A DNA stretch of 64,000 nucleotides from Fibrobacterota bacterium (lineage in GTDB: Bacteria; Fibrobacterota; Chitinivibrionia; Chitinivibrionales; Chitinispirillaceae). The stretch is from NCBI GenBank assembly GCA_003164335.1, contig PLTF01000060.1, forward strand, positions 1 through 64,000, written 5' to 3'. A model generated the notes under the pieces. That model was not told where the DNA came from and searched no databases. It saw only the letters and a program-made list of their open reading frames with translations. This document shows, in pieces, positions 1 to 64,000 of this stretch (position 1 is the first letter of the stretch; each line of letters starts with the position of its first letter). The translations under genes were made by a program, and so were the position numbers.

Positions 1-82
1 ACCGCCTAAGCGGTTCCCCCACCGGGTTGCTATTTGCATTAAGAGCTAATTGCAGGAAGCCTTTATAGTGTTTTGGCCTTTC

Positions 83-811
83 CTATTTCGACGCTTCCAA
101 AATTTTATTCCAGGGCATGGCATTTTCGAGGAAATGCCCCCTGAGGATCTCAACCTTCATCCCTTCATTGCTGAAAACTTCGGCGTAATCCTTTAAATTC
201 TTGGCATCGCAGATAATGGCTTTCCCGCCGGACTTTAAAACTCTCGCGATCTCCCGGCAGGCCTGATCCCTCCCATTTTTAGAACTGATGTTGTGGATGC
301 AGAGGTTTGAGAGGACGACGTCAAAAGACCCATCGGGAAACGGCATCTTTTGTACATCCACATTTTTCACCTCCACCGTATCCAGGACCCCTTCCAATCG
401 GGCATTCTCCAGGGTATTCTGGAGGCTGTTTGCATGCATGTCCCCCGGTCGCCAGATGTCGATCCCGATGCTCTTGCCGCTTGTAAGCCGTTTCGCCGCT
501 CCGATCATGAGGAGACCCCGTCCGGTTCCTATGTCCAGAACCGTCTCATTGCCCTTCCAGTCCACCATGGAAAGAAGGCGATCCCGGAGACGGAGCTTGC
601 CGAGCTTCACATAATATATAAATTTTGCAATAACACCAATGAAGACTATGGTAAAAACGAGGAGAATAACGCCCAGGATTTTTAAAAGGGGGTTGGATAA
701 GGACAGAAGAAAGACGGTCAGCACACAAGCACCGATACCAATCAGCAGATAGGTGAAGGGTGTACCGTCAAAGCCGTAGTCGGGTTTCCCTTTTTGGTGA
801 TTAACGCTCAT
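83..811 (-). CDS. membrane-tethered class I SAM methyltransferase
   Basis: A 242-residue protein. Two hydrophobic segments (about residues 19-40 and 43-68) are followed by a Rossmann-type methyltransferase domain. Motif I reads VLDIGTGRG at residues 91-99, the acidic strand-2 motif is GIDIW, and a motif IV-like FDVVLSNLCIHN lies near residue 163. The fold indicates SAM-dependent methyl transfer by a cytoplasmic domain anchored to the inner membrane. The substrate cannot be read from the sequence. The start is supported by an AGGAGG box just upstream on the minus strand. It is the last gene downstream of the efflux genes, 68 bases after the MFS stop, so it may be co-transcribed with the pump, but a role in resistance is only a guess. 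Confidence 0.8.
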   Translation of the reverse strand: MSVNHQKGKPDYGFDGTPFTYLLIGIGACVLTVFLLSLSNPLLKILGVILLVFTIVFIGVIAKFIYYVKLGKLRLRDRLLSMVDWKGNETVLDIGTGRGLLMIGAAKRLTSGKSIGIDIWRPGDMHANSLQNTLENARLEGVLDTVEVKNVDVQKMPFPDGSFDVVLSNLCIHNISSKNGRDQACREIARVLKSGGKAIICDAKNLKDYAEVFSNEGMKVEILRGHFLENAMPWNKILEASK

Positions 812-879
812 GGTTCGGCCTCCTGGTGGATATGATTTTTAAATAATGCCTCGGCTAAAACCTCGCCCGCGCACACCCT

Positions 880-2412
880 CTATGCCTGCTTTTTTTTCCC
901 TGTCTGAAAGAAGAACATCAGGCCGATACAGCAAAGCATCATGATCCCCGAGCCGAGGTAAATTTTATTATACGTTAAAAGCTGCGCCTGGTTCATGACC
1001 GCGCCCTCGATCGATCGGAGTGCCATGGTCGCCGCCGGTCCCGGCGAAAACCCTTTCGCCGCAAACCCGCCGGCAAGCGCCTGAAACCTGGCCTGAAAAA
1101 CAGGATTATAGGGATTGACGTGGGGAATGAGCCCGTTCCGGAAGGCGCCGACCTGCACCTGCAGGATGGTGGTCAGGATAGCAATGCCGAACGACCCGCC
1201 GAGCTGCCGCATCAGGTTGTTCATGCCGGTCCCCTGGCCTACCTCTTTGCCCGAGAGGTCCTGCAGTGCAAGCTGGGTAAAGGGTACTATGAGAAACCCG
1301 CGCGCAATTCCCATGATCACCATGGGCCAGAAGAAGTAACCAGCCCCGGTTTCAATAGTTGCCCCGGACATCATCGCCAGACAAACGAAGAAGAGGAAAT
1401 AGCCTATTCCCCCGAGCACCTGCGAGGGCACCCCCCGCTGCGAAAGTTTCGCAACTATCGGCATGCCCACCATGCTGACCAGCGAACTCGGGATGAGCAG
1501 CATCCCGGTTTCCTGCGCGGTAAGGTGGAGGATGGTCTGGCAGAAAAGCGGAAGGGCGAACATGGAGCAGTACATGACGAGCCCGAGCACAAACATCATG
1601 ATATTCCCGACCAGGTAGTTCCGGTGGCGGAAGATCGAGAGATTTACCACCGGGTAGCGTGTTTTCAGCTCCCGCCATATGAACAGGATCCCCGAAATGG
1701 CCGAAACCCCGGTAAAAAAGGTGATGGTTGCGGAGGAGAACCAGTCCTTGGACTGCCCCTTTTCGAGCACCATCTGGAGCGACCCCACAAACGCGGCGAG
1801 GAGACCGATTCCCCACCAGTCTATTGGATCCTCCTGGCCGAAGCGCGGCGTCTCCCTTATGAAGGTTGCGACGAGGAAGGCCGCGACGAGACCAATCGGG
1901 AGGTTGATGTAAAAAATCCACTGCCAGGAGAAGTGATCGATGATATAGCCGCCGAGCGTGGGGCCGAGGGCCGGGCCCACGACGACACCGATCCCGAAAA
2001 TCGCCATCCCCATCGCGAATTGCTCTTTGGGCCAGGTTTCCATCAGGATTGCCTGGCCGGTCGAAAGCAGGCCGCCGCCGGCGAGCCCCTGCAGGATACG
2101 GAAAACGATGAGCTGGCCGAGGGTCGTTGCATTGCCGCACAAAAGCGACATCACCGTGAAAAGCAGGATGGAGATTAGGAAGTATTTCTTCCTGCCTATC
2201 CGGTCGCCCAGCCACCCCGAGATGGGCAGGATGATCACATTGGCAATGGAGTACCCGGTAACGATCCATGCGGCGTCTTCGAGGGTCGCGTTCAGGGCGC
2301 CGATGATGTTCGACATCGCGACATTGACCACCGTGGTATCGATGAGTTCGAGCAGCGCGCCCGTCACGATCGTCAGGGTGACGATCCATTTTCTTGCACC
2401 TGTTTCCGGCAT
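880..2412 (-). CDS. DHA2-family MFS multidrug efflux permease (EmrB/QacA-like)
   Basis: A 510-residue, highly hydrophobic protein of the length expected for 14-helix DHA2 drug:H+ antiporters. The first helix carries the family-typical IDTTVVNVAM stretch. Motif A between helices 2 and 3 reads GWLGDRIGRKK, and the helix-5 antiporter motif is seen as GVVVGPALGPTLGG. It is predicted to be the inner-membrane pump of a tripartite system with the HlyD-like adaptor and TolC-like channel encoded just upstream on the same strand. A GAGGAT ribosome site precedes the ATG. The 127-base gap to the adaptor gene holds a dispersed palindromic repeat. Confidence 0.92.
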   Translation of the reverse strand: MPETGARKWIVTLTIVTGALLELIDTTVVNVAMSNIIGALNATLEDAAWIVTGYSIANVIILPISGWLGDRIGRKKYFLISILLFTVMSLLCGNATTLGQLIVFRILQGLAGGGLLSTGQAILMETWPKEQFAMGMAIFGIGVVVGPALGPTLGGYIIDHFSWQWIFYINLPIGLVAAFLVATFIRETPRFGQEDPIDWWGIGLLAAFVGSLQMVLEKGQSKDWFSSATITFFTGVSAISGILFIWRELKTRYPVVNLSIFRHRNYLVGNIMMFVLGLVMYCSMFALPLFCQTILHLTAQETGMLLIPSSLVSMVGMPIVAKLSQRGVPSQVLGGIGYFLFFVCLAMMSGATIETGAGYFFWPMVIMGIARGFLIVPFTQLALQDLSGKEVGQGTGMNNLMRQLGGSFGIAILTTILQVQVGAFRNGLIPHVNPYNPVFQARFQALAGGFAAKGFSPGPAATMALRSIEGAVMNQAQLLTYNKIYLGSGIMMLCCIGLMFFFQTGKKKQA

Positions 2413-2429
2413 AGGGGTATCCTCGATAT

Positions 2430-2515
2430 CCGTTCATGGTTCGATAGGCTCACCACGAACGGATTTGTTTTCAAAATCTGCTATTTCCCGTTCATCCTGA
2501 GCTTGTCGAAGGACT
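2430..2515. repeat. dispersed two-hairpin palindromic repeat, copy 1
   Basis: Two adjacent imperfect hairpins lie in the gap between the HlyD and MFS genes. The first has the arms CCGTTCaTGGT and ACCACGAACGG, and the second carries CATCCTGAGCTTGTCGAAGGA. The same pair, in the same orientation, recurs at 29707-29794 and 53011-53099, and a degraded inverted copy lies near 23883-23952. REP-like extragenic palindromes of this kind often sit between co-oriented genes. Confidence 0.8.
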
Positions 2516-2539
2516 ATAGATTGACCATTAAGACTCCGC

Positions 2540-3586
2540 TTATTTTATGCGGACGGAAGCCGTGACGCTCATACCCGGACGGATCAGATTTTGCAGGTCG
2601 GCGAGCGCTGCAATGGAAATTCGGACCGGCATGCGTTGCACAACCTTGACAAAATTCCCGGTTGCATTATCCGGCTGCAGGAGCGAGAATTTTGCCCCGG
2701 TTGCGCCGGAGACCGAGCCGACGAGCCCTTTCAGCGGTGTTGCGGGAAAGGCATCGACGGTAATGGTAACTTCCTGGCCCGGTCGGATCCGGTGCATCTG
2801 TGTCTCCTTGAAGTTGGCGGTCACGTAAAGATTCCTGTTATCAACGATGCAGAAGAGCGGCGAGCCGGCCGCGACATTCTGCCCGACCTGCACCGCCCGG
2901 TTCGAAATAATTCCCGAGGCCGGCGCCAATACGACAGTGTAGGAAAGCTGCTGCTTAGCATATGCAACGTCGGCCTCGGCCTGATGGATTTTCGCCAGGG
3001 CACCGCCAACCTGTTTTTCCGCCACCGAAACGAGTTTCTCGGTCGCACCCCGCTGACCCTGCAGACCGGCCAGCTGCGCTTCGGCCTCATCCTTTTCCGC
3101 CTTTGCCGCATCAAATTTATCCTGTGATAGTGCACCGTTTTTCAAGAGTGTCTCAAAGCGTTTGAGGTCTTCTTCGGCCTTCCAGAGCCTGGCCTGTGCC
3201 GCTTCGATATTACTCTCGGCAGGGGGAATATTGGCCCGTGACGAGGCGACGTTTTCATGCGAGAGGAGCGCATTCGCCACGGCGACCTCCTGCGCGGACT
3301 CCGCCTGTTCCAGCCGAATCCGGTAGTCATCGTCCTCAAGGGTCAGCAGGGTATCGCCGGCGTTTACCTGCTGGTTGTCGATAAAACGTACGGTTTTGAC
3401 GAAGCCGCCTACCCTGGCGGAGACCGGGCTGATATCGCCGTCAATCTGGGCATCGTCGGTTTCGGCATAGCGCAGGGAGTGGAAATAGGCGCTGCCGCCG
3501 ATGACCGCCCCGACAAGGAGAACGGTGCCGAGCACTATCGGCATGACCGTATTCGTCCTGCTTTTCTTACCTGCTAATGGTTCCAT
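2540..3586 (-). CDS. HlyD/EmrA-family membrane fusion (adaptor) protein
   Basis: A 348-residue periplasmic adaptor. A single N-terminal membrane anchor lies at about residues 15-34. A lipoyl/barrel-sandwich half-motif follows (DGDISPVSARVGGFV), then a long Ala/Glu/Lys-rich coiled-coil hairpin at about residues 90-195. The second lipoyl half is VLAPASGIISNRAVQVGQNV, followed by beta-barrel segments. This is the classic architecture of the protein bridging an MFS pump to a TolC channel. An AAAGGAA box precedes the ATG. It lies between the TolC and MFS genes on the minus strand, so all three parts of the pump are encoded together. Confidence 0.93.
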   Translation of the reverse strand: MEPLAGKKSRTNTVMPIVLGTVLLVGAVIGGSAYFHSLRYAETDDAQIDGDISPVSARVGGFVKTVRFIDNQQVNAGDTLLTLEDDDYRIRLEQAESAQEVAVANALLSHENVASSRANIPPAESNIEAAQARLWKAEEDLKRFETLLKNGALSQDKFDAAKAEKDEAEAQLAGLQGQRGATEKLVSVAEKQVGGALAKIHQAEADVAYAKQQLSYTVVLAPASGIISNRAVQVGQNVAAGSPLFCIVDNRNLYVTANFKETQMHRIRPGQEVTITVDAFPATPLKGLVGSVSGATGAKFSLLQPDNATGNFVKVVQRMPVRISIAALADLQNLIRPGMSVTASVRIK

Positions 3587-3608
3587 GATGGATTCCTTTC
3601 GATGATTT

Positions 3609-3640
3609 TGAAGCTCCCCGGAGCAAGCTCCGGGGATTGC
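3609..3640. repeat. short REP-like hairpin, family 2
   Basis: A perfect 9-bp stem with a 2-base loop (CCCCGGAGC, AA, GCTCCGGGG at 3616-3635), preceded by TTGAAGCT, in the TolC-HlyD gap. A close relative in the opposite orientation sits at 62888-62908 before glmS, with a 9-bp stem and the same AAGCTCCCCG flank. It has no U-tract, so it is more likely a dispersed palindrome than a simple terminator. Confidence 0.7.
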
Positions 3641-3695
3641 GCTCGCTATGCCTATTCAGGGACCTTGATCGGCTTAGGGGAAATCAATATCGCTC

Positions 3696-5156
3696 CTATT
3701 CAAGCTGTAAGCTGCTCAGGAGCGTTCCCTTAGCTTTGTTCAGTGACAGTTCCGCAAGAAGCTTGTCCGCCAAGGCGGTCATGTATTGCCGCTGCGACTC
3801 GATAAGCGAATTCTCTGCCGTCAGCAGGTCGGAAATCGTCGCCGTCCCGCCCTGATACTCGACCTCGGTCTCACGGTATACCTCCTGTGCCAGGTCATGG
3901 TTTGCATCCTGGCCTTTCAGTCGGGCGATGCTGTAAATCAGGCTGTTCTGCGCATCATGGATCTCCTTGCCGATCTGCGTCTCCAGAAGCATCCGCCGGT
4001 TTTGCAGTTCTGTCAAGGCAATACGGCTCTGGGCAATCCGGGCTCTTTTCCCGAACCCATCAAACAAGGGAAAATCGAGCGTGATTGCAACAGCTGAAGA
4101 GTTATACCATGGCTCACTTGTCGGATCAAACTTCAGGCTGTAAAAGTCCTCGCTGATAGTGCCTTTTGCCGCGAGCACCGGCAGATACTCCGCCTTCTGC
4201 CGCCGGATGGCAAGGTCTTGCAGATCTTCCTGCTTCCGCAGGATCAGCCAATCGGGCCTGCTCGACAGGTCCGAAGTCCCGGTATCGGAAATTGGTTCCG
4301 TTGCAGCCCCGATGCTGTCGCACACCGTGAGCTGCTTACCGGAAGGGAGTCCAATAAGCAGTTGGAGATCGCTTATCTGCTGCTGATAGAGCTTCTCGAA
4401 GTTTTCCAGCTCCGTTTCGATGTTCGTTTGATCCACTTTGATTTGATCCGGTTCGCTTTTTTTCGCCACGCCTGCCTGGAAGCGCACCTGGGCAACGCTA
4501 TAGAGTTCTTCGTAACTGGCAAGCTGTTTTCTGAGAAAGGCAATCTGCCGGGAGCTCAGCAGCAGGTTATAATAAATCGAAGCGACCTGCAGGGCAACGG
4601 ACTCCCTGATTTTTGCAAGATCAAGTTTCGATAGCTCAATTGAGGACTTTGCCGATTTTAAGTCGATTAAATAGGCGGGATCGAATAGTTTCTGGGTTGC
4701 CAGGAGGCTTCCGTCGGAATTATACGGAATGTTCATATTAACGGCAAGAATCTTTCCGGACGAAGCTAATGAACTCATTGCGCTGGACGAACCTAAAAGT
4801 GAGGAAAAAACGGAGAAGTAACCGGGGGGAATCATCGACCACGGACCGGTTATGGAGCCGGTAGCGGATCCTTTGGCTGAAATCTGCGGAAACAGGGAAC
4901 TGCTGAGCTCGTTTCTTTTCTGCTGCAAGCTCTCGATATCCAACCTGCCGTTGGCAATATCAGTATTGGCCTGGAAGGCGAGTTTTTCGGCTGCCTGAAG
5001 GGAGGAGATGACGACGCTGTCCTGAGAGCTTCCGGAAGCTCTCAGACTTACGATTTCACTATGATTCGATCCGGTATTTTCAGCCGAAAAACTTCCTGAA
5101 AAGCTGAGAAGGGTCCAGACCAGGGTAATTAGCAGATTCAAAGTTCGTTTTTTCAT
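3696..5156 (-). CDS. TolC-family outer membrane efflux protein
   Basis: A 486-residue protein with an N-terminal signal peptide (Leu-rich segment ending near residue 25) followed by two tandem outer-membrane-efflux repeats. The repeats are rich in long amphipathic helices, for example LAKIRESVALQVASIYYNLL and the C-terminal YQGGTATISDLLTAENSL, which is typical of TolC-like channels. It should form the trimeric outer-membrane exit duct for the HlyD/MFS pump encoded downstream. The start has a GGAG ribosome site. The upstream gap of 142 bases holds two TetR-type palindromes, so this gene probably begins a separately repressed transcript. Confidence 0.92.
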   Translation of the reverse strand: MKKRTLNLLITLVWTLLSFSGSFSAENTGSNHSEIVSLRASGSSQDSVVISSLQAAEKLAFQANTDIANGRLDIESLQQKRNELSSSLFPQISAKGSATGSITGPWSMIPPGYFSVFSSLLGSSSAMSSLASSGKILAVNMNIPYNSDGSLLATQKLFDPAYLIDLKSAKSSIELSKLDLAKIRESVALQVASIYYNLLLSSRQIAFLRKQLASYEELYSVAQVRFQAGVAKKSEPDQIKVDQTNIETELENFEKLYQQQISDLQLLIGLPSGKQLTVCDSIGAATEPISDTGTSDLSSRPDWLILRKQEDLQDLAIRRQKAEYLPVLAAKGTISEDFYSLKFDPTSEPWYNSSAVAITLDFPLFDGFGKRARIAQSRIALTELQNRRMLLETQIGKEIHDAQNSLIYSIARLKGQDANHDLAQEVYRETEVEYQGGTATISDLLTAENSLIESQRQYMTALADKLLAELSLNKAKGTLLSSLQLE

Positions 5157-5182
5157 TGTATCTCCATGATGTTTCTCGCCTG

Positions 5183-5202
5183 ATACCGACCGTCCGGTTT
5201 AT
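5183..5202. promoter_or_regulatory. TetR-type operator, imperfect palindrome
   Basis: ATACCGACCGTCCGGTTTAT lies 27 bases upstream of the tolC-like start. It shares the ACCGA..N2..CGGTTT layout with a perfect palindrome 15 bases away and with a third site at the tetR start. The match in sequence and placement points to binding by the TetR-family protein encoded next door. Confidence 0.7.
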
Positions 5203-5217
5203 TTCACCTAACTAAAA

Positions 5218-5235
5218 AAACCGAACATTCGGTTT
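5218..5235. promoter_or_regulatory. TetR-type operator, perfect palindrome
   Basis: AAACCGAACATTCGGTTT has two perfect 8-base arms around a 2-base centre, in the gap between tetR and the tolC-like gene. It is the best copy of a motif that occurs three times around these two genes and is the likely primary operator controlling the pump operon. Confidence 0.75.
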
Positions 5236-5298
5236 ATTTGAGGAATCAATGCCCCTCGCACCAATCCATTCTACCATTAAGACGCAGCTTGAGCAAAT

Positions 5299-5925
5299 TT
5301 ATTGCATCGGCGGCTCAGGGGCTTTCAGGGCTAGCTGAGTATAAAAATTCCCCCAAAGTCCCGACAACTCATCCCATAGATCTTTGAACCGATGTTCCAT
5401 GATGAGCCGAACAGCAACGCCATCGCTCGTGAAAAGAAAGACCTTCGCAATCTGTTCGTCACTCATTTTCGAGCGGATCTCGCCGCTCATCCTCGCCCTG
5501 GCTACCCTTTCTTTCCAGATATCCAGCTCCTTCCGGTCATGGGCAATCATCTTTTCGCGGAGCTCCGGAAAACGGCTAAGAGCATCGAACATCATGGTGA
5601 AATAATTGAATGTTTTATTATCGCCGATTTCGGTTTTTCCGCCGAGAAAGGCAGTCAGAACCCGACCCATCCGATCGAGCGCTTCCAGGTAAAACTGCCT
5701 GAGCGTCACTGCCTTAATGTTGGTGAAGGCATTTTCCGCCATCAGTGAGAAATAATAGCTGTTTACCTCGAAAAAGAGCTGTTCTTTGCTCGTGAAATAG
5801 TAGTAAAAGGCCCCCTTCGACAGCCCGGTCTTCTCGACGATCTCCTTCATCGTCACCTCCTTGAAACTCTTTTGCAGGAAGAGATTGAAGGCAACTTTCA
5901 GGATATGTTCTTTAGATTCTTTCAT
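5299..5925 (-). CDS. TetR/AcrR-family transcriptional repressor of the efflux operon
   Basis: A 208-residue protein when started at the ATG at 5925. An in-frame TTG at 5958 would add 11 residues but would place coding sequence across an operator-like palindrome. The N-terminus is a standard TetR helix-turn-helix (ILKVAFNLFLQKSFKEVTMK, then IVEKTGLSKGAFYYYFTSKE, about residues 8-50). It is followed by a helical ligand-binding domain. It lies upstream of the tolC-hlyD-MFS genes on the same strand. Palindromes at its own start and in front of tolC suggest autoregulation and pump repression, relieved by a ligand that cannot be predicted. Confidence 0.9.
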   Translation of the reverse strand: MKESKEHILKVAFNLFLQKSFKEVTMKEIVEKTGLSKGAFYYYFTSKEQLFFEVNSYYFSLMAENAFTNIKAVTLRQFYLEALDRMGRVLTAFLGGKTEIGDNKTFNYFTMMFDALSRFPELREKMIAHDRKELDIWKERVARARMSGEIRSKMSDEQIAKVFLFTSDGVAVRLIMEHRFKDLWDELSGLWGNFYTQLALKAPEPPMQ

Positions 5926-5945
5926 ATACCGACCGTTTGGTTTGT
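5926..5945. promoter_or_regulatory. TetR-type operator at the tetR start
   Basis: ATACCGACCGTTTGGTTTGT directly abuts the proposed tetR start codon. It matches the two operator-like sites at 5183-5202 and 5218-5235. Its position would allow autorepression and argues against the longer TTG-started reading of tetR. Confidence 0.65.
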
Positions 5946-6164
5946 GTTCTATAACCAATATACTTCACCGGGAAATACCGGGTCAACTGGTGCATACGCG
6001 CTGTCCGAATGAGGTCCGCAGCCGGGTCCTCAAGCTCAAATACCCGGCGCGCGTCGCCGTTCCGCGACCGGTCGGGAAAAAGTACATTTGCTTCTGAAAA
6101 AGATTTAACCTATTATAGAGAGAGGGAGTATCGAATCTACCATCCAAAAACAAGGAGCGTTATC

Positions 6165-6347
6165 ATGAGTCCCAAAGCCGAAGGACACCATGGAGGTGCC
6201 GATAAGATGTGCGCGCTGACCTGCTGCGCCTGTGATCTCGATGTCAAGGATATCATACCGCTTGTGAACAAGCCCGAATTTATCTGCAAAAGCTGCGGTC
6301 GTGTCGCAAACAAAAAAGAGAATCTCTGCCAGCCCAAGGCAATCTAA
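6165..6347 (+). CDS. small cysteine-rich zinc-ribbon-like protein
   Basis: A 60-residue protein. The ATG at 6165 is chosen because it has an AAGGAG ribosome site 8 bases upstream; the open frame continues further upstream without conserved-looking sequence. It contains two cysteine knuckles, CALTCCACD near residue 16 and FICKSCGRVAN near residue 39, plus a further Cys near the C-terminus. This is consistent with binding one structural zinc ion. I do not recognise a named family, so no function is assigned. It is convergent with the ribosomal protein THX gene, with a hairpin between them. Confidence 0.7.
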   Translation: MSPKAEGHHGGADKMCALTCCACDLDVKDIIPLVNKPEFICKSCGRVANKKENLCQPKAI

Positions 6348-6360
6348 CCTTACCCTCGAA

Positions 6361-6385
6361 GGCCTCCGGTGCAATACCGGGGGCC
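6361..6385. terminator. hairpin between two small convergent genes
   Basis: A 10-bp inverted repeat (GGCCTCCGGT, loop GCAAT, ACCGGGGGCC) with one mismatch lies 14 bases after the stop of the zinc-ribbon gene and 30 bases beyond the THX stop on the other strand. It lacks a clear U-run, so termination in either direction is plausible but not certain. Confidence 0.5.
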
Positions 6386-6414
6386 ATCGAACGAGATTCC
6401 CACCGACAAGCCGA

Positions 6415-6525
6415 TCAGGCCTCAGTTTTAGCAGCGGTAGCTTTATCCTTCTTACGAGGCCGCTTTTTTCCGAAAGAGCCCTTAAAAATCTTCCCCTTCA
6501 GCGAGCGCTTATCTCCTCTGCCCAT
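6415..6525 (-). CDS. rpsThx: 30S ribosomal protein THX (bTHX)
   Basis: A 36-codon gene. It begins MGRGDKRSLKGKIFKGSFGK and ends in a Lys/Arg-rich tail (RPRKKDKATAAKTEA). The MGRGD(K/R)xxKGKI(F/W).GS(Y/F)GK pattern is diagnostic of the tiny basic THX protein that sits in the head of the small ribosomal subunit in Thermus and in scattered other phyla. An ideal AAGGAGG ribosome site (6531-6537) precedes the ATG, which supports real translation. No other ribosomal protein gene is adjacent. Confidence 0.88.
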   Translation of the reverse strand: MGRGDKRSLKGKIFKGSFGKKRPRKKDKATAAKTEA

Positions 6526-6852
6526 TATGTCCTCCTTGGATGGTATGAATTATTTGGCCGTTTTGTTAAAAAAAGAGTAATTGTGATAAAATAACTTTTG
6601 ACGACCTCGGTGAGTGGGCTCTTCTTTAGCCTGAACGAAAATAGCCTTCAAATTATGGTCCCGGCCTTTCAGACTTGTTAAGTTATTAAGTCGCAATGAA
6701 AGACCCCGATTATAGCGCCTTTGGGGAAAATGGTAACCAAAGCGGCCAAAGAGAGATTTATTTTTCTTCCGGTTGTTTATGCGAATCTTTAGGCGATTAA
6801 AGGCTGATGACTGAATCGACGACGATATTCTGCAGTAACCGGATGATTACTC
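6526..6852. other. 327-base intergenic region
   Basis: This gap separates the divergent THX gene and the first GT39-like gene. It holds the THX ribosome site at 6531-6537 and AT-rich DNA around 6560-6600. I see no open frame, convincing promoter or repeat in it. Confidence 0.5.
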
Positions 6853-8595
6853 ATGATTAATTCTATAAAAGAAAAGTATGTCTCCCTGGCGATTATCCTC
6901 GCCGGACTCCTGCCGCTTATATACGCGGCTTGCTCATATCTTCCCATCGACCTCGGCGGCGATGAGGTTCATTCGCTCAAGACCTATTCCATGCAGGGCA
7001 TCGCTGCTACCGTCACCAATTATTTCGAACCGAATAATCACGTTTTTTTCAACATAATCATCAGTTTCGCTTTAAAATTCCTGGGGGTTCATGATCTCGG
7101 CGGCGTTATCGATAACCTGGTCCTCCTTCGGTCGCTGCAACTGGTATTCGGAATACTCACCTTTGTTTATGTCTATCTGTTTGCCGGGCGGTTCATCGGC
7201 AGCCTTGCCGCAATTCTCAGCGTCGTGTTTCTGAGCACGACAATTCCCTTCCTGAATTTTGCAATGCAGCTGCGCGGGTATAGCTTAAGCATGCTGCTGG
7301 CTGCGGCGCTTCTATTCCACGTTTCATGCTTTGCGGCAAAACCCGGAAAGTTCCACGCAGCGATGACTGCCCTTTCCGCCTTCATGCTTTTTTATACCAT
7401 TCCCTCGAATGTGTATTTCATCATTTCTCTCATGGTAGTCATCGGACTGGAATATGCTGCGCGGCGGTTTATGAAAATTCCCGTTGCCGGCGAATTTTCC
7501 GGGAAACCGGCCCTGTTCGGGCTGCTGTTCATCTCCATTGGAAGTTTGACCGGCCTGCTTGCCTACCTTCCGCTCCTGAAGCAGATTCTTACCAACAGCT
7601 TTATAACCCAAACGGCGGGCTGCCGATTCTTTGTGCTTGACAGCCTGTTTCCAGGAGTAAGTTCGATGTTTCTTTCGGGCCGATTCCTGCTTGCCGCTCT
7701 TGCTGCGGCGGGCTTTGGAATCCTGGCCTTCAGATGGCTGAAAACAAAGGTGGAATCCGAAGGGGTGATCAGCTTCATTAGACTGGCGCTTCTTTATACG
7801 ATCCCCTTCATTGTTTCTTTTGCTCGTAACGATCTGCCGTTTGACCGCTCTTTTGTCATGCTGGCGCCGGTTTTCGTACTTCTCGCCGCATCCGGCATAA
7901 CCCTTTTTATCGCCTCTCTCCCTCCATTGCCGAACATTGGCCGGATTATCTCAATCGTTACGGTTCTCTATTGCCTGGTAACCTTTGGATGGATGATGGC
8001 CTCTATTCAGGAAGTGCTTAAAAACGACATCGCCGCCGGAATCCGGCATCATGACCTTCTCCGCATCGAATATCTTTCGCAATTATCGACGCCTTGTACG
8101 GATCTCAAGATACTCGCGGCAGCCTATCAAAAAGAACCTTGCCCGGTCATTATTGTCGGTAACGTCGATCGGCCGTCAGTTTATGCGTACCTTGATAAAC
8201 TAAACATTCGAAACTCTTATGCTATATTGAATTTTTGCAGGGATTCCGCTCATCCGCAAAATGTGAATTTCGGCCTTCGTGTCCCGGATTCCATCGGGAC
8301 CGATCACCATTCGATACTAGTGGCTTTGCCGACTGCATTCTTCAAAAATTTTGATCCATCCCTATCTCTTGATTCCCCACAGCTTTTTACCCCGCTTTTT
8401 ATTATCCTGCACGAATCAAATTATCTCTCCGGTAATGGCAATTGCTATGTCGTTACCGATTGCCCGTCGAGCCTTATTTCGATTCTGAATCGCCTCAGCG
8501 ATCAATTTCACCCGGTTATGTTAAATTCAGGAACTACCTATCACACGATATTCCGGATTTCCGTGCCGGATCACCTTGATTTGCGGTCCGATTAA
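6853..8595 (+). CDS. GT39/ArnT-like multi-pass membrane protein, paralogue A
   Basis: A 580-residue protein with about ten predicted hydrophobic helices in the first 390 residues and a soluble C-terminal third. Helix 1 is followed by a short loop with the acidic pair DLGGDE near residue 37, the position of the metal/phosphate-binding Asp-Glu seen in PMT/ArnT/GT39-type glycosyltransferases. Such enzymes move sugars from polyprenyl-phosphate donors onto acceptors outside the membrane. The neighbouring gene is a clear tandem paralogue. In this copy the usual DLWWDE loop is altered to DLGGDE, which may mean altered or lost activity. The sugar and acceptor are unknown. Confidence 0.7.
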   Translation: MINSIKEKYVSLAIILAGLLPLIYAACSYLPIDLGGDEVHSLKTYSMQGIAATVTNYFEPNNHVFFNIIISFALKFLGVHDLGGVIDNLVLLRSLQLVFGILTFVYVYLFAGRFIGSLAAILSVVFLSTTIPFLNFAMQLRGYSLSMLLAAALLFHVSCFAAKPGKFHAAMTALSAFMLFYTIPSNVYFIISLMVVIGLEYAARRFMKIPVAGEFSGKPALFGLLFISIGSLTGLLAYLPLLKQILTNSFITQTAGCRFFVLDSLFPGVSSMFLSGRFLLAALAAAGFGILAFRWLKTKVESEGVISFIRLALLYTIPFIVSFARNDLPFDRSFVMLAPVFVLLAASGITLFIASLPPLPNIGRIISIVTVLYCLVTFGWMMASIQEVLKNDIAAGIRHHDLLRIEYLSQLSTPCTDLKILAAAYQKEPCPVIIVGNVDRPSVYAYLDKLNIRNSYAILNFCRDSAHPQNVNFGLRVPDSIGTDHHSILVALPTAFFKNFDPSLSLDSPQLFTPLFIILHESNYLSGNGNCYVVTDCPSSLISILNRLSDQFHPVMLNSGTTYHTIFRISVPDHLDLRSD

Positions 8596-8646
8596 GCGGC
8601 ATAATTTATTCTTTACAGAGACATCCCCCCTTTCAGAAAACCACTG

Positions 8647-10350
8647 ATGAACCTTCATAAAAAACAAAATTATTATTCCTTGGCATTCGTCCTTGCCGGT
8701 CTCCTGCCGCTTATTTACGCCGCTACCCAATATCTCAATGCCGACCTCTGGTGGGATGAAATTTTATCGCTTGTCCAATCATCACTCGCAGGGTTCGGCA
8801 GCACCGTTACGAATTACCAGGATGCAAATAACCACGTCTTTTTCAATATCCTGACGGGCCTCGCTCTAAAAGTCCGGGGAGTCCGGGATATTGACGGTGC
8901 GCTGGATCACGCACGGTATATGCGATCCATGCAACTGGCTTTCAGCGTCCTTACCGTTGTTTATGTCTACTATTTTGCGAAACGCTTCATCGGGGAGGGT
9001 GCGGCCAGCCTGAGCGTTGTTCTCCTGAGCACAACCATCCCGTTCCTTAACTTTGCAATGCAATTGCGCGGGTACAGCCTGAGCATGTTGCTGGCAGCGG
9101 CACTCCTGTTCCATCTCTGGAGCTATCTGGTACAATCGTCAAAGTTCCACGCGATCATGATTTCAATTACAGCATTTCTTCTCCTGTATACAATCCCGTC
9201 GAATATCTATTTCGTTACTTCCCTGATTGCCGCAATCGGCATTGAATACGCGGTGCGGCGGATATTCAAAAATCCCGCAGCGGGCTTTTCCGGAAAAAAG
9301 GTCCTGTTCGGCTTGATCTTCATTGCCATCGGCTGCATGATCGCAGCGCTTGCCTATTTTCCCCTACTGAAGCAGATTCTGGATTGCCGGTTTGTCAGTA
9401 AGGCCGCGGTGACCAGGTTTTACGTGCCCTGCACTATTTTCCCTTCGGTCAGTTTCATGTTTCTTTCGTCACGTTACCTCTTGCCGGCCATGATGGCGAT
9501 TGGGGTCGGGGTTGGAATAGTCCGCTTATTCACAACCTGGACTTCTTCGGGCCCAATGACGTCCTTTATCCGGCTTTCACTGCTTTATATGGGTCCTTTT
9601 ATTGTTTCTTTTGCACGGAACGACATGCCCTTCGATCGATCATTCGTCATGCTTGCGCCGGTCTTCTCCCTCTTACTTGCCTCCGGTACAAGCCTCTTTA
9701 TTGCAACGCTGTCTTCAAATCCGAAAATCAGCAGGATTGCAGCAATGGCTGCAGCTTTATACTGCCTTGCTACTTGCGGCTGGAGCCTGCACACGATTCA
9801 GCAGGTGCTCAAAAATGACATTGCCATCGGGACGCGTCATCAAGATCTTCTCCGGAATTCTTATCAGTCGTGCCTGTGGAAGCCCATTGTCGACCTTGAA
9901 ATGCTGGCAACGGCCTGTCGTAAGAATCCCTGTCCGATCATGGTGTTCGGCGATGTCGATAAGGTTGCCGTAAATTATTACCTCGAAAGGCTGAAATTGA
10001 CGGATTATTATTACATCATGCTGAAGCACGATAATTTCGGGAATCCGCTGTATATCGAAAGCCATCCCGATCCGCTCTCGGGCCGCATTTTTGAACAATT
10101 CGACCTTGGCCGGTCCTTTCATATGAAGGACGACGATGACGGACTCTTTGTTCGCCTGTTTATGCAGATGTTAATGTCTCATACGCTCGCTCTTCACGGG
10201 TCCTGTTACGTCATCACCGCCTCGCCGCAGCGATTTACTATACTACTCAGGAGCCTGAGCGCCGGATTTGATCCGGTCAGAATCAATGCCGATGACAGCT
10301 ACACGACCATCTTCCGGATAACCGTGCCGACCAGCATCTACCTGCCATGA
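8647..10350 (+). CDS. GT39/ArnT-like multi-pass membrane protein, paralogue B
   Basis: A 567-residue protein alignable end to end with the preceding gene product. They share LAGLLPLIYAA at the first helix, NNHVFFNI near residue 60, the MQLRGYSLSMLLAAALLFH segment, and SFARND.PFDRSFVMLAPVF. This copy keeps the canonical DLWWDE loop motif near residue 36 and is therefore the better candidate for an active lipid-linked sugar transferase. It lies 51 bases after paralogue A and overlaps the MFS gene by the ATGA tetranucleotide, so the three genes probably form one transcript. The substrate is not predictable. Confidence 0.72.
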   Translation: MNLHKKQNYYSLAFVLAGLLPLIYAATQYLNADLWWDEILSLVQSSLAGFGSTVTNYQDANNHVFFNILTGLALKVRGVRDIDGALDHARYMRSMQLAFSVLTVVYVYYFAKRFIGEGAASLSVVLLSTTIPFLNFAMQLRGYSLSMLLAAALLFHLWSYLVQSSKFHAIMISITAFLLLYTIPSNIYFVTSLIAAIGIEYAVRRIFKNPAAGFSGKKVLFGLIFIAIGCMIAALAYFPLLKQILDCRFVSKAAVTRFYVPCTIFPSVSFMFLSSRYLLPAMMAIGVGVGIVRLFTTWTSSGPMTSFIRLSLLYMGPFIVSFARNDMPFDRSFVMLAPVFSLLLASGTSLFIATLSSNPKISRIAAMAAALYCLATCGWSLHTIQQVLKNDIAIGTRHQDLLRNSYQSCLWKPIVDLEMLATACRKNPCPIMVFGDVDKVAVNYYLERLKLTDYYYIMLKHDNFGNPLYIESHPDPLSGRIFEQFDLGRSFHMKDDDDGLFVRLFMQMLMSHTLALHGSCYVITASPQRFTILLRSLSAGFDPVRINADDSYTTIFRITVPTSIYLP

Positions 10351-11555
10351 AACACCCCTCCATCAATAGAAACGTTCTGCTTACCGGGTTCACCTCGTTT
10401 TTCACCGATGTTTCAAGCGAGATGGTCTATCCGCTGCTGCAGGCTTTCGTCAGCACCATCCTCGCGACGCGGAGCGCCTTCATCGGTCCCGCGCTCGGTA
10501 TTATCGAAGGCATAGCGGAATCAACGGCAAGCCTGCTCAAGGTTTTTTCCGGATACTATTCCGACCGGTTTCAAAAGCGTAAGGGCCCGGCGATTTCCGG
10601 GTACAGCCTCTCGGCTGTCGCGAAGGCGCTGCTTCTTCTTGCCTCGGCAGGGTGGTACTTTGTCCTGATCTCCCGATTCGTCGACCGGATGGGAAAGGGC
10701 ATCCGCGGCGCCCCGCGCGATGCCCTGATAGCCGACTCGGTGCCTCCCGAGGTTCGGGGACGCGCCTTCGGATTACAGCGGGCGATGGACTTTGCGGGCG
10801 CCACGCTCGGCGTTTTGATCCTCTATCTTCTCAGCCTGAAATTCATCGATCATACCACCGGCACCATAAGGAATATGACCGGGTTTTATACGGTTTTTAC
10901 GATATCCATCATACCCGCCGCGCTCGGCGTGATATTTTTATTTTTCGTCAAAGAGACCGGGTCGCCAGCCCAGCCCGGAAAAACGAGGCCCAGGCCGAGC
11001 CTCGACCTGCGCCGCTACAGTAAAAACCTGAAGTTCTTCTTCCTGGCCCAGGCGATCTTTACGATAGGCAACTCTTCGAACCAGTTCCTGCTCCTGCGGA
11101 CCATGAATCTCGGCTTTGCGCTGCCGACCGTTGTGCTCATGTACCTGGTCTATAATCTTACGAGCACGCTCCTTTCGCACGGGTTTGGAACCCTTGCCGA
11201 CCGGATCGGGTTCAAGACCGTTCTTGCAAGCGGGTATGCTCTTTATGGACTGGTATACCTGGCCTTCGGCCTTGTATCGCACGGATCGACGCTTCTCTGG
11301 GGGCTCTGGCTGCTCTACGGAGTCTATGCCGCGTTGACAGAAGGGCTTGAGAAGGCGTTCATCGCCAAAATCGCCCCGGTCGAATCCAGGGCAACGGCGC
11401 TTGGCTTCTCGAACACCATTGTCGGCATCGGGCTCCTGCCCGCGAGTCTCATTGCCGGGCTCCTCTTCAGCATACACCCGGCGGCTCCCTTTTTATTCGG
11501 CGCATTAACAAGCGTGATCACCCTGGCGGTATTTGGAATGCTGGTACAGGAATAG
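10347..11555 (+). CDS. MFS transporter
   Basis: A 402-residue protein with about twelve hydrophobic helices. The N-terminal FTSFFTDVSSEMVYPLLQAF stretch is typical of a bacterial MFS subgroup annotated only as general transporters. A motif-A-like SGYYSDRFQKRKGP lies in the helix 2-3 loop, and the second half repeats it as FGTLADRIGFKTVL. Its ATGA overlap with the preceding GT39-like gene suggests translational coupling, and perhaps export of a lipid or glycan intermediate, but the cargo cannot be read from the sequence. Confidence 0.83.
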   Translation: MKHPSINRNVLLTGFTSFFTDVSSEMVYPLLQAFVSTILATRSAFIGPALGIIEGIAESTASLLKVFSGYYSDRFQKRKGPAISGYSLSAVAKALLLLASAGWYFVLISRFVDRMGKGIRGAPRDALIADSVPPEVRGRAFGLQRAMDFAGATLGVLILYLLSLKFIDHTTGTIRNMTGFYTVFTISIIPAALGVIFLFFVKETGSPAQPGKTRPRPSLDLRRYSKNLKFFFLAQAIFTIGNSSNQFLLLRTMNLGFALPTVVLMYLVYNLTSTLLSHGFGTLADRIGFKTVLASGYALYGLVYLAFGLVSHGSTLLWGLWLLYGVYAALTEGLEKAFIAKIAPVESRATALGFSNTIVGIGLLPASLIAGLLFSIHPAAPFLFGALTSVITLAVFGMLVQE

Positions 11556-11649
11556 ACGTGCACCCACTGCAGAGCGGTACGATGCCGCGAATGGGCTGCA
11601 GGATCCTTCGGAGCGTAACGTATTTTGTTCCTGGTTCCAGAAGAGTGCC

Positions 11650-13923
11650 ATGAAAAAATCCCCTCCGCACGATCACCAGTCCGACCTGTTCGATTCACGG
11701 GCGCGCGACATCCTCAGTAAAAGCGCGCCGCTCGCCGATCGCATGCGACCGCGATCGCTCGATGAGTTCATCGGCCAGGACCACATTATCGGCGAGGGAA
11801 GGCTACTCCGGCGAGCCATCCAGATAGACCAGTTGTCAAGCCTGATTTTTTACGGTCCCCCCGGAACCGGCAAGACGACGCTCGCCCGGATCATTGCCAA
11901 CACCACCAAAGCACAATTTCTCTCGATCAATGCGGTACTTGCCGGGGTCAAGGATATCCGCGAGGCCATCGAGACCGCCCAGAAAACGCTCTCCCTCTTC
12001 AGCAGGAGAACCATCCTTTTTATCGACGAAGTCCACCGGTTCAACAGAGCCCAGCAGGACGCCCTGCTGCCGCACGTGGAGAACGGCATCCTGATTCTTA
12101 TCGGCGCAACCACTGAAAATCCTTATTTCGAGGTCAATAAGGCGTTGGTATCCCGTTCGCGGATTTTTCAGCTCCGCCAGCTCGATGAAACCAGCCTGAA
12201 AGCGGTTGCGATGCAGGCCCTCCGGGATCCCGAACGCGGGTACGGCAGGCAGAACGTGCATATCGCCGATGATGCGCTCGACCACCTGGTAAAAGTCGCG
12301 AACGGCGACGCGCGGGGCGTCCTCAATGCGCTGGAACTGGCCGTGGAGACGACCGCCCCGTCGGCCGACGGCTTCATCCATCTCACCCGATCGATTGCCG
12401 AGGAATCCATTCAGCAGCGGGCTGTTCTTTACGATCGCGACGGCGATGCGCATTACGATACCATTTCCGCCTTCATCAAATCCCTGCGCGGCAGCGACCC
12501 GGATGCCGCTCTGTATTGGATGGCGAAAATGCTGTATGCCGGTGAGGATCCGCGGTTCATTTTCCGCCGGATGCTTATTCTTGCCGGTGAAGACGTCGGG
12601 ATGGCCGATCCGGCGGCCCTCGGTGTCGTGGTCAACGCGGCCCGGGCCTTTGATTATGTCGGACTGCCCGAAGGCCGGTTTCATCTTGCAGAGGCCTGTC
12701 TCTACCTGGCGACAGCGCCTAAAAGCAATTCGAGCCTTGCTTTTTTCGATGCCATCAAGGCAGTTTCCGAAGAGGTAAAGGATGAGGTGCCGAACCACCT
12801 GCGCGATGCAAGCCGGGATTCCGAAGGGTTCGGCCACGGCGAAGGCTACCTCTATCCGCACGCCTACCGGGATCACTGGGTAGCGCAGCAATACCTGCCC
12901 GCTTCTCTTCAGGGTAAAGCGTTCTTTCATCCGTCCGACCAGGGCTTTGAAAAGTCAATAGCCGAGCGGGTTGCACAGCAGCGGGAGGCGCAGATTGAAG
13001 CCATGGTCGAAGAGGATTATTCGAGCCCGCTGGCGGAACGGAAGGTGATGGGCGGAGCCGGCTGGCTCGAGCGAACGCTCTCCCGGCGCGGCGAACAGCT
13101 CAGTCGCGTCAGGGAGACCATGTTGGAACTTGCCGGTCTTGCAAATACCAGCCTGGTGCTCGATCTCAATGGCCGTACCGGGCTCCTGGCGTTCGAAGCA
13201 ATGAGGAGGACGCCCGACGGGGGTGTGTGGATACTGGCCCATGATGACCGGGCCTACGAGACCCTGAGCGGTCTGGCAAAGGGTCTCCCTGCCATTTCCC
13301 GGCCGCAGGTGCTGCGTACCGGTATCGAACAGTTTGACCGCGATATCAGGATGGCAGCCGGAAAAGAGGTGCAATTCGACGCCATACTCGGCCGGAATAT
13401 GCTTCTGCAGACTCACGATAAGGTCGATTTCGTCAGGCGGACCGTGGCGCTCCTGATAAAAAAGGGCATTCTGGTCCTTGCCGAGGCAATTCCGCGCGAG
13501 GGGCAGCGGCTCTCATCCCTCCCGGAGACCGGAACCCTGTCCGATGAGGCGAAAAAAATCCTCTCCCGCGCAGAGGAGGAGCTTTTCAATGAAAAGGACG
13601 ACCCGATGACCGCCTGGAGCGCTCCGCTGCTCCATGATGAGCTTGCCAGAGCCGGGGGCATAACGCTTACTATGACGGTTGCATCGGACAGCTCCCTGCG
13701 GCGCGTTTCTCCCCAGGATATAGAGTTCTGGTTCAGGAAAAGCGGGGAGGGGGAACGTCTGTCGCTCGGCGACCGGATTTGCGGAATAATAAATGAAACT
13801 GCGGCGGAGGAATTACGGGTGCGGTTGCACGCATGCCTTGATTATAAGGAAATAGCCTGGCGGAGCATGACGGCATTTTACCGGATTACCCCTGCAGTAA
13901 AATTGATTACCGATCAAGAATGA
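11650..13923 (+). CDS. rarA: RarA/MgsA AAA+ ATPase fused to a methyltransferase-like domain
   Basis: A 757-residue protein from the ATG at 11650; the open frame extends 39 codons upstream into non-conserved sequence. Residues 1 to about 445 are a complete RarA: a beta-binding-like QSDLF near the N-terminus, Walker A GPPGTGKTT at 69-77, Walker B ILFIDEVHRF, a sensor motif GATTENP, and the C-terminal tetramerisation region (GEDVGMADP, then GYLYPHAYRDHW). RarA clears or restarts stalled replication forks. About 250 further residues form a Rossmann-like methyltransferase-type domain (LVLDLNGRTGLLAFEA at about 512, DAILGRNMLLQ later). Similar RarA plus unknown-domain fusions are known in cyanobacteria and others. 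The motif I glycines are reduced, so catalysis is doubtful. Confidence 0.9.
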   Translation: MKKSPPHDHQSDLFDSRARDILSKSAPLADRMRPRSLDEFIGQDHIIGEGRLLRRAIQIDQLSSLIFYGPPGTGKTTLARIIANTTKAQFLSINAVLAGVKDIREAIETAQKTLSLFSRRTILFIDEVHRFNRAQQDALLPHVENGILILIGATTENPYFEVNKALVSRSRIFQLRQLDETSLKAVAMQALRDPERGYGRQNVHIADDALDHLVKVANGDARGVLNALELAVETTAPSADGFIHLTRSIAEESIQQRAVLYDRDGDAHYDTISAFIKSLRGSDPDAALYWMAKMLYAGEDPRFIFRRMLILAGEDVGMADPAALGVVVNAARAFDYVGLPEGRFHLAEACLYLATAPKSNSSLAFFDAIKAVSEEVKDEVPNHLRDASRDSEGFGHGEGYLYPHAYRDHWVAQQYLPASLQGKAFFHPSDQGFEKSIAERVAQQREAQIEAMVEEDYSSPLAERKVMGGAGWLERTLSRRGEQLSRVRETMLELAGLANTSLVLDLNGRTGLLAFEAMRRTPDGGVWILAHDDRAYETLSGLAKGLPAISRPQVLRTGIEQFDRDIRMAAGKEVQFDAILGRNMLLQTHDKVDFVRRTVALLIKKGILVLAEAIPREGQRLSSLPETGTLSDEAKKILSRAEEELFNEKDDPMTAWSAPLLHDELARAGGITLTMTVASDSSLRRVSPQDIEFWFRKSGEGERLSLGDRICGIINETAAEELRVRLHACLDYKEIAWRSMTAFYRITPAVKLITDQE

Positions 13924-14344
13924 GCGTTACCGGCCCATCGTTTATGAGTTCCACGTCCATCATTGCCCCGAAAACTCCCGTTGCAACGATAGGGACGCGT
14001 TTTTTCAGACATTCGACAAAATACTCATAAAGTTCGGCGCCTCTTTCGGGCGGCGCGGCTTCGATAAAACTCGGCCTTCTTCCCTTCGAGCAATCCCCGA
14101 AAAGGGTAAATTGCGATACCACAAGAGCCTCACCGCCGGTCTCGATGAGCGATCGGTTCATTTTCCCCTGGTCGTCGGGGAAAATCCTGAGGTCCGCACA
14201 TTTTGCTGCAAGAAAGTCCGCACTATCGGGAGTATCGTCCTTATGGACACCGAGAAGAACGAGAATGCCGTCGTTGATCGCAGAAATTTGAACACCGTTT
14301 ATTTTTACCGATGCACTTTTTACGCGCTGGAGAATGATTTTCAT
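13907..14344 (-). CDS. dtd: D-aminoacyl-tRNA deacylase
   Basis: A 145-residue protein of normal DTD length. It removes D-amino acids, and glycine mischarged on tRNA-Ala, from tRNA, as a cytosolic homodimer. Both catalytic signatures are present: SQFTLFGDCSKGRRPSF around residues 78-94 and NDGPVTLILD at the C-terminus (the NxGPVT cross-subunit Gly-cisPro motif). The N-terminus MKIILQRVKSASV is also typical. It is convergent with rarA and their 3' ends overlap by 17 bases. Confidence 0.96.
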   Translation of the reverse strand: MKIILQRVKSASVKINGVQISAINDGILVLLGVHKDDTPDSADFLAAKCADLRIFPDDQGKMNRSLIETGGEALVVSQFTLFGDCSKGRRPSFIEAAPPERGAELYEYFVECLKKRVPIVATGVFGAMMDVELINDGPVTLILDR

Positions 14345-14621
14345 GGATTTGACCTATCGCCGAGCAGAGGGCTGTTCTAAAAAAAATAAATTTTTCCTTC
14401 CCTTCTGTACCGATTCAAAAAAAGGTCGTAATTTGTTGTTGTGACATCCAAATTACGCCGTAATTTGTTGCATCAGGTGATAAAATACGTTTTTTTCCGT
14501 GAGGTGATCCGAATTCGAAGCGCAATTGCGCAATCTTGGAGGGGTCTTGCTGTTTCTTCCTGCATCCCTGCGAACTCGGAACGGGAAAGGACCTTCCGGC
14601 ACCAGAAAATCCGCCATTATA
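14345..14621. other. intergenic region with repeated CGTAATTTG motif
   Basis: CGTAATTTG occurs at 14427-14435 and again at 14459-14467. Its reverse complement CAAATTACG lies between them at 14449-14457, giving both a direct and an inverted repeat within 41 bases upstream of the dtd start. This looks like an operator cluster. No reliable open frame is seen here. Confidence 0.4.
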
Positions 14622-15161
14622 TTACAGATTAGATGGCCTTTGAATCACACCCTGGAGTTCCTCTCCAAGCTTTTCCCAAAGGGACGCATGGCTTTCTACG
14701 AGCCGGGCGATATCGCTGAGGTCCTTTATTTTCTTGCTTTGTCTTCGGGTGGGGTCTTTCCATGCCTGGATTTTACCCTGCAGGGTGTCCTCTAAGGAGG
14801 CCACCCGCATGAGAATGCCATGAATATCGGCAGCGACCGATCGTTGTGGAAACGTGCGGTAGAATTCCTCGGTACTCAGCTGCATGCTGATCTTCGCCCG
14901 CCCCTTGAAATTGATCGACCATGCATGTCGTTCGGATGTGAACCCGGCTTCTTCGAGAACCTTGACAGCGTGTGCAATGGATTCTGCTGCGACAACAAAA
15001 TCGACGTCCTGCGTCACCATCGGTTCTTCCGCCCAGTGGTTGACTGCCACATCGCCGATAGCGCACCAGCAAATATCAGCCCGTTCGAGACAATCAACCA
15101 TCCGCATTACATCGTCGGTCCCTCCGGATGTCTGCCAGTCGTAAAATTGTTTCAGGGTCAT
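14622..15161 (-). CDS. nucleotidyltransferase-fold protein (AbiEii/MNT-like)
   Basis: A 179-residue protein. The segment IGDVAVNHWAEEPMVTQDVDFVV (residues 36-58) resembles the GG.A...(R/T)xTxDxDhxh active-site signature of small nucleotidyltransferase-fold proteins. The first glycine is retained but the second is an Asp, so the match is imperfect. A second acidic residue is expected in SVAADIHGI. Similar proteins occur as toxins or as poorly characterised single genes that are often annotated as hypothetical. No antitoxin-like partner is adjacent on either side. It may be a domesticated or stand-alone enzyme. Confidence 0.6.
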   Translation of the reverse strand: MTLKQFYDWQTSGGTDDVMRMVDCLERADICWCAIGDVAVNHWAEEPMVTQDVDFVVAAESIAHAVKVLEEAGFTSERHAWSINFKGRAKISMQLSTEEFYRTFPQRSVAADIHGILMRVASLEDTLQGKIQAWKDPTRRQSKKIKDLSDIARLVESHASLWEKLGEELQGVIQRPSNL

Positions 15162-15408
15162 GGCTTCTCCAGGTAATGCTCTAACCGTTGTATTAATATC
15201 CTCTTTTAAAAATGAAAAAATATGGTATTTGAGCAGTAACCATTGAAAAAATAATCATTTCTGGGCATTATTGCTAAAAATGATATTGAGAATACATGGC
15301 TTTTGCATCATTGAACCTTATAGCAGCAAGCTCTCGCGAAGGCTGTTCAATCTGCTTTTTAAAGGTACCGGGCTTTGCTTTATGGCAATTATCGGGCGGG
15401 ATAAAAAA
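15162..15408. other. intergenic region upstream of the nucleotidyltransferase gene
   Basis: AT-rich DNA, especially 15200-15290, lies upstream of the minus-strand nucleotidyltransferase gene and beyond the dnaN terminator-like structure. It probably contains that gene's promoter. A short open frame on the plus strand here has no ribosome site or recognisable sequence and is not called. Confidence 0.4.
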
Positions 15409-15502
15409 ACCACTCTGGAAGGCATATCTTCGAAGAAGGGGGAGCCCCACGGTTCAGGAGGGGCATTGAGGGTTTTTCGAAGAGGTACTCAACCAGAGTG
15501 GT
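15403..15502 (-). ncRNA. structured RNA or terminator candidate downstream of dnaN
   Basis: Three nested inverted repeats fold about 94 nucleotides into one long interrupted hairpin. The outer 10-bp stem is ACCACTCTGG (15409-15418) with CCAGAGTGGT (15493-15502). The middle 8-bp stem is TCTTCGAA (15427-15434) with TTCGAAGA (15476-15483). The apical stem is GCCCC (15444-15448) with GGGGC (15460-15464). Read on the minus strand it begins 9 bases after the dnaN stop codon and ends in a run of seven U. That makes it at least a strong intrinsic terminator for dnaA-dnaN, and it may be a small RNA processed from that transcript. I could not match it to SRP RNA or 6S RNA. Confidence 0.55.
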
Positions 15503-15510
15503 ATTATTGA

Positions 15511-16647
15511 TTACATTTCCATTATTCTAAGCGGCATGAGCAGGAAAAGATCTTCGCTTAGCTTGTCCTCTTCCTTCTCAAATACCGGGTAAATCAAACA
15601 CGCACTTATCTGCGTGTTCATATTTAATCTAATTTTTGGCGTACGGGCAATGTCTATAATTTCATTGAAGTACTGGGCATTGAACCCTATCTGGTGTTCC
15701 GTTCCGCGGTATTCTATGGCGATTTTTTCCTTTGCTTCACCCCCAATTTCCTTATTAACGACAACCACTTCCAGCATGTTTTCTGAAAAAATAAACTTTA
15801 CAAGGTGCGTTTTCTGGCTAGAAAGAACCATGGCGCGCCGTACCGCGTTCAGGAGGGATTCGCGGTCAATGACAGCCTCCCGAGGGTTATTGGACGGAAT
15901 AACCTTGCTGTAATCGGGGTAGGGGCCGTCGATAAGTTTCGTGCAGAGCAAAAACGACGCTGTTTTAAAGACTATATATTTTTCGGTAACGGTTACGCGG
16001 ATGTTTTCGGTATTTTTATCACTGATGATGCGAACCAGATGATTCAGGCTTTTAGGAGAAACAATGCTGCTCACTTTATCGGGTATGGAAAAAGAACCCT
16101 TGATGAAACAGCTTCCAAGGCGATGGCCGTCCGTTGCAACCATACCGCTTTTAGAAGGATAATTTTCCCATAGAATTCCTGCAAGACATGCCCTCGATTC
16201 ATCCTTTGCCGCGGCAAATGAACTTTTTGGAATCATGCTTTTCAAAAGAGCGGAGTTTATTTCAAATTCCATTCCCTCGCCGATTTCGGGGAATCCGGGA
16301 AAATCCCCGGTATCCGCGCCGGAAATTTTACAGGTGAAGTCTTTTTCAGCCTTAAAATTAATGACATTTCCTTCAACGAAAATCGTTACCATTCCATCGG
16401 GCAGTTCACGAACAATTTCAAAGACCTTGCGCGCATTGGCCGTTATATTGAATCCTTCAATATCCCCGGAGACCTTGCTGATGATCTGTATTGATTGATC
16501 GAGATCCGTTGCTGCCACCTCGAGTTGGTCATTCTGGTAGGAAATTTTGAAATTAGATAGTATCTGAAGTGAACTTTTGAGCGGAATGACAGGAAACACC
16601 TTCTGCAGAACATCAAAAAGAGCCTGCTTGGTTATTGAAAAAGCCAT
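15511..16647 (-). CDS. dnaN: DNA polymerase III beta sliding clamp
   Basis: A 378-residue protein of standard clamp length, forming the ring-shaped processivity factor of the replicative polymerase. The three-domain clamp fold is recognisable: LPLKSS-like PVIPLKSSLQILSNF near residue 19, ATDLDQSIQI, ATDGHRLGSCFI at about 170 and MPLRI at the C-terminus, close to the canonical MP(V/M)R(L/I) end that forms the peptide-binding pocket. It lies downstream of dnaA on the same strand, the usual dnaA-dnaN order, but no recF or gyrB follows. A strong terminator-like structure begins just after its stop. Confidence 0.97.
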   Translation of the reverse strand: MAFSITKQALFDVLQKVFPVIPLKSSLQILSNFKISYQNDQLEVAATDLDQSIQIISKVSGDIEGFNITANARKVFEIVRELPDGMVTIFVEGNVINFKAEKDFTCKISGADTGDFPGFPEIGEGMEFEINSALLKSMIPKSSFAAAKDESRACLAGILWENYPSKSGMVATDGHRLGSCFIKGSFSIPDKVSSIVSPKSLNHLVRIISDKNTENIRVTVTEKYIVFKTASFLLCTKLIDGPYPDYSKVIPSNNPREAVIDRESLLNAVRRAMVLSSQKTHLVKFIFSENMLEVVVVNKEIGGEAKEKIAIEYRGTEHQIGFNAQYFNEIIDIARTPKIRLNMNTQISACLIYPVFEKEEDKLSEDLFLLMPLRIMEM

Positions 16648-16784
16648 AAGGGTTGCTCCAATCTTTTTCTTTCAAAAATTAAGTATAAGACAGGGGAAAA
16701 TATAGTTATCGCACGGAACGGATACCGATGATCGATTCGAAAATAATAAATACTTCTTGAAAGAGTTGAAAAAAAATAGTACAA

Positions 16785-16793
16785 TTATCCACA
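16785..16793 (+). promoter_or_regulatory. DnaA box, perfect consensus
   Basis: TTATCCACA is the exact R1-type DnaA 9-mer in the dnaA-dnaN spacer. It is inverted relative to the box at 16845-16853. Confidence 0.8.
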
Positions 16794-16844
16794 CGCCTGG
16801 TTTTAAAAATAAATCGATAAAGAAAATAAAAAGACTGGTAGAGA

Positions 16845-16853
16845 TGTGGATAA
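16845..16853 (-). promoter_or_regulatory. DnaA box, perfect consensus
   Basis: TGTGGATAA is the reverse complement of the exact DnaA 9-mer and is directly followed by AT-rich DNA. With the site at 16785-16793 it forms an inverted pair 51 bases apart. Confidence 0.8.
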
Positions 16854-16940
16854 GTGGAATAATATTTTTAATTATAATAAAATCAATATTTTAAAAAAGT
16901 CCCTTAATGTTGATCTTGAGTTGAAAAGGGATTGAAAAGT

Positions 16941-18263
16941 TTATTTTTTGAGTGAATTGATGATGTATTCAATGTCCTGCGTGAGTAATGAATCGTTTTT
17001 CTTGAGACTTTCAACATTTTTAATTGCATGAATGACGGTGCTGTGATCCCTGCCGCCAAAATGGAGTCCGATAGTCTTAAGAGAATATTTTGTGATGGCT
17101 TTTGAAACATACATTCCAATCTGCCGGCAGAGCGCCACCTCTTTTCTGCGATCCTTTTCCCGTATTTTGTTCACGGGAATTTTGTAAAAGGCTCCCACGG
17201 TTTCAATTATTTCATCGAGAGTAATATTCAATTTATGACTTTTATCGGTTTCCTTCAAGACGGTGCGGACAAAATCAAGCGTTATATCGGATTTTGTTAT
17301 GGAAGCGTATGCCAGGAGTTTAATGATGACCCCTTCGAGCTCCCGGACATTTGAGCATACTTGTTCAGCAATAAAATAAAGTATATTCTCATCGATATTG
17401 AGATTATCTTCCTCTGCTTTTTTCTTCAAAATTGCTACGCGGGTTTCAAAATTCGGCGACTGAATATCGACGCAAAGGCCCCACTGGAAGCGCGAAATCA
17501 GGCGATCCTGAAGTCCGGCAATTTCGTGAGGAGGAATGTCCGAAGTGAGAGCGATCTGCTTTCCGTTTTTGTGAAGATCATTGAAAATATGAAAAAATTC
17601 CTCCTGTGAACTCTCCTTGCCGGAGAAAAACTGGATATCGTCGATAAGAAGTATATCGGCATTCTTGAAGTAAGCGGAAAAAGTTTTAATTTTGTTGTTT
17701 TTAATAGCATCTATAAAAGAAAGATAAAATTCTTCAGACGTGCTGTAGATAATCGAGCAATGTGGATTATTTAAGAGAGCATGGTTGCCGATCGCCTGCA
17801 GGAGATGCGTTTTTCCAAGACCGGGCGAGCCGTAAATCAAGAGAGGGTTGAATTTGGTTTTGCCGGGAGCCGCTGCCACCGCCGATGCGGCGGATTGGGC
17901 AAATTGGTTATTGGACCCTACGACAAAACTCTCCATGGTAAAGCGCCGGTTGAGCCGGAGCGAAGGAAGAGAAAAATCGGGAGCTGCAGCGGGTTTTGCG
18001 GAGGTAAGCGCATCGAGCGGATTAAATGAAATACGAATATCCCGGATATCGGGAGAAAAGGTCTGCGCAGAGAGAAGAAGGCTTTTCTTATTATGTTTAT
18101 CAAGATGTTCGGCGATATACTTGTTCGGCGAGGTGAGCAAAAGAACCGGGCTGCTGATATTTTCGGTGACGGTGAGCGGGCGAAAGAGTGTTTCAAACCG
18201 ATGGGCATCGATCGACCGGGAGAGATGTGAAAGAACATTTTGCCATAGGAGTGAGTGTTTCAT
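16941..18263 (-). CDS. dnaA: chromosomal replication initiator protein DnaA
   Basis: A 440-residue initiator. Domain I is an N-terminal helical domain (MKHSLLWQNVLSHL...). Residues 81-105 are a linker. The AAA+ domain III has Walker A YGSPGLGKT at 144-152 and Walker B ILLIDDIQFF at about 210. Domain IV ends with the DNA-binding signature FGGRDHSTVIHAI. This is the ATP-dependent oriC-binding protein. It is transcribed away from rpmH, a widely conserved arrangement. Its 259-base upstream region shows no clear DnaA box, whereas the downstream spacer has two. Confidence 0.98.
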   Translation of the reverse strand: MKHSLLWQNVLSHLSRSIDAHRFETLFRPLTVTENISSPVLLLTSPNKYIAEHLDKHNKKSLLLSAQTFSPDIRDIRISFNPLDALTSAKPAAAPDFSLPSLRLNRRFTMESFVVGSNNQFAQSAASAVAAAPGKTKFNPLLIYGSPGLGKTHLLQAIGNHALLNNPHCSIIYSTSEEFYLSFIDAIKNNKIKTFSAYFKNADILLIDDIQFFSGKESSQEEFFHIFNDLHKNGKQIALTSDIPPHEIAGLQDRLISRFQWGLCVDIQSPNFETRVAILKKKAEEDNLNIDENILYFIAEQVCSNVRELEGVIIKLLAYASITKSDITLDFVRTVLKETDKSHKLNITLDEIIETVGAFYKIPVNKIREKDRRKEVALCRQIGMYVSKAITKYSLKTIGLHFGGRDHSTVIHAIKNVESLKKNDSLLTQDIEYIINSLKK

Positions 18264-18522
18264 AATCGATGGTAGCGATAAAAATAGTATCTGACCGAAA
18301 ACTATGCGGAGAGTGAATATAGAATTTTCTTCGGGTAGCTTAGAAACAAGAGATAGCCGGAGAGAGGGAGCGGTTGGTATTTTATAGTGCCGGAAGTGCG
18401 GGTGGTGCCGGAACCAGTTCCTGCGGGATATTGCGGAGAAGTTCGAGTGGAAGATTCGCTAAGAAAAATTACTATAGAAGAAGTAGATAAAGCGGAAACG
18501 ATTCTTAAAGGAGCGTAATATC
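18264..18522. other. divergent dnaA-rpmH intergenic region
   Basis: This 259-base spacer separates divergent dnaA and rpmH and must hold promoters for both. In Bacillus-type origins it is packed with DnaA boxes, but I see none matching TTATNCACA here. The AAGGAG ribosome site of rpmH is at 18508-18513. No open frame is supported. Confidence 0.6.
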
Positions 18523-18666
18523 ATGAAAAGGACGTATCAGCCGTCGAAGCGGAAAAGAACCAATGTTCACGGGTTCAGGAAAAGAATGTCTACCAAGGGT
18601 GGAAGAAAGGTTCTTTCTGCTCGGAGACGAAAAGGGCGAGTTAAGCTGACCGTATCGGATGAATAG
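18523..18666 (+). CDS. rpmH: 50S ribosomal protein L34
   Basis: A 47-residue, highly basic protein. It starts [20 protein letters not shown] and continues [19 protein letters not shown], an almost textbook L34. It is a small structural component of the large ribosomal subunit. The ATG at 18523 has an AAGGAG site 9 bases upstream. It is the first gene of the conserved rpmH-rnpA-yidD-yidC-mnmE group that runs away from dnaA. Confidence 0.98.
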
Positions 18667-18764
18667 GCATAGCGGGCGAATTACCGGTGATTTTCGCTTC
18701 CTTACCTATAAAAAAAATACCGCAGCTTGCTGCGGTGAGCGTTGATGGTGGGGTTCCAACGGTA

Positions 18765-19136
18765 ATGGAGGATGATCGTTATTCATCGAAGAAGACCGCT
18801 ATTTGCCGCTTTGGAAAAAGCCTGAAAATTAAAAAGAATCTCGAAATTCGGGAGGTTCTGAAGGGCGGGCGGCGCTATGCAGGGCGGTATTTCAGTGTTT
18901 GTTATAAAAATAATGATCTGGGTTGGAGCCGGTATGCGCTTATCACTCCAAAGATCATAGGGTGCGCCGTGGCGCGAAATAGAGCTCGACGGGTCATGCG
19001 CGAACTTTTGAGGAGAGAGTCCTGCAGCGAATTGCACCTGGACGTTCTTTTCAGGCTCAACAGCCTTACCGGCACAGCCGGCACCGATGCGCTTAAAGGA
19101 GCTCTCTCGCAATGGTACGATTCCTTAAGAAAATAG
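18765..19136 (+). CDS. rnpA: ribonuclease P protein component
   Basis: The conserved region runs from FGKSLKIKKNLEIREVLKGG through CAVARNRARRVMRELLRRE, which carries the RNR basic motif that contacts P RNA. The protein assists the catalytic RNA in 5' maturation of tRNA precursors. I place the start at the ATG at 18765 (123 residues). An in-frame GTG at 18687 would add 26 residues that look unlike RnpA, although no strong ribosome site marks either start. It follows rpmH by 98 bases and its 3' end overlaps yidD by 25 bases. Confidence 0.93.
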   Translation: MEDDRYSSKKTAICRFGKSLKIKKNLEIREVLKGGRRYAGRYFSVCYKNNDLGWSRYALITPKIIGCAVARNRARRVMRELLRRESCSELHLDVLFRLNSLTGTAGTDALKGALSQWYDSLRK

Positions 19137-19375
19137 CGGCGCAATTCCTCGTCGTTGCAATTCAGGGTATAAAGAATCTGTTCCAAATGCCGCGTGGGTG
19201 TTGCAGGTATTATCCATCCTGTTCCGAATATGCCGCAGAGGCGATAGAGACTATGTCTATCGGCAAGGCGGTCCCGCACATCGTAAAAAGAGTCCTTAAA
19301 TGCCACCCCTTTTCACGGGGAGGATTTGATCCGGTTCCAGGAACCGTTATCAGGAGGGTAAAGCAGCGTGAATAG
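19112..19375 (+). CDS. yidD: membrane protein insertion efficiency factor YidD
   Basis: An 87-residue protein with the hallmark CRYYPSCSEYAAEAI segment (residues 31-45) and CHPFSRGGFDPVP (residues 64-76). These are the cysteine-containing signatures of the YidD family. It is a small membrane-associated helper that promotes insertion of proteins through YidC. It overlaps rnpA by 25 bases and yidC by 8 bases, the standard arrangement. Confidence 0.96.
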   Translation: MVRFLKKIAAQFLVVAIQGIKNLFQMPRGCCRYYPSCSEYAAEAIETMSIGKAVPHIVKRVLKCHPFSRGGFDPVPGTVIRRVKQRE

Positions 19376-21215
19376 AAATACCTTATTTGCCATAGTGCTT
19401 ATTTTTGCAACAGTGGCCTTTTTTTCAGGCAACACGTGGCAAAAATTCTACTATAATAATATTCTGCATGAGCCGCTGCCTGCCACCTATGTTGCCAAGG
19501 CGCCGAATGCCGCCGACCAGGGGACCGGCGGGCAGGCAACGATGCAGCAGAATGCTGCTATTGAAGAAAAAGCCACAGGCATGCCGGCAGCGGCAGCCGC
19601 TGTTTCACTGAAAATCGATACCATCTGGGTTGAGACCGATAAAATTATTGCGGGCATCAGTGAGCAGGGAGCCCGGATTATCTCTTTGCAGATAAAGGAC
19701 TATAACATAAGCCACCTTTCCAAAGCGAAGGTGGCTGGCGGTTACGTTGACCTTATTCAAGAAAATAGCGCGGGCGGTGCAGCGCTTACTATTAATAATA
19801 CCAGCTACAACGATGCGATGTTTTACCCTGAAGTTGCGGTTCCAGGTAATAGAATAGAGGTGTCAAAAGGAAGCCTGGTCACCCTGTCGCTCGTTACGCA
19901 TGATCCGGTTTCCGGCGGGGAAGTGAAAAAGAGGTTTTCCTTTGGAGGCGACGATTACAAAATCGGCTTCAGTGTGGCATCGGCGCAGCTCAATAACAGC
20001 AAGGTGACGGTATCATGGCCGGCCGGAATTGCAGAGAGCGAAATGCTCAGCAGTGGGCGATCTTCCCAATCAGAGGAGCGGGTTGCTCATTTTTGCGACG
20101 GTGCCGATGTCGAGCACGTAAAATCTAATAAAGACGCAAAGGAAGATCACAGCGGTTTCTACAAATGGGTCGGTGTATCATCAAAATATTTCTTTGAGGC
20201 GATTGTTGCCGATACCCTGCGGGATGCAGATATAGCGATAATATCCATCGAAGATACGAATCATTTGATAATTAATGGAAAAAAGAGTAACGCCAAACTT
20301 GTTAATTACGCTATAAGCTATCAAATGACGGCGCAGGGCAATGAGGCGAGTTTCTGGTTTTACGGCGGACCATCAAGATACCTTGATCTTAAAAAGTACG
20401 GGCTTCAGTTCCAGAAAATCATGTTTCCGGTTCTTGGATGGACAAAAATATTTTTCTGGGCTGATAAATGGTTTCCGCCGATTGCCGAGTTCATTTTATG
20501 GGTACTGCTGATCCTGTTCAAGGTGACAAAGGATTACGGTGTATCCATCCTTCTTTTGACGCTTCTATCGAGGGTTGTCACCTATCCGCTGACGCAGAGC
20601 AGTATGAAGTCAATGAACCGGATGAAGGATTTGCAGCCAAAAATCAATGCAATCCGCGAAAAATTCAAGAGCAATCCGGCGAAACTTAACGAGGCAACAA
20701 TGGCGCTTTATAAGGCTGAAGGGGTCAATCCCCTTAATCCCGGCTGCCTGCCCATGTTCCTTCAAATGCCGATCTTTCTTGCTCTTTTTGTAGTATTGCG
20801 CAAGGCAATCGAGCTTCGCGGAGCGGGAACCGTTCTTATCCCCTGGGTGCATGATCTTTCCCAACCGGAGTCGGTTTTTTACTTCGGAAATATCATTCCA
20901 AACGGCATACCGATGTATGGCTCGAATATTGCCATTATCCCGCTTGTTATGGCAATCCTCACCTATTTTCAGAATAAAATGACGATTAAGGATCCAAACC
21001 AGAAAATGATGATCTATTTCATGCCGATCTTCATGCTGGTGCTGTTCAATAACTTTGCATCGGGACTGGTTCTGTACTGGACCCTTTCGAGCGGCCTCGG
21101 GCTGGTCCAGCAATATTTCATGAATAAGTCATCGCCGCAACCTGTCGTAGCCCAGACGAAGGCCAGTGGCGCAACGCTCCCCCGATTGGAACGACCCTCA
21201 ACTCGTCGGAAGTAA
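19368..21215 (+). CDS. yidC: membrane protein insertase YidC (Gram-negative long form)
   Basis: A 615-residue insertase. The N-terminal helix (NTLFAIVLIFATVAFF) is followed by a large periplasmic P1 domain (about residues 70-350), then the conserved five-helix core beginning DYGVSILLLTLLSRVVTYPL and including LQPKINAIREKFK and the NPLNPGCLPMFLQMPIF segment. The P1 domain is characteristic of outer-membrane-bearing bacteria. The start is GTG with an AGGAGGG site 10 bases upstream, overlapping yidD. It inserts and folds inner-membrane proteins alone or with SecYEG. No jag gene lies between it and mnmE. Confidence 0.97.
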   Translation: MNRNTLFAIVLIFATVAFFSGNTWQKFYYNNILHEPLPATYVAKAPNAADQGTGGQATMQQNAAIEEKATGMPAAAAAVSLKIDTIWVETDKIIAGISEQGARIISLQIKDYNISHLSKAKVAGGYVDLIQENSAGGAALTINNTSYNDAMFYPEVAVPGNRIEVSKGSLVTLSLVTHDPVSGGEVKKRFSFGGDDYKIGFSVASAQLNNSKVTVSWPAGIAESEMLSSGRSSQSEERVAHFCDGADVEHVKSNKDAKEDHSGFYKWVGVSSKYFFEAIVADTLRDADIAIISIEDTNHLIINGKKSNAKLVNYAISYQMTAQGNEASFWFYGGPSRYLDLKKYGLQFQKIMFPVLGWTKIFFWADKWFPPIAEFILWVLLILFKVTKDYGVSILLLTLLSRVVTYPLTQSSMKSMNRMKDLQPKINAIREKFKSNPAKLNEATMALYKAEGVNPLNPGCLPMFLQMPIFLALFVVLRKAIELRGAGTVLIPWVHDLSQPESVFYFGNIIPNGIPMYGSNIAIIPLVMAILTYFQNKMTIKDPNQKMMIYFMPIFMLVLFNNFASGLVLYWTLSSGLGLVQQYFMNKSSPQPVVAQTKASGATLPRLERPSTRRK

Positions 21216-21218
21216 TCG

Positions 21219-22577
21219 ATGCCGGCGGAGCAGAAAGAAACAATCGTTGCTGTAGCCACGCCATCAGGAAGGGGAGCGCTCGCTCTCCTTCGGATTTCCG
21301 GATTGGAAGCTTTCGCAATAACTGAAAAATGCCTTAAGGAAAAAGCCCTTTTCGAAAAGGCCCGGATCCGGAATGTCGGGCTTTATACCGCAGTGGCTTC
21401 CGAAAATCTTAAAATTATCGATCAGGTTACCATCATTAAATATTGCGGTCCTCGTTCCTATACCGGGGAAGACATGGTTGAGATTATCTGCCATGGTGGA
21501 GAGCTCAATGTGAAGGAGATCCTCAATGCCTTAAAATCGGCAGGAGCCAGGGGGGCGCAGAGGGGAGAGTTCACCAGGCGAGCGCTGGAAAATGGGAAAT
21601 TGGATATTTTAAAGGCGGAGGCGATCCATGGAATAATTGAAAGTGAAAGCCAGGAAGAGCTGGCCGTCAATCGAAAACTCTATTTTGGAGAGTCTCTGAA
21701 TGTGTTTTCCAAATGGCGAGAGGGCATTATAGCGCTTCTGGAAGAGGTAGAATCGAGGATTGAGTTTGAGGAAGAAATGGCTTCAAAAGATGGAAATGCA
21801 AGTTCGCTGGATCGATTAATCGAGGATCTCAATAGGGACCTGGTGAAAAGAAAAAGGATAAAAGGAAAAGAAGGAGTGCTGAAGATTGTTATCGGGGGAC
21901 CCGCAAATGCCGGGAAATCGACACTTTTTAACCGGCTTCTTGGGTATGATCGGGCAATTGTGCATAGTTCACCCGGCACGACGAGGGATGTGGTCGGCGA
22001 AAGGGTATCGATAGGGAAGCATGAGGTTCAACTTATCGATTGTGCCGGATTTCGGGAAACTTCTGATGAAATAGAAAAGGATGGTATAGAGCGATCGAAA
22101 AAGGAAATTGCCGGTGCGTCTATTCTCGTCTGGGTTACCGCTGCGGATGAACTGATAACGGAAGAAGAGTGTGGCAGCATCGCAGGACGATTAAATCCAA
22201 CCTTATGTATTATCAATAAGATAGATATCGCTCAAGGAAATGAGAAAAAAAAATTCATTGATGAGGCGAAGATTCAGAATATAAGCATCAGCTTGAGGAA
22301 TGATCCCATAGAAAAGATAGAAAAAGTCTTAAAGGATATGGTGGATAATATGCTCGGCGGAGTGGAAGTTCCTGATTGCATTTTTAATGACCGGCACGAA
22401 GAGATTGCCGTGCGGCTGATTGAAGAAATGAGGGAAGCAAAGGCATCATGGGATCGCGCGGAAATCGCAGCTTTGCATTTAAGGGGAGCCGTTTCATGCT
22501 TTGAAGAGTTTTTTGGAAGATCTGATCCCGAGGGGATTATGAATGGAATATTTGAGAAATTCTGCATTGGAAAATAA
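21219..22577 (+). CDS. mnmE: tRNA uridine-5-carboxymethylaminomethyl modification GTPase MnmE
   Basis: A 452-residue protein. The N-terminal tetrahydrofolate-binding domain begins ETIVAVATPSGRGALALLRI. The G domain has G1 GPANAGKSTLFNRLLG at about residue 227, the G2 TTRD, G3 DCAGFRET and G4 NKID. The protein ends in the catalytic CIGK tetrapeptide. With MnmG it installs the cmnm5 group at the wobble uridine of several tRNAs. It begins 3 bases after yidC. The gene for its partner MnmG is 1.55 kb downstream beyond a long spacer. Confidence 0.98.
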   Translation: MPAEQKETIVAVATPSGRGALALLRISGLEAFAITEKCLKEKALFEKARIRNVGLYTAVASENLKIIDQVTIIKYCGPRSYTGEDMVEIICHGGELNVKEILNALKSAGARGAQRGEFTRRALENGKLDILKAEAIHGIIESESQEELAVNRKLYFGESLNVFSKWREGIIALLEEVESRIEFEEEMASKDGNASSLDRLIEDLNRDLVKRKRIKGKEGVLKIVIGGPANAGKSTLFNRLLGYDRAIVHSSPGTTRDVVGERVSIGKHEVQLIDCAGFRETSDEIEKDGIERSKKEIAGASILVWVTAADELITEEECGSIAGRLNPTLCIINKIDIAQGNEKKKFIDEAKIQNISISLRNDPIEKIEKVLKDMVDNMLGGVEVPDCIFNDRHEEIAVRLIEEMREAKASWDRAEIAALHLRGAVSCFEEFFGRSDPEGIMNGIFEKFCIGK

Positions 22578-22634
22578 AAAATGGAGGGTCATAGAGAGTC
22601 GAGTACCAGGGTTAAAAATGCCTTTAAAGAGTAA

Positions 22635-22650
22635 TGTTTCACGTGGAACA
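22635..22650. promoter_or_regulatory. parS: parS site, consensus
   Basis: TGTTTCACGTGGAACA matches the broadly conserved 16-bp parS palindrome bound by chromosomal ParB. It lies 58 bases after mnmE and about 5 kb from parAB. Confidence 0.93.
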
Positions 22651-22732
22651 ATGGTAGTATCCTCAATGGGCCTTTAATCTCCAAAAACCATTAAGTCCTG
22701 TAGGGTAGTATTCAAGAAGAAAAACTAATAAG

Positions 22733-22741
22733 TTGTCCACA
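22733..22741 (+). promoter_or_regulatory. DnaA-box-like site 1
   Basis: TTGTCCACA differs from the consensus at one position and lies within AATAAGTTGTCCACAAGTT at 22727-22745, a context repeated almost exactly at 23417-23435. Confidence 0.55.
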
Positions 22742-23048
22742 AGTTATCACATGCTTCCGAAATGGCTCTGCGCACTCTGTTGGCAGAGCCTCATAGGATA
22801 CATAGTAATAGGGCGAGGACACCGGAGCTTAGCCGAAAAATGTGAATAGCAACTTAAGATGCAGGATTTAATGTTATCTTGTTTCCCCTCTCCCTTCAGG
22901 AGAAAGAGGTGCTCTTGGGTGAGCCACAGGTCTGACTAAAGATGTAATTCGACAGTCGATACTTTGGAGAACAAAAGGAAAAGAATTCCAATATGGCAAT
23001 CATGTGATTTAAGATCAGATCTTAAAGAGAGAATGCCTGATTAATAAG

Positions 23049-23057
23049 ATGTCCACA
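23049..23057 (+). promoter_or_regulatory. DnaA-box-like site 2 (weak)
   Basis: ATGTCCACA lies in the same AATAAG...CACAAG context as sites 1 and 3, and AGTCCACA follows 4 bases after it. It has two mismatches to the DnaA consensus. Confidence 0.4.
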
Positions 23058-23202
23058 AGAAGTCCACATAAGCCCTCTAATTGGTTTTCGATATAGTTCC
23101 TTGTTTCTATCCAAATGACTCGCATTGAATGAGCAAAAGCAGGATGGTGCCCGACCGGGGAATAAGGTGCTGCGAAAAAATAAATGCTGATTAAAATATT
23201 GT

Positions 23203-23226
23203 AGGGGTTCAACATGTTGAACCCCT
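23203..23226. repeat. perfect 24-bp palindrome
   Basis: The left arm AGGGGTTCAACA is followed directly by its exact reverse complement TGTTGAACCCCT, with no loop, in the middle of the mnmE-mnmG spacer. A zero-spacer, GC-ended perfect palindrome suggests a binding site for a dimeric protein rather than an RNA hairpin. It is not a parS variant. Confidence 0.8.
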
Positions 23227-23422
23227 GGAGAAAATACCACCTTATACAAGTGGATTGCTGATTTAAGAAAATCGGGAAAATTTGAAGCGAGCTTGTTTCA
23301 TATTGAACATCGGTAAAATGCCGCATAAAAAAGAAGGGTTCACTTTATCCGATGATTCGTTCGATGAGCTATTCATGCAGGGCGGAACGAGGATTCAATA
23401 ATATAGAGAAAAAATGAATAAG

Positions 23423-23431
23423 TTATGCACA
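23423..23431 (+). promoter_or_regulatory. DnaA-box-like site 3
   Basis: TTATGCACA fits the relaxed TTATNCACA consensus and is embedded in AATAAGTTATGCACAAGTT (23417-23435). The next 80 bases are strongly AT-rich, which could serve as an unwinding element. Confidence 0.6.
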
Positions 23432-23882
23432 AGTTGTAATCATAGCAATTTGTTCGTAAAATATGAAATGGTATAATCGATTTAGTGATTTTTAAAATTG
23501 CTAATACATCAGATTGGCTAATTTAAGGTACGGACATCGGCGCAGCCAAAACAGCCCGCCCTTTTCTCCAAAAGAGGGGGAGAGAGATTGTGTAAAATTC
23601 ATCGCCGCATGAGGAGGATGGTAACCATTTTGTTTGAGGCTGGGGAAGGATTTGACGTTAAATCGTCTTCTCGATTCCATGATGGGGGAGAAGGCTATGG
23701 TGAGCTTTGGGCCGGGGTTTGAGGTAAGGGGGCGTTTGAATACGAGGTTCACTGCTTCAGCCAAAGGGAAGCATTCTATAATGATTCCCGCATCTGAGTA
23801 TTCTTTCTATCAAATTATCAAATATTCCTTTGATCATAGCTAAGTACACGATTTCATAAATACTCCAACGTACGGCAATTAG

Positions 23883-23952
23883 CCGCTCGTGGTGAGCCTG
23901 TCGAACCATTAGCGCCAGACTGAGCTCATCCTTCAACGAGCTCAGGACGAGT
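23883..23952. repeat. dispersed two-hairpin palindromic repeat, degraded inverted copy
   Basis: GCTCGTGGTGAGCCTGTCGA and later ACGAGCTCAGGACGAG correspond, in reverse orientation, to the two hairpins of the repeat at 29707-29794. The arms have diverged. It lies in the mnmE-mnmG spacer. Confidence 0.6.
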
Positions 23953-24074
23953 AGTTAAGCATACGTGATCGAATTTATGAACTATGTACTAAGCAATGGG
24001 ATGCGATTAAGCAAAAGCAAGAACAACGGTATTCACGCACAAGGTATTTTTCTACCGGCAATAAGAATAACAAA

Positions 24075-24090
24075 TGTTCCACATGAAACA
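24075..24090. promoter_or_regulatory. parS: parS-like site, one mismatch
   Basis: TGTTCCACATGAAACA is the parS palindrome with a single change in the central CACGTG. It lies 38 bases before the mnmG start, at the opposite end of the spacer from the perfect parS. Confidence 0.82.
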
Positions 24091-24127
24091 TTTTTAATCC
24101 CATCCAGTCAGCGGCGCCTCAGTAATT

Positions 24128-26029
24128 ATGGATTTTGACCTGATTATCATCGGTGCAGGGCATGCCGGTATTGAAGCCGCCAATATTGCCGCTAAAAAAA
24201 GTATCTCAATTCTCCTCATTACCAACAACCTCGACCTGATTGGACAGATGTCCTGCAACCCCGCTATAGGCGGCATTGCGAAGGGCAATATAGTCCGGGA
24301 AATCGATGCGCTCGGCGGACTTATGGGACGGCTCATCGACCGAACCGGCATTCATTTCCGTATGCTTAACAGGAGTAAGGGCGCTGCGGTATGGGGACCC
24401 CGTGCTCAGGCCGATAAGGTCGCGTACCGGGCGCTGGCCAAGGCGGAGCTCGAAAAACATAAAACGCTCTTCATGCTTCAAGGGATGGTTAAGAGAATCC
24501 TGGTAAAGGGAGAAGTGGTTTCTGGCGTTGAAATGGATTCCGGAGCAATAATTTCCTCCGGCGCGATCGTCCTGGCTACCGGGACGTTCCTGAACGGCCT
24601 CATTCATATAGGATTGAAATCGCATCCTGCCGGCCGAAATGGGGAGCCGCCGGCGACGGGTCTGACCGAATCGGTTGCCGGCCTCGGCATCAAGACCGGG
24701 AGGCTGAAAACCGGCACATCTCCCCGAATCGATGGGCGAACGGTCGCCTATGAACTGCTTGAAGCCCAGCCCGGAGACGATAAGCCTTCGCCATTTTCCT
24801 TTTCTACAAGCGAGCCCTTGCACAATAGCGCCGTCTGCTGGATTACAAAAACCAACAGCCTTACCCATTCTATAATCAAAGAAAACCTTGATCAATCGCC
24901 GCTCTATACCGGAAAGATTAAAAGTACCGGGCCACGATACTGCCCTTCCATCGAAGACAAGGTAGTCCGATTTGGAGAGAGGGATGGTCATGTTTTATTT
25001 TTAGAACCTGAAAGCTGCTGCAACAGCGAGCTTTATCTCAACGGGTTATCAACATCCCTGCCTTTCGATGTTCAGCGGCAGCTGATACAGAGCGTCCGGG
25101 GGCTCGAAAACGCCCGGATTCTTCGACCCGGTTATGGGATAGAGTATGATTATTTCCCGCCGGTGCAATTGCGGAACACTCTGGAATCGCGAACGATACA
25201 GCGATTGTTTTTTGCCGGACAAATAAACGGCACGTCGGGATACGAAGAGGCGGCATGCCAGGGACTGGTGGCGGGGATTAATGCGGTACAAAGCCTGCGG
25301 GGCGATCCGGTATTCACACTAGGCCGTGAATCATCATATATCGGGGTACTGATAGACGATCTGGTAACGCGGGGCACGGATGAGCCCTACCGGATGTTTA
25401 CCTCCCGGGCCGAATACCGTCTGAGACTCCGACAGGACAATTGCGACGAACGGCTCATGCCCCTTGCCTCCAAACTCGGGCTTATCGGGCAGGAGCCGTA
25501 TGATCGTTGCCGCCGGGCCTGGGAGGTCAAGGCGCGGGCAAGGGAGGAACTTCGTTCGGTCCGGATTGAACCGGAAAAGTGGCGTACGATTTTTGACGGG
25601 GAACTGTTGCAGCCTGCAAAAGCGTTCGAGCTTCTCAAAAGGCCGGAAGTTACCCTTGAAAAGCTTATGCAGTGCGGCGTATTCAGGGACCTGCCGGAAT
25701 CCGCGGAGCTGCGGTTCTCCCTGGAATGCGATGTCAAGTACAGCGGGTTTCTGTCGCGCGAAGATGCCGTCGTGAAGCGCAGCGCGCTGCTGGAAAATGC
25801 AAATATTCCGGAGACATTCGACTACCGGAACGTAAAAGGGCTGTTGACGGAGTCATTGCAAAAATTAAATATCGTGAGGCCACTGTCACTTGGCCAGGCG
25901 TCGCGGATATCCGGCGTTACACCGGCGGATATTTCCCTGCTGGCTCTGTATATCTTGAAAAATAAACCGCAGACACCCGATGGTTCGCGTGAAACGGCTA
26001 CCACAATAGAAGAACGGGAAACGACATGA
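24128..26029 (+). CDS. mnmG: tRNA uridine-5-carboxymethylaminomethyl modification enzyme MnmG (GidA)
   Basis: A 633-residue FAD-dependent enzyme, normal length for the family. The N-terminal dinucleotide-binding motif is IIGAGHAGIEAANIAA (residues 6-21). Conserved blocks include MSCNPAIGGIAKG, RTGIHFRMLN, ATGTFLNGLIH, and GQINGTSGYEEAACQG, with the C-terminal helical MnmE-interaction domain near SLGQASRISGVTPADIS. It works with MnmE on wobble-uridine modification. It overlaps rsmG by ATGA. A parS-like site lies just upstream. Confidence 0.98.
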   Translation: MDFDLIIIGAGHAGIEAANIAAKKSISILLITNNLDLIGQMSCNPAIGGIAKGNIVREIDALGGLMGRLIDRTGIHFRMLNRSKGAAVWGPRAQADKVAYRALAKAELEKHKTLFMLQGMVKRILVKGEVVSGVEMDSGAIISSGAIVLATGTFLNGLIHIGLKSHPAGRNGEPPATGLTESVAGLGIKTGRLKTGTSPRIDGRTVAYELLEAQPGDDKPSPFSFSTSEPLHNSAVCWITKTNSLTHSIIKENLDQSPLYTGKIKSTGPRYCPSIEDKVVRFGERDGHVLFLEPESCCNSELYLNGLSTSLPFDVQRQLIQSVRGLENARILRPGYGIEYDYFPPVQLRNTLESRTIQRLFFAGQINGTSGYEEAACQGLVAGINAVQSLRGDPVFTLGRESSYIGVLIDDLVTRGTDEPYRMFTSRAEYRLRLRQDNCDERLMPLASKLGLIGQEPYDRCRRAWEVKARAREELRSVRIEPEKWRTIFDGELLQPAKAFELLKRPEVTLEKLMQCGVFRDLPESAELRFSLECDVKYSGFLSREDAVVKRSALLENANIPETFDYRNVKGLLTESLQKLNIVRPLSLGQASRISGVTPADISLLALYILKNKPQTPDGSRETATTIEERETT

Positions 26030-26709
26030 ACAATCTCCTTACGCCATACCTGGTCCGGGCAAAAGAGTGCTACGAATTAAAAGAACTTGAAAGGCTCGGG
26101 CTCACTCCGGATCTTGATCAGCGGGAGCTCATCCTGACCTACATCTGCCTCCTGCTGAAATGGAACGAGGCTGCCGGACTCATTTCCAAAGGGGATGAAA
26201 AGATTCTCTTTCTCCGGCATTTCTGCGACTCCCTGCAGCCGCTTCTGCTTTTCGGGTTCAAGAAAAACGCAACGCTCCTTGATATCGGCGCTGGAGGCGG
26301 GTTCCCCTCGATCCCTATCCGCATCTTTCGACCGGACCTGAAAATGGTACTTGCAGAGTCGATAGGGAAAAAAGCAGCTTTTCTTAGTGAGGTAAAAAAG
26401 GAACTTCATTTCGATAATATTACTATTTTCAATGGCCGGGTCGAAAAGATGGACCGTCCTGAACCCCGATTTGACTATGTCATCAGCCGGGGGGTCGGTA
26501 CCCTTGAGGCATTTTCTGAAATAGGTAAGAAATTCCTGGCCGAAGATGGCCACCTGTACACCTTCAAATCCAAAAACTTTTCAGCGGAGCTTGAATCCAT
26601 TACCGTTAATAAGGAAAAGGCCGGAATAAAAATCAGTGAAATAGCGGAATATGACCTTGGGAATCAGATTCTCGGCCTTAACCTCGTTTCGCTGGAGTTC
26701 TGGCGATAG
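26026..26709 (+). CDS. rsmG: 16S rRNA (guanine527-N7)-methyltransferase RsmG (GidB)
   Basis: A 227-residue methyltransferase. The SAM-binding motif is LLDIGAGGGFPSIPIRIFRP near residue 84, followed by the acceptor-strand ESIGKKAAFL and the later DYVISRGVGTLEAF. It methylates G527 in the 530 loop of 16S rRNA. The mnmG-rsmG-parA-parB order is among the most conserved near bacterial origins. Its start overlaps the mnmG stop by ATGA, indicating translational coupling. Confidence 0.96.
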   Translation: MNNLLTPYLVRAKECYELKELERLGLTPDLDQRELILTYICLLLKWNEAAGLISKGDEKILFLRHFCDSLQPLLLFGFKKNATLLDIGAGGGFPSIPIRIFRPDLKMVLAESIGKKAAFLSEVKKELHFDNITIFNGRVEKMDRPEPRFDYVISRGVGTLEAFSEIGKKFLAEDGHLYTFKSKNFSAELESITVNKEKAGIKISEIAEYDLGNQILGLNLVSLEFWR

Positions 26710-26778
26710 CTCACCAAATACATCACCTGATATCTCTTACCATGCTGATTCACAATAAGTTACGAATAGTACACCTAT

Positions 26779-26787
26779 TGTGGATAA
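26779..26787 (-). promoter_or_regulatory. DnaA box, perfect consensus, upstream of parA
   Basis: TGTGGATAA is the exact inverse DnaA 9-mer, 27 bases before the parA start. AATAAGTTA, matching the context of the other boxes, lies about 25 bases further upstream. It may link DnaA to parAB expression or belong to a dispersed origin. Confidence 0.7.
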
Positions 26788-26813
26788 CCGGTTAATAAAA
26801 GATGAGGACCTAA

Positions 26814-27596
26814 GTGGGCAAAGTAATTGCGGTCTGCAATCAGAAGGGTGGGGTCGGAAAAACTACCACGGCAATTAACCTTGCCGCCTGTCTGGCTGCC
26901 GCCGAAAAAAAAACACTCATCATCGATATGGACCCGCAGGCCAATACTACCATCGGCCTCGGCATCGACAAGGACGAGCCGGAATCGACAATCTACGATG
27001 TCCTGACCCATCACCTCAAGGGTGACAGCGCGGTAACGCTGAACGACATAATCTTTTCCTGCGACTCCATCCGCTTTCTCGATATCGCCCCGGCGGCCCC
27101 GGATCTGGCAGGAGCCGAGATCGAACTGGTTAATGTCATTGCGCGCGAGCGCCAGTTGGACCAGGCTCTCGAAGCGGTCAGAGGGAACTATGAGTATCTC
27201 ATTATCGATGCGCCGCCGTCCCTCGGACTCCTTACCATCAATACCCTTACCGCTGCAGATTCGGTTCTCATCCCGATTCAATGCGAATACTATGCGCTTG
27301 AAGGTTTGGCGGAGCTCCTCAACACCATCCGGCTTGTGCAGAAAAGTCTCAATAAGCGCCTTGTCATCGAAGGGGCACTCTTGACCATGTATGACAGCCG
27401 CCTCAACCTGTCCCGCCAGGTGGCCGAGGATGTCCGGTCGTATTTCCGGGGAAAGGTATTCAAGGCGGTTATTGCCCGGAATGTCAAGTTGAGCGAATCG
27501 CCCTCGTTTGGAAAGCCGATCATTCTTTATGACATCATGTCGTCCGGCGCGGAAAATTACTTAAATTTAGCCAAGGAAGTGATGGAGAATGGATAA
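26814..27596 (+). CDS. parA: chromosome-partitioning ATPase ParA (Soj)
   Basis: A 260-residue deviant Walker ATPase of the chromosomal Soj type. Residues 5-17 carry CNQKGGVGKTTTA with the signature lysine. Walker A' is IIDMDPQANTTIGLG, and Walker B is YLIIDAPPSLGLLT at about residue 125. It uses ATP-dependent nucleoid binding to move ParB-parS complexes. The start is GTG at 26814. The gene overlaps parB by 8 bases, and two parS sites lie within 5 kb upstream. Confidence 0.97.
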   Translation: MGKVIAVCNQKGGVGKTTTAINLAACLAAAEKKTLIIDMDPQANTTIGLGIDKDEPESTIYDVLTHHLKGDSAVTLNDIIFSCDSIRFLDIAPAAPDLAGAEIELVNVIARERQLDQALEAVRGNYEYLIIDAPPSLGLLTINTLTAADSVLIPIQCEYYALEGLAELLNTIRLVQKSLNKRLVIEGALLTMYDSRLNLSRQVAEDVRSYFRGKVFKAVIARNVKLSESPSFGKPIILYDIMSSGAENYLNLAKEVMENG

Positions 27597-28512
27597 AAAG
27601 GCTCAGCGACGGGTACTCGGGCGCGGTCTTGCCGCCCTGATACCCCTTGTCGAAGAGAACGAAGAGGCAACGGATCCCGGCGATCGGCAGGAGATCCTTG
27701 AGATCGACTGCAACGCGATAAAGCCCAATCCGGGCCAGCCTCGCTCCGATTTTAACGATGAGGAGATAAAAAACCTCGCCGACAGCATCAATATCCAGGG
27801 ACTCCTCCAGCCGATCCTGGTCCGCCGGAATGCCGGCGGAGACTACGAGATCGTGTCCGGGGAAAGGCGGTTCCGCGCTCTCCGGCGGCTCGGGAGGGAT
27901 ACGATTCCCTGTATTGTAAAGCAATCGATTTCCGACCGTGAAATGATGGAAATGGCCCTCGTTGAAAACATCCAGCGGGAAGACCTTAACGAAATAGAAA
28001 AAGCCGTCGCCTATCGCCGCCTCATCGGCGAATACTCCTACACGCACGAGGAGCTGTCGGCCCAGATGGGGAAGAGCCGGACCGCGGTAACCAATACCCT
28101 GCGTTTACTCACCCTGCCCGATGAAATACAGCAGATGGTGCGCAGGAATGAGCTTTCCATGGGTCACGCCCGCGCGCTTCTCGCCATAGAGGGAGACGAG
28201 CAGCGAATCGAACTTGCCCGGCGCATAACCGCCGAGGATCTTCCGGTTCGCGCAATTGAAAAGAAGGCGCAACTCGAAGCGGCGCCGAAAAAGCTGCGGA
28301 CTCCCAAACCTGCCCGGGCGAGCGACCTTGACCCGATAGTTGCCGATGCGGTGAGTCGCCTTCAATATCGGCTCGGTACGGCGGTTGCCCTGAAAACCGG
28401 CAGGGGGCAGCATGGTACCATTGTCATCGAGTACTATTCCGATCACGATCTCACCAGATTATTCGATCTTCTCCTGCCGGCATCGCCGCCCGCTGTTTCC
28501 GAAAATGGATAG
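27589..28512 (+). CDS. parB: chromosome-partitioning protein ParB (Spo0J), a CTPase clamp
   Basis: A 307-residue protein with all ParB parts. These are the N-terminal Arg-rich ParA-activating segment (RRVLGRGLAALIP), the CTP-binding NTD with SGERRFRALRRLG (GERR motif) and ENIQREDLNEIEKA, a central helix-turn-helix (THEELSAQMGKSRTAVTNTL), and a C-terminal dimerisation domain. It should load at the parS sites at 22635 and 24075. It overlaps parA by 8 bases and the M23 peptidase by 8 bases, so the three are probably co-translated. Confidence 0.97.
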   Translation: MDKKAQRRVLGRGLAALIPLVEENEEATDPGDRQEILEIDCNAIKPNPGQPRSDFNDEEIKNLADSINIQGLLQPILVRRNAGGDYEIVSGERRFRALRRLGRDTIPCIVKQSISDREMMEMALVENIQREDLNEIEKAVAYRRLIGEYSYTHEELSAQMGKSRTAVTNTLRLLTLPDEIQQMVRRNELSMGHARALLAIEGDEQRIELARRITAEDLPVRAIEKKAQLEAAPKKLRTPKPARASDLDPIVADAVSRLQYRLGTAVALKTGRGQHGTIVIEYYSDHDLTRLFDLLLPASPPAVSENG

Positions 28513-29296
28513 GAAAGATCGCAGCTATACCCTTCTCCTGATTCCCGGCCATAACAACGGGAAAACCATTTCCGTCCATTGTTCGCATTTTGCGCTTGTA
28601 GCAGGTGTCATTACCGGTGCATTGGTCCTTGTAATGGCAGGTTTTGCAACGGTGACCTCATTCGATTCGGTCCGCAAGGCGCGTGCTCTCGCCGAACTGA
28701 GAAGCGCCAACGAGATGCTGGTAAAGGAAAACGCCCGGGTAAGCGACCTGAGCCTCAAAATAGGGAAACTTGACACACTTGCCGCCTACCTGCAGGGCCT
28801 TGCCGAAATCAATCCGTCGTCGCCGAAGCCGCGGGCTGCCGATATCGTCTTCCCGGGAAGCAACGGCGTCGATGCCGATAACGCCGCCGGCATAGAAGAT
28901 TCGATGCCCTCAACGGCGCCGGTTCGCGGCTGGGTAACGCAGAAATTTTCCATTGACACTGTACGACGCGGCGGTGCACACCCCGGCATCGATATTGCCG
29001 CGGACGAGGGCACGCCGATTGTCGCAGCGGCCCCGGGCCGGGTCAGCGATGTCACCTTGGACCGGTTTTACGGGAACCTGGTGACCATCGATCACGGGAA
29101 CGGCTACGTCACCCGATATGGTCATTGTCTCAAAATATTTGTTGTAAAGGGGCAGCGGGTCACTCGCGGTCAGAGGATTGCGCAAGTCGGGAGTACCGGC
29201 TATTCATCGGCGCCGCACCTCCATTACGAAGTAATTAAGAACGGCAAGAATATCAATCCGCTCGGGTTCATTGTGGCCGGAAAAAATAACCCCTGA
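28505..29296 (+). CDS. membrane-anchored M23 peptidase (LytM domain)
   Basis: A 263-residue protein from the ATG at 28505, which overlaps the parB stop by 8 bases; the open frame extends upstream inside parB but that part is a shadow. It has one transmembrane segment at about residues 20-42, a coiled-coil at about 55-95, and a C-terminal M23 domain. The zinc ligands are seen as HPGIDIAADEGTP and the HLHYEV motif near residue 238. It is predicted to cleave peptidoglycan cross-links, or to regulate amidases if degenerate, but the key residues are present. Next to a bactofilin gene it resembles shape-determining M23-bactofilin pairs. Confidence 0.93.
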   Translation: MDRKDRSYTLLLIPGHNNGKTISVHCSHFALVAGVITGALVLVMAGFATVTSFDSVRKARALAELRSANEMLVKENARVSDLSLKIGKLDTLAAYLQGLAEINPSSPKPRAADIVFPGSNGVDADNAAGIEDSMPSTAPVRGWVTQKFSIDTVRRGGAHPGIDIAADEGTPIVAAAPGRVSDVTLDRFYGNLVTIDHGNGYVTRYGHCLKIFVVKGQRVTRGQRIAQVGSTGYSSAPHLHYEVIKNGKNINPLGFIVAGKNNP

Positions 29297-29308
29297 AAGG
29301 AGTCGATT

Positions 29309-29656
29309 GTGGAGAAGAACAAAGATAAAGGACTGGGGACGATGATCGGCGAAGGTGCGGTGTTCGAAGGGACAATTTCCGTTCCGCACGGCATGAGGAT
29401 CGACGGCACGTTCAGGGGAAAAATCGACACGAAGGAGATGCTCACCATCGGCACGACGGGCGTTGTCGAGGCCGATATCAGGGCCCGATCCCTGAGCCTC
29501 GGCGGGAAGCTGACCGGCAATATCGTCGCCGAGCATCGGGTCGAACTGGAAGCGAACGCTTCCCATATCGGCAATCTGCAGACCAAGGAGCTTATCATCA
29601 ACCAGGGCGCCTTTTTCAACGGACGCTGCTCCATGGGAGACAACCCCGCGACCTGA
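29309..29656 (+). CDS. bactofilin
   Basis: A 115-residue bactofilin (DUF583/CcmA-like). The protein is almost all short beta strands with regular hydrophobic-glycine spacing, for example TISVPHGMRIDGTFRGKIDT and SLSLGGKLTGNIVAEHRVEL. This is typical of the right-handed beta-helix that polymerises into cytoskeletal filaments without nucleotide. The start is GTG with an AAGGAG site. It lies 12 bases after an M23 peptidase gene and just downstream of parAB. Bactofilins are known to scaffold M23 enzymes in curved cells and to position ParABS in Myxococcus. Confidence 0.94.
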   Translation: MEKNKDKGLGTMIGEGAVFEGTISVPHGMRIDGTFRGKIDTKEMLTIGTTGVVEADIRARSLSLGGKLTGNIVAEHRVELEANASHIGNLQTKELIINQGAFFNGRCSMGDNPAT

Positions 29657-29706
29657 GGCGGGTCGGGGTGGATTCCGGAATCTATTTTAAAGAAACCTTT
29701 AAAATA

Positions 29707-29794
29707 CCGTTCATGGTTCGACAGGCTCACCACGAACGGCATATTTCTTCAATATAAGGGGTTACCGTTCGTCCTGAGCTTGTCGAAGGACGAA
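29707..29794. repeat. dispersed two-hairpin palindromic repeat, copy 2
   Basis: Hairpin one has the arms CCGTTCATGGT and ACCACGAACGG. Hairpin two has perfect arms TTCGTCCT and AGGACGAA around GAGCTTGTCGA. The flanks (a TTTAAAAT-like left side and CAATTTTTAGAGG on the right) are degraded forms of the 16-bp terminal inverted repeats of the copy at 52994-53122. Confidence 0.82.
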
Positions 29795-29867
29795 TAAAGC
29801 AATTTTTAGAGGCGACCTTAATAAAATCTAAGGACGGGAACGGACCCTACGGCAGGAAGCGAACCTC

Positions 29868-30530
29868 ATGGCGCTGACACTTGCAAACCGGATCACCTTT
29901 GTACGCCTGTTCTGCATACCCTTTTTCGTTCTGCTTCTCCTCTATTACGATTGGGGCGTCCGCCACGGCGAGGCGAATGACGTCCTGCGCATTGCCGCAT
30001 CCATTCTTTTTATCGTCACCTTTCTCTCCGATGCCCTCGACGGATATGTTGCCCGTACGCGCAATGAAATAACGCACCTCGGCACGATCATCGATCCGCT
30101 GGCCGACAAGGCCCTTCTGCTCTCCTCACTCATCCTTCTTTCCCGCGCCTCGCCCTATTCCTACCAGGTGCATCTGCCGATCTGGTTCGTATGGCTCGTC
30201 ATTTCCCGCGACTGCATGCTGGTTATCGGCGCCGTTCTTATCCATGTTACGGTGGGGGCGGTAACGGTCAGGCCGCGGATCTCAGGAAAGCTCACCACCT
30301 TTTTCCAGACCCTCCTCATTGTCTGGATCCTTACCAATTTACACGAGCGTCATTTTCCCTGGCTTTTAGCCACGGCGGCATTCCTGACGCTTGTCTCCGG
30401 GACGCAGTATTTTATCGACGGCGTCAGGCAATTTGAGAAGAAGCGGCACGGGGAGATAAAAAGCATTCAGGCAGTTTTGGTGGGGGAAGGAGCTAAGCTT
30501 AAATCAAAAGCCTTTGGTGGGGAAACATAG
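29868..30530 (+). CDS. pgsA: CDP-diacylglycerol-glycerol-3-phosphate 3-phosphatidyltransferase
   Basis: A 220-residue multi-pass membrane protein. It carries the CDP-alcohol phosphotransferase signature SDALDGYVAR followed by GTIIDPLADK, that is D(x2)DG(x2)AR(x8-9)G(x3)D(x3)D, at about residues 56-83. The reaction commits CDP-diacylglycerol to phosphatidylglycerol synthesis. The sequence start ALTLANRITFVRLFCIP is also typical of PgsA. An alternative family member such as PssA is less likely given that start. The stop codon lies inside the loop of a strong hairpin. Confidence 0.9.
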   Translation: MALTLANRITFVRLFCIPFFVLLLLYYDWGVRHGEANDVLRIAASILFIVTFLSDALDGYVARTRNEITHLGTIIDPLADKALLLSSLILLSRASPYSYQVHLPIWFVWLVISRDCMLVIGAVLIHVTVGAVTVRPRISGKLTTFFQTLLIVWILTNLHERHFPWLLATAAFLTLVSGTQYFIDGVRQFEKKRHGEIKSIQAVLVGEGAKLKSKAFGGET

Positions 30531-30554
30531 CTACGCAGGTTTCCCCGCCAGAGG
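30511..30554. terminator. strong bidirectional hairpin at the pgsA 3' end
   Basis: CCTTTGGTGGGGAAAC (30511-30526) pairs with GTTTCCCCGCCAGAGG (30539-30554) through 16 positions, two of them G-U or C-A type. The pgsA stop codon lies in the loop. On the minus strand a CTTTT run follows, so it may terminate the convergent YbhB-like gene as well. Confidence 0.65.
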
Positions 30555-30570
30555 CATGGGTATGTCTATG

Positions 30571-31128
30571 CTATTTCCTCTTATAAATCCCCACCAGCTC
30601 CCCCTGAGCAAGTATATGTCCCTTCATCGCTTTCTCTACCTCATGTTTCGTTTTCCCGGGTGGCAGGCCCAGGAGGGCATCGAGGGCATAGACCTTGAAA
30701 AAGTAGCGATGGGTTCCTCCCGGCGGGCAGGGGCCATTGTAGCCGATTTCCGGAAAGTCGTTTTTCCCCTGTTTTCCCTCGATGGGCAGGGTCTCGGTTT
30801 TTTTTACGCCTTCGGGCAATCCTTTACAGGTTGGCGGAAGGTCGTAGACGACCCAGTGAACCCACGTGCCGCGGGGCGCATCCGGGTCGTCGCAGATGAG
30901 GACGATGCTTTTTGCGAGGGCCGGCGGGTTGCTCCAGGCAAGAGGCGGAGAGCGGTCGGCGCCGTCGCAGGTATAGGCTTCCGGAATCGGCTGCATCTGC
31001 TTGAAAGCGGTGCTGGTGACGGTTAAGGCGATCATGGCGTGGGTCCCCAATTTCGGTTTCAGGGTATCCGTTTCGCTGTTGACAAGGGTAGCGAGGAACA
31101 AGAAAATCAAGAGCGCTGATTTCGGCAT
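30571..31128 (-). CDS. secreted YbhB/YbcL (PEBP/Raf kinase inhibitor-like) protein
   Basis: A 185-residue protein from the ATG at 31128, which has an AGGGGAG site; the frame extends 15 codons further without support. A signal peptide (SALLIFLFLATLVNS) is followed by a phosphatidylethanolamine-binding-protein fold. Signatures are YTCDGADRSPPLAWSNPP, the DPDAPRGTWVHWVVYDLPP block and GTHRYFFKVYALD. Bacterial family members bind small anionic ligands, but their physiological role is poorly known. It is convergent with pgsA. Confidence 0.9.
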   Translation of the reverse strand: MPKSALLIFLFLATLVNSETDTLKPKLGTHAMIALTVTSTAFKQMQPIPEAYTCDGADRSPPLAWSNPPALAKSIVLICDDPDAPRGTWVHWVVYDLPPTCKGLPEGVKKTETLPIEGKQGKNDFPEIGYNGPCPPGGTHRYFFKVYALDALLGLPPGKTKHEVEKAMKGHILAQGELVGIYKRK

Positions 31129-31188
31129 GTATTCTCCCCTTCGGGGCATCACCGAAAATATAGGTTTCCCCACCTGAGCGGTAACGGT

Positions 31189-32814
31189 TCAGGCATACAG
31201 CGAATAAGTTAATCGCGGAAAAATCGGCGCGCGCTCCTCAAGCGAGGCAACAAAACTCTCATCGAGACGATCGTTTTCAATGTCCTCATCGAGGCGCTGA
31301 AAATTGGCAATGTGCTCTTTTATCCGTCGCTCGGCATACGGTACCATGGTCCCGGTTTTCATGATAAAGGTCCAGTCGGAGGACTCAGCGAGAAGGAGCT
31401 CGCGGGCGAGCTGGTCGAGGCCTCGCTGCATGAGACCGCGGGCGCGGGGGTATCGCCCGGCGATAAGGGTCATCCTCTCTTCCATCCGGGAGAGGTGCCG
31501 GTGGACCCAGTCGTTGCTTTTGTCTATCCACATTCCTGAAAACCCGCCCTCTCCCCAGCTGGAAAAGAGCGGTGTTCCGGGCTGGTTTTCAGGGTATCGG
31601 GCAAGGTACTCCGAGGGGGTAACCGGGACCAGGGAATCCTGTTCGAAGGCGATCTTGCGAAAGAGAAAATTCAGCCACTCCGGCCCTTCGTACCACCAGT
31701 GGCCGAAGAGCTCGGCATCGTAGGGCGAAACGATGAGCGGCGGTCGGTCGATCATTCCGGATAGCGACCGCACCCGCTCGAGACGGTTACCGAGAAAGTT
31801 GTCCGCATGCACATCTGCGCGGTGAAGAGCAGCTCCCCGCCGGTAGGGCTCTTTATCCGGATTTTGCCGGTCGGTCACCCGGTAATATTTGATACCGGTC
31901 TGGACGCGGGCCTCGATCGGGTCGATATAGGGAAGGATGTATTCCAGTTCGCGCTCGAACCCGATGTCCCGGTAAAATTCACGGTAATCCGGATCGCCGG
32001 GATACCCTTCATCGGCGCTCCAGACCGCTTTTGACGACTCCTGGTCGCGGGCGAACGCTGCGACCGGAGTTTCCGTGCAGAGTATTGGCGCGTAGATCCC
32101 CCGCAAGGGCGCAGGGTCGGCATAGAGCAGCGCATGGGAATCGACGAAAAAATACCTGAGACCATGTCGGGCGAGAACTGTTTCAAGGCCGGGGTAGTAC
32201 CCGCACTCAGGGAGCCAGATGCCCCCGGGCTCCCTGCCGAAGAGCCGTGCATAGTCTTCCACCGCAACAGCAATCTGGGTTTCCACCGCCTTTTCATTGT
32301 GCTGCATGTTCGGCAGGAAAGCATGCGTTGCACTCGAGGTGATAATCTCGATAACGCCGAGATCCTGGAAATGCCTGAATGCGGCGATCAGGTCGCCGTG
32401 GAAGACTTCGGAATAGAGCTCATGAATGAAAAGAAACCGATCGCGATACATCCGTGCCGATGGTTCGAAGGCGAGCTCCTGCCGGCCGGTCCGGTCAACT
32501 TCCTTTCCGGCAAGTTCAATGAGCTTTTCAAGATGGCTTCGGTACCGCTGCTGGAGCAGCGGATCCGAAAACATGGCACAGAGAGTCGGGGAGAGAGAGA
32601 GGGTAAGCCGGAAAGGAACCCCGTCTTCGTGCAGCATTTTAAAATGGGAAAGGAGTGGAAGATAGGTTTCGGTGAGCGCCTCGAAGAGCCAGTTTTCTTC
32701 GAGCATGTAGGGGTGCTCGGGGTGGCGAACAAAGGGCAGATGAGCATGCAGGACAAGGCAAAGATATCCTTCAGGCTCGGTGCGGGGCGCCTTGTAATGC
32801 ACAGGAATGGTCAT
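31189..32814 (-). CDS. GH57-family 1,4-alpha-glucan branching enzyme
   Basis: A 541-residue GH57 enzyme. The N-terminal HAHLPFVRHPEHPYMLEENW motif is the first conserved region. The likely catalytic glutamate lies in GIWLPECGYYPG near residue 198, and the acid/base aspartate region is SPYDAELFGHWWYEGPEW near residue 355. A C-terminal helical domain of DUF1957 type follows. Members transfer alpha-1,4 glucan segments to make alpha-1,6 branches in glycogen-like polymers. It overlaps the DUF4912 gene by 4 bases, a recurrent pairing, and glgC is found 10 kb away. Confidence 0.92.
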   Translation of the reverse strand: MTIPVHYKAPRTEPEGYLCLVLHAHLPFVRHPEHPYMLEENWLFEALTETYLPLLSHFKMLHEDGVPFRLTLSLSPTLCAMFSDPLLQQRYRSHLEKLIELAGKEVDRTGRQELAFEPSARMYRDRFLFIHELYSEVFHGDLIAAFRHFQDLGVIEIITSSATHAFLPNMQHNEKAVETQIAVAVEDYARLFGREPGGIWLPECGYYPGLETVLARHGLRYFFVDSHALLYADPAPLRGIYAPILCTETPVAAFARDQESSKAVWSADEGYPGDPDYREFYRDIGFERELEYILPYIDPIEARVQTGIKYYRVTDRQNPDKEPYRRGAALHRADVHADNFLGNRLERVRSLSGMIDRPPLIVSPYDAELFGHWWYEGPEWLNFLFRKIAFEQDSLVPVTPSEYLARYPENQPGTPLFSSWGEGGFSGMWIDKSNDWVHRHLSRMEERMTLIAGRYPRARGLMQRGLDQLARELLLAESSDWTFIMKTGTMVPYAERRIKEHIANFQRLDEDIENDRLDESFVASLEERAPIFPRLTYSLYA

Positions 32815-33440
32815 ACGGCAGTAAGGCGGCGGCCTGTCGCAGGTTTCCCAAATGCAGAATGGGGGATACCGAGCATGCTGCTGCCCATAAGCACGGGCAG
32901 GTTTTCCCGGAGAAGCCCGGGCGCACCAATCTGCAGCAGGCTTCGTAACGAGGGATTGCGGACGGGCAGCAAGGCCGTCGCGGATTCGGCTCCCGGGCTC
33001 ACAACCGAATCCGATGAAGCCGGTGCCTCATGAATCGTTGCATCGGGAGTCCGGATTTCATTCGAGGCGCAGAGGGATATGAATCCGCCTGAAAATGTCG
33101 CAAAACCAAATTCGATGCGGTAGCGGCGCCCCTGCTGCGGCACCGGGATATACCGGGAATCTTCCCCCTCTTGCAGGAGGATATCGACAACCTCAAGGGG
33201 GGCTGGTGCAGAATCAGTCATGAAGAGTCTGAGAACGGGCCGGAAACCGCTTCCCTCCCTGCCGGCAGCCTGCATACCGGCATGGAGGGTTTCGGGCGAA
33301 CACTCCCAGAAGACAAAAAACTCTCCGGGATTCCGAATCAGAACGCGGAGATACGTGTCGTTGTAAGCAGCCGGAAGGCCGTGTTTGCGGGGAACCCGGG
33401 AGAGAACATCAGGTTTTGTTTGCAAATTCAAGGTAGCCAT
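32811..33440 (-). CDS. DUF4912 domain protein
   Basis: A 209-residue protein. The central segment YLRVLIRNPGEFFVFWECS (residues 29-47) is the DUF4912 core, a beta-rich motif with aromatic residues (FFVFWE). The GERYRIEFGF-like GRRYRIEFGFA follows. The C-terminal third is Ala/Pro/Ser-rich. DUF4912 proteins are repeatedly encoded beside GH57 glucan enzymes, and a carbohydrate-binding or accessory role has been presumed. Here the gene overlaps the GH57 start by 4 bases, indicating coupling. Confidence 0.82.
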   Translation of the reverse strand: MATLNLQTKPDVLSRVPRKHGLPAAYNDTYLRVLIRNPGEFFVFWECSPETLHAGMQAAGREGSGFRPVLRLFMTDSAPAPLEVVDILLQEGEDSRYIPVPQQGRRYRIEFGFATFSGGFISLCASNEIRTPDATIHEAPASSDSVVSPGAESATALLPVRNPSLRSLLQIGAPGLLRENLPVLMGSSMLGIPHSAFGKPATGRRLTAV

Positions 33441-33510
33441 GGCTTGTCCGGAATGCCGCGTAAATGGGTTGGCTATCGTTCACCGGGCCGTCCGGCTTTC
33501 CCTCGAATGC

Positions 33511-34743
33511 CTAATAATGGACCCCGGTATTTTGCGACCACTGACGACCGCCATCAAGACCGACCGAAAATTGCACAAAATTTTCTTGGTATCCGCTGAA
33601 ATGGGAGTCGCTCCGTCTTCCAAACTCGGCGTCGAGATCAAGGAGACCCCCGCCGTGCAAAAGAGGAATACCGAGTCCGAGAGTAAATGCCGATTCCGAA
33701 GAAGTTCCGTCCGGTAATTGACTGTACCGAATACCCGCACGATACTGCATGATCTGCCAATACTGGGGCATCAGCATGGTCGGAGCCGGGATGAACTGCG
33801 CTCCTGCGGCAACCGAGATCGTATTGTGGACCGTGTAGGAACTCGTCGAATCGATATTGTTCGGCAGTTCGTAAGAATACTGGCTCCAGAAGGTCATGTC
33901 CGAGGAGGCGGCAAGAAGCCATTTGGGAGAGGGTATATACGAAACTCCCACTGAGAACGATGACGGCAGCCTGAGGACAAATCCTCGTGAAGCGTTATTC
34001 TGGAAAATAGAATCCACTGAATCAACAATTCCTGTCTGGCTGAACTTCGCGGTTCCAGGGGGCCCGTTGAATACAAGCTCCCCATTCAATCCGAAAACGA
34101 ACTTCCGGACAGGGATAAGAATTCCCGCCCTCATAGCGTTCGCGCCTGCAGAATACTTGCTGGTATCGACAAGGGGAAAGCCGCCCGTCGGATCGTTGGA
34201 GGAAAACCGATTGAGGGTGTAACTTGAATAGACGAGTCTCTCATAACTGAGCCCTACAAACATGAGGCGGCTGATTGCATGTCCCCAGCCAAGCTGCCAG
34301 GCCTTGATACCTCCGACACTGGCGAGGCGACTGGTATCCGATGCACCGGTGATGCTGGTCTGGGAAAAATCGGTTGAGCTCCGCTGATCAAAGGAGAAGC
34401 CGAACGTCCCGAGCGTTGGAACCGGCACCTCAAAGGAGAGCAGCCGCGGCAGCGCGGAATAGAGGAAGTCGTTTGACCCCTTATCGCTGATTTGTACCAG
34501 ATTGAGCGAAGCGACCCCGGAAAAAACCGCCCGGGTGGTTGCGCCGATATTCGCAATGTTGTCGCTCATGCCGAAATAATCATTCTGGACACCCGTTCCG
34601 GCGCCCTCCATACCAAGCGAGGTTCCGGTCGAATGAGCCAGGGGTAATCCGCCGGGGTATTCCACCGAGAGTATCGATTGGGCGCTCACGGAACCGAAGA
34701 GGAAAAGCGCAACGATCGCGGTTCCGGATAGTTTATTATTCAT
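33511..34743 (-). CDS. outer-membrane beta-barrel-type protein with signal peptide
   Basis: A 410-residue protein. The N-terminal signal peptide (GTAIVALFLFGSVSAQS, cleavage near residue 22) is followed by alternating polar/hydrophobic, aromatic-ended strands throughout, such as FGLNGELVFNG, WLLAASSDMTFWSQYSYEL and GLGIPLLHGGGLLDLDAEFG. The SVEYPGGLPLAHSTGTSLGM start resembles conserved FadL/PorV-style barrel proteins seen widely in the FCB group. No specific family is certain. It lies 10 bases downstream of a lipoprotein gene, so the two probably act together at the outer membrane. Confidence 0.65.
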   Translation of the reverse strand: MNNKLSGTAIVALFLFGSVSAQSILSVEYPGGLPLAHSTGTSLGMEGAGTGVQNDYFGMSDNIANIGATTRAVFSGVASLNLVQISDKGSNDFLYSALPRLLSFEVPVPTLGTFGFSFDQRSSTDFSQTSITGASDTSRLASVGGIKAWQLGWGHAISRLMFVGLSYERLVYSSYTLNRFSSNDPTGGFPLVDTSKYSAGANAMRAGILIPVRKFVFGLNGELVFNGPPGTAKFSQTGIVDSVDSIFQNNASRGFVLRLPSSFSVGVSYIPSPKWLLAASSDMTFWSQYSYELPNNIDSTSSYTVHNTISVAAGAQFIPAPTMLMPQYWQIMQYRAGIRYSQLPDGTSSESAFTLGLGIPLLHGGGLLDLDAEFGRRSDSHFSGYQENFVQFSVGLDGGRQWSQNTGVHY

Positions 34744-34753
34744 AATCTTTCCA

Positions 34754-35995
34754 TCAATGAGAAGCCGCGGTTACGTTCAGGAGCGGGAGACTGGAATAAC
34801 TTGACTTTCTCCAAATCTGGTCTGCATCTTCACTGAGCCGGAGGTAGAGGTAGAGCTTCTGCGGTCGGGGTCCCAGCCCTCTCTGATTTTCAATAACATT
34901 GATGATTTGCAGCGACTGAGCCATATTTGCCTGCTCGGTATCGTTCCCGTAGAGGGTAACGACGCCGGGGGAACTCTTCGGGTGCGCAAACAGCGAATCA
35001 AGGCGTATGCCGTTATGCGTCAGCGTATCCCAGAGCAGGTAGCGGAGGCTGATGGAGTCGACGGCGCCGGGCCGATGCAGAGAATCGAATGCCGATATTA
35101 TCTGGGAGGTGGTAAAACCCGACCCCTGAGGGAAAATGGTAAGCGAATCCCAGAGCCTGGTTGCATCATAGGCAAAAACAAGGGTCTTTTTCGATGCGTA
35201 GGAAAGACGCGGGGTAAGGGTTCCGGGATTCTGCTCTGCAGCAACATAATAGGGTACGGAACTATAGTAAATTACCTTGGTCGTATCGTTCCCCCGTTTG
35301 AATTTTACGGCGAGCTGCGGGTTTCCGAACATGCGGACGATGCCCGATGAGGGATTAGGGTTGGCAATGATAAAGCCGAACGTGTCTTGAATATGAAGTT
35401 GACCTGCTTGCGGTCTGCTTGAGGTCGTGCATGCTTGAAAGATCGTCTCTGCGAGCACGCCTGACAGGCCTGAGCCGGGAAGCAGAACCACGGAATCGGG
35501 CGCATTTACGGTATCTTTCATGGCAATCTGCAGGGAGTCGAGCAAATAATCTCCGGCAGAGGAAGAAGGGGCGAGAGCATGGGAAATATGATCGGATCGC
35601 CAGACCTGAAGACTGAACGCGGTCAGGGCGGTATCGTTCCAGAAGCGAAGAACGATGGATCTCAGGGTATCGGTGGCCGGATTATACCTGCGGCTACCCG
35701 TGTCCGGAAAGCAGGGAAACTGGACAAATCCGGCCGAATACTCCCCACTATCGGTTCCTATGACCATCTTGCTGCCCGACACCTGGTGGATCCCGAACCC
35801 GGAATCGCCCCGTTGGGGAAGAGTGAACACACTGTCGAGCATGGAACTATCCATGGCAAAACTGCGGAAGTGATTATACGTATTTTGAATGATGGAACTG
35901 CCAAGATCGGTTGAATTATCGTTACTGCAGGAAAAGAACAGCAAAATTATGAAGAAAAAGGGAGAAAGCAACCGAATCGAGATACCTTTATGCAT
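34754..35995 (-). CDS. predicted lipoprotein of unknown function
   Basis: A 413-residue protein from the ATG at 35995; 16 upstream in-frame codons lack a start context. A hydrophobic signal (LLSPFFFIILLFFSC) ends in a lipobox-like FFSC with the lipidated Cys near residue 23, followed by SNDNSTDLG. The rest is beta-rich and Ser/Thr/Asp-rich with repeats of short SLRLD-type segments, and no catalytic motif is visible. I do not recognise a family, although the overall look is like FCB-group surface lipoproteins. It is co-transcribed with the adjacent barrel-type protein. Confidence 0.65.
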   Translation of the reverse strand: MHKGISIRLLSPFFFIILLFFSCSNDNSTDLGSSIIQNTYNHFRSFAMDSSMLDSVFTLPQRGDSGFGIHQVSGSKMVIGTDSGEYSAGFVQFPCFPDTGSRRYNPATDTLRSIVLRFWNDTALTAFSLQVWRSDHISHALAPSSSAGDYLLDSLQIAMKDTVNAPDSVVLLPGSGLSGVLAETIFQACTTSSRPQAGQLHIQDTFGFIIANPNPSSGIVRMFGNPQLAVKFKRGNDTTKVIYYSSVPYYVAAEQNPGTLTPRLSYASKKTLVFAYDATRLWDSLTIFPQGSGFTTSQIISAFDSLHRPGAVDSISLRYLLWDTLTHNGIRLDSLFAHPKSSPGVVTLYGNDTEQANMAQSLQIINVIENQRGLGPRPQKLYLYLRLSEDADQIWRKSSYSSLPLLNVTAASH

Positions 35996-36299
35996 GCATC
36001 GCCTTTTGAACGCAGTTAATCGGATATAGTACCACAACGCCACTTTCGGTTGCTCTTGAAATAATCATCAAAAATACCTCAGCTGGCCGGAGAAGTCAAT
36101 GTAAGACACTGTTTTTTTCCATGCAGTATCTTAAGCGGGCAACTCATCAAGTATTTTTTATCAGTGTATTTCCGGTGCGTCCCTTCTTTAGAGGGGAATA
36201 AGGCGATAGTATATCCCTAACTTTCCGTCTGCAGCAACCCGGCTTAAGAGGGGTGTTGCGGCAGACGATTAATTACGTCTCGGTAACAACTAATCTTTT
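35996..36299. other. divergent intergenic region with hairpin ahead of waaA
   Basis: A 304-base gap separates the lipoprotein gene and waaA. Arms CGTCTGC (36226-36232) and GCAGACG (36261-36267), plus inner GCAAC/GTTGC and CCC/GGG pairs, form an interrupted hairpin 33 bases before the waaA start, a possible structured leader. It has no confident promoter and no open frame. Confidence 0.5.
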
Positions 36300-37562
36300 A
36301 TGAAAACTACCGTTATTAAATGCTGTGTCGAGTCCTACAGTCTGGTACTCGAAGCAATTCGCCGATGCGCCCTGCCGTTTCTCGCTCGAACCGGAAGGAA
36401 AAGGGGATGGAATCTTGTCGAAAGACAAAGCCTGCCGAACGTCGTGCGGAAGCATCGATCGCGCGCCGTTGTCTGGGTGCATGCGGCATCGCTTGGTGAA
36501 GCCAAACTGCTGCAGCAGTTTTTGACCATGCTCGAAGCGCGCAACCCCGACGATTGCTATGTGGTCACGGCTACCTCGCGAAGCGGTGTCGACTATTTGC
36601 AGCGGTTAAAGGACGCGTCGGTTATCGCCGTAGGCTTTCTGCCGATCGATACGCTTCCGCTCATGAGGTCGCTTCTTCATACCTTTTCGATTTCGCGCGT
36701 CTGGCTGCTTGAAACGGAATTGTGGCCGTCCATGCTGTATGCCTGTTTTTCCGCGGGTATTCCGGTGGGGATCGCCAATGCCCGGCTGGAGGAACGATCA
36801 TTTTCCAACTATCAACGGGTCTCCGGAATCGTCCGATCGTTTATGCGCCGCCTCGATGTCGTCCTCGTCCAGAACGACACGTATGCAGGCCGTTTCCTTA
36901 AACTCGGCGTACGGGCCGAAACGCTTCACATCGTGGGTAATATCAAAGGGTATATCCGGATTAGCCGCCCGCCTGCCCGGGAAAGGACCGCCTTGAGGCG
37001 GCAGCTTCGCCTTCTTGACCGGGATATCGTCATTACTGCCGGCTGTGTACATAAAGGAGAGGGAACGGTACTGCGGATCTGCCTTGAGGAACTTAAGAAA
37101 CATGGCCGGTCATGCAAGTGCATTGTAGTTCCCCGCCATCTGGATGAATCCGAGGCGATTGCCGGGGAGCTGGGGCCCGCAGCCAGGCGGCTTTCCGATA
37201 TCGAATCCCGGGAAGCCTTCGAGGTATGCGTCATCGAGAAACTCGGCATTCTTGACAATATGTATCTTCTTGCGGATGCGGCCGTTGTCGGGGGTACCTT
37301 TGAGAATATCGGCGGCCATAATGTCTGGGAACCGGCGCGGTTCGGCATCCCGGTTTTCTTCGGGCCCTATTATTACTCCCAGCACTCAGGGTGTGAAAAG
37401 CTGCTCGCGGCCGGCGTCGGATTCAAAGCAACCGACGGCATGGAGCTCGCCTCCATCGCGGAGCGGTTTCTCTGGATCAACCCGGAGAAATTCTCGGGTG
37501 CCGCAGCGCTCTTCGCCGAGCAGATGAACCAGCAGGATATCCTTGAACCGCTCATACCATGA
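36300..37562 (+). CDS. waaA: 3-deoxy-D-manno-octulosonic acid (Kdo) transferase
   Basis: A 420-residue GT-B glycosyltransferase. It transfers Kdo from CMP-Kdo to lipid A precursor at the inner membrane. The family signatures are VWVHAASLGEAK near residue 57, LLETELWPSMLYAC at about 137, IPVGIANARLEERSF, and the C-terminal GGTFENIGGHNVWEPARFG (about 330) that contacts the nucleotide sugar. Its presence implies a lipopolysaccharide outer membrane. It overlaps holA by the ATGA tetranucleotide. Confidence 0.93.
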   Translation: MKTTVIKCCVESYSLVLEAIRRCALPFLARTGRKRGWNLVERQSLPNVVRKHRSRAVVWVHAASLGEAKLLQQFLTMLEARNPDDCYVVTATSRSGVDYLQRLKDASVIAVGFLPIDTLPLMRSLLHTFSISRVWLLETELWPSMLYACFSAGIPVGIANARLEERSFSNYQRVSGIVRSFMRRLDVVLVQNDTYAGRFLKLGVRAETLHIVGNIKGYIRISRPPARERTALRRQLRLLDRDIVITAGCVHKGEGTVLRICLEELKKHGRSCKCIVVPRHLDESEAIAGELGPAARRLSDIESREAFEVCVIEKLGILDNMYLLADAAVVGGTFENIGGHNVWEPARFGIPVFFGPYYYSQHSGCEKLLAAGVGFKATDGMELASIAERFLWINPEKFSGAAALFAEQMNQQDILEPLIP

Positions 37563-38695
37563 CCAACGAATTTGAAGCAGGGTCCTTTCCGATATCAATC
37601 CATTGTTTCGTTCTCTGGGGCGAGGATACCGTAAGCCGTGAACGCGCGCGTGAGGCTATCGTAACCGAAATTACCGGGCGGGAGGGGCCTTGCATCCGTG
37701 AACGCAGCAATGCCACTCTTGAGCCGATGGCAAGTTTCATTCAGCGCATGGCGGCGCCGACGCTCTTTCCGGAACCGCGAATATTCCAGTTGCCCCACGC
37801 CCAATCGCTTGGTAGTGAGGAACTCGCGGATCTTGACGCGACGATTGAAGCCGCTATCCCCGGTATATATTGCATCATTGAAATCGACGGCGACCGGAAG
37901 GAAGCGGACCCCGTCATCAAGAAAATCTGTTCCGGCAAGCGGCTGAAAGCTTCTCCCCCGTACTGCATGGTGATTGAATTCAGCAGGCCCCGCGATTACG
38001 AAATCGGCGGCTGGCTTGTTCAAAACGTACCGCGGTTTACCGGCAGACGCATAGCCAAAAACGATGCAGATTATCTGGCCGACCGGGTCGGTTATGACCT
38101 TGATCTCCTGAACTCCGAGCTGCAGAAAATCGACCTGTCGCTGCCTCCGGGCAAGGCGATCGACCGGACGGCCATTGATCGGCTCACCGGCGGTTATCGT
38201 GAGATGGCGCCTTTTGAGCTGGCTGGTGCGCTTGGTCGCCAGGATTTCAGGAATGCACTGCTCATTATCGACAATCTCTTTTCGGTCAATGTTTACATGC
38301 CGACGGTCTCCGCCGCCCTTGCCAGGCATTTCTGGGCGCTTTTCAGGATAAGGAAATATCTTGCAGCAAACCCCGAAACCGGACGGATCTTTGCCGCGTC
38401 GAAAGGCTCGAACAATACCCGGCAGACGGCCAGCGCAATGGCGATCGGTAAGGCGGCAGGCCTTCTGCATGACGGCCAGGAAAAAAGAATTTACCCCGTC
38501 ATCATCAAGTCGGGCGTGGTCGACCAGGCAAATCGTTTTTCGGAGCGGGAACTCGCCCTGATCCTGACCTGGCTTCTCGAATTCGATCTCGGCATCAAGA
38601 CCGGCGGTATCGAGCCGGAAAGAAATGCACTTGAAATGCTCTGTTTCCGGATCGTCCGGGCTAGTACCGCGGCTCGGGAGCAGGAGGCGCAATGA
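37559..38695 (+). CDS. holA: DNA polymerase III subunit delta
   Basis: A 378-residue protein. The DNA polymerase III delta layout is recognisable: a degenerate AAA+ N-terminal domain starting HCFVLWGEDTVSRERARE, the variable clamp-opening region AAPTLFPEPRIFQLPHA near residue 66, and the C-terminal helical collar with NLFSVNVYMPTVSAALARHFW. It opens the beta clamp within the clamp loader. It overlaps waaA by 4 bases and truA by 4 bases, so expression is coupled. Confidence 0.88.
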   Translation: MTNEFEAGSFPISIHCFVLWGEDTVSRERAREAIVTEITGREGPCIRERSNATLEPMASFIQRMAAPTLFPEPRIFQLPHAQSLGSEELADLDATIEAAIPGIYCIIEIDGDRKEADPVIKKICSGKRLKASPPYCMVIEFSRPRDYEIGGWLVQNVPRFTGRRIAKNDADYLADRVGYDLDLLNSELQKIDLSLPPGKAIDRTAIDRLTGGYREMAPFELAGALGRQDFRNALLIIDNLFSVNVYMPTVSAALARHFWALFRIRKYLAANPETGRIFAASKGSNNTRQTASAMAIGKAAGLLHDGQEKRIYPVIIKSGVVDQANRFSERELALILTWLLEFDLGIKTGGIEPERNALEMLCFRIVRASTAAREQEAQ

Positions 38696-39426
38696 GGTAC
38701 TTTTTCCGCGTCGAGTACGACGGAACCCGGTATGGCGGATGGCAGCTGCAGAACAATGCGCCGACCATACAGGAGGCGCTCGAATCGGCTTTCCGCATAG
38801 TCCTGCGGGCGAACTGCCGGGTAGTAGGTGCCGGGCGAACCGATGCGGGCGTGCATGCCAGGAACCAGGGAGCCCACCTTGACACCGATGCGGTAATTAG
38901 CCCGGCCGCCGCTGAAATATCGGTCAATGCGCTGCTGCCGGCCGATATTGCGATCTATCATTTGCAGCCGGTTGAGGAGCCCTTCCACGCCCGATACTCC
39001 GCGGTTTCAAGGAGATACCGGTATTTCCTCTGCCCCCGGAAACGACCGCTGCTCTTTAAAAGGGTATGGATGCTATTCTACCCGGTCGACTGGCACAAGG
39101 TGGAATCCTCGGCGCTGGCGCTCTGCGGTGATCATGATTTCACCACCTTCTGCGCCTCCGGAAGCGGCGCGCGGCATGCACGGTGCAGGGTAACCCAGGC
39201 CACGCTTACCACCGAAAACGATCTCAAGATTTTCACCATCGAGGCGAACCGGTTCGTCTACACCATGGTACGCTCCATCATGGGAACGCTCATCGATATC
39301 GGACGAGGGCGAATTACCGACTCGATGCAGGACCTGCTCGCTGCAAAGGACCGCCGGCGCGCCGGCACGACGGCGCCGGCCTGCGGGCTGGTGCTCGATA
39401 ATGTATTCTACGAGGGAGTCGATTGA
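38692..39426 (+). CDS. truA: tRNA pseudouridine(38-40) synthase TruA
   Basis: A 244-residue enzyme of standard size. The catalytic aspartate is in GAGRTDAGVHARNQ near residue 51. Other conserved blocks are RYFFRVEYDGTRYGGWQ at the N-terminus and NRFVYTMVRSIMGTLIDIGRG near residue 184. It isomerises U38-U40 in the anticodon stem-loop of many tRNAs. It overlaps holA and htrA by 4 bases each. Confidence 0.97.
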   Translation: MRYFFRVEYDGTRYGGWQLQNNAPTIQEALESAFRIVLRANCRVVGAGRTDAGVHARNQGAHLDTDAVISPAAAEISVNALLPADIAIYHLQPVEEPFHARYSAVSRRYRYFLCPRKRPLLFKRVWMLFYPVDWHKVESSALALCGDHDFTTFCASGSGARHARCRVTQATLTTENDLKIFTIEANRFVYTMVRSIMGTLIDIGRGRITDSMQDLLAAKDRRRAGTTAPACGLVLDNVFYEGVD

Positions 39427-40652
39427 TGAAAGAGGGCGTCGGCAGGTTCGGCAGTTATGTTTTGGTTGTCGCGTGCGGAGCTGTTTTCGGTCTTATTGCC
39501 GGAGGGGAATTGATCCGTCATATTTACGGGGTCCGCACCGCAGCCGTCCAGGCCGATGCCCGGCAGAAAAACATACCCGACACCACTGCCGAAAAGAAGA
39601 AGCATACAGACAGTTTTCCGGACGAGGCGCTTCCCGTTTCGCGTGAAAATGCCATTGTCAGGGCATGCCGGGCCGTGGCCCCGTGCGTCGTCGGTATCAT
39701 CGTCACCCAGATCCAGGTCGTGCATGCCCCGTACTCCTCGGATGATTTTTTCGATTTCTTTTTCGGGCCCGGCCTGGTGCCCCGCTTTCGCCAGATGGAG
39801 AGTATCGGATCGGGATTCGTCATCCGCAGCGACGGCATGATTCTGACAAATTATCATGTCGTGCAGAATGCCGCTAAACTGTATGTCAATTTTTCCGACG
39901 GTCGACGGATCGAAGGAAAGGTCGTCGGAACCGACGAACATGCCGATATCGCCGTGATATCGGCAGCAAACGGAACTTTCCATACTGTCAAGTTCGGCAA
40001 TTCCGATGATGCGATGGCCGGCGAATGGGCCATTGCCATCGGCAATCCGTTTCTGACCTTCATCAATGATGCCCATCCCACGGTTACGGTCGGGGTCGTC
40101 AGCGCTCTCAATCGGAACTTCGCGCCGGCCGAGGGGGTGTATTATCAGGGCATGCTCCAGACCGATGCGGCAATTAACCCGGGAAATTCCGGCGGACCGC
40201 TCGTCAATGCCGACGGCGAAGTGATCGGGATCAACACCTTCATTTACACCGGCTCGAATAATAATAAGGGATCCATAGGCATCGGCTTTGCAATTCCTAT
40301 TAACCGGGCGCGCCGTGTTGCGGATGAACTCATCAAATACGGCCACCGTCGCGATATCTGGACCGGCATTGCCGTTCAGAATATCGACCGCACTATTGCC
40401 GCAGCTCTCGGGGTCAACCGGTCCGAGGGAGTCGTCGTCGTCAGCGTTGAGAAGGGGAGTCCCGGAGAGTTATCAGGTGCCCGCGTGGGCGATATCATCG
40501 ACCAGATCGGCAATCGGCGGGTGCAGACCCATGCGGATCTCGAAGGTTTTTTCCTCGATTATTATGTGGGCGATACGGTACGAATGGACATTATCCGGAA
40601 AACCGTCCATATCCAGCTGCCCATGGTGCTCCGGGAGGCTCCAGTGCAGTAG
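39423..40652 (+). CDS. periplasmic HtrA/DegQ-like serine protease
   Basis: A 409-residue protein with an N-terminal hydrophobic anchor or signal (YVLVVACGAVFGLIAGG). Its trypsin-like domain has His in LTNYHVVQNA, Asp in HADIAVISA, and Ser in NPGNSGGPLVN (about residue 260), so the catalytic triad is intact. One C-terminal PDZ domain carries GVVVVSVEKGSPGELSGARV. The family degrades or chaperones misfolded periplasmic proteins, with PDZ binding controlling activity. It lies at the end of the coupled waaA-holA-truA run. Confidence 0.93.
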   Translation: MMKEGVGRFGSYVLVVACGAVFGLIAGGELIRHIYGVRTAAVQADARQKNIPDTTAEKKKHTDSFPDEALPVSRENAIVRACRAVAPCVVGIIVTQIQVVHAPYSSDDFFDFFFGPGLVPRFRQMESIGSGFVIRSDGMILTNYHVVQNAAKLYVNFSDGRRIEGKVVGTDEHADIAVISAANGTFHTVKFGNSDDAMAGEWAIAIGNPFLTFINDAHPTVTVGVVSALNRNFAPAEGVYYQGMLQTDAAINPGNSGGPLVNADGEVIGINTFIYTGSNNNKGSIGIGFAIPINRARRVADELIKYGHRRDIWTGIAVQNIDRTIAAALGVNRSEGVVVVSVEKGSPGELSGARVGDIIDQIGNRRVQTHADLEGFFLDYYVGDTVRMDIIRKTVHIQLPMVLREAPVQ

Positions 40653-40715
40653 CTATGCCGCGGTCGGCTATCAGGACAACGGCAAAAAGTATTTTGTGTT
40701 CGAAATTATTCGCCA

Positions 40716-40748
40716 CCAGGCATCCCGCCTGGAGGAAAGGAAGTTTTT
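40716..40748 (+). promoter_or_regulatory. hairpin beside the DUF4321 ribosome site
   Basis: CCAGGC, loop ATCCC, GCCTGG (40716-40732) forms a 6-bp stem. The DUF4321 ribosome site GGAGGAAAGGA (40731-40741) begins within its right arm, so the hairpin could limit ribosome access, although it could also be a remnant of the preceding transcript's end. Confidence 0.4.
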
Positions 40749-41045
40749 ATGGCAGGCCTTCTGAAAGATCGATCGTTTCCATCGCTTTTCTTTGCCGCTA
40801 TTCTCGGGATCATTATCGGCTCCTACCTGAATAGTGCCGTTGAAATGCTGCCCGGAGGCGCCAGTGTGGTAAAAACCTTCTTCACCGGCAGCATACCTAT
40901 CGGCTTCGGCGATTTTACCCAGGCTAAGCCGGTGGTTCTCGATCTGGCTGCCATAAAACTCATGCTTGGATTTCAGGTCAAGTTCAGCCTGCTCTCCCTC
41001 GTCGGCCTTATCGTGGGGCTCTATCTGTTCAGGTGGTACCGGTAA
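40749..41045 (+). CDS. DUF4321 small membrane protein
   Basis: A 98-residue protein with two hydrophobic helices (FLFFAAILGIIIGSYL at about 12-30 and SLLSLVGLIVGLYLFRWY at about 80-97). Between them sits the LDLAAIKLMLGFQVKFS segment. The pattern of terminal helices with a LDL..I.L.(F/L)GF element matches the small DUF4321 membrane family common in Firmicutes and the FCB group, whose function is unknown. An excellent GGAGGAAAGGA ribosome site is present. The frame of the next gene is open back to 41033, but that gene starts further on. Confidence 0.82.
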   Translation: MAGLLKDRSFPSLFFAAILGIIIGSYLNSAVEMLPGGASVVKTFFTGSIPIGFGDFTQAKPVVLDLAAIKLMLGFQVKFSLLSLVGLIVGLYLFRWYR

Positions 41046-41110
41046 TTCTCACGACTGTCGGGCAGTGCCTCAACCCGACCGGTGACGAGTTACCTCGAAA
41101 GGAGCTTGGT

Positions 41111-41935
41111 ATGCCGCAAAATTCCTTTGATCCGGTAAAATGCACCCGCTGCATGATCTGCACCGATCTGTGTCCCACACGTATAATCCGAAAGAACGTT
41201 GAGACCGGCTTCCCGCATATCGCTGCTCATCTCGTGACGCTATGCACCCGGTGCGGTCATTGCGAAGCCGCTTGCCCTGAGAATGCGGTAACCATCGACC
41301 ACCCTTCCCTGAAAAATGTCCCGAAAATTTCGTCCGAATGCGACATCACGCCGGCGCAACTTGCTGCCTACTGCTTCAAACGTCGCTCGATACGGAAATT
41401 CCAGCCCCAACCTGTTGACCGGCCAATACTCGACGATCTGTTCGATATTGTCCGTTACGCCCCTTCCGGCATCAATCGGCAGCCGGTGAAATGGATTGTG
41501 GTCCACGACACTGCGAAGGTACGGCAACTTGCCAATGCAGTCATGGCATGGATGGACGAAGCGGATCGTGGAAAATCGCTGATAGCGGCCAGGATGAATT
41601 TCAGCTATCTTCTGCAATCGTGGCGTGAGGGAAACGATCCGATCTGCCGGAATGCTCCCCACCTTGCTGTTGCCTGCTGTAAAAGCGGTGACCGGATGGG
41701 GGAAGGTGATGCTGTCATTGCGCTTTCCCATCTTGAACTCGCGGCCCCGGCATTCGGCCTCGGTGCATGCTGGGCCGGGTACTTCAGGCTTGCGGCATCC
41801 GCATCGCCTGCGGTCAAGGAGGTGCTCGGACTTCCCGCCGATCAGGAGGTGTCCGGCACCATGATGCTCGGGTATCCGGCCACGCGGTTTTACCGGATCC
41901 CTAAAAGGAATTTCGCTTCCATAACCTGGAAATAG
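41111..41935 (+). CDS. ferredoxin-nitroreductase fusion protein
   Basis: A 275-residue protein from the ATG at 41111, which has an AAAGGAG site. It begins with two 4Fe-4S clusters (KCTRCMICTDLCPTR at about residue 10 and LCTRCGHCEAACPENAV at about 48). A nitroreductase/FMN-binding domain starts at RRSIRKFQPQPVDR (about 96) with PSGINRQPVKWIVV. Such proteins reduce nitro or quinone-like compounds with electrons delivered through the clusters, but the physiological substrate is unknown. It is convergent with a small secreted-protein gene. Confidence 0.9.
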   Translation: MPQNSFDPVKCTRCMICTDLCPTRIIRKNVETGFPHIAAHLVTLCTRCGHCEAACPENAVTIDHPSLKNVPKISSECDITPAQLAAYCFKRRSIRKFQPQPVDRPILDDLFDIVRYAPSGINRQPVKWIVVHDTAKVRQLANAVMAWMDEADRGKSLIAARMNFSYLLQSWREGNDPICRNAPHLAVACCKSGDRMGEGDAVIALSHLELAAPAFGLGACWAGYFRLAASASPAVKEVLGLPADQEVSGTMMLGYPATRFYRIPKRNFASITWK

Positions 41936-41948
41936 AGTGGGATAAGAG

Positions 41949-42263
41949 TTAGTCGGGCACGTGAAGGGTGATGTTTTTCTCGATGACGAGGTCCTCAAGC
42001 GTCACATAATTGCCGTTGCCGCGAACCTTAACCTGAAAACGGCTGCCGGTTCTGATTCGCACCTGGGATTTGCAGGAGTGGACGAAGTTTTCCATCCGGA
42101 CGACATGCACTATACAATCATCCTCGCAGAGAAGGACCTCTGCCTTCCGACCGAATCCAGCGGCTTCAAGACTCTGCTTATCGATTTTAACGGTTACCAG
42201 GCGGGCTTCCGCGAAGGAAGAGGTTACACCCAATAGTATCAGCAGAACAAAAATAAATTTCAT
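41949..42263 (-). CDS. small secreted protein of unknown function
   Basis: A 104-residue protein with a clear signal peptide (FIFVLLILLGVTSSFAEA). A compact beta-rich remainder follows with two Cys residues near 46 and 50 (LLCEDDCIVHVV) and one near 64 (HSCKSQVRI), which could form disulfides in the periplasm. A TAGGA ribosome site precedes the ATG. No family recognised. It is convergent with the nitroreductase gene, 13 bases apart. Confidence 0.65.
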   Translation of the reverse strand: MKFIFVLLILLGVTSSFAEARLVTVKIDKQSLEAAGFGRKAEVLLCEDDCIVHVVRMENFVHSCKSQVRIRTGSRFQVKVRGNGNYVTLEDLVIEKNITLHVPD

Positions 42264-42528
42264 ATTCCTACCCGGAGCTAAAATATCTCACCCGGCCGGC
42301 ACTGGGAGAGGTCGGAAAATAGTATCCTCTTAATATATTATATAGTATACTGTCCCGCTTGAATCACCGCAACATTTATAGTGGTGCTCTCCGCCGGACC
42401 CATCCCGGGGCAAATTCGATGCTGACTGAGGGCAGGTGGTCGGAGCGGAATAAAATATCTTCTTCCGGTTCCCAGGAAATAAGTATGTACCGGGTTTCCG
42501 GAAAATAATTACACATGCCGGCACATTA
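42264..42528. other. 265-base intergenic region
   Basis: It contains an AT-rich stretch around 42331-42352 (TAATATATTATATAGTATAC), plausible as a promoter element, between two minus-strand genes. I see no open frame or terminator of note. Confidence 0.4.
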
Positions 42529-43179
42529 TCAAAATTTGTATTTTATGCCGGATTTAATTTCAAAGCCTTGATTGTGCTGTGAATATCCCTGCGGCTGATT
42601 TGCATCGACATTGACAACCCCCTTGAAAATGCTTATTTCGAAAAACGGAACTACCGCTTTAACGAAAAAATCAAATCCAATGCCAAGATCGAATCCGAAG
42701 TCCACCGGACACAAACCGTCTTTGATATCTGCCGCGGAGGACACGCCGGATTCGGCAATTGCATTCTTCGCGCTCAGGAGAATCCCCGGATTCAAGCCGC
42801 AGAGCAGGTAGGGGCTGCACAAGGGAGAGACCGGATACCGTACCTTTAAATCAATCGGAATCGCCAGGTAGCCCAACCGGTCGATACTGGTAAGTTTGTT
42901 GCCGGTAAATTCGTCCGTGATGGTGGATGAACCTCCCCGCTCGGCATATTCGATTCCGGGCCGAAGAGATACATAGCGGTTGAAAACAATATCGAGTACT
43001 GCCCCCGCCAGAAATCCGGATCGGTTATCGGTAGTAAAACTATCAGAAGGATTAAACTTCGTTTCGCTGAATATTCCAAGGCCCACTAGTGCACCGGGCT
43101 GCAGACGGACCTGCGCAAAACCCGAAATCGCCAGGAGACCCGCTGCCGACGCTGCAAGCCATATCGTCTGAATTTTCAA
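42529..43179 (-). CDS. outer-membrane beta-barrel protein (PorT/OmpX-like)
   Basis: A 216-residue protein. I favour the TTG start at 43179 because AAGGA lies 6 bases upstream and the signal peptide (IWLAASAAGLLAISGFAQV) then begins at the N-terminus; a frame of 30 more residues is open but carries no such features. The remainder is a beta-barrel-style sequence with alternating aromatics (LRPGIEYAERGG, YLAIPIDLKVRYPV) and a C-terminal strand ending GIKYKF with a terminal Phe, typical for BAM substrates. The precise function is unknown. Confidence 0.7.
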   Translation of the reverse strand: MKIQTIWLAASAAGLLAISGFAQVRLQPGALVGLGIFSETKFNPSDSFTTDNRSGFLAGAVLDIVFNRYVSLRPGIEYAERGGSSTITDEFTGNKLTSIDRLGYLAIPIDLKVRYPVSPLCSPYLLCGLNPGILLSAKNAIAESGVSSAADIKDGLCPVDFGFDLGIGFDFFVKAVVPFFEISIFKGVVNVDANQPQGYSQHNQGFEIKSGIKYKF

Positions 43180-43312
43180 AATCAATCCTTTATTCGCAAA
43201 TAAAAAAAAATACCTGACGCATCTCCCCAGTATCCCTTTGACCTCTTCCATTCTACAAACTATTTTCAAAGCGGGCAGGATCGCTGCCGGATTGGGACGA
43301 GGTGGACTTTAA

Positions 43313-44629
43313 TTGAAACGGGTGGCTATGCATACTTCAAAATCGCCGTTAGGGTATCCAAATGTTCTCGGAATGGTTATGGCGGGGGGTGAAGGATCGA
43401 GGCTGTACCCGCTCACTCAGGAGCGCGCAAAGCCCTCTGTTTATTTCGGCGGAAAATACCGCATCATTGATTTTGTCCTCAATAATTTTATCAATTCCGG
43501 CATTTTCAAGATAAAGGTTTTAACCCAATTCAAGTCCGATTCGCTAATCAAACACCTTACGGCGGGCTGGAACCTGAACCGGATGCTGGGACAATACATC
43601 GACCCCGTGCCGGCGCAGATGCGAACCGGAAAAAAATGGTACCAGGGGACCGCGGACGCGGTGTTTCAAAACATCAATCTGATTGAAGACGAAAACCCGG
43701 ATTATGTCGCGGTCTTCGGAGCAGACCATATCTATACCATGGACATCTCCCAGATGCTTGATTTCCACCGGCAAGTTGGGGCGGTTGCTACCGTTTCAGC
43801 GATTCCCAAGCCCCTCTGTGAAGCTTCCCAGTTCGGGATTATCGAAACCGATTCGAGCGGGCTTATGACCGGGTTTCAGGAGAAGCCCAAAAATCCGAAA
43901 TCGATGGCGGACCGGCCCGGCATGGCGCTGGTTTCCATGGGGAACTATATCTTCAATAAAAAATTCCTGGTCCGGGAGCTCTACAATGATGCCTCACTCA
44001 ATGTATCATCGCATGATTTCGGCAAGGATGTAATTCCCAAAATATTCCACGACTACCCCGTGTACGTTTACAACCTGGCGCATAATCTCATTCCCGGAGA
44101 GAGCCCGAATCCCAATGTCTATTGGGAGGATGTAGGAACTTTAGAGGCCTATTATGCGGCAAATATGACATTGCGGGAGGTTGTCCCCGTGATCAATCTT
44201 TATAATGAAGAATGGCCCATCCGCACGGCCGCGGGGCAGTCCCCGCCCGCCAAATTTGTTTTTGACGGCGAGGGACCGGAAAAAAGAAAAGGGGAGGCGC
44301 TCGACTCGATAGTTGCCGGAGGCTGTATCGTAAGCGGGGGGAAAGTCATCCGATCGGTTCTTTCCCGGGGTGTGCGGGTCGACAGTTTTGCGGTAGTGGA
44401 AGATTCGATTATCTTCCCGGACGTGGAAATCGGCGAAAAGGCTATGGTACGGAAAGCAATTATCGACCGGGGGGTACGGGTGGAACCCGGTGATAAAATA
44501 GGATATAATTTAGAAGAAGATGCCAAGCGGTTCTTCGTCAGTGAAAGCGGCATCGTAGTATTGAGTCACGCTTCGCGTAACCTGACGGTTGAATCCGGTG
44601 TTTTAAAAAAGGGTCAGAACGGAAAGTAA
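43313..44629 (+). CDS. glgC: glucose-1-phosphate adenylyltransferase
   Basis: A 438-residue enzyme. It makes ADP-glucose from glucose-1-phosphate and ATP, the first committed step to bacterial glycogen. The N-terminal pyrophosphorylase motif is VMAGGEGSRLYPLTQERAKP, followed by RIIDFVLNNFINSGI and WYQGTADAVFQN. A C-terminal left-handed beta-helix region follows. The start is TTG at 43313, supported by GAGGTGG 7 bases upstream; a later ATG at 43328 is possible but lacks a good site. It fits with the GH57 branching enzyme and DUF4912 gene at 31-33 kb. Confidence 0.93.
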   Translation: MKRVAMHTSKSPLGYPNVLGMVMAGGEGSRLYPLTQERAKPSVYFGGKYRIIDFVLNNFINSGIFKIKVLTQFKSDSLIKHLTAGWNLNRMLGQYIDPVPAQMRTGKKWYQGTADAVFQNINLIEDENPDYVAVFGADHIYTMDISQMLDFHRQVGAVATVSAIPKPLCEASQFGIIETDSSGLMTGFQEKPKNPKSMADRPGMALVSMGNYIFNKKFLVRELYNDASLNVSSHDFGKDVIPKIFHDYPVYVYNLAHNLIPGESPNPNVYWEDVGTLEAYYAANMTLREVVPVINLYNEEWPIRTAAGQSPPAKFVFDGEGPEKRKGEALDSIVAGGCIVSGGKVIRSVLSRGVRVDSFAVVEDSIIFPDVEIGEKAMVRKAIIDRGVRVEPGDKIGYNLEEDAKRFFVSESGIVVLSHASRNLTVESGVLKKGQNGK

Positions 44630-44657
44630 ACAGCAGGCGCGGACAGGATCTACAAAT

Positions 44658-45509
44658 ATGCAACTGACAACTGAGGCGCTCTATTTCCGGGATATCGGCC
44701 GGTTTAAGGTGCTCAGTGAGAAGGAGGAGCGGGATCTCGTTGTCAGGGTGCAGCGCGATGAGCCCGGCGTTGCCGACACGCTCATCAAGGCGAATCTTCG
44801 CTTCGTCGTCAGCGTAGCACGACACTACCGTGGACGGGGGGTTGCCTATCTGGATCTCATTAATGAGGGAAATATCGGCCTTATTAAGGCTGCAAAGCGG
44901 TTCAACCTGGCCATGGAAGTGAAGTTCGTTTCCTATGCGGTATGGTGGATTCGTCAATCAATGCAGAGGGCGCTTTTCGAACAAACCGGTCTCATCCGGA
45001 TTCCGGTCAACAAGATCGCAATGTTGCGGGATTTCAAACGGGCAATGGACCGGAGCGGGGGCGATTATCAGGGAACCCTTATGCAGGAAAAGTTCAGTCC
45101 CCATGAGGCCGACATCGTTGAAACGATGTCGAAAATCAAGGCCCTCTCCTTTGATACGCCCCTGAACCCCTCTCCGCGGGGCTCGGAAGACGGCAGCGAC
45201 GGAACAAAGACGCTTGCCGATATTCTCGGTGAAGAGCCGAACCAGGATGCCGATATCGACCGGAGGGAACTCAGCGTTACCATCGACCGTCTGTTGCGGG
45301 GGGTTCCCAATCGTGAAGAACGCATTCTGCGGATGTACTTCGGACTCAACGCCACCCGTCACTTTACTCTTGAGGAGATCGGCGTCGAGCTCAATCTCAC
45401 CCGGGACCGGGTACGACTGCTGCGGGACAAAGCGCTGCGCCACCTTCTCCGGAATCCGCTGACCCGGTCGCTCCTGTCCCCGTTTTTCGAGACCTTGAAA
45501 AGCGCCTGA
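44658..45509 (+). CDS. RpoD-like sigma-70 family factor (group 1/2 type)
   Basis: A 283-residue sigma factor without the large acidic N-terminal domain of RpoD. Region 1.2 is ALYFRDIGRFKVLSEKEERD. Region 2 is very well conserved (ANLRFVVSVARHYRGRGVAYLDLINEGNIGLI with the -10 recognition helix around SYAVWWIRQSMQRA). Region 4 ends with LTRDRVRLLRDKALRHL. It directs RNA polymerase to promoters close to the housekeeping type. The short length suggests an alternative factor or a reduced primary factor. It lies 29 bases after glgC. Confidence 0.9.
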   Translation: MQLTTEALYFRDIGRFKVLSEKEERDLVVRVQRDEPGVADTLIKANLRFVVSVARHYRGRGVAYLDLINEGNIGLIKAAKRFNLAMEVKFVSYAVWWIRQSMQRALFEQTGLIRIPVNKIAMLRDFKRAMDRSGGDYQGTLMQEKFSPHEADIVETMSKIKALSFDTPLNPSPRGSEDGSDGTKTLADILGEEPNQDADIDRRELSVTIDRLLRGVPNREERILRMYFGLNATRHFTLEEIGVELNLTRDRVRLLRDKALRHLLRNPLTRSLLSPFFETLKSA

Positions 45510-45518
45510 AACCGCACC

Positions 45519-46514
45519 TTGGAAAATATCGAGTTATCGACAGCAATCGGCGAAACCCGTCTGATGCCGGGATTGTTCACGGCAATCGGCGACCTGCTCG
45601 ATTTTCTCGAACTCGAAAGCGGTTCCGCACCGTACCCTATCTTCAATAGAACCACTCCTCTTCTTGTATCGCGAAACTTTGCCGCACGCATGCGCAAGAA
45701 CGACTGGTACGATCCCCTGCTTCTTCAGGTGCTGCCGCGATTTGAGGAAAGTATTGCACGGGAGGGCTTTGACGAGGATCCGGTGAGGGATCGTTCCGCC
45801 TCGGTTGTCCAGGGTGTTCTGCAGAAATACCGGGGGAGGGCACTGCTCCTGACATGCGGCAAATGCAGCATCCACTGCCGGTACTGCTTTCGCCGGAGCT
45901 CAAACCTTTCTGCCTGCGAAGGACCGGAAGCGTATGAGGAGGCCATCGGGTTTATCGAACGCAACGGCTCCCTGGCCGAGGTGATACTGTCCGGCGGCGA
46001 CCCGCTGTGTCTTCCGCCTTTGCAGTTTAAATGTCTTGCCGGTCGACTTGCGGCAATTGCGCACGTCAATACCATCCGCGTCCATACCCGGCTGCCGGTG
46101 GCCGATCCGGGGAAGGTGGCCGACCACCTTGAAACCTTTGAATTCCTGAGCAAGGTCAAGAATTGCATTGTGGTGATCCACGCCAACCATGTAGCGGAAC
46201 TCGAGGACGATTGCCCTGCTGCGCTCTCGGATCTCCGCTCAACCGGAGCCCTGCTTCTCAACCAGTCGGTTCTTCTGCGACACATTAACGATCGGGCAGA
46301 GGTACTTGCCGATCTTTCGAAGGCACTTCTCGATAACGGGGTCATGCCCTACTACCTTCACCAGCTCGACCGGGTGAAAGGCTCCTGGCACTTCGAAACC
46401 AGTATCGCGCGCGGCAGGGAACTCATGGGGGAACTCCGCCGAATGCTTCCAGGCTATGCATTGCCCCGTTACGTTCGGGAAATTGCCGGGGAGCAGGCCA
46501 AGATGCCGCTCTAA
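45519..46514 (+). CDS. EpmB-like radical SAM lysine aminomutase
   Basis: A 331-residue KamA-family enzyme. The radical SAM motif is CSIHCRYCFRR near residue 119. Its N-terminal segment (FAARMRKNDWYDPLLLQVLP, then GFDEDPVRD and QKYRGRALLL) follows the EpmB pattern rather than the longer lysine 2,3-aminomutase pattern. The C-terminal PRYVREIAGEQAKMPL carries the PLP-binding lysine context (GExxKxPL). EpmB makes (R)-beta-lysine for modifying elongation factor P. Neither efp nor epmA is in the window. The start at a TTG is uncertain. Confidence 0.85.
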   Translation: MENIELSTAIGETRLMPGLFTAIGDLLDFLELESGSAPYPIFNRTTPLLVSRNFAARMRKNDWYDPLLLQVLPRFEESIAREGFDEDPVRDRSASVVQGVLQKYRGRALLLTCGKCSIHCRYCFRRSSNLSACEGPEAYEEAIGFIERNGSLAEVILSGGDPLCLPPLQFKCLAGRLAAIAHVNTIRVHTRLPVADPGKVADHLETFEFLSKVKNCIVVIHANHVAELEDDCPAALSDLRSTGALLLNQSVLLRHINDRAEVLADLSKALLDNGVMPYYLHQLDRVKGSWHFETSIARGRELMGELRRMLPGYALPRYVREIAGEQAKMPL

Positions 46515-46536
46515 GGGAGAAGATGTCCTGAAAACT

Positions 46537-47622
46537 ATGGTCCCTTCCCTTGCAACCCTTATGCCTGATGCGGAAACCGTTCGCCGCAGGACGGCATGGA
46601 TCTGCGAACTTTTCCACCGCGCCGGTCTGGGCCGCTTATTCCTTTTGCAGCAGCGGAAGCGTGGGCGGATTCCCATCCTCGTCTATCACAGCGTTCAAGA
46701 CATTCCGGAACGGACCGGGCCTGAAAGCTGTTTTATGGCTATGGGGATGGTCGTGGAAAAAAACCGTTTCGAGGCACAGATGGGGTATCTTTCCCAGTAT
46801 GCCACCGTTGTTGGTCTTGAGGAGGTGGCGGTAAGCCTGAGCTGCCGAAAGCCGTTTCCTCCCGACGCAGTGGCCATCACCTTCGATGACGGATTTCACG
46901 ATAACTTCACCATTGTCGCGCCCATCCTGCGCAAATACGGGTTCAAGGCGGCATTCTTTCCCATCGGTTCATCAATTACCTCCTCGGGCTCACCCTGGCC
47001 CCATGGACTTTACCGGATTCTTGACGAAATGGAGTCAAAACCATTCCGGATCGATATTCCGGGGTTTCCGCGGATAAGCGGCAACCGACTGGGCGCAAGC
47101 GAAAAATTGCGGCTTGCCCGGAGACTGCGTCTGATTCTTGAGGCGCTTCAGGCAGGCGAACGGGAGGCGGCGATCCGCCGCATAAGCGATGCTCATGGGT
47201 TTTCGCCCGGGATTGCCGGCTGTGCAGGTCTTTTCATGACCGATGCCGAGCTGCGCCTTCTTGCCCGCGAGGGGCATACAATCGGCGCCCACACCATGAA
47301 TCATTGCCGTCTTACCGGCTTATCGGCCCGTGAGGCTGCCGAAGAAATAAAATTGAGCAGGGAATGTATCGCGACCTTCGGTGCCTCCGGTTTCACCGCA
47401 TTCGCTTACCCCTACGGCAGCCATGACAGCATCGTACGGCACGTGGTGCAGCAACAGGGTTTCACCTGCGCGCTGACAACAGCGGAGGGACTCAATGACC
47501 GGAAAACCGATCCTTTTGCCCTGCAAAGGATTTACATAGGAAACTTCGGCATCGCGGAATTTGAAACCCATCTCTCCGGGGCCGCAGCATTCCTGCTCCG
47601 CCTGGCACGAAAGTACTACTGA
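46537..47622 (+). CDS. polysaccharide deacetylase (NodB-type)
   Basis: A 361-residue protein from the ATG at 46537, the first good start after the preceding gene's stop; an ORF starting earlier overlaps it. The NodB-domain metal motifs are AITFDDGFHDNF (the first Asp pair), GAHTMNH (His-Cys-rich metal ligands), and FAYPYGSHD near the C-terminus. It is a probable zinc-dependent N- or O-deacetylase acting on a cell-surface glycan, perhaps exopolysaccharide. No signal peptide is obvious, so it may act on a cytoplasmic or lipid-linked intermediate. Its 3' end overlaps the convergent DUF4159 gene by 7 bases. Confidence 0.88.
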   Translation: MVPSLATLMPDAETVRRRTAWICELFHRAGLGRLFLLQQRKRGRIPILVYHSVQDIPERTGPESCFMAMGMVVEKNRFEAQMGYLSQYATVVGLEEVAVSLSCRKPFPPDAVAITFDDGFHDNFTIVAPILRKYGFKAAFFPIGSSITSSGSPWPHGLYRILDEMESKPFRIDIPGFPRISGNRLGASEKLRLARRLRLILEALQAGEREAAIRRISDAHGFSPGIAGCAGLFMTDAELRLLAREGHTIGAHTMNHCRLTGLSAREAAEEIKLSRECIATFGASGFTAFAYPYGSHDSIVRHVVQQQGFTCALTTAEGLNDRKTDPFALQRIYIGNFGIAEFETHLSGAAAFLLRLARKYY

Positions 47623-48317
47623 GCAGGGGCTTTTACCGGGCTCTTCGCATTGTCCCGTCGCTCGACCGGATTGAAAAACCATGCTACAAGATTGACTCCC
47701 ATGTCGAGGGCGGCCCGATGGAGCTCCGGAGGGTCGGGGTAGGTACCGATGTCCTCCATCCCATCACCGATGTCGGAGCTGAAGGCATAATACACGATCA
47801 GGCGACCTTCCCAGAAGATACCGTACCCTTTTGCCGGGAGCCCATCGTGCACATGGATTTTCGGGAGTCCCGGCAGCTTGTGTACCTTTGAATAGAGGGG
47901 ATGATCCGGAGGCACCTCGACCAGGGGATTTTCCGGGAAGAGTGCCTTCATCTCCCGCCGGAAGGCGGTATCCAGGCCATAGTCGTCATTGACAAGTAAA
48001 AACCCGCCGCCTGTCAGGCAGGCACGCAACCTGAGGCGCTCCTTTGCCGTGAAATGAACGTTGCCGTGCCCGGTCATATAAATAAAAGGATAACTGAACA
48101 GGCGATCATCCATGATTTCCACAACAGCGGCCGTATCGCAAATAGGAATGGCTGTTTCGGCGGCCACGGCCCGGGCAAGATTCGGCAGGCTTGAGGGACC
48201 GTTGTACCAATCGCCGCCGCCGCCGTATTTGAGTCGCGCAAGGGTGAAGGAGCATTCGGCGGAAGCGACGGTAACGGCCATAAAAATCGCAAGGAAGAAT
48301 AAATAGGGGCGAATCAT
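47616..48317 (-). CDS. DUF4159 domain secreted protein
   Basis: A 233-residue protein started at the ATG at 48317 (no strong ribosome site; a TTG at 48356 would add 13). The signal peptide is YLFFLAIFMAVTVASAE. The core has FTLARLKYGGGGDWYNGPSSL, IYMTGHGNVHFT and GGFLLVNDDYG, the DUF4159 pattern, a glutamine amidotransferase-like fold usually lacking a catalytic Cys. Homologues occur widely in planctomycetes and the FCB group, often near MoxR/BatA stress genes, but here it stands alone. No function is known. Confidence 0.82.
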   Translation of the reverse strand: MIRPYLFFLAIFMAVTVASAECSFTLARLKYGGGGDWYNGPSSLPNLARAVAAETAIPICDTAAVVEIMDDRLFSYPFIYMTGHGNVHFTAKERLRLRACLTGGGFLLVNDDYGLDTAFRREMKALFPENPLVEVPPDHPLYSKVHKLPGLPKIHVHDGLPAKGYGIFWEGRLIVYYAFSSDIGDGMEDIGTYPDPPELHRAALDMGVNLVAWFFNPVERRDNAKSPVKAPAQ

Positions 48318-48389
48318 GATGGAAAAAATACTGCATCCCGGAGGACGAATCTTCAAAAGCCCGATCCCGGGGAGACCGGAGATAATCTT

Positions 48390-50366
48390 TCATCTGGGGG
48401 CGGGTAATGCTCCCGGGAAGGAATCCGACGGGGCGGCTTTCAAACAAGCGACTGCTTTGGCACAGGCCCGGAGGGATAGCGAATCGTCCCTGTTCATCGA
48501 AAGCGCCATTTTCAGGTCGCGAACCGCGGCATTACAAAGTCCCTTCTGCAGAAAAGCGATGCCCCTGTTGGAATAAAGTGCTTCAGCATAATTCGGATCT
48601 TGTGCAATAACCGCGGATAAATCCGAGATAGCAGCGTCCCAGTTCCCAATGGTTGCATAGAGTATTCCCCGATTGGCGCACGCATTGAGGTTGGCAGGAT
48701 CCAGTTCAAGCGCCCGGGTAAAATCCGCAATGGCAAGATCGTATCGGCCGATGCTGCCATAGGCAATTCCCCTTTCATTATCAGCCAGCGGATGGCGGGC
48801 ATCAAGCGCCAATACCCTGGTAAAGTCGGCAATGGCCGGTTCATGCTTCCCCATATTTTCATATGCCAGGCCGCGGGCATTGCAGGCATTGACGTTTCCG
48901 GGGTCAAGCCGGATCGCCCGGGAAAAATCCTCGATTGCCAGGTCGTGAGCTCCGATGACCTCGAAAGCCGCAGCGCGATTTGCAATGGCACTGCCGTAAT
49001 CGGGCTTTAAAGCAATGGCCTTTGAAAAATCTTCGATTCCCTTATCGTATTGTTTTTTTTCGCAATAAGCAAGCCCGCGATTCATATAGCCCTGCAGTGC
49101 GGAATGCGGAAAATTATTGATGGCGTCGTTCCAGAGGCTGAAATTGTCTTCCCACACGCGGCAACGCTGAAAGGTCAGGCAGACCACTATAAACAATATT
49201 CCGAGAAGCAGAGTAAACCGCAGACGATATCCACGGCGGTTCTTTCCGGTCGATCGCAGGAAATGCTCTCCGGCCACTCCGCAAAGGAGAGCGAATCCGA
49301 TCATCGGAATATAGGAATACCGGTCTGCAACCATGGAAACCCCAATCGGGATAATCTGCAGAACCGGAAGAAGCGTAACGAGGTAAAAAAGCGATGCGAA
49401 CACGAGGGTTTTTTTCAGGGGGCCGCGATACAGGACGATTGCCGTACCGATCGCCAGCGTGACAACCGGAGCGAAGTACAGCCGCAGGGACAGGGCAGGG
49501 TCGTGGTTGAAGGGAAAGGGGTAAACCGCCGAAAGATGGACCGGGAGGATGAATTTAATGAGGTAAAAAACCAGCCCGTAAAATGGGACACAAAGACGCT
49601 GCACGGCCAGCATTGAAGGGTATTCGTGAACAGCCCCGGAGCCCCGTTGAATCATAAATGCCAGGATCGCAAATCCGGAGGCAGTGAAAAAAAACGGCAA
49701 TTTCTCAGCTATTCCCCGGAGCGAAAACCTCCTGTTGCCGAGGTAGTCGATGAGGAGAAGAGCGAATGGCTGACTGACGGCCATGGGCTTCGACAATAGT
49801 GACAGCACAAGCGAGAAGAAACAGAGAAAATAATACTGCAGGCCTTTTTTTTTCACAAATGTTACATACAGAAGCATCGAGAGGAGATAAAAGAAAGAGG
49901 AAAGGACATCTTTTCGCTCGGCTATCCAGGCCACGGATTCAACCCTGAGCGGATGGATTGCAAAAACCAGAGCGGCAAAAAGCGCTGCAGCCCGGCTTTC
50001 GGTCAGGCTGAAAACGAGCAGGAAAAGAATAATGCAAGTGCAAATGTGCACGAGGAGGTTCGTGCAGTGAAAGGCAGCGGGATTCAGGCCGAAAAAGTGG
50101 TACTCCGCCATGTACGTCAGCATTGTTACCGGCTGATAATTGCTTAAACAGGCGGAAGAAAATACCTTTTTAACATTCTCTATATTGAATACGCGTATAT
50201 CGCGATTATCGACGACCGACTGAGGATCGTCCCAGTTGGTGAACCCATTCCGCAGCGAGGGCGAAAAAGCAATCAGCGTTACGACCGCAATGAGCGCTCC
50301 GAAGAGTGCGGTACGACGGCCGTTTGTGTTCGAGGCCGACAATTTCACGATGGGGCGATGCGGCAT
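48390..50366 (-). CDS. TMTC-like integral membrane protein with six C-terminal TPRs
   Basis: About 658 residues from the ATG at 50366; the open frame extends 61 codons upstream and the start is uncertain. Residues 1-420 are a multi-pass domain with the signature FTNWDDPQSVVDN (DD loop) after helix 1 and AIHPLRVESVAWIAERKDVL, as in bacterial relatives of eukaryotic TMTC O-mannosyltransferases. The last 240 residues hold six consecutive tetratricopeptide repeats (for example GLAYENMGKHEPAIADF and ANRGILYATIGNWDAAI). Such proteins are presumed to glycosylate or scaffold periplasmic targets, but no substrate can be assigned. Confidence 0.82.
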   Translation of the reverse strand: MPHRPIVKLSASNTNGRRTALFGALIAVVTLIAFSPSLRNGFTNWDDPQSVVDNRDIRVFNIENVKKVFSSACLSNYQPVTMLTYMAEYHFFGLNPAAFHCTNLLVHICTCIILFLLVFSLTESRAAALFAALVFAIHPLRVESVAWIAERKDVLSSFFYLLSMLLYVTFVKKKGLQYYFLCFFSLVLSLLSKPMAVSQPFALLLIDYLGNRRFSLRGIAEKLPFFFTASGFAILAFMIQRGSGAVHEYPSMLAVQRLCVPFYGLVFYLIKFILPVHLSAVYPFPFNHDPALSLRLYFAPVVTLAIGTAIVLYRGPLKKTLVFASLFYLVTLLPVLQIIPIGVSMVADRYSYIPMIGFALLCGVAGEHFLRSTGKNRRGYRLRFTLLLGILFIVVCLTFQRCRVWEDNFSLWNDAINNFPHSALQGYMNRGLAYCEKKQYDKGIEDFSKAIALKPDYGSAIANRAAAFEVIGAHDLAIEDFSRAIRLDPGNVNACNARGLAYENMGKHEPAIADFTRVLALDARHPLADNERGIAYGSIGRYDLAIADFTRALELDPANLNACANRGILYATIGNWDAAISDLSAVIAQDPNYAEALYSNRGIAFLQKGLCNAAVRDLKMALSMNRDDSLSLRACAKAVACLKAAPSDSFPGALPAPR

Positions 50367-50661
50367 GGTGTCGAAGTGCCGGGCTTCCCGGCGGATTGCA
50401 GATATTCGGACCGATCTCATCGAAGGGTTATTGACCGGTAATCCGTCGTTATAAAGATACCTTGTGAAATAGAGTGCACGATGTTCGAATGAGGCACGAC
50501 CTCGGTGAGGAAGCCGCCTGCCGGGCATAAATCCCTTCGTCCTTACCAATTCTGTCCTATAAGTAGTATTTTTATTTCATCACTCTCTGAATCCACAATT
50601 TAATTTTAACTGCCTTTTGCCGCAGTATCCTGAAATACTATCCATTTTCCGGGAGTTTCGT

Positions 50662-51858
50662 GTGTACCGTACGATTTTTTATGTCCTATGCCTGCTTACG
50701 GGGCTTTCTGCCGCAATATCTCCCAACGACAGCCTGGCAGTGAAAGCAATCCTCGACGCGAACGGGATCAGCGGGGTAACGGTTGGAAGCGTCGTCGATA
50801 CCATTGACGGCAGGGTGGTATCCCTCCTTCTCTCATCGCGAAACATTCGCACGCTGCCCCCCGACATTGCAAAGCTTTCGGTATTGCGGCTCCTTGTGCT
50901 GGATCATAACGAACTTTCAACCCTGCCCGGGGAGATCGATTCCCTGCAGGAGCTTTTCGACCTGTCGCTATCGGACAACCTGCTGACAACGATGCCTTCG
51001 CATCTTGATGGGTTATCTTCGCTGGCCGTCCTCGCACTCGACCATAACCGCTTCACCCGTTTCCCCCGGGGTATTTGCGGACTGAAAGGAATTCAGGAAC
51101 TTACCCTTGCGAAAAACGACATCGATGCGATTCCTTCATGCATTGGCGAACTGCGCAGCCTTGCCATTCTGCATCTCGATTCCAACCTCATCGATGGGCT
51201 GCCCGCCGAGATCGGCGATTTGGCCGGTCTGCGGGTCCTTACCCTGAGCCACAACTCCCTGGCGGATTTGTCTGCCGCGGCAGGGGCGCTCAGCAACCTG
51301 GCAATTGCCGATTTTTCTTTCAATCGGCTGTCAACGTTGCCGAAGGAGCTGTTTTTCTGCACCAGGCTCACCGATTTATCCTTGAGCGGAAACAGCCTGA
51401 CCGTGCTCTCCCCGGATGTGAAGAATCTTAAAAACCTGCAGTTTTTTTCCGCCGATAGCAACGACATGACAAGTTTGCCGTCCGAAATCTCGCAAATTCC
51501 CGATCTGCAGGCGCTTTGGATTTCCGATAACCGGTTGACCGAGCTTCCCGCAGACCTCGGGCATTGTACAAAACTGAAGCTGCTGGATGCATCCATCAAT
51601 GTGCTTACCGGATTGCCGGCCGGCATTGCCGGCCTGCATTCCCTGCGCGCGCTGTTTCTGCAGCATAACCGGATCGATTCCCTTCCGCCCCGCATCGACA
51701 GTCTTTCCGGATTGCATCTGGAGGCGGGTTCTGTCCGCATGACAACGCTGGATATTTCAGATAACCGGCTCTGCGGGCTGAAGGGGGCAAAAAGGGACTG
51801 GGCCGATCGCTTCGATCCCGGGTGGGAATCAAAGCAAGATTGCTCAGGGAAGAGATAA
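50662..51858 (+). CDS. secreted leucine-rich-repeat protein
   Basis: A 398-residue protein from the GTG at 50662, which has GGGAG 6 bases upstream; a TTG at 50617 would place an odd extension before the signal peptide. The N-terminus is a signal sequence (FYVLCLLTGLSAAIS). At least twelve leucine-rich repeats follow with the consensus LxxLxLxxNxLxxLPxxI, for example LRLLVLDHNELSTLP and LQALWISDNRLTELP. The regular Leu/Asn spacing gives a solenoid likely to mediate protein binding at the cell surface. Partner unknown. Confidence 0.88.
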   Translation: MYRTIFYVLCLLTGLSAAISPNDSLAVKAILDANGISGVTVGSVVDTIDGRVVSLLLSSRNIRTLPPDIAKLSVLRLLVLDHNELSTLPGEIDSLQELFDLSLSDNLLTTMPSHLDGLSSLAVLALDHNRFTRFPRGICGLKGIQELTLAKNDIDAIPSCIGELRSLAILHLDSNLIDGLPAEIGDLAGLRVLTLSHNSLADLSAAAGALSNLAIADFSFNRLSTLPKELFFCTRLTDLSLSGNSLTVLSPDVKNLKNLQFFSADSNDMTSLPSEISQIPDLQALWISDNRLTELPADLGHCTKLKLLDASINVLTGLPAGIAGLHSLRALFLQHNRIDSLPPRIDSLSGLHLEAGSVRMTTLDISDNRLCGLKGAKRDWADRFDPGWESKQDCSGKR

Positions 51859-51862
51859 CCTC

Positions 51863-52975
51863 ATGGAAACGGGAACACCTTTGAAAAAAACAATCCTCTA
51901 TGACCGTCACGTCTCTCTCGGCGCAAAGATGGCGCCGTTCGGGGGCTACCTCATGCCGATTTCCTATAGCGGCATTCTCAATGAGCACGCAGCTGCACGG
52001 CAGGCCGTGGTGATTTTTGACACCTGCCATATGGGAGAATTCCGCATCAGCGGCCCGGGTGCGCTCGACGACCTGGAACAGGCGCTTTCCTGCGAGGTGG
52101 GATCTATCCGGACAGGCCGGTGCCGGTACGGGTTCATAACAAATGAAGCCGGCGGGGTCATCGATGACCAGGTGCTCTATCGCATGGGGAATGACGAGTT
52201 TATGATGGTGGTGAACGCTTCAACAAAAGAGAACGACTTCCACAGGCTGCAGAACAATTTTTCTTCCGGCACCCGGCTCGAAAACCTCTCGGCAAAGACC
52301 GGCAAACTGGATCTGCAGGGACCTGCCTCTGCCGGAGTGCTGAAGGAGCTGGTCGAACTTCCCATCGATGCAATGAAGTATTACCAATGGGCAAAAAATC
52401 GTTATCGCGGACAAGAGGTACTCATCAGCCGTACCGGGTACACGGGGGAACTTGGATTTGAAATTTATGCCGCCAACGATCTTACGGGTGTATTCTGGGA
52501 CGATTGTCTCGCCCATGGTGTCATTCCGGCGGGACTCGGCGCCCGGGATACCTTGCGGCTTGAAATGGGTTTCCCGCTCTATGGCCATGAACTGGACGAA
52601 ACCGGCAATCCGGCTGAATCCGGATACACCCGCGCCATTGCCGCAGAAAAACAGTTCACCGGTTCGGCGATCATACGCGATCCTGCCAACAGGAAGCGGA
52701 GCCTCGTGGGAATCCTCCTCGATGGGCGTCGCGCGGCCCGGCATGGCGATACCGTGATCGACGGCCAGGGTTGCGAAATCGGACGAGTCACCAGCGGATC
52801 GTTCTCGCCGTCGCTTTCATGTGCCATTGCACTCGGGTATGTTGCGGTCCGAGCCTCGACGATTGGGACGGAAGTTGGGATCCGGAGCGAACGGGGGATC
52901 CTTTCGGGGAAAATTACCGGGCTTCCATTTTATACCAAGGCTACCGGAAGGGCCGATTTGAAGGCCTGCCGGTGA
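51863..52975 (+). CDS. gcvT: aminomethyltransferase (glycine cleavage T protein)
   Basis: A 370-residue protein of normal GcvT length. The N-terminal MAPFGGYLMPISYSGI is the folate-binding start typical of GcvT, followed by FDTCHMGEFRISGP and the conserved RTGYTGELGFEIYA around residue 190, and GARDTLRLEMGFPLYGHELD. It moves a methylene group from H protein-bound aminomethyl to tetrahydrofolate. Neither gcvH nor gcvP is adjacent: a MITE-like repeat follows directly and then ribD converges. The rest of the glycine cleavage system is therefore probably elsewhere, and this copy may have been split off. Confidence 0.93.
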   Translation: METGTPLKKTILYDRHVSLGAKMAPFGGYLMPISYSGILNEHAAARQAVVIFDTCHMGEFRISGPGALDDLEQALSCEVGSIRTGRCRYGFITNEAGGVIDDQVLYRMGNDEFMMVVNASTKENDFHRLQNNFSSGTRLENLSAKTGKLDLQGPASAGVLKELVELPIDAMKYYQWAKNRYRGQEVLISRTGYTGELGFEIYAANDLTGVFWDDCLAHGVIPAGLGARDTLRLEMGFPLYGHELDETGNPAESGYTRAIAAEKQFTGSAIIRDPANRKRSLVGILLDGRRAARHGDTVIDGQGCEIGRVTSGSFSPSLSCAIALGYVAVRASTIGTEVGIRSERGILSGKITGLPFYTKATGRADLKACR

Positions 52976-52993
52976 GGACCACGATCAACCCCA

Positions 52994-53122
52994 GGGGACC
53001 TCTAAAAATACCGTTCATGGTTCGACAGGCTCACCACGAACGGCCATTTTCTTCAATTTTAAGGGATTACCGTTCGTCCTGAGCTTGTCGAAGGACGAAC
53101 AAAGCAATTTTTAGAGGTCCCC
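52994..53122. mobile_element. MITE-like element with 16-bp perfect terminal inverted repeats
   Basis: GGGGACCTCTAAAAAT (52994-53009) and its exact reverse complement ATTTTTAGAGGTCCCC (53107-53122) bound a 129-base unit. Inside are the two hairpins of the dispersed palindrome family (53011-53099). The other copies keep the central hairpins with degraded ends, so this copy is probably the youngest. It carries no transposase and no clear target-site duplication is visible. Confidence 0.78.
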
Positions 53123-53151
53123 CTCGGTCAATTTGATACCGATAAGGATAG

Positions 53152-54267
53152 TCAGTCGAATTTCGGAATTCCGGTAACGCCGAAGGCGGCATCGCCGAGC
53201 GCCAGCATTTTCATGTTTTTCAACCGAAGGGAATTATTGATGGGAAGGCCCTTTGCAAAGAGTAACCCATCGAGACCCCTGCCGACGATTTTATTCCCAT
53301 AAAGCATATAGACGCGATTGACGAGCCCGGCTTCGAGGAATGAAGAGGCGAGTTTTTGTCCGCCTTCGACAAAGACACTCGTCAGGTTGTTTTCAAAGGC
53401 CATTTCGGTGAAAGCTTCCAAATGCGCCGATTTCCTCGACCGTCCTGTGTACCAGTATTCGATCCGGGAATCGCCGTCAAGCTCGACCCGCCGCGAGGTC
53501 CGTTCGCGGATAACGACGATACTTCTTGCCGCTCCGGCATGCTGAAGGAACCAGCATGCTGCGGGGAGGTCTCTTCCTGAGGAGAAGATGCAGCGGGCCG
53601 GATTGAACTCCCGTTTTCTCCGCACGGTGAGTCGCGGATCGTCTCGTTCGAGCGTGGTTCTTCCCACTGCTATGGCCGCATGGCGGCGACGCAATTCATG
53701 CGCAAAGGCACGAGCCGGCGAATCGGTGATCCACTTTGAGAACCCCTGCGAATCGGCAATGCGACCATCGAGCGTGAGGGCAAGCTTCAGGGTAATCCAG
53801 GATCTTCGCCGGGTAATAGCCCAAAAAAAATCCTCATTAACGGCCTCCGCCTCCTCGCGCAGCAGGAAGGCGTCAACTGCAATACCCGCCGTCCTGAGAC
53901 GCGCAATCCCCTTGCCATTGACGAGAGGGTTCGGATCGCCGACCCCGACCACCACGCGTCCGATTCCAGCTTCGATTACCGCATCGATGCAGGGAGGGGT
54001 TCGGCCCTGGTGGCAGCATGGTTCTAACGTGACATAGAGGGTAGCTCCCCGGGCAAGCGGGCCCGCCTGGTTCAGGGCAACGCGTTCCGCATGTGCACCG
54101 CCCCAGGGTTGCGTGGTCCCGGTCCCCACTATCCCGGACCTATGGACAACGATCGCTCCAACAGCAGGATTCGGGAAGGTTTTGCCTTTGACGGACCACG
54201 CCAGCGCAATGGCCTCGGACATAAAGTTTGTATCGGGAACCGAAAAGGATGGCGTATGTGGAATCAT
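53152..54267 (-). CDS. ribD: bifunctional riboflavin deaminase/reductase RibD
   Basis: A 371-residue bifunctional enzyme of normal length. Residues 1-150 are the zinc-dependent deaminase with HAERVALNQAG and the TLEPCCHQGRTPPC ligand cluster. The reductase domain follows (WITLKLALTLDGRIADSQGF, then a NADPH-binding region). It deaminates then reduces the pyrimidine intermediate of riboflavin synthesis. Other rib genes are absent from the window, and no FMN riboswitch-like sequence was recognised in the upstream gap. Confidence 0.95.
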   Translation of the reverse strand: MIPHTPSFSVPDTNFMSEAIALAWSVKGKTFPNPAVGAIVVHRSGIVGTGTTQPWGGAHAERVALNQAGPLARGATLYVTLEPCCHQGRTPPCIDAVIEAGIGRVVVGVGDPNPLVNGKGIARLRTAGIAVDAFLLREEAEAVNEDFFWAITRRRSWITLKLALTLDGRIADSQGFSKWITDSPARAFAHELRRRHAAIAVGRTTLERDDPRLTVRRKREFNPARCIFSSGRDLPAACWFLQHAGAARSIVVIRERTSRRVELDGDSRIEYWYTGRSRKSAHLEAFTEMAFENNLTSVFVEGGQKLASSFLEAGLVNRVYMLYGNKIVGRGLDGLLFAKGLPINNSLRLKNMKMLALGDAAFGVTGIPKFD

Positions 54268-54739
54268 TTTTCAAAAATAGTATTTAGGGGTGCCCGCCGA
54301 TTTGCCCGGGCATGAAGTACACCTGCGAATTCCTTGCGAAATCACGATGTGGTCGCCCGCGAGCAAAAAGCACTATATTATAAATTCGCTCTTGCGAAAC
54401 GGTTCCCTGACAAAAAAATTCTATCCGGCGCCAAGGATCAATGCCCCCGCTCCTGCCCGCCGTCCTATCTCGGGAAGGGATAATCATAAGCGGGCATAGA
54501 TTCAACCGGCACTAAAAGATAGAATCTTTTTTCCATTACTCGGTTTTGATATTATATTTCAAATATGAAGCGGGGGTTCGTTTTTTTTTGGGGGCAGGGA
54601 AGGGAAGTTCCGGCTCCATTATGTCTGCCTGGCATTCAAAATGCCGTTAATAGATTATCCTTGCAAAACATGGGCATAAAAGATAAAATCTTTTTTCAAT
54701 GAGTTAGGCGACTTTTTTTTGCGCGGGTTAAATGAGATC
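54268..54739. other. 472-base intergenic region upstream of the polysaccharide locus
   Basis: It holds two near-identical AT-rich hairpins, AAAAGAT-AGA-ATCTTTT at 54514-54530 and AAAAGAT-AAA-ATCTTTT at 54678-54694, each followed by TT. The second overlaps a promoter-like -10. No supported open frame lies here. The repeated palindrome could be an operator for the exopolysaccharide operon. Confidence 0.5.
54661..54689 (+). promoter_or_regulatory. candidate sigma-70 promoter of the exopolysaccharide operon
   Basis: TTGCAA (54661-54666), a 17-base spacer, then TAAAAT (54684-54689), about 50 bases upstream of the first polysaccharide gene. The -10 overlaps the left loop of an AT-rich hairpin, which would suit repression at this site. 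Confidence 0.4.
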
Positions 54740-55429
54740 ATGACCTTTTCAAATAATAAGGCGTTCGGTCTCGGCAAAGTAATCCCGATGATCATCGCCA
54801 TGGCAGGCGCCGTGATTTTCCTGCTCAATGCGACTGCGGCGGCAGAGGGCGAAGAATACGTCCTGAAGCCGGGAGATGTGATTTCCGTGAATGTCGTTGA
54901 GCATGAAGAATTCTCCGGTCGCCATAAGATCAGGCCCGATGGCCGGATAAACTATCCGGTCATCGGGGAGCTGGATGTCGCCTCGCTTACCTGCGCCCAG
55001 CTCGTTAAAATCATGGAAAGCAAGTTGTCCCCCTATGTGAATAATCCCGTGGTTTCGATTTCGATTGAGGCATATTTTGCCAACAAAATCTTCATCATCG
55101 GTGATGTCAATCGTCCCGGTGAATTTGAAATTTATGAACCTATCGATTTAATCAAGGCACTCGCCATGTGTGGCGGGCAGAAAAACGCCGGTGCGCGGAT
55201 CGCCAAAATTATCAGGGCCGACGGCACTATCATTTCGGTCGATCTGCTCGACCTTTGTAACGGGAAGATGTCGAAACTTGAAACCAACAAATTCCTGCTC
55301 TACCCGGGCGACACCATATTTATTCCGGAAACGTTTATCTTCAACTGGGGTGTTCTAGCCGCCATTCTTAGCGCCGTAGCTCTTGCCCTGGAGATAGCCC
55401 TGTACGCAATCTGGATTAACGATCGCTGA
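54740..55429 (+). CDS. Wza-like polysaccharide export protein
   Basis: A 229-residue protein from the ATG at 54740; a TTG at 54719 adds 7 residues. A signal segment (VIPMIIAMAGAVIFLLNATAAAEG) is followed by a poly-export domain starting YVLKPGDVISVNVVEHEEF with IRPDGRINYPVIGELDVA. An SLBB-like domain follows (IFIIGDVNRPGEFEIYEPID). The C-terminus is a membrane helix (WGVLAAILSAVALALEIALYA), the feature of Wza channels that cross the outer membrane. Together these point to outer-membrane export of an exopolysaccharide or capsule made by the locus downstream. Confidence 0.9.
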   Translation: MTFSNNKAFGLGKVIPMIIAMAGAVIFLLNATAAAEGEEYVLKPGDVISVNVVEHEEFSGRHKIRPDGRINYPVIGELDVASLTCAQLVKIMESKLSPYVNNPVVSISIEAYFANKIFIIGDVNRPGEFEIYEPIDLIKALAMCGGQKNAGARIAKIIRADGTIISVDLLDLCNGKMSKLETNKFLLYPGDTIFIPETFIFNWGVLAAILSAVALALEIALYAIWINDR

Positions 55430-55600
55430 GACGAGACGACGACTCTTAACGGCTTATCGGCGGTGGATGCGTTGGAGCGAGGGACCCCTCCTGCAAGCAG
55501 GTCAAATACCGGATTGAACCATGGAAGGTTGGCCTTACGCTGGAAAGCGATGGTATGCGCTTTAAAAGAACCGGATTCGGGATTACGGAGATAGCAGGCT

Positions 55601-56455
55601 ATGGGGTATATCGAATTCTGGGAATTAACCGAGAAGCCCTTTGAAGAAGTAAGCGACACCAGATTTTTCTTCGAGAGCGAGGGTCACCGGGAAGCGCTCG
55701 ACCGGATGCTCTATGTTATCAACGACCGGAACATGAATATCGGTCTTCTTACGGGAGAGATCGGGTCCGGAAAAACACTCCTCAGAAATGTATTTTTCGC
55801 CTCCCTGCCGCCGCCGCAGTTCGAAATAATAGAATTTGAAAATTCAAATTATGCCTTTGAGGACCTTCTTTTCGACGCTGTTGAACGTATTGCATCGGCA
55901 CACCAGCATGCTCCTCCGGCAGGCGTTGGCCAGATTCCCGTCAGGGGCGATAAGTTTGCTCTCATGCGGCTTTTCCGGGCTCAGCTCGAATATTTGCGGT
56001 ATGAAGAAATGCGCCATCTGGTAGTGCTCTATGATGAGGCGCAGCAAATGGACGATGGTGCTCTCGACGAGGTGAAAAATTTTACGAATTTTACCGCTCG
56101 TGAGGAGAAATTTCTTACCGTATTTTTTGTAGGTCAGCCCGAGTTGCGGGAAAAAATCAAGCGTCTTCGTCAGCTTGACCAGCGTATTTTACTGCGGTTT
56201 CACCTCAACAATCTCGATTTCAGTAATACTGTCGGGTATATCGATCATCGGCTCGGGGTGGCGGGAAGATCGAAAAACGGCGTTTTCACCGAATCGTCCC
56301 TTGAAATGATTTTCCGGGCCACCGGCGGCGTTCCCCGGGAGATCAACCGCCTCTGCAAGCTTGCCCTGCATTACGGCTTTGCCCATGACCTCTCCACGAT
56401 TTCAATCGATGACATCCAGGCAATCCTCGATGACATGAAAGCCCAGGGCGGATGA
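55601..56455 (+). CDS. ExeA-like AAA ATPase associated with exopolysaccharide assembly
   Basis: A 284-residue AAA ATPase. Walker A is GEIGSGKTLL near residue 51, Walker B LVVLYDEAQQMDDGAL near residue 140, and a sensor/Arg region FFVGQPELREKI is followed by RATGGVPREINRL (sensor 2-like). ExeA/GspA-type ATPases of this size occur beside tyrosine autokinases in exosortase-linked exopolysaccharide loci. They have no peptidoglycan-binding domain, and neither does this one. It overlaps the kinase gene by ATGA, so the two are coupled. The exact role is unknown. Confidence 0.9.
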   Translation: MGYIEFWELTEKPFEEVSDTRFFFESEGHREALDRMLYVINDRNMNIGLLTGEIGSGKTLLRNVFFASLPPPQFEIIEFENSNYAFEDLLFDAVERIASAHQHAPPAGVGQIPVRGDKFALMRLFRAQLEYLRYEEMRHLVVLYDEAQQMDDGALDEVKNFTNFTAREEKFLTVFFVGQPELREKIKRLRQLDQRILLRFHLNNLDFSNTVGYIDHRLGVAGRSKNGVFTESSLEMIFRATGGVPREINRLCKLALHYGFAHDLSTISIDDIQAILDDMKAQGG

Positions 56456-59400
56456 AATCGAAGAAATTCAGTTTCAGCGAAATAATCAGGAAAATCAATG
56501 CTGATCCCGATCGGCCCTCCGAAGCCTCACCGAAGGCTCCCGGAGATGCATCAGGAGCGGCACCGGGAGATTCGCAGCAGCCCCTGCATTTCATTCATGG
56601 CGACGACCATCAGTTGCCCCCTTCCCAGAAAAGGCCTGCGGCGGCATCGGGAAAAGCCGAACCATCCGGCCCGGCAGCGAGAAATTCCGCGTCGCGATTC
56701 CGCACGGGTAAGGTAGACGACGAGGAAGAGCTCGAATTCGACCTTTTCAGGTATCTCGGAATCATCCTTCAGCGGAAAAGGCCGGTTGCTTTCGTTGCCC
56801 TCATCATCACCGCCTTCTGCATATTCCAGTATGTCAACAGTGAGAGGCTCTACACGGCCCATGCCCAGTTGCGGTTCAAACCGGAAGACAAGGAACTTAT
56901 CGGCGAAGAGAATCTTCACAATCCCGGGAACCAGGAGACCGCCCTCAATACCCATCTTGAACTGCTCAAATCAAATACCGTGCTCTCCATCGTCGCCGAC
57001 AGTCTTGGCAATCGGGTTCACCCGGGCCAGATTGAGCGCTATCTGACAATCGCTCAGGGGCAGACGAACCGGGAGCGGAATGACCTTATCGAACTTTACT
57101 ACCAGAATCCGGATGCCAGGCTTGCCCGCGATGTGCTGAACGTATTGTGCCAAACCTATATCAACTACCAGAAAGAGGTAAACGCCCAGGAAATCACCAC
57201 GCTTCTGGGAAAGCTCGAAGAGCAGATTAATAAGTTTCAGGCCGAGCTGGATATAAAGGAAGGCGACCTTCGGCAGTTTAAAGAAGACAATCGCATGGTG
57301 GAACTCTCCGATGAGACGAATCTGACCGTTTCGAAACTGTCGGATCTGGAGCTCGATCTCCAGAAAACCCAGATGAATCTCCTTCAGGGCAGGCAAAAAG
57401 ACCTGGCGGTGTCCTCGCAGATAAGCCAGCAATCACCTGATGTAGTACAGTCGGTTACGTATATCGATCCAACCAAAGACAAACTTGCACAACTTGAACT
57501 GGAATACAATACCCTGTCAGCCGAAAACAGTCCCGAGCACTTCAAGGTCAAGATTCTGCGAAATCAGATCGAGAAGCTCAAAGCCTCCGGGGCCGACAGC
57601 ATGACCCGTGAGGCCTCTTCCAAGACGCTCGTCAGTAATCCCATCCGCCAATCGCTCCTTCAGGATAAGGTCGACTGGAACGTCGACCGTTCATCCCTTG
57701 AGGCAAAACGCCAGGCACTGACCGGGGAGATCGAAAAATTGAACGGCGAACTGCATAAGCTGCCCGCCGTGCAGCAGCGGTACGCATTTCTGGAACGGGA
57801 GACGGAGTCGCTCGTTCAGACGCTCAAGCTTCTTAAGTCGAAGCAGGCCGAGGCGCAGGTCCAGCGGGATGCCCAGAAAATAGATATTATTATCCAGAAC
57901 CGGGCGTTGCTTCCGACGCAGGCGGTCCCGAGCGTTAAATTCATCACCATAATCATGGGGCTTATCATCGGCCTCATATTCGGCATCGGACTTGCCTTCC
58001 TCCTCGAATACCTGGATCAGAGCGTCAAGGACCCCATTCAAATCGAGAAAAACCTCGATCTGCCGCTTCTGGGCATTGTGCCGGTCATTGAAACCAATAA
58101 GGCGCTCATCCAGCAGTTTGCCGACCTGGAGAAGAAAATTCTCGAACCGTTTCGTTCGCTGCGGGCGAACCTGAAGCACCTTGCGGTAATGCACAACAGC
58201 AAGGTGTTCATGATATGCAGTGCAATCAAGGGAGAAGGCAAAACCACGCTTGCCGCCAATCTGGCCATTACCTTTGCCGTTGACGGAAAGAAAACCATTC
58301 TCGTTGACGCCGACCTGCGGCGATCACAGATGCACTCGCTTTTTGCAATCCCGAAGGAACTCGGCCTGACCGACTATCTCCTCGGCACCGCAACGGTTGA
58401 CAATGTACTCAAGAAAACCGAGCTGGACAACTTGTCGCTCATCACCTCGGGCGAACGCCCGCATAATCCTGCGGAACTGGTCGGCACCTACCGGTTCGAC
58501 CTTCTGGTCAAGGAGCTGCGCGACCGGGCCGACATTGTAATTTTTGATTCCCCAGCAGTTCTGCCGGTCAGCGATGCGTTGACTATGGCGCCGAAAATGG
58601 ACGGCTGCGTCATGGTATTCAGGACCAATTGGACACCCCTGAAGGCCGCCAAGCAGGCCAAGCATCAGATCTCCCGGCTCGGGTGCACCATATTCGGCGG
58701 AATTTTCAACGGTGTATCGCTGCATCGCAGTTACTATCCGTACTACTATGGGTATTACGGTTATTATTCCTATAGTAAATATACCTATGACGATGAGAAG
58801 AAAAAGGGGCCGGCGCTCCGGGAATTAGGACTTCGCCTTGAAAATGGTTTCAGGAAGGGTATATTGACGATCCGGTACGGTTCGCCAAAATTTCTTGCCG
58901 CGGCCGGAACTTTCGGCCGGCGCATTGCCCGGAAAAGATTCATCCTCCTGCTTCTTCTATGCGGGATATCGGCCGCAGGATTATGGTATTTAAACCATTC
59001 ATCCCGCGCGGCAACGGTAAAAGGCCATGTCGAAACCGCAGGAACCGCCGGAGTGCCGAAAAGAGCCGGCGCGTCGCTGTCGACGGTAAGCGATACCGCG
59101 TCCATTATGTCCGATACCATGCTCCCCGATCCTGAACAAAAGGGGAGAATACCCTTGACTCCTGTTTCCGGAACCGGGCTCTGGTTCAATGCACTGAAGA
59201 CAGCGGACCTCGATGGATATCTCAGTCTTTACGATACGGCCCAGTTTAAATTTTCCGGCGGTGATTTTGGAAAGTGGCGGGACCGGGCCAGGACTTATTT
59301 TGCCAGAAACCGGGGCGCATCGTATAAGCTGGACACCATTTGGCGGACGATTGCCCCGCCTCCCCTGATCGAAACCCGCCTCAGGCTGACCATGGTGAGC

Positions 59401-59496
59401 GGCTCCGATACTTTACGGATCATAAAAGCGCTCTCATGGAAAAACGGCAACGACAGCTGGAAGATCATCGGTGACCAAACCGGTCGTGCAAGATAG
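56452..59496 (+). CDS. Wzc/BY-kinase tyrosine autokinase with C-terminal NTF2-like domain
   Basis: A 1014-residue inner-membrane protein. TM1 (about 110-127), a large periplasmic Wzz/coiled-coil region (about 130-490), TM2 (about 495-518), then the cytosolic kinase: Walker A SAIKGEGKTTLAANL at about 588, A' KTILVDADLRRSQM, Walker B ADIVIFDSPAV. A run of tyrosines (YPYYYGYYGYYSYSKYTY) at about 761-779 is the autophosphorylation cluster where such proteins normally end. Here about 235 more residues follow: a third membrane helix (ILLLLLCGISAAGLWYL, about 830-846) and a fold at about 910-1010 with NTF2/SnoaL character (DGYLSLYDTAQFKFSG, then DSWKIIGDQTG). This fusion is not typical of Wzc. Confidence 0.9.
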   Translation: MKSKKFSFSEIIRKINADPDRPSEASPKAPGDASGAAPGDSQQPLHFIHGDDHQLPPSQKRPAAASGKAEPSGPAARNSASRFRTGKVDDEEELEFDLFRYLGIILQRKRPVAFVALIITAFCIFQYVNSERLYTAHAQLRFKPEDKELIGEENLHNPGNQETALNTHLELLKSNTVLSIVADSLGNRVHPGQIERYLTIAQGQTNRERNDLIELYYQNPDARLARDVLNVLCQTYINYQKEVNAQEITTLLGKLEEQINKFQAELDIKEGDLRQFKEDNRMVELSDETNLTVSKLSDLELDLQKTQMNLLQGRQKDLAVSSQISQQSPDVVQSVTYIDPTKDKLAQLELEYNTLSAENSPEHFKVKILRNQIEKLKASGADSMTREASSKTLVSNPIRQSLLQDKVDWNVDRSSLEAKRQALTGEIEKLNGELHKLPAVQQRYAFLERETESLVQTLKLLKSKQAEAQVQRDAQKIDIIIQNRALLPTQAVPSVKFITIIMGLIIGLIFGIGLAFLLEYLDQSVKDPIQIEKNLDLPLLGIVPVIETNKALIQQFADLEKKILEPFRSLRANLKHLAVMHNSKVFMICSAIKGEGKTTLAANLAITFAVDGKKTILVDADLRRSQMHSLFAIPKELGLTDYLLGTATVDNVLKKTELDNLSLITSGERPHNPAELVGTYRFDLLVKELRDRADIVIFDSPAVLPVSDALTMAPKMDGCVMVFRTNWTPLKAAKQAKHQISRLGCTIFGGIFNGVSLHRSYYPYYYGYYGYYSYSKYTYDDEKKKGPALRELGLRLENGFRKGILTIRYGSPKFLAAAGTFGRRIARKRFILLLLLCGISAAGLWYLNHSSRAATVKGHVETAGTAGVPKRAGASLSTVSDTASIMSDTMLPDPEQKGRIPLTPVSGTGLWFNALKTADLDGYLSLYDTAQFKFSGGDFGKWRDRARTYFARNRGASYKLDTIWRTIAPPPLIETRLRLTMVSGSDTLRIIKALSWKNGNDSWKIIGDQTGRAR

Positions 59497-59554
59497 TGAG
59501 CTCCCGGTTCGGGAGCGCCACCCTTGCATTTTAAAGAGAGGGCGGGTATTCTCC

Positions 59555-60889
59555 TTGAAAACGCGGGTGCTGTGCCTTATCATCTTCGTATGGCAGACCG
59601 GCGGAATTGCTCAAACGCGTCTTAACGAGAGCAATCTTTCCGGCACTCGCCTCGAATCCTTTTCGGGCGAAATTATAGTTACCGCAATCGGCAATCGGCA
59701 GGAGCCGCCGAAGGCCGGAATGGTTTTGCGGACGGGCGATGAAGTGCAAACCCTCGGATCGGCACAATCCGAAGTCGTTATCGGATCAACTGCCCGTATT
59801 GTAAGCGACGAGTTCTCAGATATTATCCTCGATCGTATGGAAACCGGGTCGGATGGCGGGTCAAACTTCACTATCCGGCAGAAAAGCGGCAGCTGCTGGT
59901 ATAAGGTGGGGCAGAGCGGCTCCTCCGGTGAATTCCGGATTGCGACGCCTGTTGCATCGGTTACCGCCGGGGGAAAAGCGACCAATTTCCTTCTCGATGT
60001 GCAAACCGACCGGATATCCCTTTCCTGTATCGGAGGGACGGTCCATGCCGAAATGAATGGGAGTGCCGAATCGGTCAATCTTCAATCCGGACAGACCGTC
60101 ATAGCTTTTGCCGACGGAAGGCCGTTCCAGCTCTCGCGGTCCGCTCCCGATCTCGGGGTTGCCGAGCGGTCTCTGCAGGCTGCTCCGGGCGGATCTCCCG
60201 CTCCGCGTGATACCGCTGCCAGGAATGGAAAAATCCGAGACAAGACCGATCAGCCATTCACCGTGCTTATTTGCGGACCTCCCTACTTTTTCGGCGTAGT
60301 AAGCTTTCAGCCCGATAGAGGAGTTGTGTACATTGTGCAGATTCCGTCCAACCTTCATGTTGAAGAGTATGTTCAGGGGGTCGAAACCCTTAACCAGGCG
60401 TATAATTACGGAGGAGCCCCGCTGGTTGCATCACTCCTGGAACCGCTGTTCGAGGTGCATCTTGTCAAATATGCCGTAATTACAAGGGCCACCGCCGGGC
60501 AGCTGGTACATCAGATCGGTGCAGTAATTGCAATTTCGGGAAATGATTCTTCTCACATGGGGAGCAGCGACCTCATGAGGTATCTTCCCACGGGCAACCC
60601 TTCATCTGACGACGATCAACGGCGCGTTGAAGCGGTTATGGACGCACTGTTCGACGGTCTCCATGACCAGAAAATTACGCTTACCATGCCTATGGTCCAG
60701 GGACTGCTGAGCTCCATGAATACCAATATCGATGCCGGGGAACTCATGGCCTGCTGTGCCAGGTTCCGTACCGGAACGGGCTTGACCCGGCGGAATCTTA
60801 TCTTGCCGACCATTGAAAAACAAAAAGAAGGAAAGTATTTCAACGATCCCGATGAAATTCGCTGCCGTCAAATCCTCAATGGTAATTGA
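59555..60889 (+). CDS. FecR-domain protein with degenerate LytR-CpsA-Psr-like half
   Basis: A 444-residue secreted protein from the TTG at 59555; a GTG at 59471 overlaps the kinase stop and would add a long non-signal n-region. The signal peptide (VLCLIIFVWQTGGIAQ) is followed by a FecR-type beta domain (residues about 40-150: LRTGDEVQTLGSAQSEVVI, later VTAGGKATNFLLDV). The C-terminal half (about 235-375) reads like an LCP domain: VVYIVQIPSNLHVEEYV, NQAYNYGGAPLVASLL, DDDQRRVEAVMDAL. The catalytic Arg/Asp positions (SIPRDT) appear lost. LCP enzymes attach polymers to a surface acceptor, so a structural role in polymer handling is suggested. Confidence 0.72.
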   Translation: MKTRVLCLIIFVWQTGGIAQTRLNESNLSGTRLESFSGEIIVTAIGNRQEPPKAGMVLRTGDEVQTLGSAQSEVVIGSTARIVSDEFSDIILDRMETGSDGGSNFTIRQKSGSCWYKVGQSGSSGEFRIATPVASVTAGGKATNFLLDVQTDRISLSCIGGTVHAEMNGSAESVNLQSGQTVIAFADGRPFQLSRSAPDLGVAERSLQAAPGGSPAPRDTAARNGKIRDKTDQPFTVLICGPPYFFGVVSFQPDRGVVYIVQIPSNLHVEEYVQGVETLNQAYNYGGAPLVASLLEPLFEVHLVKYAVITRATAGQLVHQIGAVIAISGNDSSHMGSSDLMRYLPTGNPSSDDDQRRVEAVMDALFDGLHDQKITLTMPMVQGLLSSMNTNIDAGELMACCARFRTGTGLTRRNLILPTIEKQKEGKYFNDPDEIRCRQILNGN

Positions 60890-60922
60890 ACCGGGACTAT
60901 CCGCTTCTTCGGAGACACGTAC

Positions 60923-61789
60923 ATGAAACTTCTGGTCGTCGGCCATACCGGCATGCTGGGATCCGACATGCTTCTCGCTGCACGGAACGCGGGCCATGAG
61001 GCCTCAGGAATTGACTATCCGGACATCGACATCACCCGTCAGGAGAGTATCCGTGCCTGCCTGGGCGAAATCAGGCCGGACGCGGTCATCAATTGCGCTG
61101 CTTTTACGGCTGTGGATGCCTGCGAGACCGAGGTCCGCAGGGCATTTTCAGTTAATGCCGAGGGGGCCGGGTTCCTTTCCCTTGCCGCCAAGGAGGTTGG
61201 GAGCATTTTTGTGCATTACAGCACCGACTATGTTTTCGATGGGAATGCAACGGTTCCCTATGGAGAGTCGGATCCAACCGGGCCCCGAACCGTCTACGGC
61301 AGATCGAAACTTGAGGGGGAGCGGCTTGCCGGGGCGAATAATGACCGGACCTTCATCATCAGAATCGCCTGGCTGTACGGAACCACCGGCACTCATTTTG
61401 TAAAAACCATACGGGAATTGGCGAAGAAATATGAAACAACCGATTCGCATATCAGGGTGGTAAATGACCAGATCGGATCCCCCACCTGCACGCTCGATGT
61501 TTGCTCCCAGACGCTCACCCTGCTCGAAACCGGTCGTTTTGGCCTGTACCACGGTACGAGCGAAGGCCAATGCTCATGGTACGACTTCGCCGGGGAGATC
61601 GTCCGCGCAGCCGGTTTTAAAACGATTGTCGATCCGTGCACTACTGCCGAGTTTCCACGACCGGCACCGCGCCCCGCATGGAGCGTGCTGGAAAATGCAG
61701 CGCTTAAAAGGCTCGGGCTCAACCGCATGCCGCATTGGAAAGAGGCATTTTCAGCCTTCCTTGAGCGAGAAGTGCAATCCCCGTTGTGA
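60923..61789 (+). CDS. rfbD: dTDP-4-dehydrorhamnose reductase
   Basis: A 288-residue short-chain reductase that makes dTDP-L-rhamnose, a common exopolysaccharide and O-antigen precursor. The Rossmann motif is KLLVVGHTGMLGSDML at the N-terminus. It also has YSTDYVFDGN and the catalytic YGRSKLEGE (YxxxK) near residue 127. The ATG is preceded by a GGAGA site. It lies directly downstream of the polysaccharide assembly genes and next to rfbB. The other two pathway genes (rfbA, rfbC) are not seen in the window. Confidence 0.95.
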   Translation: MKLLVVGHTGMLGSDMLLAARNAGHEASGIDYPDIDITRQESIRACLGEIRPDAVINCAAFTAVDACETEVRRAFSVNAEGAGFLSLAAKEVGSIFVHYSTDYVFDGNATVPYGESDPTGPRTVYGRSKLEGERLAGANNDRTFIIRIAWLYGTTGTHFVKTIRELAKKYETTDSHIRVVNDQIGSPTCTLDVCSQTLTLLETGRFGLYHGTSEGQCSWYDFAGEIVRAAGFKTIVDPCTTAEFPRPAPRPAWSVLENAALKRLGLNRMPHWKEAFSAFLEREVQSPL

Positions 61790-61809
61790 GAGGTTATTTT
61801 TCTACCACT

Positions 61810-62814
61810 ATGAAAAATATTCTCGTAACCGGCGGGGCCGGCTTCATCGGTGCCAATTTCGTTCACCATCTTCTCAATCGCCGGGACGACCTTCGCGTCA
61901 TCAATCTCGATGCACTTACCTACGCGGGAAATCCGGATAATCTCAGATCCGTTGAACACGATCCGCGCTACCGGTTCGTTAAAGGCGACATCCGGGACGT
62001 GAGCCTGCTTACCGCTCTCTTTGCGGATTACGGGATCGATACGGTTGTCCATTTTGCAGCCGAGTCCCATGTCGACCGAAGCATTACCGATCCCGACCGG
62101 TTTGTTCAGACCAACATTCTCGGAACCCACACGCTTCTTCGCGTTGCAAGAACATCGTGGCACGATAAATTTGACAAAGTGCGGTTCCTGCATGTTTCCA
62201 CCGATGAAGTCTACGGCTCGCTCGGTCCGGACGGCTACTTCACCGAAGAAACACCTCTGGCGCCGAACTCTCCCTATTCGGCCAGCAAAGCCGGCAGCGA
62301 TCTCATGGTCCGGGCGTACTGCGAAACGTTCGGCTTCCCAGCCATCATCACCCGATGTTCCAACAATTACGGCCCTTATCAGTTTCCGGAAAAGCTTATT
62401 CCGCTCATGGTCACGAATGCCCTGCTGGACCTTTCGCTCCCGGTTTACGGCGATGGTTTGAATGTACGCGACTGGCTATTCGTCGGTGACCACTGCGCGG
62501 CCATAGAAACAGCAATTCTGAAAGGCGCTCCCGGGCAGGTATATAACATAGGCGGCAATAATGAAAAGCGCAATATCGATATTGTTCGGCTTATCCTTGC
62601 CATGCTTGGCAAACCGGATCGTCTCATCGACTTTGTGAAAGATCGTCCGGGCCACGACCGGCGGTACGCCATCGATGCTGCCAAGACCCGGCGCGACCTC
62701 GGTTGGTCACCGTCGGTGACCTTTGAACAGGGGATCGAGCAGACAATTGCCTGGTACCGCAATAATCGTGAATGGTGGGAAAGGCTTCGGAAAAGTTCCA
62801 CCGCAGAGCACTGA
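61810..62814 (+). CDS. rfbB: dTDP-glucose 4,6-dehydratase
   Basis: A 334-residue NAD-dependent dehydratase producing dTDP-4-keto-6-deoxyglucose. The glycine-rich motif is ILVTGGAGFIGANFVHHLL near the N-terminus, with HVSTDEVYGSLG (catalytic TDE) and PYSASKAGSDLMVR (YxxxK) near residue 156. The ATG at 61810 is preferred. A GTG at 61786 overlaps the rfbD stop but gives eight extra residues without a better ribosome site. It acts upstream of rfbD in rhamnose synthesis. Confidence 0.95.
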   Translation: MKNILVTGGAGFIGANFVHHLLNRRDDLRVINLDALTYAGNPDNLRSVEHDPRYRFVKGDIRDVSLLTALFADYGIDTVVHFAAESHVDRSITDPDRFVQTNILGTHTLLRVARTSWHDKFDKVRFLHVSTDEVYGSLGPDGYFTEETPLAPNSPYSASKAGSDLMVRAYCETFGFPAIITRCSNNYGPYQFPEKLIPLMVTNALLDLSLPVYGDGLNVRDWLFVGDHCAAIETAILKGAPGQVYNIGGNNEKRNIDIVRLILAMLGKPDRLIDFVKDRPGHDRRYAIDAAKTRRDLGWSPSVTFEQGIEQTIAWYRNNREWWERLRKSSTAEH

Positions 62815-63136
62815 CATCGGCTGCTGAAAGCGCGAACCGATCCCGCTGAACAGGCACAGCGGGCGCATGGCAGGCTGCTTTCGCGGTCCCCGAAGCTCTG
62901 CTTCGGGGAGCTTCAATAAGACCATTTATCCGTCCCTGCCTCATTTTGAAACAGGCAATCGGGGATATCGATTGCCCTCGCCGGGTGCACTAATTCTATT
63001 ATATTTATCGGGGGAAGCAGGTACATCGAGGCCGGTAACAGGTTCTGCGGTGCATTTTCGCAGGCGGAGTACCTTTCATGAGAGCCTGAAAACCGCGCGC
63101 ACCGTTGGTTTTCAGGGTTAAGAGGGGAGCGCGCTC
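62815..63136. other. intergenic region before glmS with a family-2 palindrome
   Basis: A 322-base gap. CCCCGAAGC, TCT, GCTTCGGGG at 62888-62908 is a perfect 9-bp hairpin related to the 3609-3640 repeat (inverted orientation). It is not followed by a U-tract. The rest shows no open frame with a ribosome site and no glmS-ribozyme-like element that I can identify. Confidence 0.5.
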
Positions 63137-64000
63137 ATGTGTGGAATTGTCGGTTATATTGGAAATCAGGAAGCTTGTCCCATTCTTCTGGCCGGGTTGA
63201 CCGCGCTTGAATACCGCGGGTACGACAGTGCAGGAATTGCCCTGGCGAATGGGAAGATGGTCCAGATTATAAAAGATAAGGGCAATGTCGCGCATCTCAA
63301 GGAGATCCTGAAAAAATCCCCGCCGATGGGCACTACCGGCATCGCCCACACCCGCTGGGCAACCCATGGAGAGCCCTCGCAGGTGAATGCACACCCGCAT
63401 ACCGATTTCGGGAATCGCGTTGCAGTAGCACATAACGGTATCATTGAAAATTACTCGGTCCTGAAGGAAATGATGAAGAGCGAGGGTGTCCGATTTCGAT
63501 CGGAGACCGACTCGGAGGTTCTTTCGCAGCTCATCGGTCGTTACTACACCGACGGCGACCTTGCGGCAGCGGTGCGGCGGGCGCTCCTTGACGTCGAGGG
63601 GACCTTAGGTATCGCGGTCATTGCTTTTGACAACCCGGATATCCTGATCGGCGCCCGTAAGGGCTCTCCGCTCGTGGCCGGGATCGGTACCGACGAATTA
63701 TTTCTGGCTTCCGATGCTTCGGCCGTGGTCAGCCATACCAAGAATGTGATCTATCTCAAGGACGGCAATCTCATAGAAATGCGCAAGGGCGGCGTTTTTC
63801 ACACCATGACGTTTGACAACAGGGCCGTAAATCCGGAGATCCAGCATATTGAATGGAATGCCGACGCCCTCGCCAAAGGCGGATTTAACCACTTCATGCT
63901 GAAGGAGATTTTCGAGCAGCCCGAAACCATCAGGAACGCGATGCGCGGACGGTTGCTTGCCGAGGAGGGGACATCGCGACTCGACGGCCTTAACCTGGTA
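63137..64000 (+). CDS. glmS: glutamine-fructose-6-phosphate aminotransferase (partial, runs off the window)
   Basis: The first 288 codons of the gene; it is cut off by the window edge. The start ATG at 63137 has an AGAGGGGAG site. The mature enzyme begins with the catalytic cysteine (MCGIVGYIG) of the glutaminase domain, followed by LEYRGYDSAG, HTRWATHGEP and AVAHNGIIENY. The linker into the first SIS domain begins around NHFMLKEIFEQPETI. It makes glucosamine-6-phosphate for peptidoglycan, LPS and probably the exopolysaccharide encoded upstream. Confidence 0.97.
   Translation, partial: MCGIVGYIGNQEACPILLAGLTALEYRGYDSAGIALANGKMVQIIKDKGNVAHLKEILKKSPPMGTTGIAHTRWATHGEPSQVNAHPHTDFGNRVAVAHNGIIENYSVLKEMMKSEGVRFRSETDSEVLSQLIGRYYTDGDLAAAVRRALLDVEGTLGIAVIAFDNPDILIGARKGSPLVAGIGTDELFLASDASAVVSHTKNVIYLKDGNLIEMRKGGVFHTMTFDNRAVNPEIQHIEWNADALAKGGFNHFMLKEIFEQPETIRNAMRGRLLAEEGTSRLDGLNLV

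Follow-up and report, generated by a model that had tools for sequence, protein, structure and literature searches.

A candidate non-catalytic LCP-fold protein, fused to FecR and encoded beside Wzc in polysaccharide export loci of Fibrobacterota

LCP (LytR-CpsA-Psr) proteins are Gram-positive enzymes which attach sugars to the cell wall. LCP, FecR and SLBB are all known domains, and an inactive-looking LCP has one reported example in the literature searched. Polyprenyl pyrophosphate is a ligand of LCP domains, and lipid remains bound in an Arg mutant of Wzg/Cps2A (PMC11337229, PMC7831098). A natural LCP-fold protein, EUBSIR_01389 (4OBM), is reported to be without the four conserved Arg residues and one Asp (PMC11337229). 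Fibrobacterota is not among the eight phyla listed for LCP proteins (PMC7831098). How Wzx/Wzy systems transfer polymer between the inner membrane, with its polymerase and Wzc, and the exporter of the outer membrane is not settled. Searches of the literature for LCP together with SLBB, with Fibrobacter or as a pseudoenzyme, which left most subscription journals outside their reach, returned no relevant paper; within the same limits no account was met of a three-domain SLBB-FecR-LCP protein that belongs to a Wza/Wzc system and is inherited with it. No experimentally studied homologue of the protein described here was found.

The window analyzed is a stretch of 64,000 nucleotides from contig PLTF01000060.1 of a Fibrobacterota bacterium. 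Near its end lies an operon in the order Wza, XrtA-type ATPase, Wzc, FecR-LCP fusion, RmlD, RmlB (Table 1), with the fusion gene directly 3' of the Wzc-type gene. The fusion frame is open over 444 codons from a TTG start at 59555 to a stop at 60887-60889, and an in-frame GTG at 59471 is an alternative start. A scan for promoters and terminators gave no more signals than were obtained with shuffled sequence.

Table 1. Features of the export operon and of the FecR-LCP fusion (window coordinates).
Feature	Position	Strand	Evidence
Wza-type polysaccharide export protein (Poly_export + SLBB)	54719..55429	+	PF02563 1.6e-20; TIGR03027 4.6e-27, below cut-off
XrtA/PEP-CTERM-type AAA ATPase	55601..56455	+	TIGR03015 1.3e-49, below curated cut-off
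Wzc-type polysaccharide co-polymerase/tyrosine autokinase, extra TM segment and C-terminal NTF2-like domain	56452..59496	+	TIGR01007 1e-46; Wzz/GNVR; Cds6_C 5e-4; TM near residue 829
FecR-LCP protein, 444 aa: short hydrophobic N-terminus, FecR, linker, LCP	59555..60889	+	ORF; Pfam/NCBIfam; model; Foldseek
Short hydrophobic N-terminus VLCLIIFVWQTGGIAQ, signal peptide or short anchor	59567..59614	+	alignment A1; hydropathy
FecR domain core, residues 65-163	59747..60043	+	PF04773; Foldseek
Degenerate LCP domain, residues 235-444	60257..60886	+	PF03816/TIGR00350; family profile vs LCP PDB chains; model
CGPPY, site of deleted loop with one Mg-binding Asp and one Arg	60272..60286	+	comparison with LCPs from other genomes
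IPSNLHV where LCPs have SIPRDTxV; both Arg and Asp substituted	60341..60361	+	alignment
AYNYGG, LCP motif retained, two Gly family-invariant	60398..60415	+	alignment
DDDQRRV at the DxGRxxRQ site: catalytic Arg substituted, RQ Arg kept, Gln to Val	60608..60628	+	alignment
RmlD, dTDP-4-dehydrorhamnose reductase	60923..61789	+	TIGR01214 above cut-off
RmlB, dTDP-glucose 4,6-dehydratase	61786..62814	+	TIGR01181 above cut-off

Taken singly, the window protein gave weak profile matches that were suggestive of both domains: PF04773 (FecR, Pfam) at E 1e-4 to 6e-4 and PF03816 (LytR_cpsA_psr, Pfam) at 1.6e-4 to 6e-4, each slightly under its curated cut-off, and TIGR00350 (NCBIfam) at 1.2e-5, far under its own. 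The call becomes firm with the profile and structures of the relatives. The relatives include 24 genomes with an LCP match above the Pfam cut-off, and an alignment of 22 sequences (A1, window protein included), used as a family profile against the PDB, found LCP crystal structures with E from 1.2e-14 to 7e-8 and no other entry below 0.02. The AlphaFold model of the window protein (mean pLDDT 70.4, pTM 0.47) matched LCP structures (1.1e-10) and FecR-type domains (2.7e-8) in Foldseek, the FecR part finding BDI_1681 and PupR. A relative, L043, was modelled at pLDDT 82 and matched LCP and FecR-type structures plus the SLBB structure of ComEA. Across the window and relative models the LCP matches ran from 1e-10 to 1e-13 and included 4OBM (Eubacterium siraeum EUBSIR_01389). 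A chance match to LCP is ruled out by the family profile and the structure comparison, and the FecR-LCP fusion named in the preliminary description is borne out by profile and fold alike.

A single-sequence search of the genome contigs with the window protein returned no match; the alignment-based search did. Across 101 genomes, 100 of them relatives and one the window's own, matches to the fusion were obtained in 26, mostly full-length relatives at 26-38% identity, and the records of the named relatives are Chitinispirillaceae, Chitinivibrionales and other Fibrobacterota. In A1 at E<=0.1 the LCP domain was detected in 22/22 members, FecR in 22/22 (best 5.8e-10) and SLBB in 21/22, the window protein being the one member without SLBB, so that the full architecture of the family is TM-SLBB-FecR-LCP, with SLBB-FecR-LCP as the ancestral domain order; the preliminary description did not include the SLBB domain. 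Among 168 Fibrobacterota genomes an LCP match at E<=1e-3 was present in 25, every site lying within this fusion, and no other LCP protein was detected at that threshold. These results add to the published list a further phylum with LCP-fold proteins. A wider search of 392 genomes extended the matches into other phyla.

The active site was compared between 27 sequences (26 of the family and a protein of another phylum, G284, L094:7286-8617) and five LCP proteins of other genomes, four with the full motif set and one partly divergent; the roles of the catalytic residues were taken from PMC7831098 and PMC11337229. The loop carrying the first, Mg-binding Asp and one Arg was deleted in all 27 sequences, which leaves no member with two Mg-coordinating Asp. 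The column of the second Asp held D in 2/27, in a register that is uncertain near the deleted loop. Of the catalytic Arg residues, that of SIPRDT was kept in 2/27, the first and second of VRxR in 3/27 and 1/27, and that of the GR motif in 1/27; nearly all are replaced across the family and none is present in the window protein. The GG pair was retained in 27/27, and the RQ Arg in 24 of the 25 sequences with letters at that position. Within the LCP half of A1 just two charged residues are invariant, E296 and R357 (window numbering). The motifs picked out by eye in the preliminary description (IPxxxxVE, NxAYxYGGxxL and DxxRRxEAVMDAL) do align with LCP motifs, and the inactive look it had given to this half, from the missing catalytic Arg and Asp, proves true of the whole family. 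Judged from the aligned residues, the family is an LCP fold without LCP chemistry, and the loss of the catalytic residues is family-wide.

An active transferase working with another set of catalytic residues would agree with the fold, with the polysaccharide locus and with the acidic residue that stands at the SIPRDT Asp position in 12/27 sequences. We consider it very improbable, given the Asp/Arg loop deleted in every member, the presence of only two invariant charged residues and the report that single Arg-to-Ala changes abolish transfer by TagT (PMC11337229). The absence of the catalytic loop from every sequence led us to discard an active enzyme as the main explanation.

Our main reading is that the protein is a non-catalytic LCP-fold subunit or adaptor of a Wza/Wzc-type export machine which would hold lipid-linked polymer, to which we give a probability of roughly 0.45. 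The N-terminal helix of the relatives would anchor the fusion in the inner membrane; the SLBB domain, presumably periplasmic and of a type that the neighbouring Wza contains as well, and the FecR domain would dock it to the Wzc/Wza assembly. The LCP fold, stripped of its phosphotransfer residues, would be the site at which the growing polyprenyl-linked glycan, or its lipid, is held, and the fusion would pass polymer between the polymerase/Wzc and Wza. The fuller version of this proposal, in which a membrane-tethered SLBB-FecR-LCP protein is an undescribed, regularly co-inherited, non-enzymatic Wzc/Wza component holding lipid-linked polymer, is put forward more tentatively. Loss of the pyrophosphate-contacting Arg residues could also weaken lipid binding.

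The nearest rival is a purely structural role, in which the LCP fold is a protein-protein module (a scaffold, or a modulator of Wzc chain length) that binds neither lipid nor polymer. Nearly all ligands of pyrophosphate and Mg are lost while the structural-looking GG and RQ are kept, SLBB and FecR could well mediate interactions and the protein is co-inherited with Wzc, all of which this role would explain. The LCP domain is, however, conserved about as well as FecR (mean majority identity 0.59 vs 0.64), hydrophobic core segments included, which fits a retained pocket and does not prove one; we hold the structural role to be unlikely, if still a serious competitor. Typical members accumulate changes at about the low rate of Wzc, and the domain is therefore constrained. 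Of the readings considered, the polymer-binding adaptor remains the most favoured, the binding of polymer or lipid being its conjectural element. That relatives keep a dead version of the LCP fold beside an export pump suggests its reuse as a non-enzymatic machine part.

The FecR domain also brings in a sensor or regulator, with FecR acting as in anti-sigma cell-surface signalling and the LCP half sensing polymer to adjust its synthesis. It does match the anti-sigma regulators PupR and BDI_1681, but no anti-sigma or TonB-receptor neighbour was seen in the operon, and FecR-type matches are abundant in the phylum and may in part have functions other than signalling; we regard such a role as improbable.

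Related loci kept the order of the window operon, Wzc-fusion(-Rml) included, up to the contig ends, with RmlD or RmlB unmatched in some, and usually had space for another gene between Wza and the ATPase. In the two loci read (L036 and L040) this gene was ParA/MinD-like, and in a distant lineage (G041) the order was Wza-ParA-Wzc-fusion. The ParA/MinD-like gene (L036:4720-5634) is absent from the window at 55430-55600, and no ortholog-level match to it was obtained in the window genus (G000, G001).

Among the 40 genomes of the window's taxonomic order, the fusion, a strong ATPase match and a strong Wzc match were found in the identical 23, and Wza in those 23 plus one further genome that is 68% complete (G030). 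At this locus in two genomes (G004, G009) ParA-RmlD-RmlB was kept and Wza, the ATPase, Wzc and the fusion were all gone. These counts come from related genomes that are not independent and from few loss events, and a Fisher test on them ignores relatedness and is not readable as a probability. Co-inheritance of the SLBB-FecR-LCP fusion with Wzc, Wza and the ATPase supports its assignment as a putative non-enzymatic part of the export machine, and with it the adaptor idea of the preliminary description, whose polysaccharide locus was likewise recovered as Wza, XrtA-type ATPase, Wzc, RmlD and RmlB. As a pseudo-enzyme of lipid-binding fold, inherited along with these three proteins, the fusion would be a concrete candidate for polymer hand-over. 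A link of the ParA/MinD-like gene to the fusion was ruled out, since no match to it at ortholog level was obtained in the window genus and it is retained where the fusion is lost.

Other features of the window were recorded. Residues ~829-1014 of the Wzc-type protein (window 56452-59496) carry an extra C-terminal TM segment, and its NTF2-like domain (Cds6_C, E 5e-4) is present in the two relatives tested too. Tyrosine autokinases normally end in a Tyr-rich tail, and a C-terminal TM segment with an NTF2-like domain is unusual. The gene at 48390-50549 (-) is predicted to encode a glycosyltransferase-like membrane protein (weak PMT_2 match) that also contains a TPR array. A Kdo-transferase N-terminal domain at 36300-37562 (PF04413, 3e-44) fits an LPS-type outer membrane; together with the Fibrobacterota records of the named relatives it agrees with the outer-membrane organism proposed from the sequence earlier.

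The window copy itself diverges from its relatives. It has lost the SLBB domain and about 9 residues of the LCP half, and deviates at 18 of 53 near-invariant columns. Its identity to relatives is 29-33%, against 43-75% among the relatives themselves, whereas the similarity of the window's Wza and RmlD, and largely of its ATPase and Wzc, to relatives is about that of the relatives to each other. Its N-terminal hydrophobic stretch is shorter (hydropathy 1.36 vs 1.45-2.86 in relatives) than the TM helix of the relatives, which leads into their SLBB domain. On these comparisons it is an atypical, unusually fast-evolving member of the family, seen in one metagenome-assembled genome, and its divergence points to a relaxed or changed constraint. 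The role of the fusion may be reduced in the window's own species because SLBB is lost and divergence is fast. Whether the gene there is a decaying, functionless remnant is a separate matter, compatible with any reading of the family. The missing SLBB domain, the missing ParA-like gene, the changed residues and the low identity all speak for decay. Against it, the frame is intact, the GG and the RQ Arg are kept, the model is foldable and the adjoining genes are normal, and in a single metagenome-assembled genome the loss of SLBB could be an assembly error; we judge decay to be improbable.

Among known systems, the XrtA/PEP-CTERM exopolysaccharide modules (TIGR03027, TIGR03015, TIGR03007/03018) resemble the window's Wza, ATPase and Wzc, all with scores below cut-off. 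They differ in that no exosortase (PF09721, E<=1e-3) was found in the window's own genome, on which an exosortase partner was set aside, and to our knowledge an LCP-type fusion is not part of the described XrtA/PEP-CTERM export set. The G284 protein shares the SLBB-LCP order and the shortened loop but lacks FecR, and no Wza or Wzc adjoins its gene in the stretch read; by eye, the neighbours of that gene include MotA/MotB-like genes. EUBSIR_01389, compared as an LCP-domain structure only, is like the fusion a natural LCP-fold protein missing catalytic residues. The LCP transferases (TagT/TagU/TagV, Cps2A/Wzg, LcpA) share fold and profile with the C-terminal half of the fusion, and an N-terminal membrane segment with its relatives. 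In contrast to them the fusion is without the Mg-binding Asp loop, has its catalytic Arg replaced and carries SLBB and FecR rather than the usual accessory domain. In the pneumococcal capsule locus the position of cps2A, beside the tyrosine-kinase/co-polymerase gene, is comparable to that of the fusion.
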